In this document: piece after piece, positions 1 to 64,000 of the stretch
How positions within the stretch are numbered: position 1 is the first letter of the stretch
Layout of the letters: every line of letters begins with the position of its first letter
Origin: Flavobacterium sp.
GTDB taxonomy: Bacteria > Bacteroidota > Bacteroidia > Flavobacteriales > Flavobacteriaceae
Assembly: GCF_028689845.1 (NCBI RefSeq)
Contig: NZ_JAQVCH010000001.1
Coordinates: 124,001-188,000 of the forward strand
DNA: 64,000 nucleotides
Direction: 5' to 3'
Program-made: the position numbers and the translations under genes
The notes under the pieces: model-generated
The model's database searches: none
Seen by the model: only the letters and a program-made list of their open reading frames with translations
Told to the model about the DNA's origin: nothing

Positions 1-358
1 TTTTTAATCCTAATGCTAAGCGGTGTTCCCCTCCTAGATTTAACGTATATGAAAAGTCTCCATATACATTTTTTTCAGTAACTGGTCCAATTTCATCTGA
101 AATAATCGAAAGTCCAACGCCTACGTTTTTTCCAACTGGCGAACTTCCAGATAGTGTAAAAGTGGTAGGTGCATCTTCAAGTTCTACCCATTGTTTACGG
201 TAGAGAAGGCCAAAGGACAAGTTCTCTTTACTTCCTGCATAAGCTGGATTAATCACGTTCATGTTATACATGTACTGTGTGTAATGAGGGTCTTGCTGAG
301 CCGAAACATCTGCTAGGCTTACTAAAGTAATTAGTATCGCAAAAAATATTTTCTTCAT
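1..358 (-). CDS. PorP/SprF family type IX secretion system membrane protein (partial, C-terminus outside window)
   Basis: Reverse strand from ATG at 358 reads MKKIFFAILITLVSLADVSAQQDPHYTQYMYNMNVINPAYAGSKENLSFGLLYRKQW..., the typical PorP/SprF N-terminus; lies just downstream of a T9SS type B adhesin. Confidence 0.9.
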   Translation of the reverse strand, partial: MKKIFFAILITLVSLADVSAQQDPHYTQYMYNMNVINPAYAGSKENLSFGLLYRKQWVELEDAPTTFTLSGSSPVGKNVGVGLSIISDEIGPVTEKNVYGDFSYTLNLGGEHRLALGLK

Positions 359-424
359 TTTTATAGTTTTTGTAGGGTTAAAGTGCACCGGTTGGACGAG
401 CCAACCGGCTTACTTATTTTCTAT

Positions 425-3400
425 TTAACGAACTCTATTAACATAAATCCATCCTGTAGTATTAGTACCTTCTGTAAAGTAAATTACAAAATAATAGGTT
501 CCGTCAGGTAAATCATCGCCTTTATCGGTTTGACCATACCATTCGTTTTCATAATTATTTTTGCTATATACTTTTAGTCCGTATCTATTAAAGATCTCTA
601 ATTTGCTAACGTTATAGTTTGCTAAATCAAAGTAATCATTACTACCATCGTTATTTGGAGAAATACCCTTTTGAATCGTACAATTTTTAATTGTTACTTG
701 AAAATCTGATTGGGCTGAACATCCATTGTTGGTTGCATATATGTAGATTAACTGTGATGTTGTTACATCCGAACCTGGCTGTAATGGCGTACCCGTTCCG
801 TTTGGACCCGTATAGTAAGCATTACCTGCATTTAATTCTGGTAAGGTATATTTTCCACATTCTTCTACATCACTTAAATCTTGAGCCATTACTTCTACAA
901 TCGTCACGGTAAAACTTGTTTCATTGAAACAGTTTGGCGTGGTTCCACTTTGGGCATAAACATAAATCGTTTGTGATTCTGTTACACTGTACGGAAGATT
1001 TAATTGTTGACCTGTTGCTCCAGGACCAGTATAGTAACTGTTTCCTGAACTTAAAGGTTGTAATTCAAAACCTCCGTCTGATAAACAAGCTGTAGCATTT
1101 TGAACAACATCGGCTGTTGGTGTTGCAAAAACTTCAATAGTCATCGTAGTTCCTATAGCACATAGGCCAGCTGTTGGTGTAAATGTGTAGGTAGTAGGTC
1201 CGACTTGTTGCGTATTAATGGTAGAAGGATTCCAAACTCCTGTTATGTTTTCAATTGAGGACACAGGTAATTGAGGAGCTGTACTTCCTTGACATAATGA
1301 CGCAATTTGTGCAAACGTTGCCGTTTGTGGTGCTTGTATCGTTATTTCTAAGCTAGTTCCTAAAGCACATTGATTAGGGTCTGCAGTGAAAACATACGTT
1401 GTTGTGCCCACAATAGTAGTATCAACAGTTGATGGCAACCAAGAACCAGTTACGCCGTTAGTTGATTCTAATGGAAGCGTTGGTGATGCTCCATTTTGAC
1501 AAATCGGTGCAATGGCATCAAAAGTCGCTGTAACAGGAGTACTTATAGTGATTACTAACTCAGTAATAATAGCACATTCAATGGTTGCATCGGGAGTAAA
1601 GACATAAGTCGCATCTCCTAAGGTTGCAGTATCAATTATAGCTGGTTCCCATGTTCCAGGAACACTGTTATTTGAAGTTGGTAATGCATCAGGTGTTGCA
1701 TTTTGACAATAGGTTGTCGTAATGGCATCAAATGTAGCTGCTATAGTTGGTTTCACTTCAACGATTAAACCTGTTGCAATAGCACATTCAAAAGTACTAT
1801 CTGGCTCAAAAGTAAAGGTAAACTCTCCGGCTGTACTTGTATCGATTGTGCCATTCCATTGCCCGGTAATTCCTTCTAAAGAAGTAGTTGGCAATACCGG
1901 TGCTTCTGAACCTTGGCAAATTGAAATTGGATCAAATGTTGGAACAATTTCGGTTGAAACAGTGATGAGCAAGGTTAAACTTACCGCACACTGACCTGCA
2001 TCTGGAGTAAAGGTATAAGGAACGTCAACAACTGCAACCGAAGTATCTATTGTTGCTGGACTCCATGACCCTGTTATTCCATTAGTAGATGTAGTTAAAA
2101 CATCTGGTGATGCATTTAAACAATATGCCGTTACAATTGGATCAAAAGTTGGAACAATTTCATCATTTATTGTAATTAACAACGTAAATGTACTTGCACA
2201 CTGACCTTCGTCAGGAGTAAACACATATTCAGCATCATTTACAGCTACCGAAGTATCAATTGTTGATGGACTCCATGAACCAAGCACTCCATTTAAAGAA
2301 GTAGTTGGTAATTCGTCAGCTGTTGCTCCAATACAATAAGTTACTGATATTGGATCGAATGCAGTATCAAAAGGAACAATTACTTCAACAGTGATTGTAA
2401 CTGGAATTGCACATTCATAAGTTGCATCAGGTGTAAAAGTGAAATCAAATTGTCCTGCGACACTCGTGTCAATTAAACCATCCCAAGTTCCCGTTACTCC
2501 TTCTAAAGAAGTATCTGACAATATTGGAGCATCGGCACCTTGACAAACTGAAATTGGATCAAAAGTTGGAACAATTTCGGACGCCACAGTGATAAGCAAT
2601 GTAACTGGTAACGCACATTGACCTTCGTCAGGTGTAAACACATACGGAGCATCAACAATTGCAACTGATGTGTCAATTATTGAAGGACTCCATGTTCCTG
2701 TTATTCCATTAGTAGCCTCAGCTAATATATCTGGTGTTGCATTTAAACAATATGCCGTAACAATTGGATCAAAAAGTGGTGTTGTTTCTTCAATTACAGT
2801 TACTGTAAGCGTTGTAGAAGTCGCACATTCAGCAGAACCAAATGGTTCAAAAACGTATTCAACTGTTCCTACAACAGAAGTGTCTACCGTAGATGGTGTC
2901 CAAAGACCCGTAATTCCATTTAATGAAGTAGCAGGTAAATCTGGTGCTGTACCGTTTAAACAGATGTTAGGAATTGCATCAAATTCAGGAACAATTTCGT
3001 CTGTCATTGTTACTTCAAAACTTCCTTCACTTGTACAGTCGCCATTAGTTCCACTAATTACTAAATAAACATAAATAGTTGTGTTTTCTGTAATAATATC
3101 ACCTGCACTTAATGGTTGACCTTGACCTCCAGCTTCTGTAAAATAGTTTCCTATAGCTAAAATAGGCAATTCGTATCCAACAGTAGCACAAACTGTTACA
3201 TCGTCTTGAACTGGTAATTCCTCACCTATAATGTTTAATAAGATGGTGTCTGTTGTAATTGTTTCTCCTCCACCACAGGCAGCATAAATTGCTTGAGCTG
3301 TCATACTTGTCGTTTCAGATACACACACATTTATACTTAAATCACTACTATAAAATTCACCATCTTTTAACCACGAGAATGTTACGTTAGATGGTCCAGC

Positions 3401-6400
3401 AGGTGTAAATCGCCATGCTTCATTAGAAGCAGACCATGTTCCTGTATTTCTTCCTGGTGGAACGTGAGCTTGTGTACCCGCTTGGTTTTGAATACCAAGA
3501 ACTCCGTTTCCTGAATTCCAGTTTAAACAGGGAACACGATTTTGAACATATATTTCAATTGCATTTGACGTTTCATATAAAACGATTTGACTCGTTTGAA
3601 GCGGCACGTTTGTATTACAACTAAATTGAGCTAATTGTGAGAAGTTAACCACTAATACACGACAAGGAGCTGTTCCAAGAACTTGATAATTGATACTTGG
3701 TTGAGCAGGTGGTGTTGTTACGTTAGGGTTAATGTCTTGATAAGGACCATAAATCGCAGCCTTAATTGGAAAACCAACGTTTGGAATGGTTTGCGTAAAT
3801 GGCCAAGCACAATATCCGCCAGCTGCCTGAGCACCTCCAGGAACTACTCCCTGAATATCAAAACTAATTACTCCATTTGAACCTACTAATGCTTTGGTAT
3901 AATTTTGACCAAAGAAACAGAAGTTAAATGGTAAATCAATTGCTGGTGACCACACGTCATCTGTATTTACAGAGGTTGGAATACCTCCTGTAAAAGGGAA
4001 TGGCGGTGTAAATGGTATACTAGTAATATTATAAGTTGTGGTATCTCCTGTTTCAAAGAAAGAAGCAGTTAAATCTACACAGTTTTCACCTGGACATAAG
4101 TTTAATACACCTGGCGTTGACGTTTGTAAATCAATATCAACTCCGGCACAACCTGGTAAAGCGGCAAGGATAAAGAAATTTTGTGGTCCTGCCCATGCAC
4201 TTTTATCTGTAGGAGAACAAATTGCTCTTACATAGAACTCATAGAAACCTGCACTTAAGCCTGTTGCCGTATAGGGGTTTTGAGAAGTAATTACTCCCGC
4301 TGTTGCTGGAATACCAGCACCTACTGCCTGAACTACAACTTCAAATAAAGTAGCAGGAGCAATGTTTGTCCAAGACAAGGTAGCGGTATTTGTATCTGCT
4401 CCAATAACAATTAAGTTTATTGGTGCAGGACAAGTTGGTAAAGTCGTTGCCGTAGCAGGACCAGCCCATGTACTTGTTGGGTTTACACCAGTACAAAGTG
4501 TACGTACATAAAAATCATATGCTGTACCTGCGGTTAAACCAGGTACTATAAAAGGATTAGATGTTGCAGGAATTCCAGGAGTAGCCGCAGTTGGAGCAGG
4601 AGAACCTGCTGGTAAAGCAATTACTTCAAAGTTAGTTCCTCCATTAGGAGTCCAACCTACTGAAACTTGATTTATTCCGATATTGGAAGTTACAACATTA
4701 AAAGGAGCTAAACACTCTGGATTTAAACAATCTACATTGCCACTGTATAAAATCGTTCCTACTAATCCAGCAGAAGCCACATTCATATTATAAAGAGATT
4801 GTCCAAAAGGATTTATAATTTCCACTCGTACTTCAGCTGGCCAGTTTCCTGGCACACTCCAAAATAACTCAAATGGAAGGTTATTACATAATGGAACTTG
4901 AATATTTACAGGTCCTGCACCATTATTGAATGTTCCTCCAATTGTAGCGACAATAATTCCATTTTGACGCACTTGCATTAGACCGCCATTCCAACCATCA
5001 CCAAAACTGTCACGCAATCTAAATATATAATTACATTGATCAGCAACGGCACAAATGGTTGTGTTAAATGAAGAAACTGGTGTCCAATTACTTGGTGAAG
5101 TTGTACAAAGAGCTCGCACATATACATCATATATGGTTGCAGCAGTTAATCCTTCTATTGTAAATGGATTGTCTGTTGTAACTGTTCCAGTGCTTGTGGC
5201 AGTTGGAGCAGGTGAACCTGCTGGCAATACAATAACTTCAAAATTTGTAATTCCAGGAATTGGTGTCCAAGATACATTGGCAGAAGAATCACCAATGGCA
5301 GAAAAAGTAATTCCAGTTGGTGGTAAACACTCAGGAATTCCACATTCTACTAAATTGTCTGTATATAAAATGGTTCCTACTAAGCCAGCAGAAGCCACGT
5401 TCATATTGAAAACTTGTTGATTAGAATCATTGATAATCGCCACCCGGATTTCAGCAGGAAAATTTCCTCCAGCATTCCAAAACAAGTCAAATGGTAAATT
5501 GTTACACAACGGCACAATTATATTTATCGGTCCTGCTCCTGCAGTAAAAGTAGTTCCTATTGTAGCGACAACAATACCGTTCTGACGTACTTGCATTGTT
5601 GCTCCATTCCATCCATCTCCAAAACTATCGTTCAAACGGAACGTGTAATTACACTGTTCAGAAATTTGACAAATTGTTGTATTGAAAACCTTTACTGGCG
5701 TCCAATTACTAGGGGTTGGTGTAGCACAAATTGCTCTAATATAAACATTGTATATTGTACCTGATGTTAAGCCTTCAATTAAAAAAGGATTATCAGAAGT
5801 CACCGTTCCTGTACTTGCAGGTGTTGGAGCCGGCGAACCATTTAATAAAACAATCACTTCATATTGCGTTACTCCAGGAATTGGTGTCCAAGAAACATTG
5901 GCACTCGTGTCACTAATATTATTGACTACAACTCCTGTAGGAGGTAAACATGCTGGATTATTACAATCAACTGTTCCTGCATACAATACGGTTCCCACTA
6001 AAGGAGCAGAAGCCACCGTCATAGCATATAACGATTGATTAAAAATTGGCGAGTTAAAGATCTCCACACGAACTTCATTAGACCATGTTCCTCCTACACT
6101 CCAAAATAAATCAAAAGGAATACCAGTACATAGAGAAACTTGTATGTCTATCGGCCCAGCACCTGCGGTAAAGGTTTCACCGATAGTTGCTATCACAATT
6201 CCGTTTTGACGCACTTGCATTCTCGCTCCATTCCAACCATCACCAACACTATCTCTCATTCGGAAAGTATAGATACATTGTTCTGCTGGTTCACAAATTG
6301 TGGTATTGAATGCAAAAGGACCAGCCCAAGCACTAAATGTTCCGTCGCCACAATCTCTTCTAACCCAATATTGATATTGTGTAGCGGCTTGAATTGGCGT

Positions 6401-7819
6401 ACCGTCTAATAAGTTGGTTACAGTTACATTTTGATTGGCATTTGTTTGTACTCCAGCTCCTGGAGGAATAACGCCTCCTAAAACTTGTACTGCATATTCC
6501 CAAGAAGTGGCTGCGTTGGCATCCCATCCTAAAACAGCACTTGTTTGTCCACCTACCGCTGTTAAGTTGGTTGGAGGAGGACAGTTTACTACTTGAATAG
6601 ATAAAGTAAACGGAATCGTATTTGGATTTCCGTTTGTAGAAATTACAATATAATAGGTTTGACCTTGTGTAACAGGTAAATCAATAACACGAGGACCTCC
6701 ACCAGTATTGGCAGCACCCGCAATACAACTTACCCCAACATTCGCACAACTGTTGTATACAAATACACCTGAGTTGTTGCCTGTTGGCGTCATTGTAATA
6801 TTAATTACTCCCGTAGTTGTAGCAGTATAACTATAATAAACGTTGTTTCCGTTTAAATAATTTCCTGTTGCTCCACAACCCGATGCTCCTGGACTACCAT
6901 CGATATCATCGAGGTAATTGGACGTATTATCGGTTGTAAAATAGGGAAGTGCCGCAACTTGAATTGCAGAACTACAGGCCTGACCAGGGGTCGTGGTTAT
7001 AAAATTGACTGGCCCGACCCATTCACTTGAACTAAATTCACACTTAGCTCTTACATATACTTGGTATTGAGTGGTTGGCGATAAACCTTCGGCTAAATAA
7101 GGATTATTAGTCGTTACCGTTCCAGCTACAGGTGCTCCTGGTGCAGGAACTACTGAAACTTCAAATTCTGTCGCTCCGCCTGGATTATCCCAAGAAATCA
7201 AAGCACTCGTTTGAGTAATACCATTAACCACAATATTTTCAGGATCGATACATTGTTCTACTAAACGAACCTCATCCACAATCCAACGGTCTCCCGTTAA
7301 TCCGGCTGTTGGTTGATTCATTACAATAACAAATGCAATGTAAACGTTGTTACCAGCAAAACCAGCTAGGTTAACTTGTTTATCTTCACAAATGTTAAAC
7401 GTTTCGTTTAATTCTGCCTCTGTCCAAGATTGTACAGTAATAAAACTGCCTGTATTGGTTTGAGAAGTGGTTGACAATCGTATTTCATACGTTGTGTTGT
7501 TTGGTCCACTAATGGTAGAACGTGTTTGAAAAAACAGTTGCCCATTTGCGGGCACTTGCACTTGTTGTGTTACAAGCCAATTTTCGGAGGTGTTACCCGC
7601 ACCGATATTTTGACGTGCATTCATAAAGGCTGCAGTTGTACCCTCACAAACTGTTGGCGGAGTGGTTACCGATGTAGTTGTGGTCCATGTGTTGGTACCA
7701 AAACCGTTGTTAAATACTGCCCAGTTAGTTGGAATACCGCCTTCAAAATTTTCTGTGAATTGCGAATATCCCACTCCCGTCAGTAAAAACAACAGTATCA
7801 CTAAAGTAATTCTTTTCAT
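425..7819 (-). CDS. Giant secreted T9SS substrate: signal peptide, fibronectin type III-like domains, ~70-aa Cys-containing repeats, C-terminal gliding-motility-associated (type B) sorting domain
   Basis: 2464-aa ORF; N-terminal signal MKRITLVILLFLLTGVGYSQ; C-terminus KGISPNNDGSNDYFDLANYNVSKLEIFNRYGLKVYSKNNYENEWYGQ...LPDGTYYFVIYF is a type B CTD; internal tandem repeats. Confidence 0.93.
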   Translation of the reverse strand: MKRITLVILLFLLTGVGYSQFTENFEGGIPTNWAVFNNGFGTNTWTTTTSVTTPPTVCEGTTAAFMNARQNIGAGNTSENWLVTQQVQVPANGQLFFQTRSTISGPNNTTYEIRLSTTSQTNTGSFITVQSWTEAELNETFNICEDKQVNLAGFAGNNVYIAFVIVMNQPTAGLTGDRWIVDEVRLVEQCIDPENIVVNGITQTSALISWDNPGGATEFEVSVVPAPGAPVAGTVTTNNPYLAEGLSPTTQYQVYVRAKCEFSSSEWVGPVNFITTTPGQACSSAIQVAALPYFTTDNTSNYLDDIDGSPGASGCGATGNYLNGNNVYYSYTATTTGVINITMTPTGNNSGVFVYNSCANVGVSCIAGAANTGGGPRVIDLPVTQGQTYYIVISTNGNPNTIPFTLSIQVVNCPPPTNLTAVGGQTSAVLGWDANAATSWEYAVQVLGGVIPPGAGVQTNANQNVTVTNLLDGTPIQAATQYQYWVRRDCGDGTFSAWAGPFAFNTTICEPAEQCIYTFRMRDSVGDGWNGARMQVRQNGIVIATIGETFTAGAGPIDIQVSLCTGIPFDLFWSVGGTWSNEVRVEIFNSPIFNQSLYAMTVASAPLVGTVLYAGTVDCNNPACLPPTGVVVNNISDTSANVSWTPIPGVTQYEVIVLLNGSPAPTPASTGTVTSDNPFLIEGLTSGTIYNVYIRAICATPTPSNWTPVKVFNTTICQISEQCNYTFRLNDSFGDGWNGATMQVRQNGIVVATIGTTFTAGAGPINIIVPLCNNLPFDLFWNAGGNFPAEIRVAIINDSNQQVFNMNVASAGLVGTILYTDNLVECGIPECLPPTGITFSAIGDSSANVSWTPIPGITNFEVIVLPAGSPAPTATSTGTVTTDNPFTIEGLTAATIYDVYVRALCTTSPSNWTPVSSFNTTICAVADQCNYIFRLRDSFGDGWNGGLMQVRQNGIIVATIGGTFNNGAGPVNIQVPLCNNLPFELFWSVPGNWPAEVRVEIINPFGQSLYNMNVASAGLVGTILYSGNVDCLNPECLAPFNVVTSNIGINQVSVGWTPNGGTNFEVIALPAGSPAPTAATPGIPATSNPFIVPGLTAGTAYDFYVRTLCTGVNPTSTWAGPATATTLPTCPAPINLIVIGADTNTATLSWTNIAPATLFEVVVQAVGAGIPATAGVITSQNPYTATGLSAGFYEFYVRAICSPTDKSAWAGPQNFFILAALPGCAGVDIDLQTSTPGVLNLCPGENCVDLTASFFETGDTTTYNITSIPFTPPFPFTGGIPTSVNTDDVWSPAIDLPFNFCFFGQNYTKALVGSNGVISFDIQGVVPGGAQAAGGYCAWPFTQTIPNVGFPIKAAIYGPYQDINPNVTTPPAQPSINYQVLGTAPCRVLVVNFSQLAQFSCNTNVPLQTSQIVLYETSNAIEIYVQNRVPCLNWNSGNGVLGIQNQAGTQAHVPPGRNTGTWSASNEAWRFTPAGPSNVTFSWLKDGEFYSSDLSINVCVSETTSMTAQAIYAACGGGETITTDTILLNIIGEELPVQDDVTVCATVGYELPILAIGNYFTEAGGQGQPLSAGDIITENTTIYVYLVISGTNGDCTSEGSFEVTMTDEIVPEFDAIPNICLNGTAPDLPATSLNGITGLWTPSTVDTSVVGTVEYVFEPFGSAECATSTTLTVTVIEETTPLFDPIVTAYCLNATPDILAEATNGITGTWSPSIIDTSVAIVDAPYVFTPDEGQCALPVTLLITVASEIVPTFDPISVCQGADAPILSDTSLEGVTGTWDGLIDTSVAGQFDFTFTPDATYECAIPVTITVEVIVPFDTAFDPISVTYCIGATADELPTTSLNGVLGSWSPSTIDTSVAVNDAEYVFTPDEGQCASTFTLLITINDEIVPTFDPIVTAYCLNASPDVLTTSTNGITGSWSPATIDTSVAVVDVPYTFTPDAGQCAVSLTLLITVSTEIVPTFDPISICQGSEAPVLPTTSLEGITGQWNGTIDTSTAGEFTFTFEPDSTFECAIATGLIVEVKPTIAATFDAITTTYCQNATPDALPTSNNSVPGTWEPAIIDTATLGDATYVFTPDATIECAIITELVITISTPVTATFDAIAPICQNGASPTLPLESTNGVTGSWLPSTVDTTIVGTTTYVFTADPNQCALGTSLEITIQAPQTATFAQIASLCQGSTAPQLPVSSIENITGVWNPSTINTQQVGPTTYTFTPTAGLCAIGTTMTIEVFATPTADVVQNATACLSDGGFELQPLSSGNSYYTGPGATGQQLNLPYSVTESQTIYVYAQSGTTPNCFNETSFTVTIVEVMAQDLSDVEECGKYTLPELNAGNAYYTGPNGTGTPLQPGSDVTTSQLIYIYATNNGCSAQSDFQVTIKNCTIQKGISPNNDGSNDYFDLANYNVSKLEIFNRYGLKVYSKNNYENEWYGQTDKGDDLPDGTYYFVIYFTEGTNTTGWIYVNRVR
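1130..3010 (-). repeat. Nine tandem ~70-aa repeats in the adhesin (FDPI..CxGxxPxLPxTSxNGITGxWxPSxIDTSVxxxxxYxFTPDxxxCAxxxTLxITV)
   Basis: Nine recognisable copies in the translation; DNA-level similarity e.g. gaaattggatcaaa.gttggaacaatttcgg at 1923 and 2550 (627 bp apart). Confidence 0.9.
4690..6300 (-). repeat. Three tandem ~620-bp repeats (SxGDGWNGxxMQVRQNGIxxATIG domain + FN3)
   Basis: ccattcca(a/t)ccatc motif recurs at 4986, 5604 and 6228 (618 and 624 bp spacing); protein copies near-identical. Confidence 0.88.
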
Positions 7820-7961
7820 AAAATGAAAGTTTTAGGTTGTTTTGATTAATTTTTTGTAGGTTTAGAACGTCAAATTTAACAAAAATTAAGAATTGAATAC
7901 CATTTTTTTGATATTTAACTAAATTCATTCAAAATATTTGCTTTAATAATGAAAAAAAGAA

Positions 7962-9230
7962 GTGTTAAACCATCTTGAATTGTCTAATTTTGCAAGAGAA
8001 TCAAAGAAAATGTTAGAAAAAGAAAAAATAAATTTTGAAAAGACAATTATTGTAGGAATTGTATCAAAGGACCAAGATGAGTCTAAATTAAATGAATATT
8101 TAGACGAATTAGAGTTCCTAACTTTTACTGCTGGAGGTCAAGTAATCAAGCGTTTTTGGCAAAAATTAGAAAAACCAAATCCTAAAACTTTTTTAGGTAC
8201 TGGAAAAATTGAAGAAATTCATCGCTACATAGTAGAAAACGAAATTTCATCCGTTATTTTTGATGATGAACTTACGCCTGCTCAGCAAAAAAATATTACT
8301 AAAATTTTAGATTGTAAGGTTTTAGACCGAACCAATTTAATTTTAGACATCTTCGCTCAGCGAGCGGAAACTTCCTATGCACGAACGCAAGTTGAATTAG
8401 CCCAATGTCAGTATTTGTTACCGCGACTATCTGGAATGTGGACACACTTAGAACGTCAACGTGGTGGAATTGGAATGCGTGGCCCGGGTGAAACCGAAAT
8501 TGAAACAGACAGACGTATCGTTCGGGATAGAATTGCATTATTAAAAGAAAAAATCAAAACTATCGATAAACAAATGGGCGTTCAGCGTGGCAATCGCGGA
8601 GCAATGGTTCGTGTGGCTTTGGTAGGCTATACCAATGTAGGCAAATCGACTTTAATGAACGCGATTGGCAAAAGTGATGTTTTTGTAGAAAATAAATTAT
8701 TCGCAACGCTAGATACAACTGTTCGAAAAGTCGTCATTCGGAATTTACCTTTTTTGTTATCCGATACGGTTGGTTTTATCCGAAAATTACCTACACAATT
8801 AGTAGAATCTTTTAAAAGCACCTTGGATGAAGTTCGTGAAGCCGACTTATTATTACATGTAGTTGACATTTCACACACCGATTTTGAAGATCATATTGCG
8901 GCAGTCAATAAAATATTAGTCGATATTAAAAGTGCAGACAAGCCTATCATTATGGTTTTCAATAAAATCGATGCGTATAAACCTGCTTTTTTAGCTGAAG
9001 ATGATTTGATGACAGAACGCACCTCAAAGCACCATTCGTTAGCCGAATGGAAAAACACTTGGATGCACAAAGTAGGTGCTGATAATGCCTTGTTTATTTC
9101 GGCTACCAACAAAGAAAACTTTGAAGAGTTTAAAGAACTAATTTACGAGGCCGTTCGTGAAATTCATATTACACGGTTTCCTTATAATAAATTTTTGTAT
9201 CCCGATTATAAAGATGCTGCAGAAGAATAA
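7962..9230 (+). CDS. hflX: GTPase HflX (likely true start 8010)
   Basis: GRGGIGMRGPGETEIETDRRIVRDRI and GYTNVGKSTLMNAI, DTVGFIRKLP, NKID motifs. Confidence 0.95.
   Translation: MLNHLELSNFARESKKMLEKEKINFEKTIIVGIVSKDQDESKLNEYLDELEFLTFTAGGQVIKRFWQKLEKPNPKTFLGTGKIEEIHRYIVENEISSVIFDDELTPAQQKNITKILDCKVLDRTNLILDIFAQRAETSYARTQVELAQCQYLLPRLSGMWTHLERQRGGIGMRGPGETEIETDRRIVRDRIALLKEKIKTIDKQMGVQRGNRGAMVRVALVGYTNVGKSTLMNAIGKSDVFVENKLFATLDTTVRKVVIRNLPFLLSDTVGFIRKLPTQLVESFKSTLDEVREADLLLHVVDISHTDFEDHIAAVNKILVDIKSADKPIIMVFNKIDAYKPAFLAEDDLMTERTSKHHSLAEWKNTWMHKVGADNALFISATNKENFEEFKELIYEAVREIHITRFPYNKFLYPDYKDAAEE
7985..7992 (+). promoter_or_regulatory. Bacteroidota -7 element TAATTTTG upstream of hflX
   Basis: Matches TAnnTTTG; lies inside the ORF-track N-terminus, suggesting translation starts at ATG 8010. 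Confidence 0.5.
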
Positions 9231-9236
9231 AAAGAA

Positions 9237-9260
9237 GGCTCCTAGAGATAGGAGCCTTTT
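9237..9260 (+). terminator. Rho-independent terminator after hflX
   Basis: Perfect stem ggctccta-gaga-taggagcc followed by tttt. Confidence 0.85.
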
Positions 9261-9275
9261 GCTATTTTTTATACT

Positions 9276-10217
9276 TTAGAAATTGTAGTTCACGCCTAAG
9301 CCAAAAACTTGACGAATTTGAAGACCTCTAAACGCATTGTCATCATAAACCGTTTGAACAATCAGATTCGTAGAGAGAAATTTATTAATAGTCATTACTA
9401 AATTTAATTGGTAATCTAAATCAACATTTTGTGGGTCTTCTAGGTAGTTTGAATACAAACTCAAAATGTTTTCTGCCGATACATTTTCAAATAAATTAAA
9501 CTTATAATATCCCGAGGCATAAAAACCTAATTCATACCGCATCGTTTTGCCTTCATCCACACCAAAATAGTTTACTCCTGCATATTGCTCTCTTAACTCT
9601 TCGGTTACAAAAGTTATTTTTGAAGAAATTGGAGCTAAATTGAATTTGAAATTATCTGTTTTTTTCCACATTAAACCAGGGCCAAAAGTTAGGTACGCTG
9701 GCGAAAAGAAATCTGTATATTCTGTTCTAATTTCTTTCCCGTTGGCATCGGTATCATAAACATATCCTTTTGAAAATTGTGTTTGAAAATTTACAAATGC
9801 GGAGTAATACCAATATCCTCCAGCTCTTTTGCCCGCTAATGAATTAAATTCTAGACGGTCATCTGTTTTCTTTTCGAATTCAGAATTTTTTGTTCGGACC
9901 AATCCATAAGAAGCAATAATTTTGTTATCCCAAGACCAATCTTCACTTTTATAATTGAAATCATAATTAATCCCGAGGTTACCCGAGATATTATTTTCTC
10001 CACCTGTAACCCAATTGTCAAAACTTGATTGATTAAATAAAAAGGATATTTTCCCTTTTTTGGTCCATCCATTTGTTCGGGTAGTATCGTTTACTGCCTT
10101 AACAACCTCATCTACACTTTTTACTACCTCTTGCTGAGCTAATATAGGCGTGACTGTAAGAAAAGTTAGAAGTATAACTAGTTTTTTCATTATTATTATT
10201 TTATTGTTAAAGTGCAA
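9276..10217 (-). CDS. DUF3078 domain-containing outer-membrane-type protein
   Basis: Signal peptide MKKLVILLTFLTVTPILAQQ; NGWTKKGKISFLFNQSSFDNWVTGGENNISGNLGINYDF pattern typical of DUF3078. Confidence 0.8.
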   Translation of the reverse strand: MHFNNKIIIMKKLVILLTFLTVTPILAQQEVVKSVDEVVKAVNDTTRTNGWTKKGKISFLFNQSSFDNWVTGGENNISGNLGINYDFNYKSEDWSWDNKIIASYGLVRTKNSEFEKKTDDRLEFNSLAGKRAGGYWYYSAFVNFQTQFSKGYVYDTDANGKEIRTEYTDFFSPAYLTFGPGLMWKKTDNFKFNLAPISSKITFVTEELREQYAGVNYFGVDEGKTMRYELGFYASGYYKFNLFENVSAENILSLYSNYLEDPQNVDLDYQLNLVMTINKFLSTNLIVQTVYDDNAFRGLQIRQVFGLGVNYNF

Positions 10218-10260
10218 AAATATAATAATTGTTAATTACATCAAAATTTCATGATACGAA

Positions 10261-10764
10261 CTACTTCTTTTTATAAAGTGGTACGGCAGAACATGCCTCG
10301 CCAAACATGATGCTTTTGGCCACTTTTTGTAAGTGTTGAACGGCCAAAACATAAGCTGATTCTGGCACTGGTTTTTTAGCACAACCCTTTAAAATAGTAG
10401 GTTTGTCTTGATAGGTGGAGTAATCTATTTGATTTAAAATTTCTGTGTATAGAATTACATCAATATCCTCTTTCTTTCCTAAAATTGTTTTTTTGGCAAA
10501 AGGCTGCAGATTAACCGTTACTAAAATTGTTGCCCAAGCGGGCAAAATAGCATCAGTTGAACAAAAAATAGCTACATACTGATTTTGATACTGTGACCAA
10601 TCATGATTTTTAAGTGATTCCCGAAACTCTTTTTCTTTTAATAAAAACCCTTCTTCTAGCCACTGCGAAACATCTATTTGTGTTCGAATTCCGGAAGGGT
10701 AATAATCTTCTAAATCAAAAACCTCGAGAACTGAATTGGCTACTTTATTTATAATTTCGTCCAT
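10261..10764 (-). CDS. DUF2480 family protein
   Basis: MDEIINKVANSVLEVFDLEDYYPSGIRTQIDVSQWLEEGFLLKEKEFRESL... characteristic N-terminus. Confidence 0.8.
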   Translation of the reverse strand: MDEIINKVANSVLEVFDLEDYYPSGIRTQIDVSQWLEEGFLLKEKEFRESLKNHDWSQYQNQYVAIFCSTDAILPAWATILVTVNLQPFAKKTILGKKEDIDVILYTEILNQIDYSTYQDKPTILKGCAKKPVPESAYVLAVQHLQKVAKSIMFGEACSAVPLYKKK

Positions 10765-10779
10765 AATTTAATTTCTATT

Positions 10780-10826
10780 GGCAGTTTTCAGCCGAAGCAA
10801 ACTGAATACTGCGACTGAAAACTGCC
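10780..10826. repeat. Perfect 12-bp inverted repeat GGCAGTTTTCAG/CTGAAAACTGCC in intergenic spacer
   Basis: Arms at 10780-10791 and 10815-10826; interior shares ACTGAATACTGYGACTG with 18881-18935. Confidence 0.8.
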
Positions 10827-10833
10827 TGCTTTT

Positions 10834-11181
10834 TTAAAGCATTCCCAATTCTAGTTTAGCTTCTTCGCTCATCAAGTCTTTTGTCCATGGCGGGTCAAAC
10901 GTGATTTCTACTTCACATGATTTTACAGCGTCCAAAGATTTAATTTTTTCTTCTACTTCCATGGGTAAGGTTTCTGCAACCGGACAGTTTGGTGATGTTA
11001 ACGTCATTAGTACTTTTACATCGTTATCTTCATTAATCATGACATCGTAGATTAAGCCTAATTCATAAATATCAACCGGTATTTCTGGATCATAAATGCT
11101 TTTTAAAACTTTTACTACATCTTCTCCTAAGTTGATTTCATCTTTAAATTCTTCCATAATTATTGTTTTTTTTAAACACAT
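10834..11181 (-). CDS. SUF-associated iron-sulfur assembly protein, DUF59/MIP18 (SufT-like); likely start 11157
   Basis: YDPEIPVDIYELGLIYDV ... LTSPNCPVAETLPMEVEEKI ... FDPPWTKDLMSEEAKLELG. Confidence 0.9.
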   Translation of the reverse strand: MCLKKTIIMEEFKDEINLGEDVVKVLKSIYDPEIPVDIYELGLIYDVMINEDNDVKVLMTLTSPNCPVAETLPMEVEEKIKSLDAVKSCEVEITFDPPWTKDLMSEEAKLELGML

Positions 11182-11710
11182 GAGTCAATTCAATAACTCA
11201 TTAATTTCTTGATTTTGTAAACTATTTTTTTGCGATTGGCTTATTTGACTTATATGGTTCATTATTTTTAAACGCTTTTTTTAACCATATGAGTCATAAA
11301 AGTTATTCCCACTTCTTATTAATTTATTGATTTTGCAAACTTTTTTTGCGATTAGCTTATATGACTTATATGGTTCATTATTTTTAAACGCTTTTTTTAA
11401 CCATATGAGCCATATAAGTTATTCCCTCTTCTTATTAATTTCTTGATTTTGTAAACTATTTTTTTTGCGATTAGCTTATATGACTTATATGGTTCATTAT
11501 TTTTAAACGCTTTTTTTAACCATATGAGTCATATAAGTTATTCCCACTTCTTATTAATTTCTTGATTTTGTAAACTATTTTTTTTGCGATTAGCTTATAT
11601 GACTTATATGGTTCATTATTTTTAAACGCTTTTTTTAACCATATAAGTTAATTCAATAACTCATTAATTTCTTGATTTTAATCTTTTATTGCGATTGGCT
11701 TGCATGATTA
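11182..11710. repeat. Tandem array, ~4 full units of ~116-119 bp, each with an imperfect ~20-bp-stem hairpin
   Basis: gcgatt(g/a)gcttat core at 11232, 11348, 11467, 11586 (partial at 11691); hairpins approx. 11240-11302, 11356-11418, 11475-11537, 11594-11647. Confidence 0.95.
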
Positions 11711-11740
11711 ATTATTTCGAAAGCAATAACTTTATTTTGT

Positions 11741-12160
11741 TTAATTTTTAGCATCAAAAGCCAACGCATACATTTTAATTTGTTTAATCATTGAAACCAA
11801 ACCGTTTGCTCGAGTGGGCGACAAATGCTCCTTTAAACCAATTTTATCGATAAAATCAGTGTTTGCTTCAAGAATAGCCGCTGGTTTTTGATGTGAAAAA
11901 ACGCGGATTAAAATTGCAATAATTCCCTTAGTTAAAATCGCATCGCTATCGGCAGTAAAAACAATTTGTCCGTCAGCTTCTTGCCCTTGTAGCCATACTT
12001 TAGATTGACAACCTTTGATAATATTGTCATCGGTTTTATATTGCTCTTCAATCATCGGCAATGTTTTTCCTAATTCAATAATGTATTCGTAGCGTTGCAT
12101 CCAATCGTCAAACATCGAAAATTCATCTACAACTTCATCTTGTATGGCTTTGATGGTCAT
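11741..12160 (-). CDS. sufE: SufE family cysteine desulfurase activator
   Basis: YIIELGKTLPMIEEQYKTDDNIIKGCQSKVWL (active Cys in IKGCQS) and SPTRANGLVSMI. Confidence 0.93.
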   Translation of the reverse strand: MTIKAIQDEVVDEFSMFDDWMQRYEYIIELGKTLPMIEEQYKTDDNIIKGCQSKVWLQGQEADGQIVFTADSDAILTKGIIAILIRVFSHQKPAAILEANTDFIDKIGLKEHLSPTRANGLVSMIKQIKMYALAFDAKN

Positions 12161-12162
12161 GT

Positions 12163-12582
12163 TTATTCTTTTATGGTTAAAAATATTAATTTGTTTATCA
12201 AATTCTCAATTTCAATTGGCGGATAGCCGTGATCAAAACCTTCTGTAGTATACGTTTTCCCTTTTACAGTGATGCTTATATTTGCATGTGGAGCACCGTC
12301 ATATAATCGTTTTTCGGTTGGTGCTTTTAAAGTAGCCATTCCTTCAAGATTGATTTCTTTAAAGGCTTCAACCAATTCATTCCACTCTTTTTTAGAAAGC
12401 GAAACTTCCGTTTGCTCTCCATCTCTTTCATTTATCACGAAGAGTTTTTTATCTTCAATTTTAATGTTTTTATAAAACCCTCTTGAACTTGCTTCATAGT
12501 TTATAATGGCCGTATCAAACTCATCATTTGAACAGCTTTTGGATAAAATCAATGTCAAAAAAATAGTAAAAATTGTTTTCAT
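12163..12582 (-). CDS. Small secreted/lipoprotein-like hypothetical protein
   Basis: MKTIFTIFLTLILSKSCSNDEF hydrophobic leader with Cys; 3-bp gap to sufE. Confidence 0.65.
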   Translation of the reverse strand: MKTIFTIFLTLILSKSCSNDEFDTAIINYEASSRGFYKNIKIEDKKLFVINERDGEQTEVSLSKKEWNELVEAFKEINLEGMATLKAPTEKRLYDGAPHANISITVKGKTYTTEGFDHGYPPIEIENLINKLIFLTIKE

Positions 12583-12599
12583 GTTTATTGGATTAGGTA

Positions 12600-13874
12600 T
12601 TAACTTAACATCATTTTTGCTTTTTTAACAGCTTCTACCAAGCTATCAATTTCTTCTTTTGTATTATAAAAAGCGAAACTAGCACGAATGGTTCCAGGAA
12701 TTTGATAGAAATCCATGATAGGTTGAGCACAATGGTGACCTGTTCGAACCGCTATTCCTAACTTATCAATAATTGTACCGATATCATACGGATGAATACC
12801 TTCTATATTAAATGAAATTACAGAGGTTTTTTTGAACTCTGAAATATCGGGACCATAAATTTTCAAGCCTTCAATTTCCAGCAATCGTTTCGTGCCGTAT
12901 TCCAATAATTCGTTCTCGTAGGCCGCAATATTTTCAAAACCTATCGAATTCATATAATCCAAAGCAGTTCCAAGCACAATTCCACCGGCAATATTAGGCG
13001 TTCCCGCTTCAAATTTATGTGGTAATTCAGCATAGGTTGTTTTTTCAAAAGTCACTGTTGCTATCATTTCGCCGCCACCTTGATAGGGTGGGAGCTTGTT
13101 TAACCAAGCCTCTTTTCCGTATAAAATTCCTGTTCCGGTTGGGCCGCAAATTTTATGTCCAGAAAACACATAAAAATCACAATCTAATTCTTGAACATTC
13201 GGTTTTAAATGTGGTGTTGCTTGTGCTCCATCAATCAAAATTGCAGCACCAACAGCATGTGCTTTTTCAATCATCCTTCGGATTGGATTGATGGTTCCCA
13301 ACGCATTGGAAATATGATTTACGGTAACAATTTTAGTTTTATCGGAAAGTAATTTTTCGTATTCCGAAAGGATTAATTCACCACTTTCATTCATTGGAAT
13401 CACTACTAATTTTGCTCCTGTTCGTTCACAAAGCATTTGCCAAGGCACAATATTGCTATGATGTTCTAAAGCCGAAATTAAAACTTCATCGCCCGTTTTT
13501 AAAATCGAGGCAAATCCATTCGCAATGGCATTAATAGCATGTGTTGTGCCCGAAGTAAAAATGACTTCGTGTGAAAACTTGGCATTAATATGGTTTTGGA
13601 TTTTCATTCGAGATGCCTCATACGCATCGGTAGCCAACTGACTCAAGGTGTGCACCCCGCGGTGAATATTAGCATTAATTTCTTTGTAATAATTTGCTTC
13701 GGCATCAATCACCACTTGTGGTTTTTGAGAAGTCGCTGCATTATCGAAATACACAAGCGGTTTTCCGTTTACAAGTTGTGAAAGAATTGGAAAATCGGCT
13801 CTTATTTTTTGAATATCAATCATTTCTTTATTTAGAAAAGTTCTAAATACAAAAGTAATGAAAAGTGTATTCAA
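12600..13874 (-). CDS. sufS: Cysteine desulfurase SufS (likely start in MIDIQKIRADFPIL)
   Basis: YFDNAATSQKP, NANIHRGVHTLS, ALEHHSNIVPWQ, SGHKICGPTGTGILYG, RTGHHCAQP. Confidence 0.96.
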   Translation of the reverse strand: MNTLFITFVFRTFLNKEMIDIQKIRADFPILSQLVNGKPLVYFDNAATSQKPQVVIDAEANYYKEINANIHRGVHTLSQLATDAYEASRMKIQNHINAKFSHEVIFTSGTTHAINAIANGFASILKTGDEVLISALEHHSNIVPWQMLCERTGAKLVVIPMNESGELILSEYEKLLSDKTKIVTVNHISNALGTINPIRRMIEKAHAVGAAILIDGAQATPHLKPNVQELDCDFYVFSGHKICGPTGTGILYGKEAWLNKLPPYQGGGEMIATVTFEKTTYAELPHKFEAGTPNIAGGIVLGTALDYMNSIGFENIAAYENELLEYGTKRLLEIEGLKIYGPDISEFKKTSVISFNIEGIHPYDIGTIIDKLGIAVRTGHHCAQPIMDFYQIPGTIRASFAFYNTKEEIDSLVEAVKKAKMMLS

Positions 13875-13899
13875 TTGGAAATAAAAATCAATTCATCTT

Positions 13900-15063
13900 T
13901 TAAAAACTTCCACCTGCACCGCCGCCACTATATTCGCCTCCACCAAACGTCATTGGAGATTCATTTGTAGAGGGAATAGCATTGTTCACATTGGCGTTTA
14001 CCAACAAGTGATTTACAGCTTCAAAAGCCATTGGATTCAAGTTTTTATCTTCATTAAAGTTAATTCCGATAGTGTTATCTCTAATTTTTTTTATCGAAAA
14101 ATAAACCACCACAAAAAGAAGGCTTCCCGCCAGAAGCAGTGCATATTCAATTAATAAAAAAGAATGATAATAACGAATGGTCGCAAAGCCCAAAGCCAAA
14201 GTTAACAAGCCTATCCAAAAAAAGCTTCGGTCTCTGTTATTTAATCCGTAAAAAATATAAAAAAGCGGTAAGCCAAAGGTGGCAAAATAAAATAATGCTG
14301 CTAAGGGAATTTCTTCGTTGGGCAAAAGTTGTAAGCCTAATAAAACAGCAGATAATTCACGAACGACATAATAGTTTAAGGCCGCATAACCGATTATTAA
14401 ACTGAAAATTTTAATCGTTAAAAATACATTAGTATAAATGAAATTACTGATTTTTTTAGAAAGTTTAAGTTGAAAAAAATATAATCCTATTGCTACTAAA
14501 AAAATCAAAACGGGCAAATAATAAGAAGGCAAAATCTTTTCTTGAATCACCAAATATCCCGTTAATCCTATCATGCCAACCAGTGTGAAAAAAGCAGAGG
14601 GAACATGTACATAGCGAAGGGTACAAAAACCAGAAATTAGTACAAAAACAAAGAGTACTACGAGAACGCTTTCTGTAAAAATGCCTAAAGAAATGCACAA
14701 AAAAAGGCTAATTGACAAGATAAAAGAATCGTCAAAACCATAGGCAAAATAGTTTTTCTTATAAATAAATTCAGAAACCATGACACTGCCTATAGCGGCC
14801 AATAAAAACCAAAAAGCAAATGTATTTTGATGATCAAATGCATTTATAAAAAGTGCGAAAAAGCCCAAAACAGAAGAAATTAAAAAATTTCCTAACAAGA
14901 AAAATCCAATTCTCACCAAAATAGTTGAGTTAGTTTTGGTGTCTTTTGTGGTCTGCTTAATTTCGTTCCATTGGTCTTTAGAAACAAAATCTAAAGCTTC
15001 TAATTTCTCTACTTCTTCTAGTAGAAAATGATTTTGTATCTGAATAAAATTACTTGCTAACAT
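13900..15063 (-). CDS. Polytopic membrane protein with Gly-rich C-terminus (GGGEYSGGGAGGSF)
   Basis: Multiple hydrophobic segments; overlaps the next gene by 14 bp. Confidence 0.7.
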   Translation of the reverse strand: MLASNFIQIQNHFLLEEVEKLEALDFVSKDQWNEIKQTTKDTKTNSTILVRIGFFLLGNFLISSVLGFFALFINAFDHQNTFAFWFLLAAIGSVMVSEFIYKKNYFAYGFDDSFILSISLFLCISLGIFTESVLVVLFVFVLISGFCTLRYVHVPSAFFTLVGMIGLTGYLVIQEKILPSYYLPVLIFLVAIGLYFFQLKLSKKISNFIYTNVFLTIKIFSLIIGYAALNYYVVRELSAVLLGLQLLPNEEIPLAALFYFATFGLPLFYIFYGLNNRDRSFFWIGLLTLALGFATIRYYHSFLLIEYALLLAGSLLFVVVYFSIKKIRDNTIGINFNEDKNLNPMAFEAVNHLLVNANVNNAIPSTNESPMTFGGGEYSGGGAGGSF

Positions 15064-16063
15064 TGGTTCTCTTTTTAAAATCTTTAATCATTTTGATAAA
15101 TAATATAATAGAACCAATTACATAGAATGGCATTAAGAATATTAAAAATTCAAAAATTTGATACAAGTCTAAAACACTAATTAGCTTAAAAATCAAAATG
15201 TTAAATCCTAGATAGCCATAAAGCAATACAAAAACGTACCATGAAATGGCTTTAAACTCAATACTTTTTTTATAAAAATAATAAACTACAGCACCTAAAA
15301 TCATCAGATAAAAAAACCAATATAATTCTTGTGAACTACCCGTTATAGAACTGATTGCTATAACGTGTAAAGCAAACGTAAGTAGCACAAAACTAAAGTG
15401 TGGTTTAATCGTATTTTTAACTGAAAACCATTGCCAAACCAACAATAATATTCCAAATCCTATTCCAGCAACTAACAATTGGATGTCGTTAAAAATCGCA
15501 TTTTCAAAAAGTGTCTGAATTTTCAATGAAAGTCCGATAAAACTTGCTAAAGCAGTAATACCAATCGTTAAAGCACTTTTATTATCAAAATAATAAGCCA
15601 TTCCTAAAGCAGCTACTGCCGAAAAAAAGGTTGCTAAACTATAATTGCTGTTTTCAAAACTAAAATTATATTGAAAATAACCAATAAACGTACACAGTAA
15701 AATAGTTGTAAAAAGCACCAAATAATCATACAACGGATTATCAAAAACAACTACTTGTTTAGAAAAACCTTTTGCTTTTTTAAAGCATAAATAGAAACAC
15801 AAGGCCGTAAAAATAGCTAATAAAACTAACAAAATAGAGTGTCCGATGGTGTCGATATTTTTATATACAATAACGCCAACGCCACTTGTAAAAAGCAAAA
15901 TAGAAATATAAAGCAAGAACAACAATTCATTGCGAATAGAAAATAATTTCAGATTTTGGTATGCTAGAATTGCTTGGTGCTGCTCTTTGCTGATGAAATT
16001 TTTAGAAACTAATAAGTCAAAAACGTTGTTCATAGTAAAGTGATATTTCCCAAAGATAAACAA
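15050..16063 (-). CDS. DUF2157-like polytopic membrane protein
   Basis: N-terminal soluble segment DLLVSKNFISKEQHQAILAYQNLK followed by many TM segments. Confidence 0.6.
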   Translation of the reverse strand: MFIFGKYHFTMNNVFDLLVSKNFISKEQHQAILAYQNLKLFSIRNELLFLLYISILLFTSGVGVIVYKNIDTIGHSILLVLLAIFTALCFYLCFKKAKGFSKQVVVFDNPLYDYLVLFTTILLCTFIGYFQYNFSFENSNYSLATFFSAVAALGMAYYFDNKSALTIGITALASFIGLSLKIQTLFENAIFNDIQLLVAGIGFGILLLVWQWFSVKNTIKPHFSFVLLTFALHVIAISSITGSSQELYWFFYLMILGAVVYYFYKKSIEFKAISWYVFVLLYGYLGFNILIFKLISVLDLYQIFEFLIFLMPFYVIGSIILFIKMIKDFKKRTNVSK

Positions 16064-16123
16064 CGCTAATGTATGTTTTATTTATCTAGAAAAAACTTTA
16101 ACTTGCATCAAATTCTATAACAA

Positions 16124-17470
16124 ATGAAAAAAACGGTTAAGGTTCTGGCACTAGTTCTTTTGGTTGCTTTGGTTTATGGACGAATTGCAATTTATCCGCA
16201 ATTGGATTTAATTTCTGGTTTTTCGGCAAAAAGTGTGGCTTCCGGTCATTTTTTAGCGAATCGATCATTGGAATTAATTGAAGGAGGCGACAATGATATT
16301 GACAAAATTGATTGGGCCAAAAATGTTATTGATGCGTCCGAAAGCTCGGTTTCTTCTACCGTTTACGGATTCAAAAAACGAAAAGCTATTTATCGAGAAG
16401 GTTTAGGAGCTACTTTAATCAATGCTGATTTTGATGTTTCCAAACCGTATGAAGTTCCCAATCGAACAAAACAGAGCATTAATTTGCCTTATCCTTACGG
16501 GAATTTAGAGCCAAAAGACACCGTTTTTGCTGAAGTTGATTATACGAAATTACAAAAATCGCTTGCGAATGCTTTTGATGAAAAAGAAGAAAAGAAAAAG
16601 CGAACCCGCTCTGTTTTAGTTTTGTATAAAGGTCATTTAATTGGCGAAAAATATGCAGATGGATTTACAAAAGATTCCAAAATGTTAGGTTGGTCTATGA
16701 CCAAAAGCATCACGGCTACCTATTTTGGGATTTTGCAAAAACAAGGTCAATTCGACATCACAAAACCAGCACCGATTGCGGCATGGCAAAATGATAATCG
16801 CAAACACATTACAACCGCTAATTTGTTAGAAATGAATTCCGGTTTAGAATGGGAAGAGCGATACGATAAAATTTGTGACGCCACCCAAATGCTATTTATT
16901 GAGGAAGACATGACCCAATCACAAATAAATAAACCGTTGACTGGAAAACCTAATCAAAGTTGGAATTATTCGTCTGGAACAACGAATTTATTATCTGGAA
17001 TTTTGCGACAACAATTCAAATCACATCAAGACTATTTAGATTTTTGGTATGCGGAATTAATTGACAAAATCGGCATGTATTCGATGCTTATAGAAACTGA
17101 TATGGCAGGTAATTTTGTTGGTTCATCTTATGGTTGGGCCACGACACGAGATTGGGCAAAATTTGGACAATTATACCTCAACAAAGGGAATTGGAATGGC
17201 GAACAACTTTTTGAGGAAAGTTGGGTCAACTATGTTGCCACGCCAACCAATAGTTCTAATGGTGAATATGGTGGACAATTTTGGCTAAATGCCGGCGGAA
17301 AGTATCCTGATGTTCCTAAAGACATGTATTTTGCCAGTGGTTTTCAAGGACAAAAAGTAATTATAATTCCGTCACATGACCTAGTTATTGTACGGTTTGG
17401 CTTGACAGAAGATGAAAATTTTGATTTTAATGGAATGATGAAGGGGATTTTAGATAGTATCAAAAAATAA
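16124..17470 (+). CDS. Serine hydrolase (class C beta-lactamase/penicillin-binding-like)
   Basis: SMTKSITATYFGIL (SxxK), YSSGTTNLLSGIL (YxS), GWATTRDWAKFGQLYLNKG. Confidence 0.88.
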   Translation: MKKTVKVLALVLLVALVYGRIAIYPQLDLISGFSAKSVASGHFLANRSLELIEGGDNDIDKIDWAKNVIDASESSVSSTVYGFKKRKAIYREGLGATLINADFDVSKPYEVPNRTKQSINLPYPYGNLEPKDTVFAEVDYTKLQKSLANAFDEKEEKKKRTRSVLVLYKGHLIGEKYADGFTKDSKMLGWSMTKSITATYFGILQKQGQFDITKPAPIAAWQNDNRKHITTANLLEMNSGLEWEERYDKICDATQMLFIEEDMTQSQINKPLTGKPNQSWNYSSGTTNLLSGILRQQFKSHQDYLDFWYAELIDKIGMYSMLIETDMAGNFVGSSYGWATTRDWAKFGQLYLNKGNWNGEQLFEESWVNYVATPTNSSNGEYGGQFWLNAGGKYPDVPKDMYFASGFQGQKVIIIPSHDLVIVRFGLTEDENFDFNGMMKGILDSIKK

Positions 17471-17477
17471 TTTTAAC

Positions 17478-17522
17478 TGCAAAGGACGCAAAAGTTAATT
17501 ATATAAACTTTGCGTCCTTTGC
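17478..17522. repeat. Inverted repeat TGCAAAGGACGCAAAAGTT...AACTTTGCGTCCTTTGC between convergent genes
   Basis: Near-perfect ~17-bp arms around a short AT loop; located between + serine hydrolase and - sufD. Confidence 0.85.
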
Positions 17523-17552
17523 AAAAATCTTAACGAGCTTAGCGGTTAAGCT

Positions 17553-18869
17553 TTACAAATCAAACCCTAAATTAACGCCTAATTTGGTTGCGATAATCTT
17601 AGTAATCCGCTGTTTTAATTCTGGAATTTTGATGCTTTCAATAACTTCATTAGAAAACGCATACATCAATAACGCTTTGGCTTCTTTTTTTGGAATACCG
17701 CGTTGCTGCATATAAAACATCGCTGATTCGTCTAGTTGACCAATGGTGCAACCATGTGAACATTTGACATCATCGGCAAAAATTTCTAATTGTGGTTTTG
17801 CATTTAATGTGGCTTTTTCACTCAATAAAATATTGTTGTTTTGTTGAAAAGCATCGGTTTTTTGAGCTTCTTTTTCAACATAAATCTTACCGTTGAAAAC
17901 GCCTGTTGCACTATCATTCAGGATTGTTTTATAATTCTGATGACTTTCGCAATTTGGCGTAGCATGTTGCACTAAAGTGTAATGATCTACGTGTTGTTTA
18001 TCCCCAATAATTGTAATTCCTTTTAAAGTAGAATCAATTCGTTCTCCGAAATGGTAAAAATTCAAATTGTTTCGAGTAATGTTTCCACCAAATGAAAACG
18101 TATGAACGGCCACTCTGCTTTCTTGTTTTTGAGAGATATAAGTATTATCAATCAAATTAGCGGTTTGCACATCATTTTGGATTTTATAATAATCTACAAT
18201 CGCTCTTTTTTGTGCAAATATCTCTGTAACCGAATTAGTTAAAACCGGATTTTCATTCAAACTTTGATGTCTTTCAATAATTTGAACGTGTGCATTTTCG
18301 CCAACAATCACTAAATTTCGAGGCTGAATCATCAGTGCATTTTCAACACCTGTAGAAAAATAAATAATTTCAACCGGTTTGTCTGTTACTTTTCCTTTTG
18401 GAATATTGATGTAAGCCCCTTCGTTAGCAAAAGCGGTATTTAACGAGGTCAAACTCTCCTCTTTACTAGCGATTTTATTGAAATATTGATCAATAATCAT
18501 TTTGTATTTTGGTTTGGTCAATGCCGATGACATCAAACAAACATCTACACCATCATGCGTGGTTGAAGATAGATAAGAAGAAAATTTTCCATCCACAAAA
18601 ATGACTTTATAGGTGTCGATTTCATGCATGAAATATTTTTTTACGTCTTTAAATTCAATAGAATCATCGTGTTTTGGAAAAACCGAATAATCATTTTTCA
18701 AAATTGAATTCAGTGATGTATATTTCCAAGCTTCTTCTTTTTTAGTTGGGAAGCCTTTATTTTCAAAGTTTTTTATAGCCGAAGTACGCACCTCATGTAA
18801 CGAATTATCAACATCGATACTTTCTTCAAACGCCATAAAAGACGAGATTAATTTTTCTTTTAATTCCAT
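17553..18869 (-). CDS. sufD: Fe-S cluster assembly protein SufD
   Basis: KKEEAWKYTSLNSIL, KTDAFQQNNNILLSEKATLNAKPQLEIFADDVKCSHGCTIGQLDESAMFYMQQRGI. Confidence 0.96.
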   Translation of the reverse strand: MELKEKLISSFMAFEESIDVDNSLHEVRTSAIKNFENKGFPTKKEEAWKYTSLNSILKNDYSVFPKHDDSIEFKDVKKYFMHEIDTYKVIFVDGKFSSYLSSTTHDGVDVCLMSSALTKPKYKMIIDQYFNKIASKEESLTSLNTAFANEGAYINIPKGKVTDKPVEIIYFSTGVENALMIQPRNLVIVGENAHVQIIERHQSLNENPVLTNSVTEIFAQKRAIVDYYKIQNDVQTANLIDNTYISQKQESRVAVHTFSFGGNITRNNLNFYHFGERIDSTLKGITIIGDKQHVDHYTLVQHATPNCESHQNYKTILNDSATGVFNGKIYVEKEAQKTDAFQQNNNILLSEKATLNAKPQLEIFADDVKCSHGCTIGQLDESAMFYMQQRGIPKKEAKALLMYAFSNEVIESIKIPELKQRITKIIATKLGVNLGFDL

Positions 18870-18880
18870 TTTTTTTTGTT

Positions 18881-18935
18881 TACAGTTTGTAGTCGCAGTT
18901 TACAGTCTGAACACTGAATACTGTGACTGTTTACT
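18881..18935. repeat. Intergenic repeat with CAGT/ACTG-rich dyads, second copy of the 10780-10826 family
   Basis: acactgaatactgtgactg versus aactgaatactgcgactg at 10800-10819. Confidence 0.65.
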
Positions 18936-19680
18936 GAATTTCAGCTTTAATCCAATCATATCCTTTTTCTTCCAATTCGTAAGCTAGTTCTTTTCCACCT
19001 GATTTTACGATTCTACCGTTCATCAAAACATGTACAAAATCTGGAACAATATAATCTAACAAACGTTGGTAATGGGTAATTACTAAAACAGCATTGTTTT
19101 CGTTTCTAAGCTTATTTACACCATTTGCAACTACTTTTAAGGCGTCAATATCCAAACCAGAATCGGTTTCGTCAAGAATAGCAATTTTTGGCTCTAACAT
19201 AGCCATTTGAAAGATTTCATTTCGTTTCTTTTCACCACCTGAAAAACCTTCGTTTAACGAACGTGATAAAAATTTTCTATCAATTTCTAATAATTCTGAT
19301 TTCTCTCGAATTAATTTCAACATTTCGTTCGCAGGCATTTCAGCTTTTCCATTCGCTTTACGTGTTTCATTAATGGCTGTTTTTAAGAAATTCGTAACTG
19401 ATACACCAGGAATTTCTACTGGATATTGAAACGACAAGAAAACCCCTTTATGTGCTCGTTCTTCTGGAGCAAAATCGGCTAAATCTTCGCCTTTCAACTC
19501 TACAGAACCTTTTGTTACTTCAAAAGTTTCATTTCCAGCAATGACAGCAGAAAGCGTACTTTTTCCAGAACCATTTGGTCCCATTATCGCATGCACTTCA
19601 CCTGCTTTAATTTCAAGGTTAATTCCTTTTAATATTTCTTTGTCTTCAATGGACGCGTGTAAATTTTTTATACTTAACAT
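18931..19680 (-). CDS. sufC: Fe-S cluster assembly ATPase SufC
   Basis: MGPNGSGKSTLSAVIAG, FSGGEKKRNEIFQMAMLEPKIAILDETDSGLDIDALK. Confidence 0.97.
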   Translation of the reverse strand: MLSIKNLHASIEDKEILKGINLEIKAGEVHAIMGPNGSGKSTLSAVIAGNETFEVTKGSVELKGEDLADFAPEERAHKGVFLSFQYPVEIPGVSVTNFLKTAINETRKANGKAEMPANEMLKLIREKSELLEIDRKFLSRSLNEGFSGGEKKRNEIFQMAMLEPKIAILDETDSGLDIDALKVVANGVNKLRNENNAVLVITHYQRLLDYIVPDFVHVLMNGRIVKSGGKELAYELEEKGYDWIKAEIQ

Positions 19681-19721
19681 TGTTTTTTTGGTTTAAAGTT
19701 TAAAGTTTAAAGTTCTCATGT

Positions 19722-20111
19722 TTACTGAAACTTAGTTCCTTTAAAATCTTTTTTGTTTAAATATGATATAAAATTGTTTATTTTTCCACTTAAATTTTCA
19801 AAATCAATTTTTAATTGATTGAATTTATCTTCTTTTATATAATTACAATCAAAAACTCTATACAATTGAGATCTAGTTTCACCTGCTGATCCTTTTGCAA
19901 TTGATAGAAACTGTCTGAATTCTAAATTTCCATTCCTTTCAAATCCTTCTGCAATATTATCCATTATAGAACCTGATGACGCTTTTATTTGATCTTTAAA
20001 TCTAAAGTCTGTTTTTAACTCTGTTTCTACACAAATTAGATGAATTTCTTTTGCCAACCTTCGTGCTTCTTGCCAAATTTCTAAGTCTTCAAATTTAGTT
20101 ATTGTTGCCAT
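19722..20111 (-). CDS. Four helix bundle protein (23S rRNA-intervening-sequence-protein-like)
   Basis: FEDLEIWQEARRLAKEIHLI...FRFKDQIKASSGSIMDNIAEGFERNGNLEFRQFLSIAKGSAGETRSQLYRVFD. Confidence 0.93.
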   Translation of the reverse strand: MATITKFEDLEIWQEARRLAKEIHLICVETELKTDFRFKDQIKASSGSIMDNIAEGFERNGNLEFRQFLSIAKGSAGETRSQLYRVFDCNYIKEDKFNQLKIDFENLSGKINNFISYLNKKDFKGTKFQ

Positions 20112-20205
20112 TGCTATTTAGTTTAAAAGTTTAAAGTTTTCTTTGTTTAAAGTTTCTTACTGTTTCTTGCCATCAAACTTTAAACCTTAATCTTTAAACA
20201 AATAT

Positions 20206-21654
20206 TTAACCAACAGAACCCTCTAGCGAAATTTCCAATAATTTTTGTGCTTCTACCGCAAATTCCATAGGCAATTTATTCAATACTTCTTTTCCAAAAC
20301 CGTTCACGATTAACGCGATGGCTTTTTCGGTTGGAATTCCTCTTTGGTTGCAATAAAAAACTTGATCTTCTCCAATTTTTGAGGTCGTAGCTTCATGCTC
20401 TATTTTGGCGGATGTGTTTTTACTTTCGATATAAGGAAAAGTGTGTGCACCACAATTGTTTCCCATTAACAGCGAATCGCATTGCGAAAAGTTACGAGCA
20501 TTATCGGCGTTGGCACTGATTCGAACTAAGCCACGGTAACTGTTTTGTGATTTTCCAGCTGAAATTCCTTTAGAAATAATGGTTGATTTGGTGTTTTTTC
20601 CTAAATGAATCATTTTTGTTCCCGTATCGGCTTGTTGGAAATTATTGGTTACAGCAATCGAATAAAATTCGCCAACAGAATTATCGCCTTTCAAAATACA
20701 AGAAGGATATTTCCACGTAATGGCAGAACCGGTTTCGACTTGCGTCCAAGAAATTTTTGCGTTTTTCTCACAAATTCCTCTTTTAGTTACGAAATTATAA
20801 ACACCACCTTTCCCTTCTTTGTTTCCTGGAAACCAGTTTTGAACGGTTGAATATTTAATTTCAGCACCATCCAAAGCAATTAATTCTACCACAGCGGCAT
20901 GCAATTGATTTTCATCACGACTTGGAGCGGTACAGCCTTCTAAATAAGAAACATAACTGCCTTCGTCTGCAATTAAAAGCGTACGCTCAAATTGCCCTGT
21001 TCCAGCTTGATTAATTCGGAAATAAGTTGATAATTCCATCGGACATCGAACGCCTTTTGGGATATAGCAAAAACTTCCATCAGAAAAAACAGCCGAATTT
21101 AGAGCGGCATAAAAATTATCTTTTTGCGGCACAACCGTTCCTAAATATTTTCTAACGAGCTCTGGATGTTCTTTAATGGCTTCGGAAATCGGACAAAAAA
21201 TAATGCCTCTTTCCGCTAATGTTTTTTTGAAGGTTGTGGCTACAGAAACCGAATCGACCACAATATCCATGGCGACATTGTTCATTTTCTTTTGCTCATC
21301 AACAGAAATTCCGAGTTTTTTGTACATCGCCAATAATTCTGGATCAACATCGTCTAAGGTTTTATTTGGGTCTGTTTTTTTAGGAGCTGAGAAATAGGAA
21401 ATTGCTTGAAAATCTGGTTTTTCATACTGAACGTTTGCCCATTCTGGCTCTATCATTTCTTGCCAAGCACGAAATGCCTCTAAACGCCAATTGGTCATCC
21501 ATTCTGGTTCTTCTTTTTTCAAAGAAATCGCTCGAACGATGTCTTCATTTAGCCCATTCGGAAAAGTTTCAGCATCTAATTCCGTATAAAAACCGTATTC
21601 GTATTCTTTGTTTTCGAGTTCGACTTTTAAGTCGTCTTCTGTATATTTTGCCAT
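20206..21654 (-). CDS. sufB: Fe-S cluster assembly protein SufB
   Basis: KKDEPEW-like segment, [68 protein letters not shown]. Confidence 0.97.
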
Positions 21655-21666
21655 ACTATTTAATTT

Positions 21667-21996
21667 TTACAGTGAAAACGATTCACCACAACCACACGTT
21701 CTATTCGCATTTGGATTATTAAACACAAATCCTTTTCCGTTCAATCCGCCTGAAAACTCTAAAATTGTTCCTGCTAAATACAAAAACGATTTTTTTTCTA
21801 CTGCTATTTTCACATGATTATCTTCAAAAACTTTATCGTTTTCACCAAGTTCTTTATCAAACCGTAGTTCATAGGACAAACCGGAACAACCTCCGCTTTT
21901 CACGCCCACACGCACGTAATCTTGAGCGGCATCAAAACCATCTTCTTGCATCATTGCAACGATTTTTTTGCTTGCGTTATCAGATACTTTTATCAT
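21667..21996 (-). CDS. HesB/IscA/SufA-type iron-sulfur carrier
   Basis: VGVKSGGCSGLSYEL ... CGCGESFSL conserved Cys residues. Confidence 0.94.
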   Translation of the reverse strand: MIKVSDNASKKIVAMMQEDGFDAAQDYVRVGVKSGGCSGLSYELRFDKELGENDKVFEDNHVKIAVEKKSFLYLAGTILEFSGGLNGKGFVFNNPNANRTCGCGESFSL

Positions 21997-22101
21997 AAAC
22001 TTACTAATTACTATTTATTTAAATCAGACAATAAATTTTTAAACACTTGATTATCATCGCGTTTTGAAAAAAGCTTATTTTGATTTTGTCTAAATTAACT
22101 G

Positions 22102-22131
22102 CAAAGTTAGCACATAAATCGTGTTTTCCAA
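22102..22131 (-). promoter_or_regulatory. Promoter of the suf operon (TTG-N19-TAACTTTG)
   Basis: On minus strand TTGGAAAACACGATTTATGTGCTAACTTTG: -33 TTG at 22129-22131 and -7 TAACTTTG at 22102-22109. Confidence 0.65.
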
Positions 22132-22325
22132 TGGTTACTAACATTTTTATAACTTATATAAGCATTGCTGTTTTCAATATCAAAAAAAATCCTCTTCAAA
22201 ACGATGAAAGAGGACTTTAAAAACGAAACTAAATTATATTTCCTGTGAATTTATAGAATTGAATTTAGAAACAATAATTCTGATTATTACTAAATATATT
22301 CCTAAAGCTATTGTTTTTAACTGGT

Positions 22326-22402
22326 TTTATAATTGACTTAGATGGTTTTTTGTTTTTTTAAATAATATGATACTTTTTTTTAACCCTATATGCCATAGAA
22401 GT
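22326..22402. repeat. Degenerate relative of the 11.2-11.7 kb hairpin unit
   Basis: gacttagatggttttttg...actttttttaaccctatatgccatagaagtt versus gacttatatggttcattat...gctttttttaaccatatgagtcatataagtt. Confidence 0.6.
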
Positions 22403-22477
22403 TCACTAATACTGATTGGAAATGTTATTTAATGTTTCCGTTTTTTTGGTTCTCTCCTATTATTGGCATGAAGCCGA

Positions 22478-22969
22478 TTAATTTATTTTTAAGTATAACC
22501 TTAGTGAACTAATTGTTCCTTTTATCCCTATTGGTTTTGCATCTAAAGTGATTTCATAGCTTCCTGAAGGAATTTCGGAAACGTTATCATCTCCATTTAT
22601 TTGCAAATTTGACAGCATCGAAATAAAATCAAATGTTTCAACTGGCATTAACATATCGCCAGGAAAAAAAGGGATTGGTGCTCTTTTTATGTTTCCAATA
22701 ATTTTACCATCTCTTTTAATAGTGGTCGAAAACACAAACTGAACGACTTCTTTTTTTTCTGTATTTAATGGAATATCGATTCCTGTGAAAACAAAATGAA
22801 TGGGATAATTATTTTCGCGAAAAGCTGCATATAAATTTACTGCTTTATTGCCTTTTATCTCTAATTCTACTTTTGATTTCTCTTTACATTTTAAATCACC
22901 TTGCACTAATTGAGCTTGCGTTTTAATGGCAAATAATACCATTGCGATAATTATAATTTTTTTTGACAT
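22478..22969 (-). CDS. Secreted hypothetical protein
   Basis: Signal-like MSKKIIIIAMVLFAIKTQAQ; 4-bp gap from upstream gene. Confidence 0.7.
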   Translation of the reverse strand: MSKKIIIIAMVLFAIKTQAQLVQGDLKCKEKSKVELEIKGNKAVNLYAAFRENNYPIHFVFTGIDIPLNTEKKEVVQFVFSTTIKRDGKIIGNIKRAPIPFFPGDMLMPVETFDFISMLSNLQINGDDNVSEIPSGSYEITLDAKPIGIKGTISSLRLYLKIN

Positions 22970-22973
22970 GATT

Positions 22974-23369
22974 TTATGGATTTACTGCGGTTTCAAAATT
23001 CTCTTCAAATACTTTGGTTGGACGTTTATCTTTAAAAACATAAGTGGCTTTGATATATCCTAAATAACGATTGGTTTGACGGTAAAATGTATAGCTAATT
23101 TCAAATTTTTTCACTGCGAAATTATCTGAAGTTTCCACCGTCATTTGGTATTTGGTTCTTCCGTCACCATTATAAACTTGAGGTGCCGTTTTATTAAAAA
23201 CATACAACGGTTTAATATCATAACCCACTTTCATGAAAATGGTGGTTTTGGCTTGATATTCTACTTCAAATTTTGGCATGTTGGAGGTAGGGTTTTTATT
23301 CCAAAACTTAAGTTGGGCATTGGATTGAATACCAAACATTAGTACTAAAAAAAGAATTAAAATTCGCAT
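22974..23369 (-). CDS. Secreted hypothetical protein
   Basis: Signal peptide MRILILFLVLMFGIQSNAQ; 1-bp gap from upstream gene. Confidence 0.7.
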   Translation of the reverse strand: MRILILFLVLMFGIQSNAQLKFWNKNPTSNMPKFEVEYQAKTTIFMKVGYDIKPLYVFNKTAPQVYNGDGRTKYQMTVETSDNFAVKKFEISYTFYRQTNRYLGYIKATYVFKDKRPTKVFEENFETAVNP

Positions 23370-23370
23370 G

Positions 23371-24102
23371 TTATTGTAACTTTTGAGTAATAATTAATTT
23401 AGCGGTTTCAATCGCCTTTTTATCGTTATCTACGATATTATCAGATAAATCTGCTTGAATGGTAAACGAAAGACCTTTATAGAAAACTTTTAAATCTCTA
23501 GTGGAGACACCCATAATTCCGCTATTTACAAAAACCGAATAATCGCCAAGATTGGGAACTTCTTCTACTTTAAATTTAGAAATAGAACCTTTTGCAATGC
23601 TATTGGCTTGATCGGTTTGTTCTTTAGAAGCTTTTCCTTCTGCAATAAGTTGGTTCATTTTATCGTCCATTGCAGCTTGAGCATTTTTTAATTCTTCCGC
23701 AGTTGGGTTGTGATAATCGTGTTTAAATTGTTCTAGCGTCGTGTTTTTGACCCAACTCAATTCGATAAGATTCTTTAGCGGAATATCCATAAAATTACCT
23801 TTAGAAATCTCAAACTTTTTTGTTCGATCGGATTTCCATTCGTATTTTACACTTTCCATGACAATGGTAGAATGTTCTTTTTCAGCTTCATTGGCAGGCA
23901 AACCAGAAACTTGTGCAGCCATTTCGAGCGTCAACAATTCATCTATATTATCTTTAAAATCTTCGGCTTTCAATCCCGCTTCTCTAGATAAATCAAGAGC
24001 TTCTTTTTCTAAACTGTTCAAGGGTAGATTTTCTTTTTTATCGCCTGTGCACGTAAAGGCAAAGAGAAACATACTTACAAGTGCTATTATTGTGGTTTTC
24101 AT
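23371..24102 (-). CDS. Lipoprotein-like hypothetical protein
   Basis: MKTTIIALVSMFLFAFTCTGDKKEN hydrophobic leader with Cys; 3-bp gap from upstream gene. Confidence 0.7.
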   Translation of the reverse strand: MKTTIIALVSMFLFAFTCTGDKKENLPLNSLEKEALDLSREAGLKAEDFKDNIDELLTLEMAAQVSGLPANEAEKEHSTIVMESVKYEWKSDRTKKFEISKGNFMDIPLKNLIELSWVKNTTLEQFKHDYHNPTAEELKNAQAAMDDKMNQLIAEGKASKEQTDQANSIAKGSISKFKVEEVPNLGDYSVFVNSGIMGVSTRDLKVFYKGLSFTIQADLSDNIVDNDKKAIETAKLIITQKLQ

Positions 24103-24105
24103 GAT

Positions 24106-25452
24106 TTAATTTACTTCAACTTTAAACAATGCTCTCGAGTTTTTGAAATCTAAATCAAGAATAGAGTCGGTGTTTTCTCCATTTTTATAATCTTTTCCAA
24201 CCCAAATTTTGTTGTTTCTGTCCAAACCAATCGTGTTTAGATTGAATGTTTCAGTATATTTTACATAATCTCTGTTGGGCCCATAAATTTTTCCTTTAAT
24301 GTGATGCCAAAGTCGCACTTCAAAACGTACGTTCGGGTTATTCCAATCTGCCGTACTTATTTGAAATTCTCTTTGATAATTAGGTTGATTAGGAAAAGAA
24401 TAGGTGCCAAAAATATTCCCTGGAAACGGATTGTTTTCAGTTGTATTGAAGAAATATTGATTTTTATTTCCAAAGCTTTTTAGCAATGTAGAACCGGAAT
24501 TGGTTACTTTATACACTTCAATTCCAACAAAACCATATAATTCTTCTAATCTTGTTGTAAAATTATTTCCTCTAATAATTTTAAGTAATGAGACTTTAAC
24601 CGTTCTATTGGAATTGGCATTATAATTTGTTCTCAAGCCTTGTTTTATAGATCTCACATTGTTATCTTCATCTTTATTTGTATTGCTTTGATTTTCAGCT
24701 GTTGGACTTTGCGTTGAAGAAGCAGAAGTTGAAGAAGATGGTTTTTTAGACAATTCTTTATTGTTTTTAATATATTTTGTTCCGTCCCAATTTCCTTCAG
24801 TCATATTTGAGTTCCAACCCCATTTGCCTTTAAATGTATTTCCTTCAAAATAGAATTCGATATAACCGGTTTTATTGATATTCTGATTTAGAAAAGTTCC
24901 TTTCAATAATCGAGTTGACGGATTATAAATAGCGGTTACGGTTCCAATACCTTTGTATCTTCCAGTAACATTTTTTCCAACCTGAACCAAGTGCATGTTG
25001 CCATCTGTGGTATTCCATGTTCCAGACCACACGTTAGTTTCGTTTTTTATAGCAACTGAACTTCCTGTTTTTCCCGTAATATTCCATTGATTTGCAGCAT
25101 TGGTATCATTTTTATTATCCGAATTATATCCCCAAAAACCATTCATAGTAGAGATAGGTTTGTTGGCCGTTAAAGCGAAAGGCAAAATGAAAATATATTT
25201 TCCTTCAGAAGAACCGTTATAAAAAGCACCTTTAATTTCCTTCTCAAAATTGGCATAATAACCCGAAATCGTTCCACTTTCTTTATAGTCACCATAAATA
25301 AGTGAGCCGTTTGGAAATTCCTTATCATACTCGGTGGTCATTGAAATGTTTCCAAATGTGCTGCTGTACTTTCCATCAACAAGTGATTGTGCAGTGGTTT
25401 GTAATCCTACAAAAAGGATTAGTGTTGCTAAAATTGTTTTTAAATTTTTCAT
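24106..25452 (-). CDS. Secreted hypothetical protein
   Basis: Signal peptide MKNLKTILATLILFVGLQTTAQS; repeated GxYxGxxxWxG-like motifs; 3-bp gap from upstream gene. Confidence 0.7.
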   Translation of the reverse strand: MKNLKTILATLILFVGLQTTAQSLVDGKYSSTFGNISMTTEYDKEFPNGSLIYGDYKESGTISGYYANFEKEIKGAFYNGSSEGKYIFILPFALTANKPISTMNGFWGYNSDNKNDTNAANQWNITGKTGSSVAIKNETNVWSGTWNTTDGNMHLVQVGKNVTGRYKGIGTVTAIYNPSTRLLKGTFLNQNINKTGYIEFYFEGNTFKGKWGWNSNMTEGNWDGTKYIKNNKELSKKPSSSTSASSTQSPTAENQSNTNKDEDNNVRSIKQGLRTNYNANSNRTVKVSLLKIIRGNNFTTRLEELYGFVGIEVYKVTNSGSTLLKSFGNKNQYFFNTTENNPFPGNIFGTYSFPNQPNYQREFQISTADWNNPNVRFEVRLWHHIKGKIYGPNRDYVKYTETFNLNTIGLDRNNKIWVGKDYKNGENTDSILDLDFKNSRALFKVEVN

Positions 25453-25455
25453 ATG

Positions 25456-26805
25456 TTATAGTTTTATAAATTCTACTCTTCTGTTTTGTGCTTTTTCTGA
25501 TGAAGAAGCATTATTGTTTAAAGGTTGGCTTTCGCCTTTTCCGTCGGTTTCTAATCTTGATAAATCAATTCCGTAGAAACTTGCCAATGCATTTTTTACA
25601 GCAACTGCTCTTTTTTGAGATAATGCTAAATTGGCATTTGCATCGCCATCGCTATCGGTATGACCAATGATTTTTACTTTTACGGTAGGATTTTCCTGTA
25701 ATGTTGTGGCAATTTCTTTTAAAACAACACCACTTTCAGGTTTGATATTATCGCTGTTCACGTCAAACAAAATTCCGTTGGTTACAAATCGTCCTTCTGT
25801 GATTAATTTACTTCTCGTATCTTCACCAGCCACGGCATATCGTATGTTTGAAATCATAAACTCATCATCATTTTCTCTGCCATTGGAATAATTCATGTAC
25901 TTGGAACCAATTTTAAACACGTTGTATTTCTTTTTTGCATCAAAAGCTTGTGGAATATCTAACACTTTATTTTCATTTACATAAATCCGAAGTCTTGAAT
26001 TTTGTCGCCAAATTGAGAACTTTGCAATGATAGGTTCGCTGTAGTCTTGGTTTTGACAGGTTAAATCTTTAACAACAATCCCTTCGTTTTTAGAAATGGT
26101 TTCTCCGTTTTCAACCACAAAATAACTCGCAGCCTTTTCGCAACCCATCCATTGAAATTGAAAATAATCACTCGGATATTCATTCGATAAATCTTTTTTA
26201 GGATTGGCAGACGGCATCAAATAAAATTGATATTCTAAAATATTATTACTTCTGTACTTTGTAAAAATCTCAAATTCTAAAGTAAAATTATCAGGCATAT
26301 CATTAATAAATTCCGGTTGAAAGTAACCGTCTTTACTCATAAACAACCACTTTTGACCACTGTCGTCGATGGTTACAATTTCTGCTGATGAATTGGTATT
26401 CCATCCCAAAGGAAAATCACCCACATTGGTTGTAGAAAAATCATCAAAACCCAATTGTTTTTGTCCAGGTTCAAAATCGAATTTAGAATTCTTTTTAACT
26501 GGTTTTTGTGGCGATTTATCGTTTGATTGAGGTGTTGACTGAGTCTCAGAAGAAGTGTTTTCACTTTCTTGAGAAACCTCTTCTGTTTCATTTTTTTTCT
26601 TTTTATCTTTCTTTTTAAAGATGCCGTTAATGCCTTCTTCCACTTTGTTTAGAGCTTTGTCTACTGTTTCATCACTTTTTTGTTCGCCACGCTGATAGGT
26701 TTTGTCTTTTGCATTTTGAATGACCCGGTCACCAACTGTTGTTTCCTGAGCAAAAGCAGCTAAGGAACATAAAAGGAAGAAGGTTAAAATTTTACTGACT
26801 TTCAT
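25456..26805 (-). CDS. OmpA family protein
   Basis: C-terminal ILFDVNSDNIKPESGVVLKEIATTLQENPTVKVKIIGHTDSDGDANANLALSQKRAVAVKNAL...NRRVEF. Confidence 0.92.
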   Translation of the reverse strand: MKVSKILTFFLLCSLAAFAQETTVGDRVIQNAKDKTYQRGEQKSDETVDKALNKVEEGINGIFKKKDKKKKNETEEVSQESENTSSETQSTPQSNDKSPQKPVKKNSKFDFEPGQKQLGFDDFSTTNVGDFPLGWNTNSSAEIVTIDDSGQKWLFMSKDGYFQPEFINDMPDNFTLEFEIFTKYRSNNILEYQFYLMPSANPKKDLSNEYPSDYFQFQWMGCEKAASYFVVENGETISKNEGIVVKDLTCQNQDYSEPIIAKFSIWRQNSRLRIYVNENKVLDIPQAFDAKKKYNVFKIGSKYMNYSNGRENDDEFMISNIRYAVAGEDTRSKLITEGRFVTNGILFDVNSDNIKPESGVVLKEIATTLQENPTVKVKIIGHTDSDGDANANLALSQKRAVAVKNALASFYGIDLSRLETDGKGESQPLNNNASSSEKAQNRRVEFIKL

Positions 26806-26850
26806 ACGATTATTATTTTTAGGTTATTAATTAAAAACTGTGTTTTCAGT

Positions 26851-26878
26851 TTAGTGCAGCACTGTAAAAAAAGTAAAC
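26851..26878 (-). promoter_or_regulatory. Shared motif copy A: GTTTACTTTT-N10-TGCACTAA upstream of the OmpA operon
   Basis: Minus strand gtttacttttTTTACAGTGCtgcactaa; 45 bp from OmpA start. Confidence 0.8.
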
Positions 26879-26910
26879 ATTGTTTTGATGTTTTTTTATA
26901 AATAGTTTAT

Positions 26911-26938
26911 GTTTACTTTTGATAAAAACCTGCACTAA
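26911..26938 (+). promoter_or_regulatory. Shared motif copy B: GTTTACTTTT-N10-TGCACTAA upstream of the sigma factor
   Basis: Plus strand gtttacttttGATAAAAACCtgcactaa; overlaps first in-frame ATG at 26938, 32 bp before ATG 26971. Confidence 0.8.
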
Positions 26939-27483
26939 TGAATAAACCAAATCATTTGACAGTAATTGAAATGCTAAAAAAAGGAGATGAAAAAACGATT
27001 CATCAACTTTATGTTGACCATAAAAATGGCTTTTCATTATTTGCAAATAAATATGATTTGTCTTCAGATGATTTGTTAGATATTTATCAAGACAGCATCA
27101 TTGCGATGTGTGAAAATGCCAAAAAAGGTACTATTGACAATTTAGAGAGTAGTATTTCTACTTATTTGTTTTCTATCGGTAAATATATGATTTACAGAAA
27201 GTTGAAAACAAGAAACACAACTATTTCTATTGATTATGATTCTTATTTACCACAAGTACTAGAAGATGAAACGGACGAAATGAACAATGAAAATGAAGTG
27301 TTATTATTGCAAGAAAATTTTAAAAAGTTAGGCGAACAATGTCAAAAAGTATTGCGGCTTTTTTATTATGAAGAAAAAAAACTAGATACTATTTTAGTTG
27401 AATTAAATTATACCAATAAAGACGTTTTAAAAAGCCAGAAATCAAGGTGTTTAAAACAGTTAAAAGACTTAATTAAAATATAA
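26938..27483 (+). CDS. ECF-like sigma-70 family RNA polymerase sigma factor (likely start 26971)
   Basis: Region 2-like LYVDHKNGFSLFANKYDLSSDDLLDIYQDSIIAMCENAKKG and region 4-like LGEQCQKVLRLFYYEEKKLDTILVELNYTNKDVLKSQKSRCLKQLK. Confidence 0.9.
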   Translation: MNKPNHLTVIEMLKKGDEKTIHQLYVDHKNGFSLFANKYDLSSDDLLDIYQDSIIAMCENAKKGTIDNLESSISTYLFSIGKYMIYRKLKTRNTTISIDYDSYLPQVLEDETDEMNNENEVLLLQENFKKLGEQCQKVLRLFYYEEKKLDTILVELNYTNKDVLKSQKSRCLKQLKDLIKI

Positions 27484-27531
27484 GCTGTTTTTAATTCTAT
27501 AATTAAATTCAGAATCATGAAACGATAAAAA

Positions 27532-28236
27532 ATGGATAAAGAAACATTAATCAATCACTATTTTGAAAAATCGCTTTCTGCAGATGAACAAAGCCGTTTT
27601 GATTCTTTGATGAAATCGGATGTTGATTTTGCACAAGAAGTTGCCTTTCAAAAGAACCTGAAAAAAGCGATTGTATTAAACGAAAGAGGTAATTTGAAAA
27701 AGAAATTACATTCGTTTGAAATACCAAAAGCGAAATCAAAATCTTATAAAATTTGGTATGCCGCCGCTTCGCTTATTTTAATTAGTGGATTAGGATTTTA
27801 TTTTTCGCAAAATTCCAACACCGCTATTTATAACGAATTTTATCAGTCGTATCCTAATGTGGTTGCTCCAACCGTTCGTGGCGAACAAAAAGAAGACATC
27901 AAATCGGAAGCTTTTTATGAATATGATAGTGGAAATTATCAAAAATCAGTCGTGTTGTTTTCTAAAATTTATGATGCCGAAAAAGATGATTACGCTTTGT
28001 TTTATAAAGCTTTATCATTAATGGAGTTGAAAAAAACAAATGAAGCAATTTCAACTTTTAAACAATTTGATTTAAACAAAAACAATGCTTTTACGCCCTT
28101 TGTAAAATGGTATTTAGCATTGGCTTACCTAAAAACAAATGAAAAGGAAAATGCAAAACTTTTGCTAGAATCACTAGTAGAAAATGCAAATCCACAACAA
28201 GAAATGGCTCAAAAATTATTAACTGAATTAGAATAA
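27532..28236 (+). CDS. Single-pass membrane anti-sigma-like protein with C-terminal TPR-like repeats
   Basis: N-terminal INHYFEKSLSADEQSRFDSLMKSDVDFAQEVAFQKNLKKAI (Bacteroidota anti-sigma-like), TM IWYAAASLILISGLGFYF, then TPR-like helices; downstream of sigma gene. Confidence 0.75.
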   Translation: MDKETLINHYFEKSLSADEQSRFDSLMKSDVDFAQEVAFQKNLKKAIVLNERGNLKKKLHSFEIPKAKSKSYKIWYAAASLILISGLGFYFSQNSNTAIYNEFYQSYPNVVAPTVRGEQKEDIKSEAFYEYDSGNYQKSVVLFSKIYDAEKDDYALFYKALSLMELKKTNEAISTFKQFDLNKNNAFTPFVKWYLALAYLKTNEKENAKLLLESLVENANPQQEMAQKLLTELE

Positions 28237-31200
28237 TTTTTTTCTAAAAAGAAAAAGCAATACTATAATTCCAAGTCCAATTCCGAGATAAATCATCCAA
28301 TTATTATTAGATAAAATAGGTGAAACATCGCCATTAACAACAAATCCAGCCCAATAAAATGGATGTTGCTTCATTGGGTTTTTAGTAATAAAAGTTGTTT
28401 TTGCGTTTGCTAAAGCTTCATCTTTTGGTTGACCTTTTTTGAGGTTTTCATAAAACGAAATCATGATTTCTGATGTTTCCTTATCTGGAACTTGCCACAA
28501 ACTGTATACAGAAGATTTTACACCCGAATAGGTTAAAGCTCTAGACAAACTCATAAGTCCTTCGCCATTTTCGTTTTTACCAATTCCGGTATTACACGCA
28601 CTTAAAACAACTAATTTCGATGGAAAATTTAATTGATATAATTCATTAAAATATACTTTTTCATTACTCGCAAAAACCAAAGCTGATTTTGAGTAGTCTT
28701 CCTCTAACTGCGAATGCATAGCCAAATGATGCAACGAAAAATTGGTTGTCGATTTTAGAAAATTATCCCGATTAGCTTCTTGATTTTCAAAAAGTTTTCC
28801 GTCTAATAATTCACTTATTGCTCTCGCTTCTTTTTTTGCATCGACTAAATCATACAACCCTGCTCTAACCAAACCATGTGTTGGAATTTGTGTTGGAATT
28901 TTAGAATAATTTGGTGCAAAAGTCACAATGTTGTTTTCTGCCGAAAGATTTTTATTGTTTGTTTGTAAGATATCCCAAAGTTTAATCGAGTAAGCATAGC
29001 TTGTTTTACATTCCTGAACTAATAATTTTCCGTTTCTGTCTTGTAAACTTTCAAATGAAACAGTTGTTAAGAAATCTTCTGGAATGAAAATTATTGACGA
29101 TATCGACTTTGTTTTGAGTAATGGTTGAATCAATTGAGCGTGCAATTCTTTGGACGTTTTTAGATAGAGATTGTCAATTGTTTTTATTTGTTTGTTATAG
29201 TGATTAACAACTTCTTTTAATGCATCCAGTTCTCCTAAATTGACCAATTGAATTGTTTCTTTTTGAATAGTAAACGCAAAAACTTGTTTATCGGTTACTA
29301 TATACTTTACCAATAATTGATTACTAAGCAGCTTTTTTTGTGCCGTTTCAATAGTGAAACCTGCTGATTTGAATTTCTCAAATGAGGCATCTTTTTTATT
29401 AATGGAAAGCTGCGTTTTAGCAATCTCTTTTTCAAGAATTCCTAATCGGTTTTTAAGCTCTGCGGTTGCTGATGTTTTTTCAATTTGTTCTTTGACGCTA
29501 TTTTTTTCAAAGACTAATTCATTTAGTTTACGGATTAATGAGGCGGGTACTTTTAAATTTTGACTACTTTTTATCTCGAAAATATTCCATAAATGTTGCG
29601 AAGAATTATTTTCGATTCGATTTAAGATTTCTTTTAGTTTTTTCTGATCATTCGGATTTATCAATAGTTGCGTTTGCAAAAGTCCAGAAGCAATTTCTTG
29701 ATTAAAAATATTTAAACTGTAATTGTATTTTCCTTTTTGATAAAATTCGGCAAAGATATCCGAAGCAATAAAATAAAGATTATTAGCAATGAGTAAATCT
29801 TCTTTATTTTTGGTTTTTTCATAAATTAATTCATATAATCGGGCAGAATTTATAGTGTTTCTAACAAAAGTGGAACTGTTGAATTTCTTAAAATCAGTAT
29901 ACGAAAGATTCTTTAGATTGGAATTGGTTAATTTTTTTTCTAATAATTTTTCGAAAGCGAGTCTTAACACTTCTTTTGATTGTTCATTCTTATTCATTTT
30001 TTGCAAAACCATTGCTTCTAAAACTTGAATAGTATAGCGAGAAGCATGAAAGAAATTTACAGCTATTTTTTTTGATTCCTCAACGGTTTTTAACGCTTCT
30101 GAATACATGTTATAATTATAATAGGTCTTAGCCAACAAAAAAGAGGCCACCAATTCTTCATGTTGAGAATTGTATTTATGGGCTAATTCAATGGTTTTTT
30201 TATTAAATGCTATATGTTCTTGATGAAGTTGCTCTTTTTTATTTTTATTTAAATTGAAAAGTTTTACATATTCATATCGAGCAAAAAGATAGGTTTCAAA
30301 ATCTCTTTTTTTAATTTCTATTGGCAACTTTTGAAAAACAGATTCAATTGAATCATAGAATTTTTTGGATTCCGTTATGTTTTCCTTATAAACTTGTACT
30401 CTAAGGTTACACAAATAAGCCATCATCTTAAAATATTCTTTACGCTCTTTGGCTGGATAAGGTGTATTAATTCTAGTAAAATCTTTTTCATTATACCATT
30501 TTTGGAAATTAGTATTCAAAAAAAGCAATGCACTTTCGGCCTTACTTTGATCTCCATAGCTTAAATTTTCCCAAATTACATTATTTAGAGATTGTACCAA
30601 AAAAGAATTGTCTGCTTGTTTTGCTTTTTTAAGAAACTCCAATTCTTTTTCATAATGGTACAAGGATTGTGTATGAAAATGAGAGTCAGAATACCCAATT
30701 CCCAAGCCATTGTGAATTAACGCAATTTCAGAAAAGTTTTTAGGTTGAAGTTTTTGAGTTAGTTTTAAAGCTTTTTCATAAAAGATAATTGATTCAGAAT
30801 AATTCCGCAATTCATTGCTTATAAAACCTAAATCTTGAAGCAAGTCAATTATTGATTCATCATTAGGTAGATTTTTTGAAGCAAATTTATAGCTTTCATT
30901 TGCAATTTTTAATGCTTTATCCCATTGTCCAACAAGACTATAGGCGTAATAATAGTTATTGTATATTTGAGCAGCAAATTTAATTTGATCTGGGTTGGAA
31001 TTGAATTTTGAACTATTTTGAAATGCAGCTTTGATATGCAACAAATTAGTTTCAAAATCACCTTTTTCATATGCAGCTTTCGCTTTCGTCATTTCATATT
31101 TTGCTTTGAAATAATAATAATTTTCATCGCTTTTATGCTCTACTAATTTTTCCCTAATAAGTAAGGTTTTAGTAATATCTTTGGATTCTAAACTGTCTGC

Positions 31201-31284
31201 TTCAATACTCTTTTTAAGCAGCTCTTTATTTTGACCAATGGCAAGGCAAGAATAAAGTAAAAAAGTAAGAAAAGTTAGTTTCAT
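28228..31284 (-). CDS. TPR-CHAT protein: signal peptide, TPR array, C-terminal CHAT (caspase-like) domain, C-terminal TM
   Basis: LHHLAMHSQLEEDYSKSALVFA (His) and KLVVLSACNTGIGKNENGEGLMSLSRALTYSGVKSSVYSLWQVPD (Cys); tail NNWMIYLGIGLGIIVLLFLFRKKLF. Confidence 0.93.
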   Translation of the reverse strand: MKLTFLTFLLYSCLAIGQNKELLKKSIEADSLESKDITKTLLIREKLVEHKSDENYYYFKAKYEMTKAKAAYEKGDFETNLLHIKAAFQNSSKFNSNPDQIKFAAQIYNNYYYAYSLVGQWDKALKIANESYKFASKNLPNDESIIDLLQDLGFISNELRNYSESIIFYEKALKLTQKLQPKNFSEIALIHNGLGIGYSDSHFHTQSLYHYEKELEFLKKAKQADNSFLVQSLNNVIWENLSYGDQSKAESALLFLNTNFQKWYNEKDFTRINTPYPAKERKEYFKMMAYLCNLRVQVYKENITESKKFYDSIESVFQKLPIEIKKRDFETYLFARYEYVKLFNLNKNKKEQLHQEHIAFNKKTIELAHKYNSQHEELVASFLLAKTYYNYNMYSEALKTVEESKKIAVNFFHASRYTIQVLEAMVLQKMNKNEQSKEVLRLAFEKLLEKKLTNSNLKNLSYTDFKKFNSSTFVRNTINSARLYELIYEKTKNKEDLLIANNLYFIASDIFAEFYQKGKYNYSLNIFNQEIASGLLQTQLLINPNDQKKLKEILNRIENNSSQHLWNIFEIKSSQNLKVPASLIRKLNELVFEKNSVKEQIEKTSATAELKNRLGILEKEIAKTQLSINKKDASFEKFKSAGFTIETAQKKLLSNQLLVKYIVTDKQVFAFTIQKETIQLVNLGELDALKEVVNHYNKQIKTIDNLYLKTSKELHAQLIQPLLKTKSISSIIFIPEDFLTTVSFESLQDRNGKLLVQECKTSYAYSIKLWDILQTNNKNLSAENNIVTFAPNYSKIPTQIPTHGLVRAGLYDLVDAKKEARAISELLDGKLFENQEANRDNFLKSTTNFSLHHLAMHSQLEEDYSKSALVFASNEKVYFNELYQLNFPSKLVVLSACNTGIGKNENGEGLMSLSRALTYSGVKSSVYSLWQVPDKETSEIMISFYENLKKGQPKDEALANAKTTFITKNPMKQHPFYWAGFVVNGDVSPILSNNNWMIYLGIGLGIIVLLFLFRKKLF

Positions 31285-31311
31285 ATATTAGGAATCCGTT
31301 AAATGATTATA

Positions 31312-31339
31312 TTAGTGCAATTATCAATTAAAAGTAAAC
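31312..31339 (-). promoter_or_regulatory. Shared motif copy C: GTTTACTTTT-N10-TGCACTAA upstream of TPR-CHAT
   Basis: Minus strand gtttacttttAATTGATAATtgcactaa; 27 bp from TPR-CHAT start. Confidence 0.8.
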
Positions 31340-31396
31340 AAAAAAATAATTACTTTTTTTGCTTTTAATCACTTAATGAAATTAAAAATCATTATT

Positions 31397-31404
31397 TACT
31401 TTTG
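31397..31404 (+). promoter_or_regulatory. -7 element TACTTTTG upstream of MBL-fold hydrolase
   Basis: Matches TAnnTTTG; ATG at 31422; lacks TGCACTAA. Confidence 0.5.
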
Positions 31405-31421
31405 TATAAATTAAAAATCCC

Positions 31422-32282
31422 ATGAAAATATATCCTATAGAAGCTGGAAATTTTAAACTTGATGGCGGTGCGATGTTTGGCGTTGTGCCGAAAACATTAT
31501 GGAACAGAACCAATCCAGCCGATGAAAACAACCTCATCGATATTGCTGCGAGATGCATGCTTCTTGAAGATGGAAACCGATTAATTTTGATCGATACCGG
31601 AATGGGAAACAAACAATCCGACAAGTTTTTTGGCTATTATTCACTTTGGGGATCACATTCACTTGATAAATCATTGGCAAATTATGGTTTTCATCGTGAT
31701 GATATTACCGATGTTTTTATGACGCATTTACATTTTGATCATTGCGGCGGAAGTGTGAACTGGAATAAGGACAAAACCGGTTATGAACCCGCTTTTAAAA
31801 ACGCAAAATATTGGACCAATGCACCCCATTGGGAATGGGCAACTAAACCAAACGCTAGAGAAAAAGCCTCTTTTCTGTCGGAAAATTTACTGCCAATGCA
31901 AGAAAGTGGCCAATTGCATTTTATTGAAAAACCATCCGCTGATTTTGGAATTTCAAAGGAACTTGATTTTGGAATTTTCTACGTTGACGGGCATACCGAA
32001 AAAATGATGATTCCACATATCAAATACCATGATAAAACCATTGTTTTTTGTGCCGATTTATTGCCAACGGCTGGGCATATTCCCCTGCCTTTTGTAATGG
32101 GATATGATACGCGACCTTTATTGACCTTGCCAGAAAAAGAAAAGTTTCTGAAAACGGCTGCCGAAAACAATTTTTATTTATGGCTTGAACATGATGCCCA
32201 CAATCAAATCATCACCGTTCAAAACACTGAAAAAGGTGTTCGATTAAACGAAGTTTTTTCAGTTCAAGATGTCTTAAGATAG
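31422..32282 (+). CDS. MBL fold metallo-hydrolase
   Basis: MTHLHFDHCGG (HxHxDH), DTGMGNKQ, VFCADLLPTAGHIPLP. Confidence 0.93.
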   Translation: MKIYPIEAGNFKLDGGAMFGVVPKTLWNRTNPADENNLIDIAARCMLLEDGNRLILIDTGMGNKQSDKFFGYYSLWGSHSLDKSLANYGFHRDDITDVFMTHLHFDHCGGSVNWNKDKTGYEPAFKNAKYWTNAPHWEWATKPNAREKASFLSENLLPMQESGQLHFIEKPSADFGISKELDFGIFYVDGHTEKMMIPHIKYHDKTIVFCADLLPTAGHIPLPFVMGYDTRPLLTLPEKEKFLKTAAENNFYLWLEHDAHNQIITVQNTEKGVRLNEVFSVQDVLR

Positions 32283-32339
32283 TGTTAATCTCCTATTTAT
32301 GTTTTTATAAATTTCTATTTTTACCTCAAAACTTTTTTT

Positions 32340-33938
32340 ATGCATTACTTAAAATCCTTTTCGTTTGTTGCTGCTAGTTTACTAGTTATCGGTTGTGGAG
32401 CTTCCAAGACGGTTTCGTATACGCAACTCAGTCCAATTCAAGCAACAGCTGTTCCGTTAAAAAACGGCAAGATTTCTGAAGCGGAACTGCTGCGATGGAG
32501 TCATTTAGACATCGTAAAAGACACCATTCCCGGAATGAGTGTTGACCGGGCATATCAAGAATTACTTAAAAACAGAACGGGTCAAAAAGTAATTGTGGCT
32601 GTAATCGATTCAGGCACCGATATTGAACACGAAGATTTAAAAGGTCGAATTTGGACAAATCCGAAAGAAGTTCCAGGAAATGGTATTGATGACGATAAAA
32701 ATGGCTATATAGATGACATCAATGGTTGGAATTTTTTAGGCGATATTATTCATGAAAATCTAGAGCTTACTCGAATCTTGAAAAAAGGAGATGACGGTTC
32801 AGAAACCTATAAAAAAGCAAAAGCCAAACACGAAGAAAAAGAACAAGAAATCTTAGGGAACAAACAGCAATTAGATTTTATTTTAGCTGCCGATAAAGCC
32901 ATCACGGATTATTTAAAAAAAGATAATTATACCGTGGAGGAGTTAAAGTCAATTTTAACAACCGATGCGATGTTGGGTAACTATAAAATGGTAATGACTC
33001 AGGTATTGTCCAATACGACCCGAGAAGAGTTTGTAGAAGGAATTGCAGAGTTTAAAGATTATATTTATGACCAATTGAATTATAATTTAAATTTAGAATT
33101 TGATGGTCGCAAACTTTTAGGCGATGATGCCGAAGATTTTTCTACAAAATATTACGGAAACAATCAAGTGTGGGGGCCAGATAAAAAAGAGGCTTTACAC
33201 GGTACACACGTAGCTGGAATTATTGCTCAAGTACGAGGAAATAACTTGGGTGGCGATGGTGTTGCAACAAATGTAGAAATCATGGCTATTCGAGCCGTTC
33301 CAAACGGAGACGAGTATGATAAAGACATTGCGTTGGCTATTCGCTACGCAGCAGACAATGGAGCAAAAGTTATTAATGGAAGTTTTGGAAAAGGTTTTTC
33401 TCCTCACAAAGAATGGGTTTATGAAGCCATTCAATATGCGGCAGCCAAAGATGTGTTATTTGTTCACGCTGCAGGAAATGATGGTGAAAATATGGATACG
33501 GAAGAAAGCTATCCAAACGATTTTAAAGACGGAAAAGAAATTGCTTCTAATTTCATTAAAATTGGAGCGTTAAACTATGTTTATGGTTCAAAGTTAGCCG
33601 CAGATTTTTCAAATTATGGACAAACACAAGTCGATGTTTTTTCACCAGGAGTAAAAATTTATGCGACTGTTCCGAACAATAAATACAAATACGAACAAGG
33701 CACCTCAATGGCGGCACCAAATGCGGCAGGAGTTGCTGCTCTAATTCGTTCATATTATCCAAGTTTAACTGCGGCACAAGTGAAACAAATTTTGAAAGAT
33801 AGCGGCGTTTCGGTGTCAAAAACCGTAGTGGTTAGTGGCGACGCTTCCTTAAAAATGCCCTTTAGTGAATTATCGGCTTCTGGAAAAATAATCAATGCCT
33901 ATAACGCCCTTTTAATGGCTGATAAAATGTCAAAATAA
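32340..33938 (+). CDS. S8 family (subtilisin-like) serine peptidase, lipoprotein
   Basis: VIAVIDSGTD-type VIVAVIDSGTDIEHEDLKGR, LHGTHVAGIIAQ, GTSMAAPNAAGVAAL; lipobox VIGC. Confidence 0.95.
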   Translation: MHYLKSFSFVAASLLVIGCGASKTVSYTQLSPIQATAVPLKNGKISEAELLRWSHLDIVKDTIPGMSVDRAYQELLKNRTGQKVIVAVIDSGTDIEHEDLKGRIWTNPKEVPGNGIDDDKNGYIDDINGWNFLGDIIHENLELTRILKKGDDGSETYKKAKAKHEEKEQEILGNKQQLDFILAADKAITDYLKKDNYTVEELKSILTTDAMLGNYKMVMTQVLSNTTREEFVEGIAEFKDYIYDQLNYNLNLEFDGRKLLGDDAEDFSTKYYGNNQVWGPDKKEALHGTHVAGIIAQVRGNNLGGDGVATNVEIMAIRAVPNGDEYDKDIALAIRYAADNGAKVINGSFGKGFSPHKEWVYEAIQYAAAKDVLFVHAAGNDGENMDTEESYPNDFKDGKEIASNFIKIGALNYVYGSKLAADFSNYGQTQVDVFSPGVKIYATVPNNKYKYEQGTSMAAPNAAGVAALIRSYYPSLTAAQVKQILKDSGVSVSKTVVVSGDASLKMPFSELSASGKIINAYNALLMADKMSK

Positions 33939-33944
33939 TTTAGC

Positions 33945-35828
33945 ATGAAAAAAACAATATTTCTTTTAAGTCTAGTCTATTCAACACTTTCTTTCGCTCA
34001 AAACAATCCAAATCCTGGCTATTGGCAACAACAAGCTGATTATAAAATGGAATTGGAAATGGACGTAAAAACCTTTCAATATAAAGGAAATCAAACGGTA
34101 ACCTATACCAACAATTCTAATGATACGCTTCGAGCGGTTTATTTTCATTTATACCCTAATGCTTTTCAACCCGGAAGTGCAATGGATATTCGTTTGCAAA
34201 CGATCAAAGATCCAGACAAACGAATGGTCAAAAGCTTTAAAGTTGCCGAAAAAGAAACCAAAGAAAGTCGGATTTCAACGCTAACTCCAGACCAAATTGG
34301 CTATTTAAAAATTTCTAATTTTAAACAAGAAGGTGTAGTTGCTGCTACAAAAGTGGAGGGAACCATATTAGAGGTCACCTTGGTCAAACCTATTTTACCA
34401 AAATCAAAGACTACTTTTACGTTAGATTTTGACGGACAAGTTCCAGAACAAATTCGCCGTTCTGGCAGAAATAGTTCAGAAGGAGTTGCCTTATCGATGA
34501 CGCAATGGTATCCTAAAATGGCCGAATTTGACTTTGAAGGATGGCATGCCGACCCGTATATTGGCAGAGAATTTCACGGTGTTTGGGGAAATTATGATGT
34601 AAAAATCACACTTGATAAAAACTATACTATTGGCAGTTCTGGTTATTTACTAAACAAAAATGAAATCGGTCACGGCTATCAAGACGAAGGTGTCGAAGTA
34701 AAACATGCTAGAAAAACCAAGAATCTTACTTGGCATTTTGTAGCTCCGATGGTACATGATTTTGCTTGGGGTGCCGATAACAATTACATTCACGATAAAA
34801 TCATCGGAGAAAACGGTGTCGAGTTACATTTCTTTTACAAAAACGATAAAGAAATTATCGAAAATTGGAAAGCAATGCAGCCGAAAACAGCCGAATTACT
34901 TTCTTTTTTTAACAAAAACATTGGTCCCTATCCATATAAACAATACTCAGTTATTCATGGTGGCGATGGCGGAATGGAATATGCCATGTGTACGCTCATC
35001 ACCGGAAAACGCTCGTTAGGCAGTTTAGTGGGTGTTACCGCCCATGAAATGGCTCATTCGTGGTTTCAACAGGTTTTGGCCACAAATGAAAGTAAACATG
35101 AGTGGATGGACGAAGGTTTTACTTCCTTTATTTCTGATTTAGCAATGACTGAAGTGATGCCTTCTAAAAACAAAAAAGAGGATGAAAATCCGTTTTTAAG
35201 TAGCTACAATAACTATTTTTATATGGTTGGTACAGGAAGAGAGCAGCCGCAATCAACACACGCAGACCGCTATGATGAAAATATGGTGTACGGAATTTCT
35301 TCCTATAGCAAAGGAACTGTTTTTCTGACCCAATTGGGTTATGTAATTGGTATTGAAAATATGATGAAAACCTTAAAGCGTTTTTACTATGATTATCAAT
35401 TTACTCATCCTACGCCAAACGATTTTAAACGTACTGCCGAACGTGTTTCTGGAGCAGTCTTAGATTGGTATTTGGTCGATTGGACACAAACCACCAATAC
35501 GATTGATTACGGAATTAAAAACATCAGCGACAACGGAAAAATGACTTTAGAACGCATCGGTAGAATGCCTATGCCGCTCGATATTTTAGTTGCTTATGAA
35601 GACGGAACGGTAGAAAGTTTTTATATTCCTAATCCGCTGATGCGATGGGAAAAAGAAAATCCGTATCCGCAAATTAAACGAACCGTTTTAAAAGATTGGG
35701 ATTGGGCTTATCCAACCTATGAATTCAACCTTTCACAAGAAAAAGCAAATATTAAATCGATTGTCATAGACCCAAGTGGTTTAATGGCCGATGTTAACAA
35801 AGAAAATAACGTTTTTGAAAACAAATAA
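33945..35828 (+). CDS. M1 family metallopeptidase
   Basis: GVTAHEMAHSWFQQ...EWMDEGFTSF (HExxH-E); GGMEYAMCTLI. Confidence 0.95.
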   Translation: MKKTIFLLSLVYSTLSFAQNNPNPGYWQQQADYKMELEMDVKTFQYKGNQTVTYTNNSNDTLRAVYFHLYPNAFQPGSAMDIRLQTIKDPDKRMVKSFKVAEKETKESRISTLTPDQIGYLKISNFKQEGVVAATKVEGTILEVTLVKPILPKSKTTFTLDFDGQVPEQIRRSGRNSSEGVALSMTQWYPKMAEFDFEGWHADPYIGREFHGVWGNYDVKITLDKNYTIGSSGYLLNKNEIGHGYQDEGVEVKHARKTKNLTWHFVAPMVHDFAWGADNNYIHDKIIGENGVELHFFYKNDKEIIENWKAMQPKTAELLSFFNKNIGPYPYKQYSVIHGGDGGMEYAMCTLITGKRSLGSLVGVTAHEMAHSWFQQVLATNESKHEWMDEGFTSFISDLAMTEVMPSKNKKEDENPFLSSYNNYFYMVGTGREQPQSTHADRYDENMVYGISSYSKGTVFLTQLGYVIGIENMMKTLKRFYYDYQFTHPTPNDFKRTAERVSGAVLDWYLVDWTQTTNTIDYGIKNISDNGKMTLERIGRMPMPLDILVAYEDGTVESFYIPNPLMRWEKENPYPQIKRTVLKDWDWAYPTYEFNLSQEKANIKSIVIDPSGLMADVNKENNVFENK

Positions 35829-35862
35829 TGCCGGATTTAGCTACTTTTTTTTAAATTAGCAG

Positions 35863-35870
35863 TAGATTTG
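35863..35870 (+). promoter_or_regulatory. -7 element TAGATTTG
   Basis: TAnnTTTG; overlaps ORF-track start at 35868, implying start at ATG 35898 of the cytochrome gene. Confidence 0.5.
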
Positions 35871-38132
35871 ACCCTCTTTTATCAAGTGATTCATTTTATG
35901 AACGTTAAATCCATTCTTCTTTTTTCGTTACTTTTTGGTTTTATTTCCTGTCAAAAAACAGAAGAATATACTGATGTCATTGCTTTGCAAAATGCAAAAG
36001 GCCAATTTGTGGGTAATGCATCCTGCGTGGGTTGTCATCAAAATGAAGTAAATGATTGGTCCGATTCTAATCACGCTAAGGCGATGTTAGAGGCGAATGA
36101 AAAAACGGTATTAGCCAATTTTGACAATGCCGAATTAAAACGAAACGGACTCGTTCATAAAATGTACAAAAAAGGAAATGCCTTTTTTGTATTAACCGAT
36201 GGCCCAAATGGTGTTTTGGAAGAGTTTGAAGTAAAATACACTTTTGGTTATCATCCTATTCAACAATATTTAGTAGAATTTGAAGGCGGCCGATTACAAG
36301 TGCTTTCACTTACTTGGGATGTGGCTAAAAAAGAATGGTATTATATGTCTGATGAAGTGTATAAAAACTTTAGTATAGACCATGAAAACTGGTTACATTG
36401 GACAAACCAAGCCTATAATTGGAACGGCATGTGTGCAGAATGCCATACCACGAATTTAAAAAAAAATTATCATCCTGAAACCGATTCTTATAAAACCACT
36501 TGGAGTCAGTTGAGTGTAAGTTGCGAAGCTTGCCACGGTCCAGCCGAATACCACTTAAAATGGGCATCTACTAAAGATAAAGACATTGCCAACTATGGTT
36601 TTGTCAAAAAATTTAAAGACAGTGATAACCATTCACAGTTAGAAACCTGTGTGCGATGCCATTCCAGAAGAAGTATTTTTGGTGATTATGACTACGCTTG
36701 GACCGAAACACATGAACACATGACCATCGGCACAGTGGGTTCACCCAACTATCACAGTGATGGTCAAATTAAAGAAGAAGATTTTGAAATCGGTTCTTTC
36801 ATGCAAAGTAAAATGCATGAAAATGGTGTAAAATGCTCTGATTGTCATAATGTTCATTCCGGAAAAGTTAAATTTCAAGACAATCGCTTGTGCACGCAAT
36901 GTCATGAACCTGCTGATTATGATTCAAAAAAACATCACTTTCATGACAAAAATAAAGGCGGTGCTTCTTGTGTAGATTGTCACATGCCGGGTCAATATTT
37001 TATGGGTCGTCATTTTAGAAGAGACCACAGTCTTCGTATTCCAAGACCTGATATTTCTAAAGTAACCAATGCTCCCAATGCCTGTACTGCTTGTCACACC
37101 GATAAAACTGTTGATTGGGCAATTGAAAACACCACCAAATGGTACGGTCCAAAAGCACAAGACCATCACGGATTTACGTTTCATAAGGCAAATTCGCAAG
37201 ATCCAGCAGCAGTTGGTGAACTCAAAATAATCATTAACGATGAAAAGAAACCCCTCATTGTTAGACAAACAGCGATGGATGTGTTACGCATCAATTATCC
37301 GGGACAAGCCCAAGCTATTTTAAACCCGTTTTTATCACATCAAAATGCAGCTTTGCGATTTCAAAGTGTTTTTAATTCTCGCTTTGAGGACTCTAATAGC
37401 AAAGAAATTCTCGCTTTATTAAAAGATCCGATTAAGGGAGTTCGAAATACTGCTGCAATTAAAATAGCAGAAAACAAAACATTATTACCCTCAGACTATC
37501 GCACATTATTTGAAAAAGAAATCAAAGAATACGTAGCTGTTCTAACCTATAATAGTGATTTTCCGGATGCTAAACTCAATTTAGGAAATTACTATTACAG
37601 TCAAAATAATTATCCAAAAGCAACAAATTATTACCAGCAAACCATTGCTCAGGATAAGGAATTTATGCAAGCCTATTATAATTTGGCCTATCTCTACGGC
37701 GAAACAAATCAAAAGAAAGAAGCTGTAGTTGTTTTAGAATCGTATCTTCAAAAAAATCCAAAAGACAAACAAGCCCTGTTTGATATAGGTTTATTAATTG
37801 CAGAATATGGCGATTATGATAAAGCTGTTATCTATTTAGAAAAGGCAAAAGCGACTATTAATCCTAATGATAGAATAACGTTAAACTTAGCAAAGATTTA
37901 TGCCTATTTAGACCAAAAACCAAAGGCGGAACGTTATTTTAAAGAGTTAGTTCAAAACTTTCCACTAATTGAAGAATATGATGTAGAGTTATTTCAATTT
38001 TACATCACCAATCAAAATATCGAAAAAGCAAAGCAAGCAGCTATTCAAATTTTGAAAAAATACCCAAATTTTAAGGAACGAAGTGTTTTAGAAAGCTTTA
38101 TTCAAGGAAATTTACCAAAGAACGAAAAATAA
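35868..38132 (+). CDS. Multiheme c-type cytochrome (8 CxxCH) with C-terminal TPR repeats (likely start 35898)
   Basis: CVGCH, CAECH, CEACH, CVRCH, CSDCH, CTQCH, CVDCH, CTACH; C-terminal TPR. Confidence 0.92.
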   Translation: MTLFYQVIHFMNVKSILLFSLLFGFISCQKTEEYTDVIALQNAKGQFVGNASCVGCHQNEVNDWSDSNHAKAMLEANEKTVLANFDNAELKRNGLVHKMYKKGNAFFVLTDGPNGVLEEFEVKYTFGYHPIQQYLVEFEGGRLQVLSLTWDVAKKEWYYMSDEVYKNFSIDHENWLHWTNQAYNWNGMCAECHTTNLKKNYHPETDSYKTTWSQLSVSCEACHGPAEYHLKWASTKDKDIANYGFVKKFKDSDNHSQLETCVRCHSRRSIFGDYDYAWTETHEHMTIGTVGSPNYHSDGQIKEEDFEIGSFMQSKMHENGVKCSDCHNVHSGKVKFQDNRLCTQCHEPADYDSKKHHFHDKNKGGASCVDCHMPGQYFMGRHFRRDHSLRIPRPDISKVTNAPNACTACHTDKTVDWAIENTTKWYGPKAQDHHGFTFHKANSQDPAAVGELKIIINDEKKPLIVRQTAMDVLRINYPGQAQAILNPFLSHQNAALRFQSVFNSRFEDSNSKEILALLKDPIKGVRNTAAIKIAENKTLLPSDYRTLFEKEIKEYVAVLTYNSDFPDAKLNLGNYYYSQNNYPKATNYYQQTIAQDKEFMQAYYNLAYLYGETNQKKEAVVVLESYLQKNPKDKQALFDIGLLIAEYGDYDKAVIYLEKAKATINPNDRITLNLAKIYAYLDQKPKAERYFKELVQNFPLIEEYDVELFQFYITNQNIEKAKQAAIQILKKYPNFKERSVLESFIQGNLPKNEK

Positions 38133-38166
38133 AAAACGAAAAAACAGCTAGTTAAAAGCATCTGTT

Positions 38167-38174
38167 TACCTTTG
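38167..38174 (+). promoter_or_regulatory. -7 element TACCTTTG upstream of rnpA
   Basis: Matches TAnnTTTG, ATG at 38197. Confidence 0.5.
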
Positions 38175-38196
38175 TTGCTTTAGCAATTGAATTGAC

Positions 38197-38571
38197 ATGT
38201 CATTTTCCTATCCCAAACACGAAAAACTAAAAAGCAAAAAGCTGATTGATTTACTTTTTGCAGAAGGAAAATCGGTTTCTAAATATCCGTTACGGTTAGT
38301 TTATGTCCCTGTCGAGCTTGAAAACGACGAGAAAATTAAGTTTGGCGTTTCAGTTTCTAAAAAACATTTTAAGAAAGCCGTTGACCGTAATTATTTCAAA
38401 CGAGTATTGAGAGAATGTTATCGGTTAAACAAAGCTCTTTTGTTAGATAACTTAGAAAAGCCATATGTCATGATGTTTTTTTATCAATCAAAAGACAAGA
38501 TGTCATTTACAGAAATGAATGAAAAAACGAAATTGCTTTTTGAAAAATTTCTGCTTGAAATTCAAAAATAA
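38197..38571 (+). CDS. rnpA: Ribonuclease P protein component
   Basis: KFGVSVSKKHFKKAVDRNYFKRVLRECYR. Confidence 0.94.
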   Translation: MSFSYPKHEKLKSKKLIDLLFAEGKSVSKYPLRLVYVPVELENDEKIKFGVSVSKKHFKKAVDRNYFKRVLRECYRLNKALLLDNLEKPYVMMFFYQSKDKMSFTEMNEKTKLLFEKFLLEIQK

Positions 38572-38638
38572 AAGTGGTTCAATTCTTGTTGTACGATTTT
38601 TGATGATTTTTCGTTTTTAATTGTAAATTCCTGTTGTT

Positions 38639-39448
38639 ATGAAAATAGTTCTTGCTTATCTATCGTTTTTGGTGCTTCCGCTGATGTGTGGCGGAAATCC
38701 CAATAGTAATGTTTATGACTCCGAAAATGCCGTTGAAGACATTGCTGTCGCTTTGGAAGAACCGAAAAGTGTGGAAAATTTTGAAGTAGAAACCGAACAA
38801 AAAATCATAAAAGAAAGTACGCTTCACTTTGAAACACAAGATTTGCAAGCAACCTATCAACAAGTAACTTCGGCGATTGTTAAACATAAAGCCTTTTTGC
38901 AAAGCGATACAGAAGGCAAGGATTACAACTCGATTTATCGAAATTTAACGGTTCGGATTCCAACTGCGGCATTTGATGCTTTTTTAGCCGATATCGGAAA
39001 AGGAGTCGCTTATTTTGACCGAAAAGAAATTTCTGCCAAAGACGTAACGGCCGAATTTATCGATATTGAAGCTCGTCTAAAAGCTAAAAAAATCTTAGAA
39101 GAACGCTATTTGGCTTTATTGCAAAAAGCGAACAAAGTATCGGAAATTCTTGAAATTGAAAAAGAATTATCTATCATCCGTGAAGAAATTGAAGCCAAAG
39201 AAGGACAATTAAACTACTTACAAAATCGGGTTTCATTGAGCACGGTGAATATCGAATTTTATAAAAAAGTAGCCCAATCAGAAGACGCCACGGTTTCTTA
39301 TGGCTCAAAAATGTGGAATGCTGTAAAATCGGGCTGGAACGGAATTTCGAGTTTCTTTATCGGATTACTTCATATTTGGCCATTTATCCTTATTTTAGTG
39401 GCCTTAATCTTTGTGATTAAACGTCAATTAAAAAAGAAAAAACAATAA
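38639..39448 (+). CDS. DUF4349 domain-containing lipoprotein-like protein
   Basis: YRNLTVRIPTAAFDAFLADIGK...DVTAEFIDIEARLKAKKILEERYLALLQKANKVSEILEIEKEL; C-terminal TM. Confidence 0.88.
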   Translation: MKIVLAYLSFLVLPLMCGGNPNSNVYDSENAVEDIAVALEEPKSVENFEVETEQKIIKESTLHFETQDLQATYQQVTSAIVKHKAFLQSDTEGKDYNSIYRNLTVRIPTAAFDAFLADIGKGVAYFDRKEISAKDVTAEFIDIEARLKAKKILEERYLALLQKANKVSEILEIEKELSIIREEIEAKEGQLNYLQNRVSLSTVNIEFYKKVAQSEDATVSYGSKMWNAVKSGWNGISSFFIGLLHIWPFILILVALIFVIKRQLKKKKQ

Positions 39449-39453
39449 AAAAC

Positions 39454-41091
39454 ATGTTCAAAAAATTAAAAAAACGCTATATAATCCCGGTTTTCTTATC
39501 GCTATTTTTATTTGTCGGAGTCAGTTTTAAACAGGATTTTTTTGAAATTGCCAAACAAATCGAAATTTTTACCAACTTGTTTAAAACCGTCAACATGAAT
39601 TATGTAGACGAAACCAATCCAGCAGACATGATGGATAAGGCCATAAAAAGCATGTTGGCCGATTTAGATCCGTATACCAACTATTTTAACGAAGCCGATG
39701 TGGTTCGTTTTAAAATCAACAATACAGGTGAATATACAGGCATTGGTGCCATGATTACTCGAAAAGAAGGAAAAATTATCATCAAAGAACCGTATAAAGA
39801 TTATCCAGCCGATAAAGCCGGTTTAAAAGCGGGTGATGAGATTATTCAAATTGGCGATATCCAACTTAAAGATTACAAAGAAGATGCTTCTGCTTTGATG
39901 CGAGGAGCAAAAAATGCTAAAATAGAAGTGAAATTTCTTCGTCAAGGAAAACCAAACACGACTACCCTAATTTTAGACGAAGTAGAAGTAAAAGCGGTTC
40001 CGTATTTTGGAAAAGTAGACGAAAAAACGGGCTACATTGTGCTTTCGCAATTTAATCGAAAAGCAACTTTTGAAACACAAGCGGCTTTATTAGAATTAAA
40101 ATCACAAGGAGCAGAAAAAATCATTTTAGATTTACGGGGAAATCCAGGTGGATTACTTAACGAAGCGGTAAATATCTGCAATCTTTTTGTCCCAAAAGGC
40201 GAAGTAATTGTGACTACCAAATCGAAAATAGAAAAACACAACCAAACCTATAAAACGATGCGTGAACCTATCGATTTAGATATTCCGTTAGTGGTTTTGG
40301 TAGATGGAAAAAGTGCTTCGGCGAGTGAAATTGTTTCGGGAGCTTTACAAGATTTAGATCGAGCCGTAGTGGTTGGAAGCCGAAGTTTTGGAAAAGGCCT
40401 TGTGCAACGCCCGTTAGATTTAACGTATGGAACACAAGTTAAAGTAACCATTTCTAGGTACTATACTCCTTCTGGTCGATGCATTCAAGCCTTAGATTAT
40501 TCTAAAAAAGATTCCGAAGGAAAAGCCATAAAAACCGACGCCAAAAACTACAACGCTTTTAAAACAAGTAAAGGACGAACGGTTTATGACGGTGGTGGTA
40601 TTCAACCCGATGTAGAATTAGAAGAAACCAAGTTGAGTGCTATTGCAGAAGCATTGCAAAAAAACGATGCGATTTTCAACTTTGCAACGATTTATTATTT
40701 TAAGAATCCCTCGCTTGGCACAAAAATTCCAACGCTTACCGATGGCGATTTTGCTGATTTTAAAGCTTATTTAAAGAAAGAAAATTTTTCGTTTGATACC
40801 GAAACCGAAAAACAACTCAAAAAAACCTTTGAATTAGCCGAAAAAGAAAAAATAGACCAAAATATCAAAACAGAATATGATAATTTAATGACTGCTTTAC
40901 GTAAAAGTGAAGAAATTCAACTGAATAAAAATCAAGCAGAAATCAAAGAATTATTGCTAGACGAATTGATTAAACGCTACCAATACAAAGAAGGATTGTA
41001 TCATTATTATATCCAACACAATTCGGAGGTAAAAAAAGCGACTTCGCTTTTGGCCAATCCAAGTGAGTATAACAAACTACTTAAAAAATGA
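39454..41091 (+). CDS. S41 family C-terminal processing peptidase
   Basis: PDZ AGLKAGDEIIQIGD; LRGNPGGLLNEAVNICNLFVPKG; GKSASASEIVSGALQDLDRAVVVGSRSFGKGLVQ. Confidence 0.95.
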   Translation: MFKKLKKRYIIPVFLSLFLFVGVSFKQDFFEIAKQIEIFTNLFKTVNMNYVDETNPADMMDKAIKSMLADLDPYTNYFNEADVVRFKINNTGEYTGIGAMITRKEGKIIIKEPYKDYPADKAGLKAGDEIIQIGDIQLKDYKEDASALMRGAKNAKIEVKFLRQGKPNTTTLILDEVEVKAVPYFGKVDEKTGYIVLSQFNRKATFETQAALLELKSQGAEKIILDLRGNPGGLLNEAVNICNLFVPKGEVIVTTKSKIEKHNQTYKTMREPIDLDIPLVVLVDGKSASASEIVSGALQDLDRAVVVGSRSFGKGLVQRPLDLTYGTQVKVTISRYYTPSGRCIQALDYSKKDSEGKAIKTDAKNYNAFKTSKGRTVYDGGGIQPDVELEETKLSAIAEALQKNDAIFNFATIYYFKNPSLGTKIPTLTDGDFADFKAYLKKENFSFDTETEKQLKKTFELAEKEKIDQNIKTEYDNLMTALRKSEEIQLNKNQAEIKELLLDELIKRYQYKEGLYHYYIQHNSEVKKATSLLANPSEYNKLLKK

Positions 41092-41912
41092 TAAAATCTA
41101 GTATCGCACTTGTTGTATTTTTGATTAGTTTTCCGCTTTTTGCTCAAGAAGAACTGGTACAATCTATTTATTTTGACACCAACAAATCGGATGTTGAAGC
41201 GAGACAAACCAATTTACTCGTTGATTTTATCAAGAAAACGGATAGTATTCGCATTGAGAGCATTCAAATTTTTGGTTATTGTGATGATGTAGGAAAAGAC
41301 GAATACAATCGGAAATTATCGACGGAACGAGCAGAAAATGTTAAATCTGAAATTATCGCGAATGGCATTCGCAATAAAATTATTGTGACTATTGAAGGCA
41401 AAGGCCGCATTTTAATTGAAGATGATATTGTAGACAATTTACCCGAAGTACGTTCTAAAAACCGACGTGTTGATGTAGTGATTAATTTATTGCCCATTCC
41501 GGAAGAAGACTTGAAGATTCCGGGTGTTTATGCAACGTTTAACAAAGATAATATTGTGGGCGACCGCATTGTGTTATCGGATATGCTTTTTGAACGAGGT
41601 AGCAGTACATTAACCGTAAAATGTAAAAACGAACTAGACAAAATGGCCAAATTATTAAATCGGTATAAAAACTTGCATATTGAAATTCAAGGTCATGTTT
41701 GCTGCACACCGCCCAATCACAAAGAGGCAATTGACAAAGCGACCAAAAAACGTAAATTGTCTCAAAACCGAGCAGAAAACGTTTATAAATATTTGATTAC
41801 CAAAAAAGTATCTAAAGATCGTTTAACGTATAAAGGCTATGGCAATACGGTTTCATTAGGAAAAGGGCCGGAATTAGACAGAAGAGTGGAGTTGGTGATT
41901 ACGAAAAAGTAA
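41088..41912 (+). CDS. Protein with two tandem OmpA-like domains
   Basis: SIYFDTNKSDVEARQ...RSKNRRVDVVI and MLFERGSSTLTVKCKNEL...LDRRVELVI; ATGA overlap with S41 gene. Confidence 0.85.
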   Translation: MIKSSIALVVFLISFPLFAQEELVQSIYFDTNKSDVEARQTNLLVDFIKKTDSIRIESIQIFGYCDDVGKDEYNRKLSTERAENVKSEIIANGIRNKIIVTIEGKGRILIEDDIVDNLPEVRSKNRRVDVVINLLPIPEEDLKIPGVYATFNKDNIVGDRIVLSDMLFERGSSTLTVKCKNELDKMAKLLNRYKNLHIEIQGHVCCTPPNHKEAIDKATKKRKLSQNRAENVYKYLITKKVSKDRLTYKGYGNTVSLGKGPELDRRVELVITKK

Positions 41913-42136
41913 GATTCAAACTTACCATACTACAAAAAGAGCAGGTTGTTTTTTGAAACCTGTAGATTTCGTTTATAAAAATGTAATTTTAAATTTATCT
42001 AGACTTTTGGGTGCAGCCAAAATGTAAAAGTTAAAAAAAACAGTGTTAAATTAGACATTTATAAGTCGAACTATTTATCTGTTTACGCTCTTCTGAACCT
42101 TTGAGACTTTTGTATGCCCACGTTTAAACAAATGAG

Positions 42137-42144
42137 TATCTTTG
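42137..42144 (+). promoter_or_regulatory. -7 element TATCTTTG
   Basis: Matches TAnnTTTG; ATG at 42169. Confidence 0.5.
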
Positions 42145-42168
42145 TACTAGGTTTAAAAATCATTTGAA

Positions 42169-43101
42169 ATGAGACGAATCTATACGTTACTTAATGTAGG
42201 ATGCTTTACTGTTTTTTTGTTATCTTATTGCAATGAAGCCGCCGGAAAAATCACAAAAACTTTGGATTGTCGATTTGTGTGTAATTTCAAAAAATCAACA
42301 AAATTTACATTTCTGATACTAGTCGCCTTTTTGGGACAACTTTCTTGTACGATTGATAAAGTTGAACACAGAAAAGTGCTAAAGTCTTATGATAACGGCC
42401 AATTAATGCAAGAACTAGTTAAATATAAAGAGAACGATACCTTGGTTGAATTCACCTATTTTTTAACAGGCCAATTGAACCAAAAAAGACAGCTGCTCAA
42501 TGATCAACGAACAGGTTGGTCATACATTTACACAAAAAATGGGGAGTTACTTTTTCAAGAGCACTACCTAAATAACATGTTAAACGGTGAGTTCAAAGCT
42601 TTCTATCTGTCGGGTCAGATTTCAAGAATAGAGCATTATCGAGATAATAAAATGATAGATACCTCGACTTATTTCCTTAAAAATGGAGAGGTGGAAAAGA
42701 AAATCACTTTCCTTGCTCCTTGTGAAATTGGTTCATGTGAATGTAATCAAAATGTGGTCGTTTATGAAAACGGCAGCAAAGTTTATTCTTATGAAGTTAA
42801 TAACGGAATAAAATCAAAAAACCAAACGGTCTATGACCAAACGGTGTATCAGAACCTTATGGGTATTATTGCCCAAGAAGCTTTATTTGAAAAGGGAGAG
42901 TTGCTATTTAGAAATCAATGTGGGACATGCCATAGACTTAAAAATCAACCCGTTGGTCCCGCACTTAGTGACTTTTCAAAGACAATTACTACGGATGAAT
43001 TAGCAGAAATTTTAATCGGAAGTAAAGGTCATCCTGCAAGCAAAATAACCGAGGAAGAAACTGCTGCAATAATTGAATATATTCATAAACACTGTTCTTA
43101 A
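42169..43101 (+). CDS. MORN/YwqK-like repeat protein fused to a C-terminal monoheme cytochrome c domain
   Basis: KSYDNGQLMQELVKYKENDTLVEFTYFLTGQLNQKRQL..., ...GEFKAFYLSGQISRIEHY; C-terminal GELLFRNQCGTCHRLKNQPVGPALSDF. Confidence 0.8.
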   Translation: MRRIYTLLNVGCFTVFLLSYCNEAAGKITKTLDCRFVCNFKKSTKFTFLILVAFLGQLSCTIDKVEHRKVLKSYDNGQLMQELVKYKENDTLVEFTYFLTGQLNQKRQLLNDQRTGWSYIYTKNGELLFQEHYLNNMLNGEFKAFYLSGQISRIEHYRDNKMIDTSTYFLKNGEVEKKITFLAPCEIGSCECNQNVVVYENGSKVYSYEVNNGIKSKNQTVYDQTVYQNLMGIIAQEALFEKGELLFRNQCGTCHRLKNQPVGPALSDFSKTITTDELAEILIGSKGHPASKITEEETAAIIEYIHKHCS

Positions 43102-43141
43102 AAAGACATAACGCGTGTTTTTATAGTTATTAAAACTAGAT

Positions 43142-43588
43142 TTACTTTTTCTTCATCTCAATATGCGGAATAGCATCTTCAAGATATTCATCGCTCGTGC
43201 GAACAAAACCAACATTTTCATAAAATTGCTGCAAATACAATTGAGCCGAAATGGTTATTTGGGCTTCATTTAAAACGGTTGCGGTTGCCCGAATAGCTTC
43301 ATTCATTAAATCATAGCCCCATTTTTTGTTACGGTAGATTTGTTTCACTAGAACACGTCCGATGGAAGCTTCTTCAAAATAATCACCCGGTTTAAAAATG
43401 CGTGCATAAGCCACGAGTTCTTCACCAAACATGCCTAATACGTGAAGGGCCTTTTCATCTTTACCATCTATATCTAAATAAACGCAATTTTGTTCCACCA
43501 CAAAGACTTCGCTTCGTAGTTTCAGCACTTCATATAGTTCGCTTAACGAAAGTTCGTTAAATCGCTTTATTTTGAATTTTATTTCCAT
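43142..43588 (-). CDS. GNAT family N-acetyltransferase (ElaA-like)
   Basis: FNELSLSELYEVLKLRSEVFVVEQNCVYLDIDGKDEKALH...ASIGRVLVKQIYRNKKWGYDLM. Confidence 0.92.
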   Translation of the reverse strand: MEIKFKIKRFNELSLSELYEVLKLRSEVFVVEQNCVYLDIDGKDEKALHVLGMFGEELVAYARIFKPGDYFEEASIGRVLVKQIYRNKKWGYDLMNEAIRATATVLNEAQITISAQLYLQQFYENVGFVRTSDEYLEDAIPHIEMKKK

Positions 43589-43589
43589 A

Positions 43590-43614
43590 AAAAAAGGAAG
43601 TCTGCACTTCCTCT
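43590..43614 (-). terminator. Rho-independent terminator after DUF4837 gene
   Basis: Minus strand AGGAAGT-gcag-ACTTCCT followed by TTTTTT, directly abutting GNAT start ATG. Confidence 0.75.
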
Positions 43615-43621
43615 CGATTTT

Positions 43622-44593
43622 TTATAATAATTTAATCGACTTGATAATCGATTCTAATTCGTGCATTAAATCTCTTTTAGCTTGTGATGGATTATAACAA
43701 AATCCTTCAATTACTAAAAAGCGGTTATTTTTTTTGTCTTTGATCGCATAATTGATAAATGGTCCCGCCATAAAATCATTTTTCAATTCCCAAGTTCCTT
43801 TGGTTTCGTATGTTTTTTTACCGTTTAAGTTCACAGTCGAAAAATAAGGTGAATAGGCTGCTTCTGTAATCATAAACGTATTTGGCAAGGTTCCTTCTAT
43901 GTGTTTTTCGCCTATCGAATCCCGCATGTGAATGATATTCAACAAGGTGTTTTCGTCTTTTTCTATGGTCGTAATCGGCACTTCATAAATTAAAATACTT
44001 GAATTTCCTGAGGTAAGTTCTTTTCGAATCCAAAAGAAATTTTTCTCTTCAATAATATACCGATAAGCCGTTGGTAGTTTTAAACTGGCTTTAAATGTCT
44101 TTTCAATTTTAGTATCGTTTAATAAAGATTTGTTGATTCGTCGTTGGTTTTCGGCAATATCCGTTTGTTTGAATTTGGCAATAATTTCATCTGAATGTTC
44201 TTCTAAAAGTTTTAGGATTTCAGAAATAGTAGAGCCCGAAATATGAGCCACATTTTGTGGTTTGGCAAATTCGTCTTTTTTTAATGCAAAGCCGTTATCT
44301 TCGTTTTTTAAAACCACCAAAATATTACGACTATTCGTCATGAAACCTTCAAATAGATTTGGTGCATATTGTTTGATAGTAAACAATGGTTCTTCTTGTG
44401 GTAAACCATCTACGGGAGCGGCAAATTTATTTCGAATGCTATCGCCTACTTCCCCATTCCACAATTGGTTGTCAATAATAACTGAAAGATGGTTGATTTT
44501 TCCAGACGAATCTTTATAAGCTGTTCCTGCGTTTTCTTCTTTACAAGAAATAAAAAAAAGAGCCACTAAAAAGAGAGAAAACATTTTTTTCAT
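43622..44593 (-). CDS. DUF4837 family lipoprotein
   Basis: LFFISCKEENAG lipobox; NHLSVIIDNQLWNGEVGDSIRNKFAAPVDGLPQEEPLFTIKQ. Confidence 0.88.
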   Translation of the reverse strand: MKKMFSLFLVALFFISCKEENAGTAYKDSSGKINHLSVIIDNQLWNGEVGDSIRNKFAAPVDGLPQEEPLFTIKQYAPNLFEGFMTNSRNILVVLKNEDNGFALKKDEFAKPQNVAHISGSTISEILKLLEEHSDEIIAKFKQTDIAENQRRINKSLLNDTKIEKTFKASLKLPTAYRYIIEEKNFFWIRKELTSGNSSILIYEVPITTIEKDENTLLNIIHMRDSIGEKHIEGTLPNTFMITEAAYSPYFSTVNLNGKKTYETKGTWELKNDFMAGPFINYAIKDKKNNRFLVIEGFCYNPSQAKRDLMHELESIIKSIKLL

Positions 44594-44622
44594 GATAGTC
44601 GATTAAGTGGAAATACTAAAAA

Positions 44623-46620
44623 TTATCCGCTAATTTTCAATTTCATTCCCGGTTGGATGTTACCACCGCTAATACCGTTCCACTTTTTTAAGTCGGATAC
44701 CGTAACGCCCTTAATTTTTTGAGAAATGCTATATAATGAATCACCTTTTTTAACCGTGTAGGTGTTTTCTTTCTTATATGTGATGTGTTTTTCTACTTTT
44801 GAATTTTTTACTTCGACAACAATTTCTTCTTTTTCAGGTTGCAAAATTCGAAGCGTACTGCCGGTTAAAATAGAAGAATCATCTAGTTCATTCCATTGTT
44901 TTAAATCTTCTAAAGAAACCTCATATTTTTTGGCGATGGTACTCAAGTTATCACCACTTTGTACAATGTATTCTTCAAAATTCTCAGTGGGCAGATTTGA
45001 AACAATTAAACTCGTTCCTAATTTGATGTTGTCATCCTCTAAATTATTCCATTCTTTTAAGTCTGCTTTTGTAACCTCATATTTTTGAGCAATAATAGAA
45101 AGGTTATCTCCTTTTACTACTAAATGGGTTTTTGCAGTATCTTTAATTTTTGCAGCTTTAGTCTTTATCGAATCGGCAGAAGCCACAACTGTTTTCGGTT
45201 TAACTTCCTCTTCTTTTTTAGGAGCCACGACTACGCGTTCTTCAGTAACAATTTTTAAGCTTTTTCCGGTGGTGATGGTATTAGAACGCAAATGATTCCA
45301 TTTTTTTAGTTCTGCTACAGAAACGCCATATTTATTAGAAATAAGCCCTAACGATTCCCCTCTTTTTACTTTATGGTATTTTGTTTTAGAAACAATTCCT
45401 GTGTTTTGAGCAACATCCGAAGAAGAATAAGGTCTTTCTCTTTTATCAAACTCATGTGCAGCATAAGCATAAATTTGACTTTCATTGGAAGTAAAAACAG
45501 CTATTTTGTCTAATGGGAGTCGTAAATAATGATTTTTATTAGCTTGATAAGGAACTAAATCTCTTTTGTATTGCGGATTTAAAAACCGAATTTGATCTTC
45601 AGAAATACTCAACAAATCAGACAGCTGCTTAAATGTCATTTTGTTTTTTACCATGATGGTATCGGTTTCAAAATGATTGACAATCGGCTTATTCGGTTTA
45701 ATTCCATGTTCTTTATGGAATTCAAAGACATACATCGTTGCAATAAAAGCAGGCACATATCCTTGTGTTTCTTTTGGTAAATAGGGACGAATATTCCAAT
45801 AATTCTGTTTACCGCCTGAGCGACGAATTGCTTTTGATACATTTCCTGGACCTGCGTTATAGGAAGCTAAAACCAAATCCCAATCGCCAAAAATAGCATA
45901 CATATTCACCATATATTGACACGCCGCTTCGGTTGCTTTAAGCATGTCGCTACGTTCGTCTGTATAAGTAGTAATGTCTAAATTATATTGTTTTCCGGTG
46001 GCATACATAAACTGCCATAAACCTGTTGCTCCTGCTTTAGAAACCGCTAACGGATTTAAAGCCGATTCCACAACCGCTAAATATTTTATTTCTAATGGCA
46101 CATTATATTTGGCCAATGACTCTTCGAATATTGGAAAATAATATTGCGATAGAGCCATTAAACGTTCATAAGCTCTACTTCTGTTTTTTAAATAGTGCTT
46201 GATAATGTTTTCTAAGCCTTGGTTATATTCAATATGAAAAGCCGATTTATCATCAAGAATCTTTAAACGTTGTTTTAATAATTCGGTAGAAAGTTCATAA
46301 TCAACTTTTGTATCAGGATTCAAATTTTCAATATCTGCAATCATTTCATTATATAAATCCTGATTGCTCAATTCGGTCATCCATCGTTCGTCTACACAAC
46401 TTGCAATTTCATGCTTTACAAACGTTTGCTTAATTGAATCAAGGTAAGAAAGCTTAACGTCTGCTGATTCTTTTATGCTAACCACCGTGCTTTCTTGAGC
46501 ATAAGTCAAGGAAGAAAAAAGGAACAAGGTGGCGAATGTGGTATTTCGTAAATTCATTGGTTTAAGTAATCTTTTATTTATCAAGTCTTTATACGCATAT
46601 GCAAACATAATTATATACAA
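44623..46620 (-). CDS. Lytic transglycosylase (MltD-like) with four LysM domains (likely start in MNLRNTTFATL)
   Basis: VESALNPLAVSKAGATGLWQFMYATGKQYNL; LASYNAGPGNVSKAIRR; four LysM copies. Confidence 0.95.
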   Translation of the reverse strand: MYIIMFAYAYKDLINKRLLKPMNLRNTTFATLFLFSSLTYAQESTVVSIKESADVKLSYLDSIKQTFVKHEIASCVDERWMTELSNQDLYNEMIADIENLNPDTKVDYELSTELLKQRLKILDDKSAFHIEYNQGLENIIKHYLKNRSRAYERLMALSQYYFPIFEESLAKYNVPLEIKYLAVVESALNPLAVSKAGATGLWQFMYATGKQYNLDITTYTDERSDMLKATEAACQYMVNMYAIFGDWDLVLASYNAGPGNVSKAIRRSGGKQNYWNIRPYLPKETQGYVPAFIATMYVFEFHKEHGIKPNKPIVNHFETDTIMVKNKMTFKQLSDLLSISEDQIRFLNPQYKRDLVPYQANKNHYLRLPLDKIAVFTSNESQIYAYAAHEFDKRERPYSSSDVAQNTGIVSKTKYHKVKRGESLGLISNKYGVSVAELKKWNHLRSNTITTGKSLKIVTEERVVVAPKKEEEVKPKTVVASADSIKTKAAKIKDTAKTHLVVKGDNLSIIAQKYEVTKADLKEWNNLEDDNIKLGTSLIVSNLPTENFEEYIVQSGDNLSTIAKKYEVSLEDLKQWNELDDSSILTGSTLRILQPEKEEIVVEVKNSKVEKHITYKKENTYTVKKGDSLYSISQKIKGVTVSDLKKWNGISGGNIQPGMKLKISG

Positions 46621-46655
46621 CGATAACTGTTGTTTATTTATTGTTAAAAGTGATT

Positions 46656-47843
46656 TTATTCTAAAATTGCCGCAATTCCTGGTAGCGTTCTTCCTTCTAA
46701 CATTTCTAACATCGCTCCGCCACCAGTAGAAACATAGCTCATTTTGTCTTCTAAGCCAAATTGTTTTACTGCCGCGACAGAATCGCCGCCGCCCACTAAA
46801 GAAAATGCTCCATTAGCTGTTGCTTCTGCAATATATTGACCTAAAGCAATGGTTCCGTGTGCAAATTTTTCCATTTCAAAAACACCTAACGGACCATTCC
46901 ATAAAATGGTTTTTGAGTTCATAATGACGTCTTTGAAATTTTCTAGCGACTTTGGACCCGCATCTAAACCTTGCCATCCGTCAGGAATTTCTCGCACATC
47001 AATCACTTGGGTGTCCGCATCATTAGAAAATGAATTGGCGGCAACCACATCCATTGGTATATGAACTTGTACGTTTTTTTCTTTCGCTAAATGCAAAATA
47101 TCTAAGGCCAATTGTAATTTATCATCTTCACAAATAGAATTTCCGATGGATCCGCCCAAGGCTTTAATGAACGTAAACGTCATTCCTCCACCAATAATCA
47201 TGTGGTCTACTTTGTCTAAAATATTTTCTATTACTGTAATTTTCGACGATACTTTTGATCCTCCTAAAATTGCAGTAACGGGTTTTACACTATTGTTTAA
47301 TACTCGATTTAAACTGTCAATTTCTTTAGCCAAAAGCAACCCGAAACATTTATGATTTGGAAAAAACTGAGCGATAATCGTAGTAGAGGCATGAGCTCGG
47401 TGAGCTGTTCCAAAAGCATCATTGACATAAATATCACCTAAAGAGGCTAGTTTTTTAGCAAATTCCACGTCACCAGCTTCTTCTTCTTTATAAAAACGCA
47501 GGTTTTCAAGCAGTAATACTTCGCCTGGTTTTAAGTTTTTAGCAGCATTTTCTGCTACTTCGCCTATGCAATCGGCTACAAATTGAACTGGAACGCCTAG
47601 GACTTCACGCACGGAATCCACAATATGTTTTAAAGAATATTTTTCTTCTTTTCCTTTTGGTCTTCCTAAATGCGACATTAAAATAACGCTACCGCCATCG
47701 GCTAAAATTTTATCAATCGTAGGTTTTGCTGCTTCAATGCGATTGGCATCGGTCACTTTAAAATTTTCGTCTAAAGGCACGTTAAAATCAACTCGGATTA
47801 AGGCTTTTTTATCTTTAAAGTTAAAATCAGAAAGGGTTTTCAT
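46656..47843 (-). CDS. pgk: Phosphoglycerate kinase
   Basis: [53 protein letters not shown]. Confidence 0.98.
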
Positions 47844-47879
47844 GTTTTATATTTTTAAGTCGTTTGTCTGTATTTTTTA

Positions 47880-47887
47880 CAAATATA
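47880..47887 (-). promoter_or_regulatory. -7 element TATATTTG upstream of pgk
   Basis: Minus strand TATATTTG matching TAnnTTTG. Confidence 0.5.
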
Positions 47888-47930
47888 ACAGATTAAAATT
47901 TGCTAAAATTTGATATAAATCAGGTTTTGA

Positions 47931-49688
47931 TTATTTTTCGATATTGACAATCAATATCCATAATTCTTCTGTAAAAGTATTGTTTAGTTTATTCTGTTGC
48001 AATGCTTCTGCAGCCTCTCGGCTATTGACAAAGTCCAAATAAACATACATAAAATTATTTTCGGGATTCGTAAAATAATTCGGATTGAGTCCTTCATCGC
48101 GTAAACGCATCATAAATTTAGCTGCGTTTACCCGTTCGTTAAATACATTGGCGACTAAATAATAACCTTTTGGAACATCAATATTATTTAGGATTTGAAC
48201 CGATTTAGAAAAAGGTTCTACCATTGGTTTGGGTTTATCCGTTGTTTTTTTAGGTTGCGGAACTTGAACCACTTTTGTTTCGGCTTCCTTTTTTGTGGGT
48301 TGACTCGCTTTAATTGGAACTATCGTTTCTTTACTTGGCAAAGGCGTTGGTTTTTCAACGGTTTTAGTTTGTGTGGCCAGCGGTTTTTCAGCTGGCTGAA
48401 TGACTTCTTTTACTGCTGTAGGTGCTGGCATCGTCACTTCTTCTGCTTTTGCAACAATTTCTTTGTTTGTTTTTTTGTCTATCAGTTTAAATTTCTTGTC
48501 TTCATACACTAATTTGGTTGTATCTGCCGGTTCGTCAAACTGAATAGGAGATGGTTTTACTTCAAGTGTTAACGCACAATGAAATAGGTAAAAAACATCG
48601 CCCGAAGATTTAAATCGAATTCGAGCATCTGTTGCTTTGTTTCCAATTTTTGAATTTTTTGGATTATATAATGTGGTCAATAAAGCATCATAACCGAGTG
48701 TGTTTTTACTGTCGGGAATGCGATAGCGAAAATCTTCATCTTCTATCGTAATGGTACTATCAAAGAAATTACTGTATTTTCTGGTCAATGTTTTAATGTT
48801 GGAAAGACTTGGGTTTGTTGACGAGCTAAACATCAACAAATCGCCATCCACATTTAAATCGCCTTCTAAAGCAGAGCAAGCTAATTTAACAACCACATCG
48901 CCTTCTGCTTTGGTTTCAAAATTTTTAAAAAAGATATCAATACTGTTGCTTGAAGCTCCACCAAATCCATCATGAGAGGTAATATACTTTTCAGACATGG
49001 ATAAATCTTCATACACAAAAAGAATTGTCCAACCTGCGGCAGATCCACCAATCAGTGTTCCTTGCGTTGCTTTAACATTGGCAACGGTATAAAATCCAAA
49101 CGGATTTTCTAATTCTTTTACATAATCGGTGATGTCGGCATAAACAGCATAAGGAGCCACTTCTTTAAAATTTTTATCTTTGATTCCGTCAAAAATAACT
49201 TCACCTTTAATGGGTTGATAATCATTTTTTGTGGGAAATTTTATAAGGATTTCATCAAAAGCATGTCTCTCTTTATCAAAAGCAACAAATTTATCTTCTC
49301 CTTTTTTGTAGCCACTTTCAAATTTATAAGTCGCCGACCAATATAAACCGGCATAAATAATTTTTTTTGTTTCTTCTTTTTTTAGAAAAAGTGCCGCACT
49401 ACTCGAAGAAAAGGTTTCTTCAACATTGTCAATGTCAATGTATTCCATGTCCATTTCATCATTAGATGGCGTTTCAAATGATTTTTCGTTAAATGGCATG
49501 TTTGTCGAATTTTTCCGATCAATTCTATTAAGAATAGAATTCGCAATAATAGTCATGTCTCCTTTTACATTTGCTTTATATCGCTCTTTAAAGGGTGTTA
49601 CTAACTGTGCGTGACTCCAACCGGAGAAAATAAAAAAAACAACTAAAAGTATGCTTTTACAACTTTTCAGATTCATATACTTCCTCAT
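47931..49688 (-). CDS. Secreted protein with adhesin-type N-terminal domain, Pro/Thr/Lys-rich linker and SPOR-like C-terminus
   Basis: ALFLKKEETKKIIYAGLYWSATYKFESG...; linker KPTPLPSKETIVPIKASQPTKKE; C-term GYYLVANVFNERVNAAKFMMRLRDEGLNPNYF. Confidence 0.7.
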   Translation of the reverse strand: MRKYMNLKSCKSILLVVFFIFSGWSHAQLVTPFKERYKANVKGDMTIIANSILNRIDRKNSTNMPFNEKSFETPSNDEMDMEYIDIDNVEETFSSSSAALFLKKEETKKIIYAGLYWSATYKFESGYKKGEDKFVAFDKERHAFDEILIKFPTKNDYQPIKGEVIFDGIKDKNFKEVAPYAVYADITDYVKELENPFGFYTVANVKATQGTLIGGSAAGWTILFVYEDLSMSEKYITSHDGFGGASSNSIDIFFKNFETKAEGDVVVKLACSALEGDLNVDGDLLMFSSSTNPSLSNIKTLTRKYSNFFDSTITIEDEDFRYRIPDSKNTLGYDALLTTLYNPKNSKIGNKATDARIRFKSSGDVFYLFHCALTLEVKPSPIQFDEPADTTKLVYEDKKFKLIDKKTNKEIVAKAEEVTMPAPTAVKEVIQPAEKPLATQTKTVEKPTPLPSKETIVPIKASQPTKKEAETKVVQVPQPKKTTDKPKPMVEPFSKSVQILNNIDVPKGYYLVANVFNERVNAAKFMMRLRDEGLNPNYFTNPENNFMYVYLDFVNSREAAEALQQNKLNNTFTEELWILIVNIEK

Positions 49689-49885
49689 TATGAATAATAT
49701 AAACCGTGGCGTTTATACAATTTTGGCCACAAAGGTAAGAAAGGCGAACGAGAATAAATTAATTTTTAGCCATTAAAGTAAGAAAATAAGGTGTTTTTGA
49801 ATACATGGAAAAGAATTTGATTATTTGATTAGAATTTGAGACAAAAACTATTAAATCTTCCTCTTTTTTCAGGTAAAAAATAGTT

Positions 49886-49893
49886 TATATTTG
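49886..49893 (+). promoter_or_regulatory. -7 element TATATTTG immediately upstream of holB start
   Basis: TAnnTTTG with ATG at 49898, 4 nt downstream. Confidence 0.55.
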
Positions 49894-49897
49894 CGTT

Positions 49898-51046
49898 ATG
49901 CAGTTTTCAGAGATTATCGGACAAGAGCATCTTAAAAGCCATTTGATGCAAAGTATTCAATTGGGAAGAATTCCACATGCACAACTATTTGTAGGTCCCG
50001 AAGGTTCAGGCACTTTACCGATGGCCATTGCTTATGCCCAATATTTGTTGTGTGCCAATACCGGATCAGAAAATTCGGGAGGAAATGAGGCGTGTAATTT
50101 AAAATTCAATCATTTTGGTCATCCTGATTTACATTTTATTTTTCCAACAGTTACAACAGAAGATGTAAAAAAGAAACCTAAAAGCATGGATTTCGGAAAG
50201 GAATGGCGAGAATTTTTGAATCAAAATTATTACGGCAGTTTATTTGATTGGTATAAAATATTAGACGTTAAAAACAAACAAGGTGAAATTAGAGTAGACG
50301 ACGCTCAAGAAATTTTACGGCTATTTTCTTTAAAATCGTATGAAGGTGGCTATAAAGTCATGATTATTTGGATGGCCGAAAAATTAAATATTGAGGCGTC
50401 TAATAAACTACTCAAAATTTTAGAAGAGCCTAATGACAAAACGGTTTTTATTTTGATCACTGAAAACGAAGAAGATTTGATACAAACCATTCGTTCGCGT
50501 TGCCAACTACTAGAGTTCAACCGCCTACCCGAACAATTAATTGCGGATGCCTTAGTATCACGTCAAAAACTAGATTCAAAAGAAGCTTTGAAGATTGCTC
50601 ATCAAGCTCAAGGAAATTATAACAAAGCCTTAAAATTACTAAGCGATAATGACGAAGAATTGCCTTTTGAACAATGGTTTGTCATTTGGGTTCGTGCTGC
50701 CTTTAAAGCGAAAGGAAATGCTGCTGCTATTCATGAATTAATTGAATGGAGTGAGGAGATTGCCAAAATTGGTCGAGAAGCCCAAAAGAAATTTTTGACG
50801 TATTGTTTAGAAATGTTTCGCCAAGCGTTATTATTAAATTATCAAGCTACGGAATTGGTTTATTTAGAACCAAAAGTGGAAAAATTCAAACTAGAAAACT
50901 TTGCTCCGTTTGTCAATGGAAACAATATTATAGCGATTTATCAAGAATTGAATGATGCCATTTATCACATTGAACGCAATGGCAATGCAAAAATAATTTT
51001 AACGGATTTGTCTATCAAACTGACTCGTTTAATTCATAAAAAATAA
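49898..51046 (+). CDS. holB: DNA polymerase III subunit delta prime
   Basis: MQFSEIIGQEHLKSHLMQSIQLGRIPHAQLFVGPEGSGT...KLNIEASNKLLKILEEPNDKTVFILITENEEDLIQTIRSRCQ. Confidence 0.93.
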   Translation: MQFSEIIGQEHLKSHLMQSIQLGRIPHAQLFVGPEGSGTLPMAIAYAQYLLCANTGSENSGGNEACNLKFNHFGHPDLHFIFPTVTTEDVKKKPKSMDFGKEWREFLNQNYYGSLFDWYKILDVKNKQGEIRVDDAQEILRLFSLKSYEGGYKVMIIWMAEKLNIEASNKLLKILEEPNDKTVFILITENEEDLIQTIRSRCQLLEFNRLPEQLIADALVSRQKLDSKEALKIAHQAQGNYNKALKLLSDNDEELPFEQWFVIWVRAAFKAKGNAAAIHELIEWSEEIAKIGREAQKKFLTYCLEMFRQALLLNYQATELVYLEPKVEKFKLENFAPFVNGNNIIAIYQELNDAIYHIERNGNAKIILTDLSIKLTRLIHKK

Positions 51047-51050
51047 CCCC

Positions 51051-51434
51051 ATGAATAATCCTGCTTCTTTTTTTATCTTATTATTGTTAACTATTACTTA
51101 TTTGCAATCTAGCTATGATAAATTATTCTATTGGAAAGACAACGTCAATTGGTTAAACAGTCATTTTTCGAAAACATTTTTAAAAAATAGCGTGCCGTTT
51201 GTCTTGGCTGTAATTTTAATTTTAGAATTAATTACGGGTATTTTGGCTATTGCAGGGATGGTTCAACTGCTTTATAATGGTGAACGCGTTTACGGATTTT
51301 ATGCTGCCGTATTGAGTTGTATTATTTTGGCTCTCTTGCTTTTTGGCCAACGATTAGCGAAAGATTACGATGGAGCTCGAACAATTGTTATCTACTATAT
51401 TCCTTCTGTTTTAGCAGTGTTTTGGTTGAATTAA
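51051..51434 (+). CDS. DoxX-like small membrane protein
   Basis: Four hydrophobic segments; YLQSSYDKLFYWKDNVNWLNSHFSKTFLKNSVPFVLAVILILE. Confidence 0.65.
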   Translation: MNNPASFFILLLLTITYLQSSYDKLFYWKDNVNWLNSHFSKTFLKNSVPFVLAVILILELITGILAIAGMVQLLYNGERVYGFYAAVLSCIILALLLFGQRLAKDYDGARTIVIYYIPSVLAVFWLN

Positions 51435-53705
51435 TTAGTTTAAACTCGCTTTAAACAAACGCAATTCATCCCATGTGAATCGGTCGCCAACTTGTTCTTT
51501 TAAGCTATTTAAGCTTTCTTCTTTGTAGCCATAGAAAGCTTCCGTAAGTTGTTCTATCTTATCGCCTGGCATTACTTCTTGAATTTCAATTGTTCCTGCT
51601 TGAATTAATTTGCCCAAATGACCATAGATGGTTTGAGTGGTTAGCAATCGTATTTTTGCAATTTCGGAAATGGTTTTTTGTTGTTGCCACAATTCTAACG
51701 TTTCTTGCAACGTTGATTTTTTATCTGTTTTAGCTTTTTTCTTTTTCGGTAAATAATCGTACTGATTTTCTAACTCATCTTCTATTAAATCTTGATTAAC
51801 CTTTTTAAAATGAGCTAGCACTTCGTTTAATTTTTCTGTTTTATAGAAGCGAATCGTGTCTGAAGAAAGGTTTACTTTATTGATTTCATCACCATTCATC
51901 ATTGTTTTTAAAAGCTTAACCGCTTTTAATAATCGCAAAATAGTGGTGGTTAATTTTTCTTCTAAATCATATAGTTCTTGATAATATTCTTTCACCCGTT
52001 TAATCCGTTTGATTTCTTCCATTTTGAATAATAAATCAAACAAAATCTGGTCTAACTTCGGATAAAAATAAGCATAAGCAGCTGCCAAACGTTCTTCTAT
52101 AAAAGAATAAGAAACGGTTTCGGCCAAAAACAAACGGTCTAATTGTATCCTAAATTTTTTGGAAGGTTCTACTAATTCACTGATGAGTTGTTCTTGTGCT
52201 TCTGCCCATTTCTGATGTTTTGTTTTCTCAGACTTTTCTGTATTTTCAAGATAACTAAAGCGGTGATTTCGCCATTCTTGAGCTAAGTTTACCCAATCAA
52301 AACTATTTTTAATGTACTGATGAATAAACTGTTTAGTTCCGTGTTGTAACGATTCGATTATTTTTTGTTCATCTGCTTTATTTTCAGCATATTGCATAAC
52401 ATTCTCATCATTAGAAATGCCATTCATTTGAATGGGTTTTAACAAAATCAAACCGTCTAATGAACGAAGTCGCGACAACGCCACATAGGCTTGACCAGGT
52501 AAAAACACTTGAGAAACATCTAAAACCGCTTTCTCAAAAGTGAGTCCTTGACTTTTATGTACCGTAATAGCCCATGCTAATTTGATAGGATAATGCACAA
52601 AAGTTCCAATTACTTCTTCATCAATTTCTTTGGTAGTGGCATTTACCGAATAGCGAATGTTTTTCCATTCGTATTTTTCTACTTCAATGGTTTTATTTTC
52701 TTCTGGGAAAAAAACTAATATTTCGGCTTCAGAAAGTGATTTGATAAAGCCCATTTTTCCGTTGAAATATTTTTTTTCTGGCGACAAATCGTTTTTAATA
52801 AACATAATTTGAGCCCCTACTTTCAATTCTAAAACCGCTTCTACTGGATAAATTTTTTCTGGAAAATCAGCTAAGATTTCTGCTTTATAATAACGTGCTT
52901 TTTCTGAAATTTCATTTAAAGAAGCATAATTTAACTGATCTGCTTTGGCATTATGCGTGGTTAGGGTGATGTAACCTTTATTCTTTTTAAGGTCAAAATC
53001 AGGCTGTACAAACTGGTTTAAAAGTGTAACATCAAGTTGCGATACTTGATTATTTCTCAAGTTATTCAAAACCCCAATAAAACGCTCGTCAGATTGTCTG
53101 AATATTTTAGATAACTCTACATATAAGGGCGGTTGTTCCTGAATAACGCGAGCATTAAAAAAGAAAATACCCCGGTAATAATTGCGTAACGTTTGCCATT
53201 CTTCGTTTTTGACAACCGGAGGCAATTGCTGTAAATCACCAATAAAAAGCAATTGAACTCCGCCAAAAGGAACATCATTTTTTCGAATTTTTCGTAAAGT
53301 AAAATCAATGGCGTCTAATAAATCAGCTCGTAACATACTCACTTCATCGATAATCAAAAGTTCCATGTTTTGGAGTACATTTTTCTTTTGACCACTCATC
53401 TTAAAGTGTTTAACGATCGTATTTTTAGTTTCGAATTTTTGATAATTGGAAATCGAAACGGAGGCTTGATATTCGGGAATAAATCCGCAAAGCGGCAGTT
53501 GAAACATTGAGTGAATAGTGACTCCGCCCGCATTTAAAGCGGCAATTCCTGTAGGAGCTACTACTACGGTGTTTTTGTGCGTAGTCTCAATAATTATACG
53601 TAATAAAGTCGTTTTCCCAGTTCCAGCTTTTCCCGTAAGGAAAATAGATTGTTGCGTTTGATTGATGAACTGAAGAACATGGCGTGCATCTTTTGTAATT
53701 TCCAT
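51435..53705 (-). CDS. PIF1/RecD-like ATP-dependent helicase with C-terminal HTH domain
   Basis: IFLTGKAGTGKTTLLR, LLIIDEVSMLRADLLDAID, LLFIGDLQQLPPVV, AWAITVHKSQGLTFEKA, VALSRLRSLDG; C-term SEIAKIRLLTTQTIYGHLGKLI. Confidence 0.93.
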   Translation of the reverse strand: MEITKDARHVLQFINQTQQSIFLTGKAGTGKTTLLRIIIETTHKNTVVVAPTGIAALNAGGVTIHSMFQLPLCGFIPEYQASVSISNYQKFETKNTIVKHFKMSGQKKNVLQNMELLIIDEVSMLRADLLDAIDFTLRKIRKNDVPFGGVQLLFIGDLQQLPPVVKNEEWQTLRNYYRGIFFFNARVIQEQPPLYVELSKIFRQSDERFIGVLNNLRNNQVSQLDVTLLNQFVQPDFDLKKNKGYITLTTHNAKADQLNYASLNEISEKARYYKAEILADFPEKIYPVEAVLELKVGAQIMFIKNDLSPEKKYFNGKMGFIKSLSEAEILVFFPEENKTIEVEKYEWKNIRYSVNATTKEIDEEVIGTFVHYPIKLAWAITVHKSQGLTFEKAVLDVSQVFLPGQAYVALSRLRSLDGLILLKPIQMNGISNDENVMQYAENKADEQKIIESLQHGTKQFIHQYIKNSFDWVNLAQEWRNHRFSYLENTEKSEKTKHQKWAEAQEQLISELVEPSKKFRIQLDRLFLAETVSYSFIEERLAAAYAYFYPKLDQILFDLLFKMEEIKRIKRVKEYYQELYDLEEKLTTTILRLLKAVKLLKTMMNGDEINKVNLSSDTIRFYKTEKLNEVLAHFKKVNQDLIEDELENQYDYLPKKKKAKTDKKSTLQETLELWQQQKTISEIAKIRLLTTQTIYGHLGKLIQAGTIEIQEVMPGDKIEQLTEAFYGYKEESLNSLKEQVGDRFTWDELRLFKASLN

Positions 53706-53770
53706 TTGGCGTTTAATTTAAGAAGTGAAAATACAAAAATTTATGTAATAGCAAAAAAAGAAATAAAAAA

Positions 53771-53791
53771 AACCTCTCGCTTGGAGAGGTT
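53771..53791 (-). terminator. Rho-independent terminator after ompH
   Basis: Stem aacctctc/gagaggtt with T-tract on minus strand. Confidence 0.8.
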
Positions 53792-53815
53792 TTAAACAAT
53801 GAATTGGTTTTTTTA

Positions 53816-54400
53816 TTATTTTTCTTCTTTCTTAGCTGTGGTATTGTCTTCTTTTTTAGCTTCGGAAGTTGAAGTTGATTTGTATTTATCGTTTAATAAT
53901 TTAATCATTTCTTTCGTTACATCAAATTCATCTTTGGCATATAAAACAGAAGCAGCATCACCCGTTCCATAAATATAATCATAGCCCTTTTCTTTGCCAT
54001 AATCTTTGATGAACTTCTTTACATCCTTCACAAGTGTATCCATTTCTTTTCCGCTTTCTTCTTGTAATTGACGTAAGATAGCTTGTTGCGCATAGGTTAA
54101 TTCTTGTTCTTTTTTCTGTAACTCAGCTCCTTTTTGTTGAGCCCATTGTGGACCATAAGTTTGAGCATTTTTTTGAAAACTAGAAGCTTCTGTTCTAAAA
54201 CGAGCTACTTCTGCCTCTAATTGTTTGCCCATTTCCTCTCCTTTTGTTTTATACTTTGCTTCAATATCTTTTGCTTCTGTATATTCCTCCATCAAAAGTG
54301 AGGTGTCTACATAAGCCGTTTTAAATACTTTTTGATCTGCCGATTTCTCACAAGAAGCTAAAGCTAAAAATAAAGCGAACACTAAAATTGATTTTTTCAT
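53816..54400 (-). CDS. OmpH/Skp family periplasmic chaperone
   Basis: KTAYVDTSLLMEEYTEAKDIEAKYKTKGEEMGKQLEAEVARFRTEASSFQ...GYDYIYGTGDAASVLYA. Confidence 0.88.
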   Translation of the reverse strand: MKKSILVFALFLALASCEKSADQKVFKTAYVDTSLLMEEYTEAKDIEAKYKTKGEEMGKQLEAEVARFRTEASSFQKNAQTYGPQWAQQKGAELQKKEQELTYAQQAILRQLQEESGKEMDTLVKDVKKFIKDYGKEKGYDYIYGTGDAASVLYAKDEFDVTKEMIKLLNDKYKSTSTSEAKKEDNTTAKKEEK

Positions 54401-54637
54401 TCTATTAATCTATTGTTTAAATTTTGGTAAAAGTAGTAATTCCGACTGAACTAACAAACACGTTTTTTACAACAAAAAAAGCTAGTATAATAAAAATTGA
54501 TTACGAACCTGATTTTTATAAGTTACAGCAATCAGAAAAGGCTCTTTTAAAAGCGTTTTAAAGCATTATGTTTTATAAACCATAATGGCAATGGTTGTTG
54601 AGTCAAAAACGATTAGCAAATGCGTTAAATCAAGTTT

Positions 54638-55537
54638 CTAACTATTTTTGAAGATATAAATATGAGATGAATACTCTAAACTCTTTCTAGCCTTCAGATT
54701 AGATTGTAGTCCTATCCAAAAAGCAGCAATTGGATTCATTTTGCCTGTTTTATATTTTTCGGATAAAAGACTAACATAAAAACTATCGAACCACATTGGT
54801 TTTACCTCTTTCAGTTTTAAGTTTTGTAAAGCAAAAAGTTTTTCCATGGCCGTTTTAGAAAAATGCCATAGATGACGAGGCACATCATAAGCGGCCCAAA
54901 ACTTACCATAATATGATGCATCATAAGATTTGAAGTTTGGAACTGCAATGATAATGGTTCCGTTTGGCTTGAGTAATCGCTTCAATTCTTTGATTTGCAA
55001 TTCTAAATCAGAAACATGTTCTAAAACATGCCACATGGTAATCACATCGAAATAATTATCTTCTAATTCTTGGTAAGTTTCTACCAAACAGATTCCTTTT
55101 TGTTTGGAACTAATTTTAGCTTTTAGATTGGGTTCCATTCCGACTGCCTTCCATTGCTTCTTTTTTGCTTCAGATAAAAAATCACCTGTTCCACAACCAA
55201 TATCTAAAACAGAACCTGAGCCAGAATGCCAATAATTAATCAATTGGACTTTTTGTTTAATGGCTCTTTTTTTTACTAATTGGTAAGCTTTTTCAAAAAC
55301 ACTTCTTTGACTATCAGTATGCGAAATATAATCGTCACTTTCATAATAACGAGCAAGAGCTTTGGCATCCGGTTGTGGATTCGTTTTCAACAAATCATAT
55401 TCCGTCTCTAAAAGTAATTCAAATTCTTCTGCAGAAACAGAAAAATCCTTAACAACTAGATACGGTTTTTTTAAAAATTTCATGTCAAATAAATACTTTA
55501 ATAGTTTGAAAGCCCTATCTACTGGGGTTATATGCAA
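54638..55537 (-). CDS. Class I SAM-dependent methyltransferase
   Basis: GSVLDIGCGTGDFLSEAKKKQW, FDVITMWHVLEHVSDLELQIKELKRLLKPNG. Confidence 0.93.
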   Translation of the reverse strand: MHITPVDRAFKLLKYLFDMKFLKKPYLVVKDFSVSAEEFELLLETEYDLLKTNPQPDAKALARYYESDDYISHTDSQRSVFEKAYQLVKKRAIKQKVQLINYWHSGSGSVLDIGCGTGDFLSEAKKKQWKAVGMEPNLKAKISSKQKGICLVETYQELEDNYFDVITMWHVLEHVSDLELQIKELKRLLKPNGTIIIAVPNFKSYDASYYGKFWAAYDVPRHLWHFSKTAMEKLFALQNLKLKEVKPMWFDSFYVSLLSEKYKTGKMNPIAAFWIGLQSNLKARKSLEYSSHIYIFKNS

Positions 55538-55539
55538 AT

Positions 55540-55555
55540 AGTTTCACGTGGAACA
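55540..55555. other. parS-like site 1 (aGTTTCACGTGGAACA)
   Basis: Close match to ParB-binding consensus TGTTNCACGTGNAACA; intergenic, downstream of mnmG. Confidence 0.75.
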
Positions 55556-55576
55556 ATCTAGTTAATAAGCAGTGAG

Positions 55577-57448
55577 CTATCGTCCCATATAAATTAATAA
55601 AATAGAAACGTCACTCGGCGAAACACCACTTATTCGTGAAGCTTGTGAAACCGTTACCGGACGAATTTTTTTAAATTTTTCTCGAGCCTCGAAGGACAAC
55701 GATTTAATTTTGTCATAATCGTAATTTTCGGGTATTCGAATGTCTTCTAATCTTTTTAACTTATCGGCATTATTGCGTTCTTTTTCGATATAACCATTAT
55801 ATTTTACTTGAATTTCTGCCTGTTCAACCGTTTCATCATCCAACTGATGTATACTAATATATTCTTTTACTTTATCAAATTTAACTAGGTCTTCAAGGTC
55901 AATCTGTGGTCGTGAAAAAACTTTATACATTTTATCTGATTGCGTCATCGCAGCACTCCCTTTTTCTTCTAAAACCGGATTTGCCTCAACAGGAGAAAGA
56001 CTAGTCTCCCGGAAGAAATTGACCATTTTTTCGGCCTCGTTAAATTTATATTCCATACGAATTAATCGTTCCTCTGAAGCTAAACCTAAATCAAATCCTT
56101 TTCGCGTTAAACGCTCATCAGCATTATCTTGACGCAATAAAGTGCGGTATTCTGCTCTCGAAGTAAACATTCGATAAGGCTCTTCGGTTCCTTTTGTAAT
56201 TAAATCATCAATTAAAACGCCGATATAGGCTTCATCACGCTTTAAAATAAAAGGTTCACGTTCTTGTACTTTAAGAGCCGCATTAATACCGGCCATTAAA
56301 CCTTGAGAAGCTGCTTCTTCATATCCTGTAGTTCCATTAATCTGACCAGCAAAAAACAAACCCTCCACTAATTTAGTTTCTAACGTATGTTTTAATTGTG
56401 TTGGGGGAAAGTAATCGTATTCGATAGCGTAGCCAGGGCGAAAAAACTTTACTTTTTCAAAACCTGCAACTGAACGTAAGGCTTTAAACTGAATTTCTTC
56501 TGGCAATGAAGTAGAAAACCCATTCACATAAACTTCAACGGTATTCCATCCTTCTGGCTCAACAAATAATTGGTGCCTATCTTTATCCGCAAAACGATTA
56601 ATTTTATCTTCAATAGAAGGACAGTAACGCGGGCCCGTACTTTGAATTCTACCGTTAAACATTGGTGAACGATCGAAGCCTTCTCTTAGAATTGAATGAA
56701 CATCTAGTGAAGTATATGTCATCCAACACGATTTTTGAATAGTTAATGGCTTGGATGAATCTAAATAGGAAAACTTATGCGGTTTTTCATCTCCTTTTTC
56801 CTCTCTCATTTTAGAATAATCTAAGGAACGACCATCAACCCGTGGTGGCGTACCTGTTTTCATTCTTCCCGCTTGAAATCCAACTTTTATTAAATCTTCA
56901 GTAATACCAAACGCGGCACTCTCTCCTGCTCGGCCTCCGCCAAACTGCTTATCTCCAATATGGATTAAACCATTTAAAAAAGTGCCGTTAGTCAACACCA
57001 CTGTTTTGGCTCTAATAGTAATCCCTAATGATGTTCTTACACCAACAACACGATTATTTTCAATAACTAATCCCGCTACCATTTCTTGATAAAAATCAAC
57101 ATTTGGAGTTTGCTCTAATTTCCATCGCCATTCTTCTGCAAAACGCATTCGGTCACTTTGTACCCTGGGCGACCACATAGCGGGTCCTTTCGACTTATTT
57201 AGCATCTTAAACTGGATAGCTGTCTTATCTGAAACAATTCCAGAATACCCGCCTAAGGCATCAATCTCACGCACAATTTGCCCTTTTGCAATACCACCCA
57301 TAGCAGGATTACAAGACATTTGTGCAATGTTTTGCAAGTTCATCGTAACCAACAAGGTTGAACACCCCATATTGGCGGCAGCGGCGGCGGCTTCTGAACC
57401 GGCATGACCCGCTCCTACCACTATAACATCATATTTTTCTAAAAACAT
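55577..57448 (-). CDS. mnmG: tRNA uridine-5-carboxymethylaminomethyl(34) synthesis enzyme MnmG
   Basis: YDVIVVGAGHAGSEAAAAAANMG, CNPAMGGIAKGQIVREIDALGG, GTPPRVDGRSLDYSKM, FTSRAEYRTLLRQDNADERLT. Confidence 0.98.
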   Translation of the reverse strand: MFLEKYDVIVVGAGHAGSEAAAAAANMGCSTLLVTMNLQNIAQMSCNPAMGGIAKGQIVREIDALGGYSGIVSDKTAIQFKMLNKSKGPAMWSPRVQSDRMRFAEEWRWKLEQTPNVDFYQEMVAGLVIENNRVVGVRTSLGITIRAKTVVLTNGTFLNGLIHIGDKQFGGGRAGESAAFGITEDLIKVGFQAGRMKTGTPPRVDGRSLDYSKMREEKGDEKPHKFSYLDSSKPLTIQKSCWMTYTSLDVHSILREGFDRSPMFNGRIQSTGPRYCPSIEDKINRFADKDRHQLFVEPEGWNTVEVYVNGFSTSLPEEIQFKALRSVAGFEKVKFFRPGYAIEYDYFPPTQLKHTLETKLVEGLFFAGQINGTTGYEEAASQGLMAGINAALKVQEREPFILKRDEAYIGVLIDDLITKGTEEPYRMFTSRAEYRTLLRQDNADERLTRKGFDLGLASEERLIRMEYKFNEAEKMVNFFRETSLSPVEANPVLEEKGSAAMTQSDKMYKVFSRPQIDLEDLVKFDKVKEYISIHQLDDETVEQAEIQVKYNGYIEKERNNADKLKRLEDIRIPENYDYDKIKSLSFEAREKFKKIRPVTVSQASRISGVSPSDVSILLIYMGR

Positions 57449-57462
57449 ATTTAAATTATCGT

Positions 57463-57478
57463 TGTTCCACGTGAAACA
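57463..57478. other. parS-like site 2 (TGTTCCACGTGAAACA)
   Basis: 16/16 match to TGTTNCACGTGNAACA; between ybeY and mnmG. Confidence 0.85.
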
Positions 57479-57494
57479 TTTATACAGAAACTAA

Positions 57495-57917
57495 TCACAA
57501 CTGTTCCACGTGGAACAAGCCGATTTTTTCATCTTCTTTTTTTCGCATAAGAAGTGATTCCTCATCCGATTTATCTTTGTACCCACAATAATGTAAAACA
57601 CCATGGGCCATCACTCTTTTTAATTCCTCTTCAAAATTAGTGTTGAAATCAGTTGCGTTATCACGAACTCTTTCAACGGAAATAAAAATATCTCCTTGTA
57701 AAAAATTTCCTTCACTGTAATCAAAGCTAATAATGTCGGTCAAAGTGTCGTGGTCAAGGTAATCGACATTGATTTTGTGCAAGTAATCATCGGCACAAAA
57801 AATATAATTGATTTCGCCTTCTTCTTTGCCTTCAGATTGAATTATAGTTGAAATCCATTTTTCATAGGAAGATTCGTTTACTAATTCAAAAGTAGTTTCG
57901 TAATTGAAATATATCAT
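57495..57917 (-). CDS. ybeY: rRNA maturation RNase YbeY
   Basis: HKINVDYLDHDTLTDIISFDYSEGNFLQGDIFISVERVRDNA; AHGVLHYCGYKDKSDEESLLMRKKED. Confidence 0.95.
   Translation of the reverse strand: MIYFNYETTFELVNESSYEKWISTIIQSEGKEEGEINYIFCADDYLHKINVDYLDHDTLTDIISFDYSEGNFLQGDIFISVERVRDNATDFNTNFEEELKRVMAHGVLHYCGYKDKSDEESLLMRKKEDEKIGLFHVEQL
57502..57517. other. parS-like site 3 (TGTTCCACGTGGAACA, perfect palindrome), inside ybeY 3' coding end
   Basis: Perfect 16-bp palindrome; read in frame as part of LFHVEQL*. Confidence 0.85.
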
Positions 57918-60900
57918 TCTCTTTTAAAGTATTCTTGTGCTTTTTGATTAAAATTTGGACGCAAAGGTAAGCTTTGTCTATTTAAAATCTCGACACTATT
58001 TAAATATTGTTGAAGTTCAGGCGATAATGGTTTGGCCTGATTAATAAACTCTTTTTTATTAGTTTCTGATTGTCGCTTAGAATCTTCGCCTTGTTGCTGG
58101 ACTGCTTTTTCTAATTTGAGCATTTCATAATTGATGTTTAACATCCGCTGTAAAACTTCATTTTTAAATCCTTTATTTAATAGTTGCTTTTCGGCATCTT
58201 TCATTTGATCTAAAACTTTTTGACCTCCTGGTGTTAACCCTTGCTTTTCTAGTGCGTCTTGTAATTGCTCGCGTAGTCTTCTTTGTTCTTGATAAATTTC
58301 CATCAACTCTCTAGCATTTTCCTCACCGTCATTACTACCTTGTCCGCCTCCACCACCTTCACCAGGTTTATTTCCTTTTTGTTTTCCTTTGCTCTTTTCA
58401 CCTTCTTTTCCACCTTCTTTTCCGCCAGGTTTATCCCCAGGTTTATCTCCGGGTTTGTCACCTTTTTCTCCGTCTCCAGGCTTCTCTCCTTTTTCCATTC
58501 CTTCTTTCATCTTATCAGACAAACCTTTTTGCTTTTGAATAATATCCGGCAATTGCATTCCGCCTTCCCCTTTTCCAGGTTTAGGTTTTCCTGCTCCTGA
58601 GCCAGACATTGACATTTGCATACTATTCATGATGTCAGAAAGAAAATCGGCTAAACGGTTCGATGCCGCAATGGTATATTGCTGATGTGAAACACCTTTC
58701 GGAATGAAAGCTTCTGCTAAAGATTCTAGTGATTTGTCCACATTGTAATGTACATTTCCAATCTCCTCTGTGACTTTTTCAGTAATCATGGCATTGCGAA
58801 GAGACATCGCGAATAAGCTATCGTCTACGTGCTTGAACTGTTGTTTTAAATCTTGTTGTTGCTTCAAAAACTTGTTATAAGAAGGTGCTCCCTTTTTTAA
58901 ACCTTTAAACTGTTTCATTAATTCTTCCTGAGAAAAAGAGAAAGCTAATAAGTTATCTAGAATTTGACGCATCATTTTTACGTCTTCTTGCATTTGTTCC
59001 ATTTCGCCACTAGCCATCTTTTCTTGCATTTGTTGGCTCATCTGTTTCATTTTCTGAGCAGCACTTTTTTGCTTAGGTTTAGCCTTTTCTTTTTGCTCTT
59101 TTTGAAGTTCATCAGCTGCCTTTTGCATATCTTCTTCGATGCTTTTTTCTTGCTTTTCGTCAGAAGGAATATCGACTGGATTTTTAAGTTCTTTATTTTC
59201 CTTTTCTAAATCACGCAGTTCCTTTTTAATCTCTTCAAACTCCTTATTAATCTCTTGCTGCTTTGCAACTGTATTTTCTTTCTCTTGTGTAGTGAGTTTC
59301 TCTTGCTTATCAGCTAATTTATCAATTTTAGAAGCAAGTTGTTCCGCTTTCTTTTCAACATAATACTTCTTTGTCAATTCAACTAACTGTTCTAAGTTTT
59401 TTGTTTGGTCTTTGGAGCTTTGTTTAATTTTGTCCATTTTTTCAAACAATTCCAAATCATTTAATTTATTATTCAACTTTTCTAATTCGTCTAATAATTT
59501 TTGGTTTTTTTCGGTTTCTTTTTCAGCATTTTCAGCTCGTTTTTGTAATTCCTTTTTGAAATCGTCTTTTTGATCAGATTTAAATTCTTCTAAGTTTTTT
59601 TGTAATTTCTTAGTAAAATCTTTCATCATTTCCTCTTGCTGCTTTTGACGTTTAATGAAATCGTCAATCTTTTGTTTATCTTTATACTCCAGGTTATTCT
59701 TTTCTTTGCCTAATTTTTGAAGTTTATCTAAATCAGACAATTGCTTGTTTTGATTTTGAAGCGACTTTTGCAAGCTATTAATGTTGTCATTTTGTTGTTT
59801 TAATTGCTCTTCCTCTCGTTCGTCTTCTGTATTAATTCTGTCAGAAAAAGTAACCGATTTAGTGCTTTTAAATTGATGCAAAGCGTCATTATCAAACACT
59901 TCAAAATAGTATTCATACGATACTCCTTCTTCTACGGGTAAATTGCCTGGAAAAGAAAAAATGAATTGGTCAAAAAGCGACTGACTAACCGGCAAAGAGG
60001 ACTTTAAAGCTGCCTTTTCATTATTTTTGGGATAGTAAACCACTTGAAGTTTATAAAGCCCAATATCATCAGAAACTTGACCAATTACGATATTCTTTTC
60101 TGTTTTAAGACTGTCAGGAGCCGCCGTAACAGCAATCGATGGATATTGGTCTTTGATTACTGCCAATTGATAATTTAACTTTTCATAGTTTTTAACTTTA
60201 GAATTAGAGGTAAGAAGCTGATATTCTGTATTTTGAAAAATATTCTTACTTAATTTAAACGTTGAATTTTCTTTTGAAAAAGTTGAAAATTGATTATTTT
60301 CTACATATTGAATTTGGTTAGTAGCAACTGCTTCTATGTTCCATATAATTTTTGTTCCTTCTGGTACAATTGCATTTCCAGAACCTTTTAAAACTTCTGA
60401 TTTTCGTTTTAAATATGCTGGAAACTGCAAAGTCATTTCGAAATTAGAAATAGTTGGAACGGCTACAACCGCTAATTCAAAATCGTCTGAAACAACCTCA
60501 TTGGCTTGAATATGAAATTGTATGTTTTTATTAGGTTTAACAAAGCGGTACTCAAAAATTCCAACTTTGGTATTCTCCATAAAATAGGTTTCCTCGTTTA
60601 CAACCAAAATTGCTTTTTCAGGTAAAACACTTCCTGTTGCTTTTATTTGAAGGATAAAGTCGTTTCCTTGTTCGGTTTGTAATTTATCGTTGAGCAACAC
60701 AAATGAAAAAGGAGCTGGCGGGGTAAATTTTTCGTTATAGCGAACCATCCGATGCATACTTTCCGCAATAATATTTTGATTGCCAGAAACAAAAAAGAAA
60801 GCCAAAAATAAGATAGGGACAATCGCCCAAGGTAAAAATTTTGCGTTTTTCTTATAATTTATTGCATTTCCAAAAGGAATGGGTTGCAACGTTTTTGCTT

Positions 60901-61291
60901 TTTGTTCAATCGAAGCTAAAAGCAATTCCGATTGATTTCCTTCTTGAGCTAATTGCAAAAAATTCGTCAGTTTATCACTTACTTCCGAGAAGTGATTGCC
61001 AATGATGGAGGAAGCTTGTTTATAATCAATTCCTTTTTGAAGTTTATTCAACTTAAACAACGGAAATAGAATAAATCGTGCTAACAAAACCAATTCAACA
61101 GCAATAAACAACCAAAATAGAATTGTTCTTCCCGTGGGTTTTAACCATAAAAAGTATTCAATAAAAAGGGTTACTAAAAAATACAACAATCCTAAACCAA
61201 CAAAGAAAATTAATCCTTTGAGTAGTTCATTCGCGTAATACTTTTTAATAAAAGCTTCTAATTTATCGTATATCAGTGATTTTGTTTCCAA
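57914..61291 (-). CDS. DUF4175 family protein (large membrane-anchored coiled-coil protein)
   Basis: Two N-terminal TM segments, long Lys/Glu/Gln coiled coil, Gly/Lys/Pro low-complexity region, C-terminal GLTPGGQKVLDQMKDAEKQLLNKGF. Confidence 0.85.
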   Translation of the reverse strand: METKSLIYDKLEAFIKKYYANELLKGLIFFVGLGLLYFLVTLFIEYFLWLKPTGRTILFWLFIAVELVLLARFILFPLFKLNKLQKGIDYKQASSIIGNHFSEVSDKLTNFLQLAQEGNQSELLLASIEQKAKTLQPIPFGNAINYKKNAKFLPWAIVPILFLAFFFVSGNQNIIAESMHRMVRYNEKFTPPAPFSFVLLNDKLQTEQGNDFILQIKATGSVLPEKAILVVNEETYFMENTKVGIFEYRFVKPNKNIQFHIQANEVVSDDFELAVVAVPTISNFEMTLQFPAYLKRKSEVLKGSGNAIVPEGTKIIWNIEAVATNQIQYVENNQFSTFSKENSTFKLSKNIFQNTEYQLLTSNSKVKNYEKLNYQLAVIKDQYPSIAVTAAPDSLKTEKNIVIGQVSDDIGLYKLQVVYYPKNNEKAALKSSLPVSQSLFDQFIFSFPGNLPVEEGVSYEYYFEVFDNDALHQFKSTKSVTFSDRINTEDEREEEQLKQQNDNINSLQKSLQNQNKQLSDLDKLQKLGKEKNNLEYKDKQKIDDFIKRQKQQEEMMKDFTKKLQKNLEEFKSDQKDDFKKELQKRAENAEKETEKNQKLLDELEKLNNKLNDLELFEKMDKIKQSSKDQTKNLEQLVELTKKYYVEKKAEQLASKIDKLADKQEKLTTQEKENTVAKQQEINKEFEEIKKELRDLEKENKELKNPVDIPSDEKQEKSIEEDMQKAADELQKEQKEKAKPKQKSAAQKMKQMSQQMQEKMASGEMEQMQEDVKMMRQILDNLLAFSFSQEELMKQFKGLKKGAPSYNKFLKQQQDLKQQFKHVDDSLFAMSLRNAMITEKVTEEIGNVHYNVDKSLESLAEAFIPKGVSHQQYTIAASNRLADFLSDIMNSMQMSMSGSGAGKPKPGKGEGGMQLPDIIQKQKGLSDKMKEGMEKGEKPGDGEKGDKPGDKPGDKPGGKEGGKEGEKSKGKQKGNKPGEGGGGGQGSNDGEENARELMEIYQEQRRLREQLQDALEKQGLTPGGQKVLDQMKDAEKQLLNKGFKNEVLQRMLNINYEMLKLEKAVQQQGEDSKRQSETNKKEFINQAKPLSPELQQYLNSVEILNRQSLPLRPNFNQKAQEYFKRE

Positions 61292-61434
61292 ATAATTGGT
61301 TCTTTGCTTATAACCGATAAAAGTACAATTTTATTTTTTAGTCAAAAGTTAAAAGTTTTCTAATGAAATTAACAGCTGTAAGCACTATTGGGATATGAAT
61401 TTGACAAATTTTCACAAATAAAATTTGGAAACTG

Positions 61435-61442
61435 TATCTTTG
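61435..61442 (+). promoter_or_regulatory. -7 element TATCTTTG upstream of gltX
   Basis: Matches TAnnTTTG, ATG at 61460. Confidence 0.55.
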
Positions 61443-61459
61443 CACAAATTTAAAAAAAC

Positions 61460-62965
61460 ATGTCAAAACCTGTTCGTGTACGATTTGCTCCAAGTCCAAC
61501 TGGACCTTTACATATTGGTGGTGTTAGAACCGCCTTATTTAATTATTTATTCGCCAAAAAAAATAACGGTGTCTTTTATTTACGAATTGAAGATACGGAC
61601 CAAAACCGCTTTGTTCCAGGAGCCGAAAATTATATTTTTGAAGCCTTGGAATGGCTTGGAATTTCGCCATCTGAAACGGTTGGAAAAAACGAAAAATTTG
61701 GTCCTTATCGCCAAAGTGAACGTAAAGAAATCTATAAAAAATATGCAGACCAATTAATTCAATCAGGTTGGGCTTATTATGCTTTTGATACTGCCGAGAC
61801 GTTAGACGCTCATCGCAAACAACATGAAGAACAAGGAAAAACCTTTATTTATAACTGGCATAATCGCGAGAAATTAGATACTTCGTTAGTAATTGCTGAA
61901 GAAGAAACCGCTAAACGAATTGCCAATGGCGAAGATTTCGTTATTCGTTTTAAAACACCAGTAGATGAAACCTTGCATTTAACAGATATTATCCGTGGCG
62001 ACATTAAATTTGAAACGAATTTATTAGATGATAAAGTTTTGTTTAAAAGCGATGGCATGCCAACCTATCATTTAGCCAACATTGTAGATGATCATTTGAT
62101 GGAAACGTCGCATGTGATTCGAGGTGAAGAATGGTTGCCTTCGCTTCCACTTCATGCTTTACTTTACCGGGCTTTTGGTTGGGAAGCACCTGAATTTGCT
62201 CATTTACCGTTGATTTTAAAACCCGTTGGAAATGGAAAATTATCCAAAAGAGATGGTGATAAATTAGGTTTTCCCGTTTTTCCATTGGAATGGAAAACAG
62301 AAGAAGGAATATCCTCTGGCTATAGAGAAAATGGATTTTTTCCAGAAGCTGTAGTTAACTTTTTAGCTTTATTAGGATGGAATGATGGTACTGACCAAGA
62401 ACTATTTTCTTTAGAAGAATTAGCAGATAAATTTGATTTAAATAGAGTTCACAAAGCGGGAGCGAAATTTGATCCGGATAAAAATAAATGGTTTAATCAC
62501 CAGTATTTACAAAAGCAAAGTGATGAAGAGTTGGCGGGAAGTTTTTCTTCAATTTTAAAAGAAAGAGGAATTTCTGTTGAAAATAATAAACTAATCAAAA
62601 TTGTTTCATCCATAAAAGAAAGAGCTCATTTTGTAAACGAATTTTGGGATTTAGCCGATTATTTCTTTGTTGCACCAAAATCGTATGATGAAAAAGCAGC
62701 TAAAAACTGGAAAGAAGAAACACCGACTTTGATGAAAAAAGTTATTGCTGTTTTAGAATCGATAGAAGATTTCAGTTCGATGAATATTGAAACACTTTTA
62801 AAAGAGTGGATGACAGCAAACGAGATTGGAATGGGGAAAGTTATGCAGCCGTTGCGTTTAAGCCTTGTAGGGGCTTTAAAAGGACCGCATTTGTTTGATA
62901 TTATTGAAATGATTGGCAAAGAAGAAACGGTTAACAGAATGCAAAATGCAATCGACCGTTTGTAA
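61460..62965 (+). CDS. gltX: Glutamate--tRNA ligase
   Basis: VRFAPSPTGPLHIGGVRTALFNYLFAKK, HVIRGEEWLPSLPLHALLYRAFGW, KLSKRDGD. Confidence 0.98.
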   Translation: MSKPVRVRFAPSPTGPLHIGGVRTALFNYLFAKKNNGVFYLRIEDTDQNRFVPGAENYIFEALEWLGISPSETVGKNEKFGPYRQSERKEIYKKYADQLIQSGWAYYAFDTAETLDAHRKQHEEQGKTFIYNWHNREKLDTSLVIAEEETAKRIANGEDFVIRFKTPVDETLHLTDIIRGDIKFETNLLDDKVLFKSDGMPTYHLANIVDDHLMETSHVIRGEEWLPSLPLHALLYRAFGWEAPEFAHLPLILKPVGNGKLSKRDGDKLGFPVFPLEWKTEEGISSGYRENGFFPEAVVNFLALLGWNDGTDQELFSLEELADKFDLNRVHKAGAKFDPDKNKWFNHQYLQKQSDEELAGSFSSILKERGISVENNKLIKIVSSIKERAHFVNEFWDLADYFFVAPKSYDEKAAKNWKEETPTLMKKVIAVLESIEDFSSMNIETLLKEWMTANEIGMGKVMQPLRLSLVGALKGPHLFDIIEMIGKEETVNRMQNAIDRL

Positions 62966-62985
62966 CAACTGGAATTATAATACTC

Positions 62986-63022
62986 AAAACGTCCGAGAAA
63001 TGATATTCTTGGGCGTTTTTTT
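62986..63022 (+). terminator. Terminator-like hairpin after gltX
   Basis: aaaacgtccgagaa...ttcttgggcgtttttttt with G-U pairs and T-tract. Confidence 0.65.
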
Positions 63023-63678
63023 TATAAATAAAAGATAATATTTCCAGCCAAGACGCCAATATGTCCTTTTAAATCGCCATCCGCTTTAACAGAAATTCCT
63101 TCTTGTTTATTCAAATTATTCAACATGTTGGTCACCCCGTATTGATAAGAAACGTTTAATCGAACGTTTTCAAATCCGCCCGTTAAACCAATTTGAACAT
63201 TAAAATTAATTGGCGTAATTTCTTTTAAATCTTTAATTTGAAGTAACTCGTTATTGGTAATAAGATAATTTTCATCTGATTTATCATATTTCAACTCACT
63301 ATTGACTTGTAAAACAGGGCCCGCATCAATTGAAAAAGCACTTTCGGCAATTCGGTAGCTTAATAATAAATGTATTTGTACCGCCATCAGGCTTACGTCC
63401 ACTTCTTTGGTTGAAGTTAACGTGTTGGTTTCGATAGCAAATTTATTATCGGTAAAATTCATCCCATAAACCATCGCAAAACTATTGTAGTAATTTCCAC
63501 GAATGGCTAAACCGCCCGTCCAACTTGTTTTGGGTGTGACATTAAAACTATCCGTAAATAAATCCGTTTGATTAATTCCGAGACTAATCCCAATATGATT
63601 AAAATCACCTCTTCCATATTGTGCAAAAGCCACTGAAAATTGACAAAGAAAAACAACCGCAACTAAACATCTTTTCAT
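63022..63678 (-). CDS. PorT-like outer membrane beta-barrel protein
   Basis: Signal peptide MKRCLVAVVFLCQFSVAFAQ; alternating beta pattern, ends with aromatic residue region IIFYL. Confidence 0.75.
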   Translation of the reverse strand: MKRCLVAVVFLCQFSVAFAQYGRGDFNHIGISLGINQTDLFTDSFNVTPKTSWTGGLAIRGNYYNSFAMVYGMNFTDNKFAIETNTLTSTKEVDVSLMAVQIHLLLSYRIAESAFSIDAGPVLQVNSELKYDKSDENYLITNNELLQIKDLKEITPINFNVQIGLTGGFENVRLNVSYQYGVTNMLNNLNKQEGISVKADGDLKGHIGVLAGNIIFYL

Positions 63679-63750
63679 AATTCGTCCTTAATAATGTAAC
63701 AAACTTACGAGAATATTCGTATCATTACGTATAACTTAAAATTATTTTTT

Positions 63751-64000
63751 ATGATTCCTACGTACATTATTATTGTAGTACTGGTTTTTTTACTTTTGGC
63801 ATCGTTCTTCACCGTTAAACAACAAACCGCAGCGATTATTGAACGATTCGGAAAATTCAACAGTTCTAGACAGTCTGGATTACAACTAAAAATTCCAGTT
63901 ATTGACCGAGTAACTGGTCGAATTAACCTTAAAATTCAACAATTGGATGTGATTATTGAAACAAAAACGAAAGATAATGTTTTTGTGAAAATGAAAGTTT
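63751..64000 (+). CDS. SPFH/Band 7 (stomatin-like) protein, partial
   Basis: MIPTYIIIVVLVFLLLASFFTVKQQTAAIIERFGKFNSSRQSGLQLKIPVIDRVTGRINLKIQQLDV. Confidence 0.92.
   Translation, partial: MIPTYIIIVVLVFLLLASFFTVKQQTAAIIERFGKFNSSRQSGLQLKIPVIDRVTGRINLKIQQLDVIIETKTKDNVFVKMKV

Follow-up and report, generated by a model that had tools for sequence, protein, structure and literature searches.

The described systems that most resemble the repeats reported here are the REP/RAYT systems, or REPtrons (PMC3733652, PMC6006769). In both cases short palindromic intergenic repeats occur in many copies, and a gene that is often single-copy and vertically inherited is flanked by its cognate repeats. Furthermore, the repeat type tracks the protein clade, and relic repeats can persist in genomes that lack the gene. 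In the TIRtrons, RAYT-like genes (TIRYT) carry long terminal inverted repeats (PMC3733652). Here a gene is likewise flanked by inverted repeats with copies elsewhere in the genome, but it encodes a PD-(D/E)XK protein and not a tyrosine transposase. MITEs, which include BrickBuilt of Porphyromonas gingivalis (PMC4596501), are likewise small, non-coding and bounded by inverted ends, and lie in intergenic regions of Bacteroidota. BrickBuilt has a 23-nt tandem repeat within one element, whereas here whole elements plus a linker are repeated (PMC4596501); the present elements also differ from MITEs by the cognate nuclease gene that was found with them.

This gene, present at orthologous sites, is a member of the GxxExxY family (TIGR04256/PF13366, PDDEXK_3). 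In the literature searched, mostly papers available without subscription, no work links GxxExxY to repeats and none contains the repeat sequences. The analysis points to the GxxExxY-linked iteron elements as a repeat family new to description, linked to a nuclease and spreading through the genomes of Flavobacterium.

Anatomy of the array between sufE and SUF_assoc

The window is the whole stretch of 64,000 nucleotides of Flavobacterium DNA that was analyzed. A first-pass annotation had placed a tandem array between sufE and a SufT-like gene on the same strand; both neighbors are confirmed, on the minus strand. The gcgatt cores lie at 11232, 11348, 11467, 11586 and 11691 and reproduce the spacings of 116, 119, 119 and 105 bp given there, and the arms of about 20 bp and the variant common to both array ends were found again. 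TRF reports a period of 119 with 3.8 copies and 94% matches (11200-11648), and a repeat-family search of the window gives 4 copies of 123 nt at spacings of 116/119/119. The sequence CATATAAGTCATATAAG, allowing up to 3 mismatches, matches 8 times in the window, 7 of them inside the array, with 0.36 expected and none in 100 shuffles (0/100).

The hairpin units drawn earlier keep their arms but were one register off, and what had been taken for the loop is the 23-bp linker between elements. Read in its natural unit, CATATAAGTCATATAAG-inner-CTTATATGACTTATATG, the array consists of five elements of 73-96 bp plus four linkers. On the coding (minus) strand the inverted-repeat ends read AACCATATAAGTCATATAAG ... 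AACTTATATGACTCATATGGTT. We prefer this frame since it matches the orientation of the dispersed copies in congeners, and also because the gene-bearing form makes sense in it. Among the pairs listed in the genus survey whose opposite cores are under 250 bp apart, all 26 read CATATAAG...CTTATATG, and none (0) was reversed. The features are as follows.

11741..12160, minus strand: sufE, upstream neighbor of the insertion site (PF02657, 4e-47)
11637..11709, minus strand: E1, 73 bp, adjoins sufE; degraded outermost left arm CATGCAAG, with AACTTATATGGTT as right arm and AATGAGTTATTGAATTAA as inner variant
11614..11636, minus strand: linker E1/E2, 23 bp, AAAAAAAGCGTTTAAAAATAATG
11518..11613, minus strand: E2, 96 bp, AACCATATAAGTCATATAAG - inner - AACTTATATGACTCATATGGTT
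11495..11517, minus strand: linker E2/E3, 23 bp, identical to AAAAAAAGCGTTTAAAAATAATG
11399..11494, minus strand: E3, 96 bp, same plan as E2
11376..11398, minus strand: linker E3/E4, 23 bp, identical to AAAAAAAGCGTTTAAAAATAATG
11283..11375, minus strand: E4, 93 bp, plan as E2 but shorter by 3 bp
11260..11282, minus strand: linker E4/E5, 23 bp, identical to AAAAAAAGCGTTTAAAAATAATG
11174..11259, minus strand: E5, 86 bp, adjoins SUF_assoc; intact left arm, with GACTCATGTGTTT as right arm and the inner variant of E1
10834..11181, minus strand: SUF_assoc (SufT-like, FeS_assembly_P), downstream neighbor (TIGR02945, 1.8e-43)

The true start of SUF_assoc is probably the ATG GAAGAA near 11157, judging from the congeners, which begin at MEEF. 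The minus strand of the array has a predicted fold of -109.6 kcal/mol (z = -7.7), and the array gave no Rfam match at the gathering threshold, only sub-threshold miRNA matches. A CRISPR array, with identical repeats and unique spacers, is ruled out by this anatomy, in which whole units including the linkers are repeated. An assembly artefact is an unlikely origin, because the units differ from each other, the array lies within a 317-kb contig and the same design occurs in another species.

The core in other arrays and in the suf gap of congeners

The search with one unit against the genome and its relatives, as outlined in the first-pass annotation, gave a divided answer. The core is common to five more arrays of the same genome, while the full array is absent from the relatives, i.e. 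from every other genome among the 250 of the genus searched. The five arrays are all built on the 17-bp core CATATAAGTCATATAAG, the pattern of which matches 44 times in this genome versus one control match.

C21:1-945, period 177: at a contig end, cores in both orientations
C28, period 54/112: 13 cores, all in one orientation
C39, period 96: 11 cores, all in one orientation
C52, period 138: four cores, only minus at the threshold used
C57, period 107: cores in both orientations

The units of the six arrays are unrelated apart from the core. The window array has cores in both orientations. Because the cores of C28 and C39, and perhaps also of C52, have a single orientation, an RNA hairpin is not the feature that the six arrays have in common; this feature is the 9-nt iteron pair.

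The linker of the C21 array (L031:1-945) contains an open reading stretch ending in ...RLMKDFATVAQQQAVKKLH*. It is perhaps the duplicated 3' end of a neighboring gene, which hints that flanking DNA was amplified together with the element.

The core is present in 84 of the 150 genomes surveyed in the genus, at 0-90 copies per genome and with a control near zero. Two of the core-bearing loci are the sufE/SUF_assoc gap itself, and there the core frames a GxxExxY open reading frame. A tblastn search with this suf-site protein found an intact gene at the site in eight genomes, plus one partial record; all eight genes have TTAAACATATAAGCCATATAAG...CTTATATGACTTATATGTTTAA, or a near variant of it, as their frame. 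The gene-bearing element is about 500 bp long and consists of a GxxExxY gene of 135-138 codons within inverted pairs of the 9-nt iteron CATATAAGT.

The gap was then compared in 59 congeners. In many of them it measures 2-20 bp, or the genes overlap. In others it holds the GxxExxY element or inserts that lack a gene and carry iterons of the CATATAAG, CATTAAG or CACGAATT type, and in one genome (L153) a degraded GxxExxY remnant. The CATTAAG type was met first in these gene-less inserts, and its cognate gene was found later. No target-site duplication is evident in the gaps compared, the empty ones having diverged too far for a target to be defined.

Further GxxExxY genes occur in the genome of the window. 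One, of another subfamily, lies beside a 90-bp tandem array (L284, C62:8200-11500) and has on its other side long repeats which extend into an assembly gap. Another (L285, C61:7500-10900) is framed by GCCACGAATTCAC/GTGAATTCGTGGC, and this frame resembles the CACGAATT inserts that other species carry in the suf gap.

The GxxExxY proteins and their iterons

The suf-site protein matches only PDDEXK_3/GxxExxY (PF13366, TIGR04256), and the family is present in 121 of the 150 genomes of the genus and in 59 of the 118 genomes that represent the phylum. PADLOC detects a weak similarity to Cas4. A structure model from 34 aligned sequences (pLDDT 94) has SSO0001 (Cas4) as its best PDB match (E 1e-3), followed at lower rank by Holliday-junction resolvases and RecE/LHK-type exonucleases. 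Residues D73, E83 and K85, which form a D-ExK active site, are invariant across the three subfamilies defined below. The gene is under purifying selection, with a median dN/dS of 0.18 among subfamily A genes and values of mostly 0.04-0.09 between close ones. The predicted fold, the active site and the selection make it very probable that GxxExxY is an active and conserved DNA nuclease.

A CATATAAG core on every GxxExxY gene was ruled out (0 of the first 30). The search therefore turned to iterons specific for subfamilies, and these were then found. When scored against a profile built from the suf-site proteins, the GxxExxY genes of the 150 genomes fall into subfamilies A (at least 222 bits), B (about 180-200 bits) and C (about 150-165 bits). 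Subfamily A occurs in 24 of the 150 genomes; in 24/24 its gene sits in the sufE/SUF_assoc gap and carries ends of the CATATAAG type. Subfamily B has CACATAG-type ends, in 14/14 by eye and in 13/14 by the automatic count, which missed a one-base variant. The ends of subfamily C are CATTAAG in 12/12 genes examined.

In the phylogenetic tree B and C each form one group (100/98 and 99/96), and B is nested inside A, so that the change of site and the change of iteron coincide. A comparison of neighborhoods placed A at one site, the suf site, and the sister subfamilies elsewhere, B at four sites and C at two. Since A occupies a single orthologous site, its 24/24 represent one historical association, and the match between iteron and clade rests on few independent relocations. 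From these comparisons the genes appear to be mostly vertical residents, which occasionally move together with their ends.

Flanking inverted repeats are not restricted to these subfamilies. With a score of at least 14 they surround 20/30 GxxExxY genes in the genus sample and 12/29 in the phylum sample; the controls gave 0/30 for L21 genes and 0 for shuffles. The iterons are symmetrical about the gene: CRCRRAG occurs upstream 62 times forward versus 9 reverse, and downstream 88 times reverse versus 0 forward.

The window contains at 19722-20111 (minus strand), within the suf cluster and adjoining sufC, a four-helix-bundle gene of the 23S_rRNA_IVP type (TIGR02436), bordered by two to three inverted copies of a different iteron, TTTAAAG. 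In 11/30 cases such genes of the genus are flanked by inverted iterons of a type peculiar to them, and three congeners (L286, L287, L288) have a related gene beside sufD of this cluster.

Repeats of the CATATAAG and CACATAG types also occur as dispersed copies that contain no gene, with up to 179 cores per genome. For CACATAGNNACATAG the count is 0-179 per genome with hardly any control matches, often as +/- pairs about 115 bp apart, and the interiors are alike in three species. Two or more CACATAG repeats occur in 32/33 genomes with a B gene versus 38/117 without (p = 4e-12, relatedness ignored), and CATATAAG repeats in 21/25 genomes with an A gene versus 54/125 without (p = 3e-4, relatedness ignored). 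The cross combinations of gene and repeat type show a weaker association. We assume that gene loss accounts for the repeats in the 54/125 genomes without an A gene.

A gene-less tandem array with a period of about 55 bp and CACATAGGCACATAG cores in a single orientation was seen in another genome (L340, G132:C161:5000-7000, about 760-1290).

With dispersed multi-copy extragenic palindromes and a gene flanked by the same repeat, the system would work like REP/RAYT (PMC3733652, PMC6006769), but it lacks two of the defining features. The cognate gene matches PDDEXK_3/GxxExxY only and not an HUH Y1 tyrosine transposase, its product being a putative PD-(D/E)XK nuclease with a Cas4-like fold; and a GTAG or CGTC foot is absent from E1-E5 and the linkers on both strands. 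A further difference is that the arms are direct iterons of 7-10 nt.

As short non-coding elements with terminal inverted repeats at several genomic places, the repeats could also be an ordinary MITE/REP family that is moved by an unrelated transposase (e.g. RAYT, IS), with the GxxExxY gene as a captured passenger. The high copy number of the dispersed elements and the interiors conserved in some of them between species do look MITE-like, and RAYT subclasses of atypical structure have been published for Bacteroidetes (PMC6006769). A partner gene with the same ends exists, and it belongs to the putative nuclease family. However, three GxxExxY subfamilies each with its own iteron would not be expected of a chance passenger, unrelated GxxExxY genes across the phylum are likewise framed by inverted iterons, and no transposase gene was found in the element loci examined. 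We therefore consider a passenger gene unlikely. The MITE/REP-like label of the first-pass annotation was in the right neighborhood, as this is a dispersed inverted-repeat family of 84/150 genomes in which tandem arrays recur; the cognate nuclease gene, which relatives carry at this site, could not be seen from the stretch alone.

Origin and meaning of the array

The window array agrees with the frame of subfamily A in its CATATAAG iteron, its inverted arms and its sufE/SUF_assoc site. It contains no nuclease gene, and subfamily A was not found in this genome; the array is therefore classified as a derivative of the GxxExxY-linked iteron elements. The anatomy, the core, the gene-bearing orthologous sites, the mapping of subfamilies to iterons, the co-occurrence and the purifying selection on the gene are direct observations. 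We consider it likely that the array is a gene-less, tandemly amplified form of the GxxExxY inverted-repeat element at the home site of the gene. Each subfamily would have an iteron type and a long-lived home site of its own, with repeat-only copies dispersed or in tandem elsewhere. In the genome of the window the suf-site gene would have been lost, and five gene-less elements plus linker would now occupy its place. The nuclease may recognize its own iterons, perhaps as extruded hairpins, and cut there. Repair or integration after the cut would copy the element, so that the repeats are propagated or maintained, and tandem growth may proceed via slippage or unequal exchange at the cores.

The inner ends of the array are weakly similar to the gene's 3' end (ranks of about 450-4,450 among the 128,000 positions of the window). 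This is suggestive, albeit weakly, of a GxxExxY 3'-end remnant inside the units; the sequence thus does not establish descent from a gene-bearing form. In one congener (G022) the B gene has on both sides an 81-bp tandem array, built of complete B-type elements, with 7.1 and 4.1 copies. This is the architecture of the window array with the gene still present, and it is the best intermediate available.

The strong predicted folding and the co-directional placement between suf genes would suit a locus-specific RNA device, i.e. a chain of hairpins that stabilizes, attenuates or processes the suf transcript. Such a device is nevertheless very improbable. The array sequence occurs in none of the other genomes among the 250, the gap of congeners is empty or has unrelated inserts, two and perhaps three of the six same-core arrays cannot form such hairpins, and Rfam gives no match near threshold. 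Hence the hairpin chain, attenuator or stabilizer of the first-pass annotation finds no support as a shared function. A neutral satellite, in which an old hairpin grew by slippage with no tie to an enzyme, would fit the homogenized species-specific units and identical linkers, and copy-number change requires no enzyme; it is equally improbable, since it leaves unexplained six arrays of unrelated units with one 17-bp core and the cognate gene at the same site, although neutral slippage may be right for the amplification step alone.

A wider proposal can be made, which we regard as tentative. The GxxExxY proteins may be Cas4-like nucleases that recognize the inverted repeats of their own iterons and propagate them through Bacteroidota, as a RAYT-like system with an unrelated enzyme. 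Gene-less copies and arrays would be its products, and the specificity switches (CATATAAG, CACATAG, CATTAAG) would track the clades.

These results connect an abundant and functionally blank protein family with a concrete signature in DNA and with an activity that can be tested. They also suggest where a class of bacterial repeats and satellite arrays, tied here to no transposase, may come from. If the nuclease recognizes the iterons, the subfamilies are a ready series of natural specificity switches; and if it is proved to propagate the repeats, the system would be categorically new.
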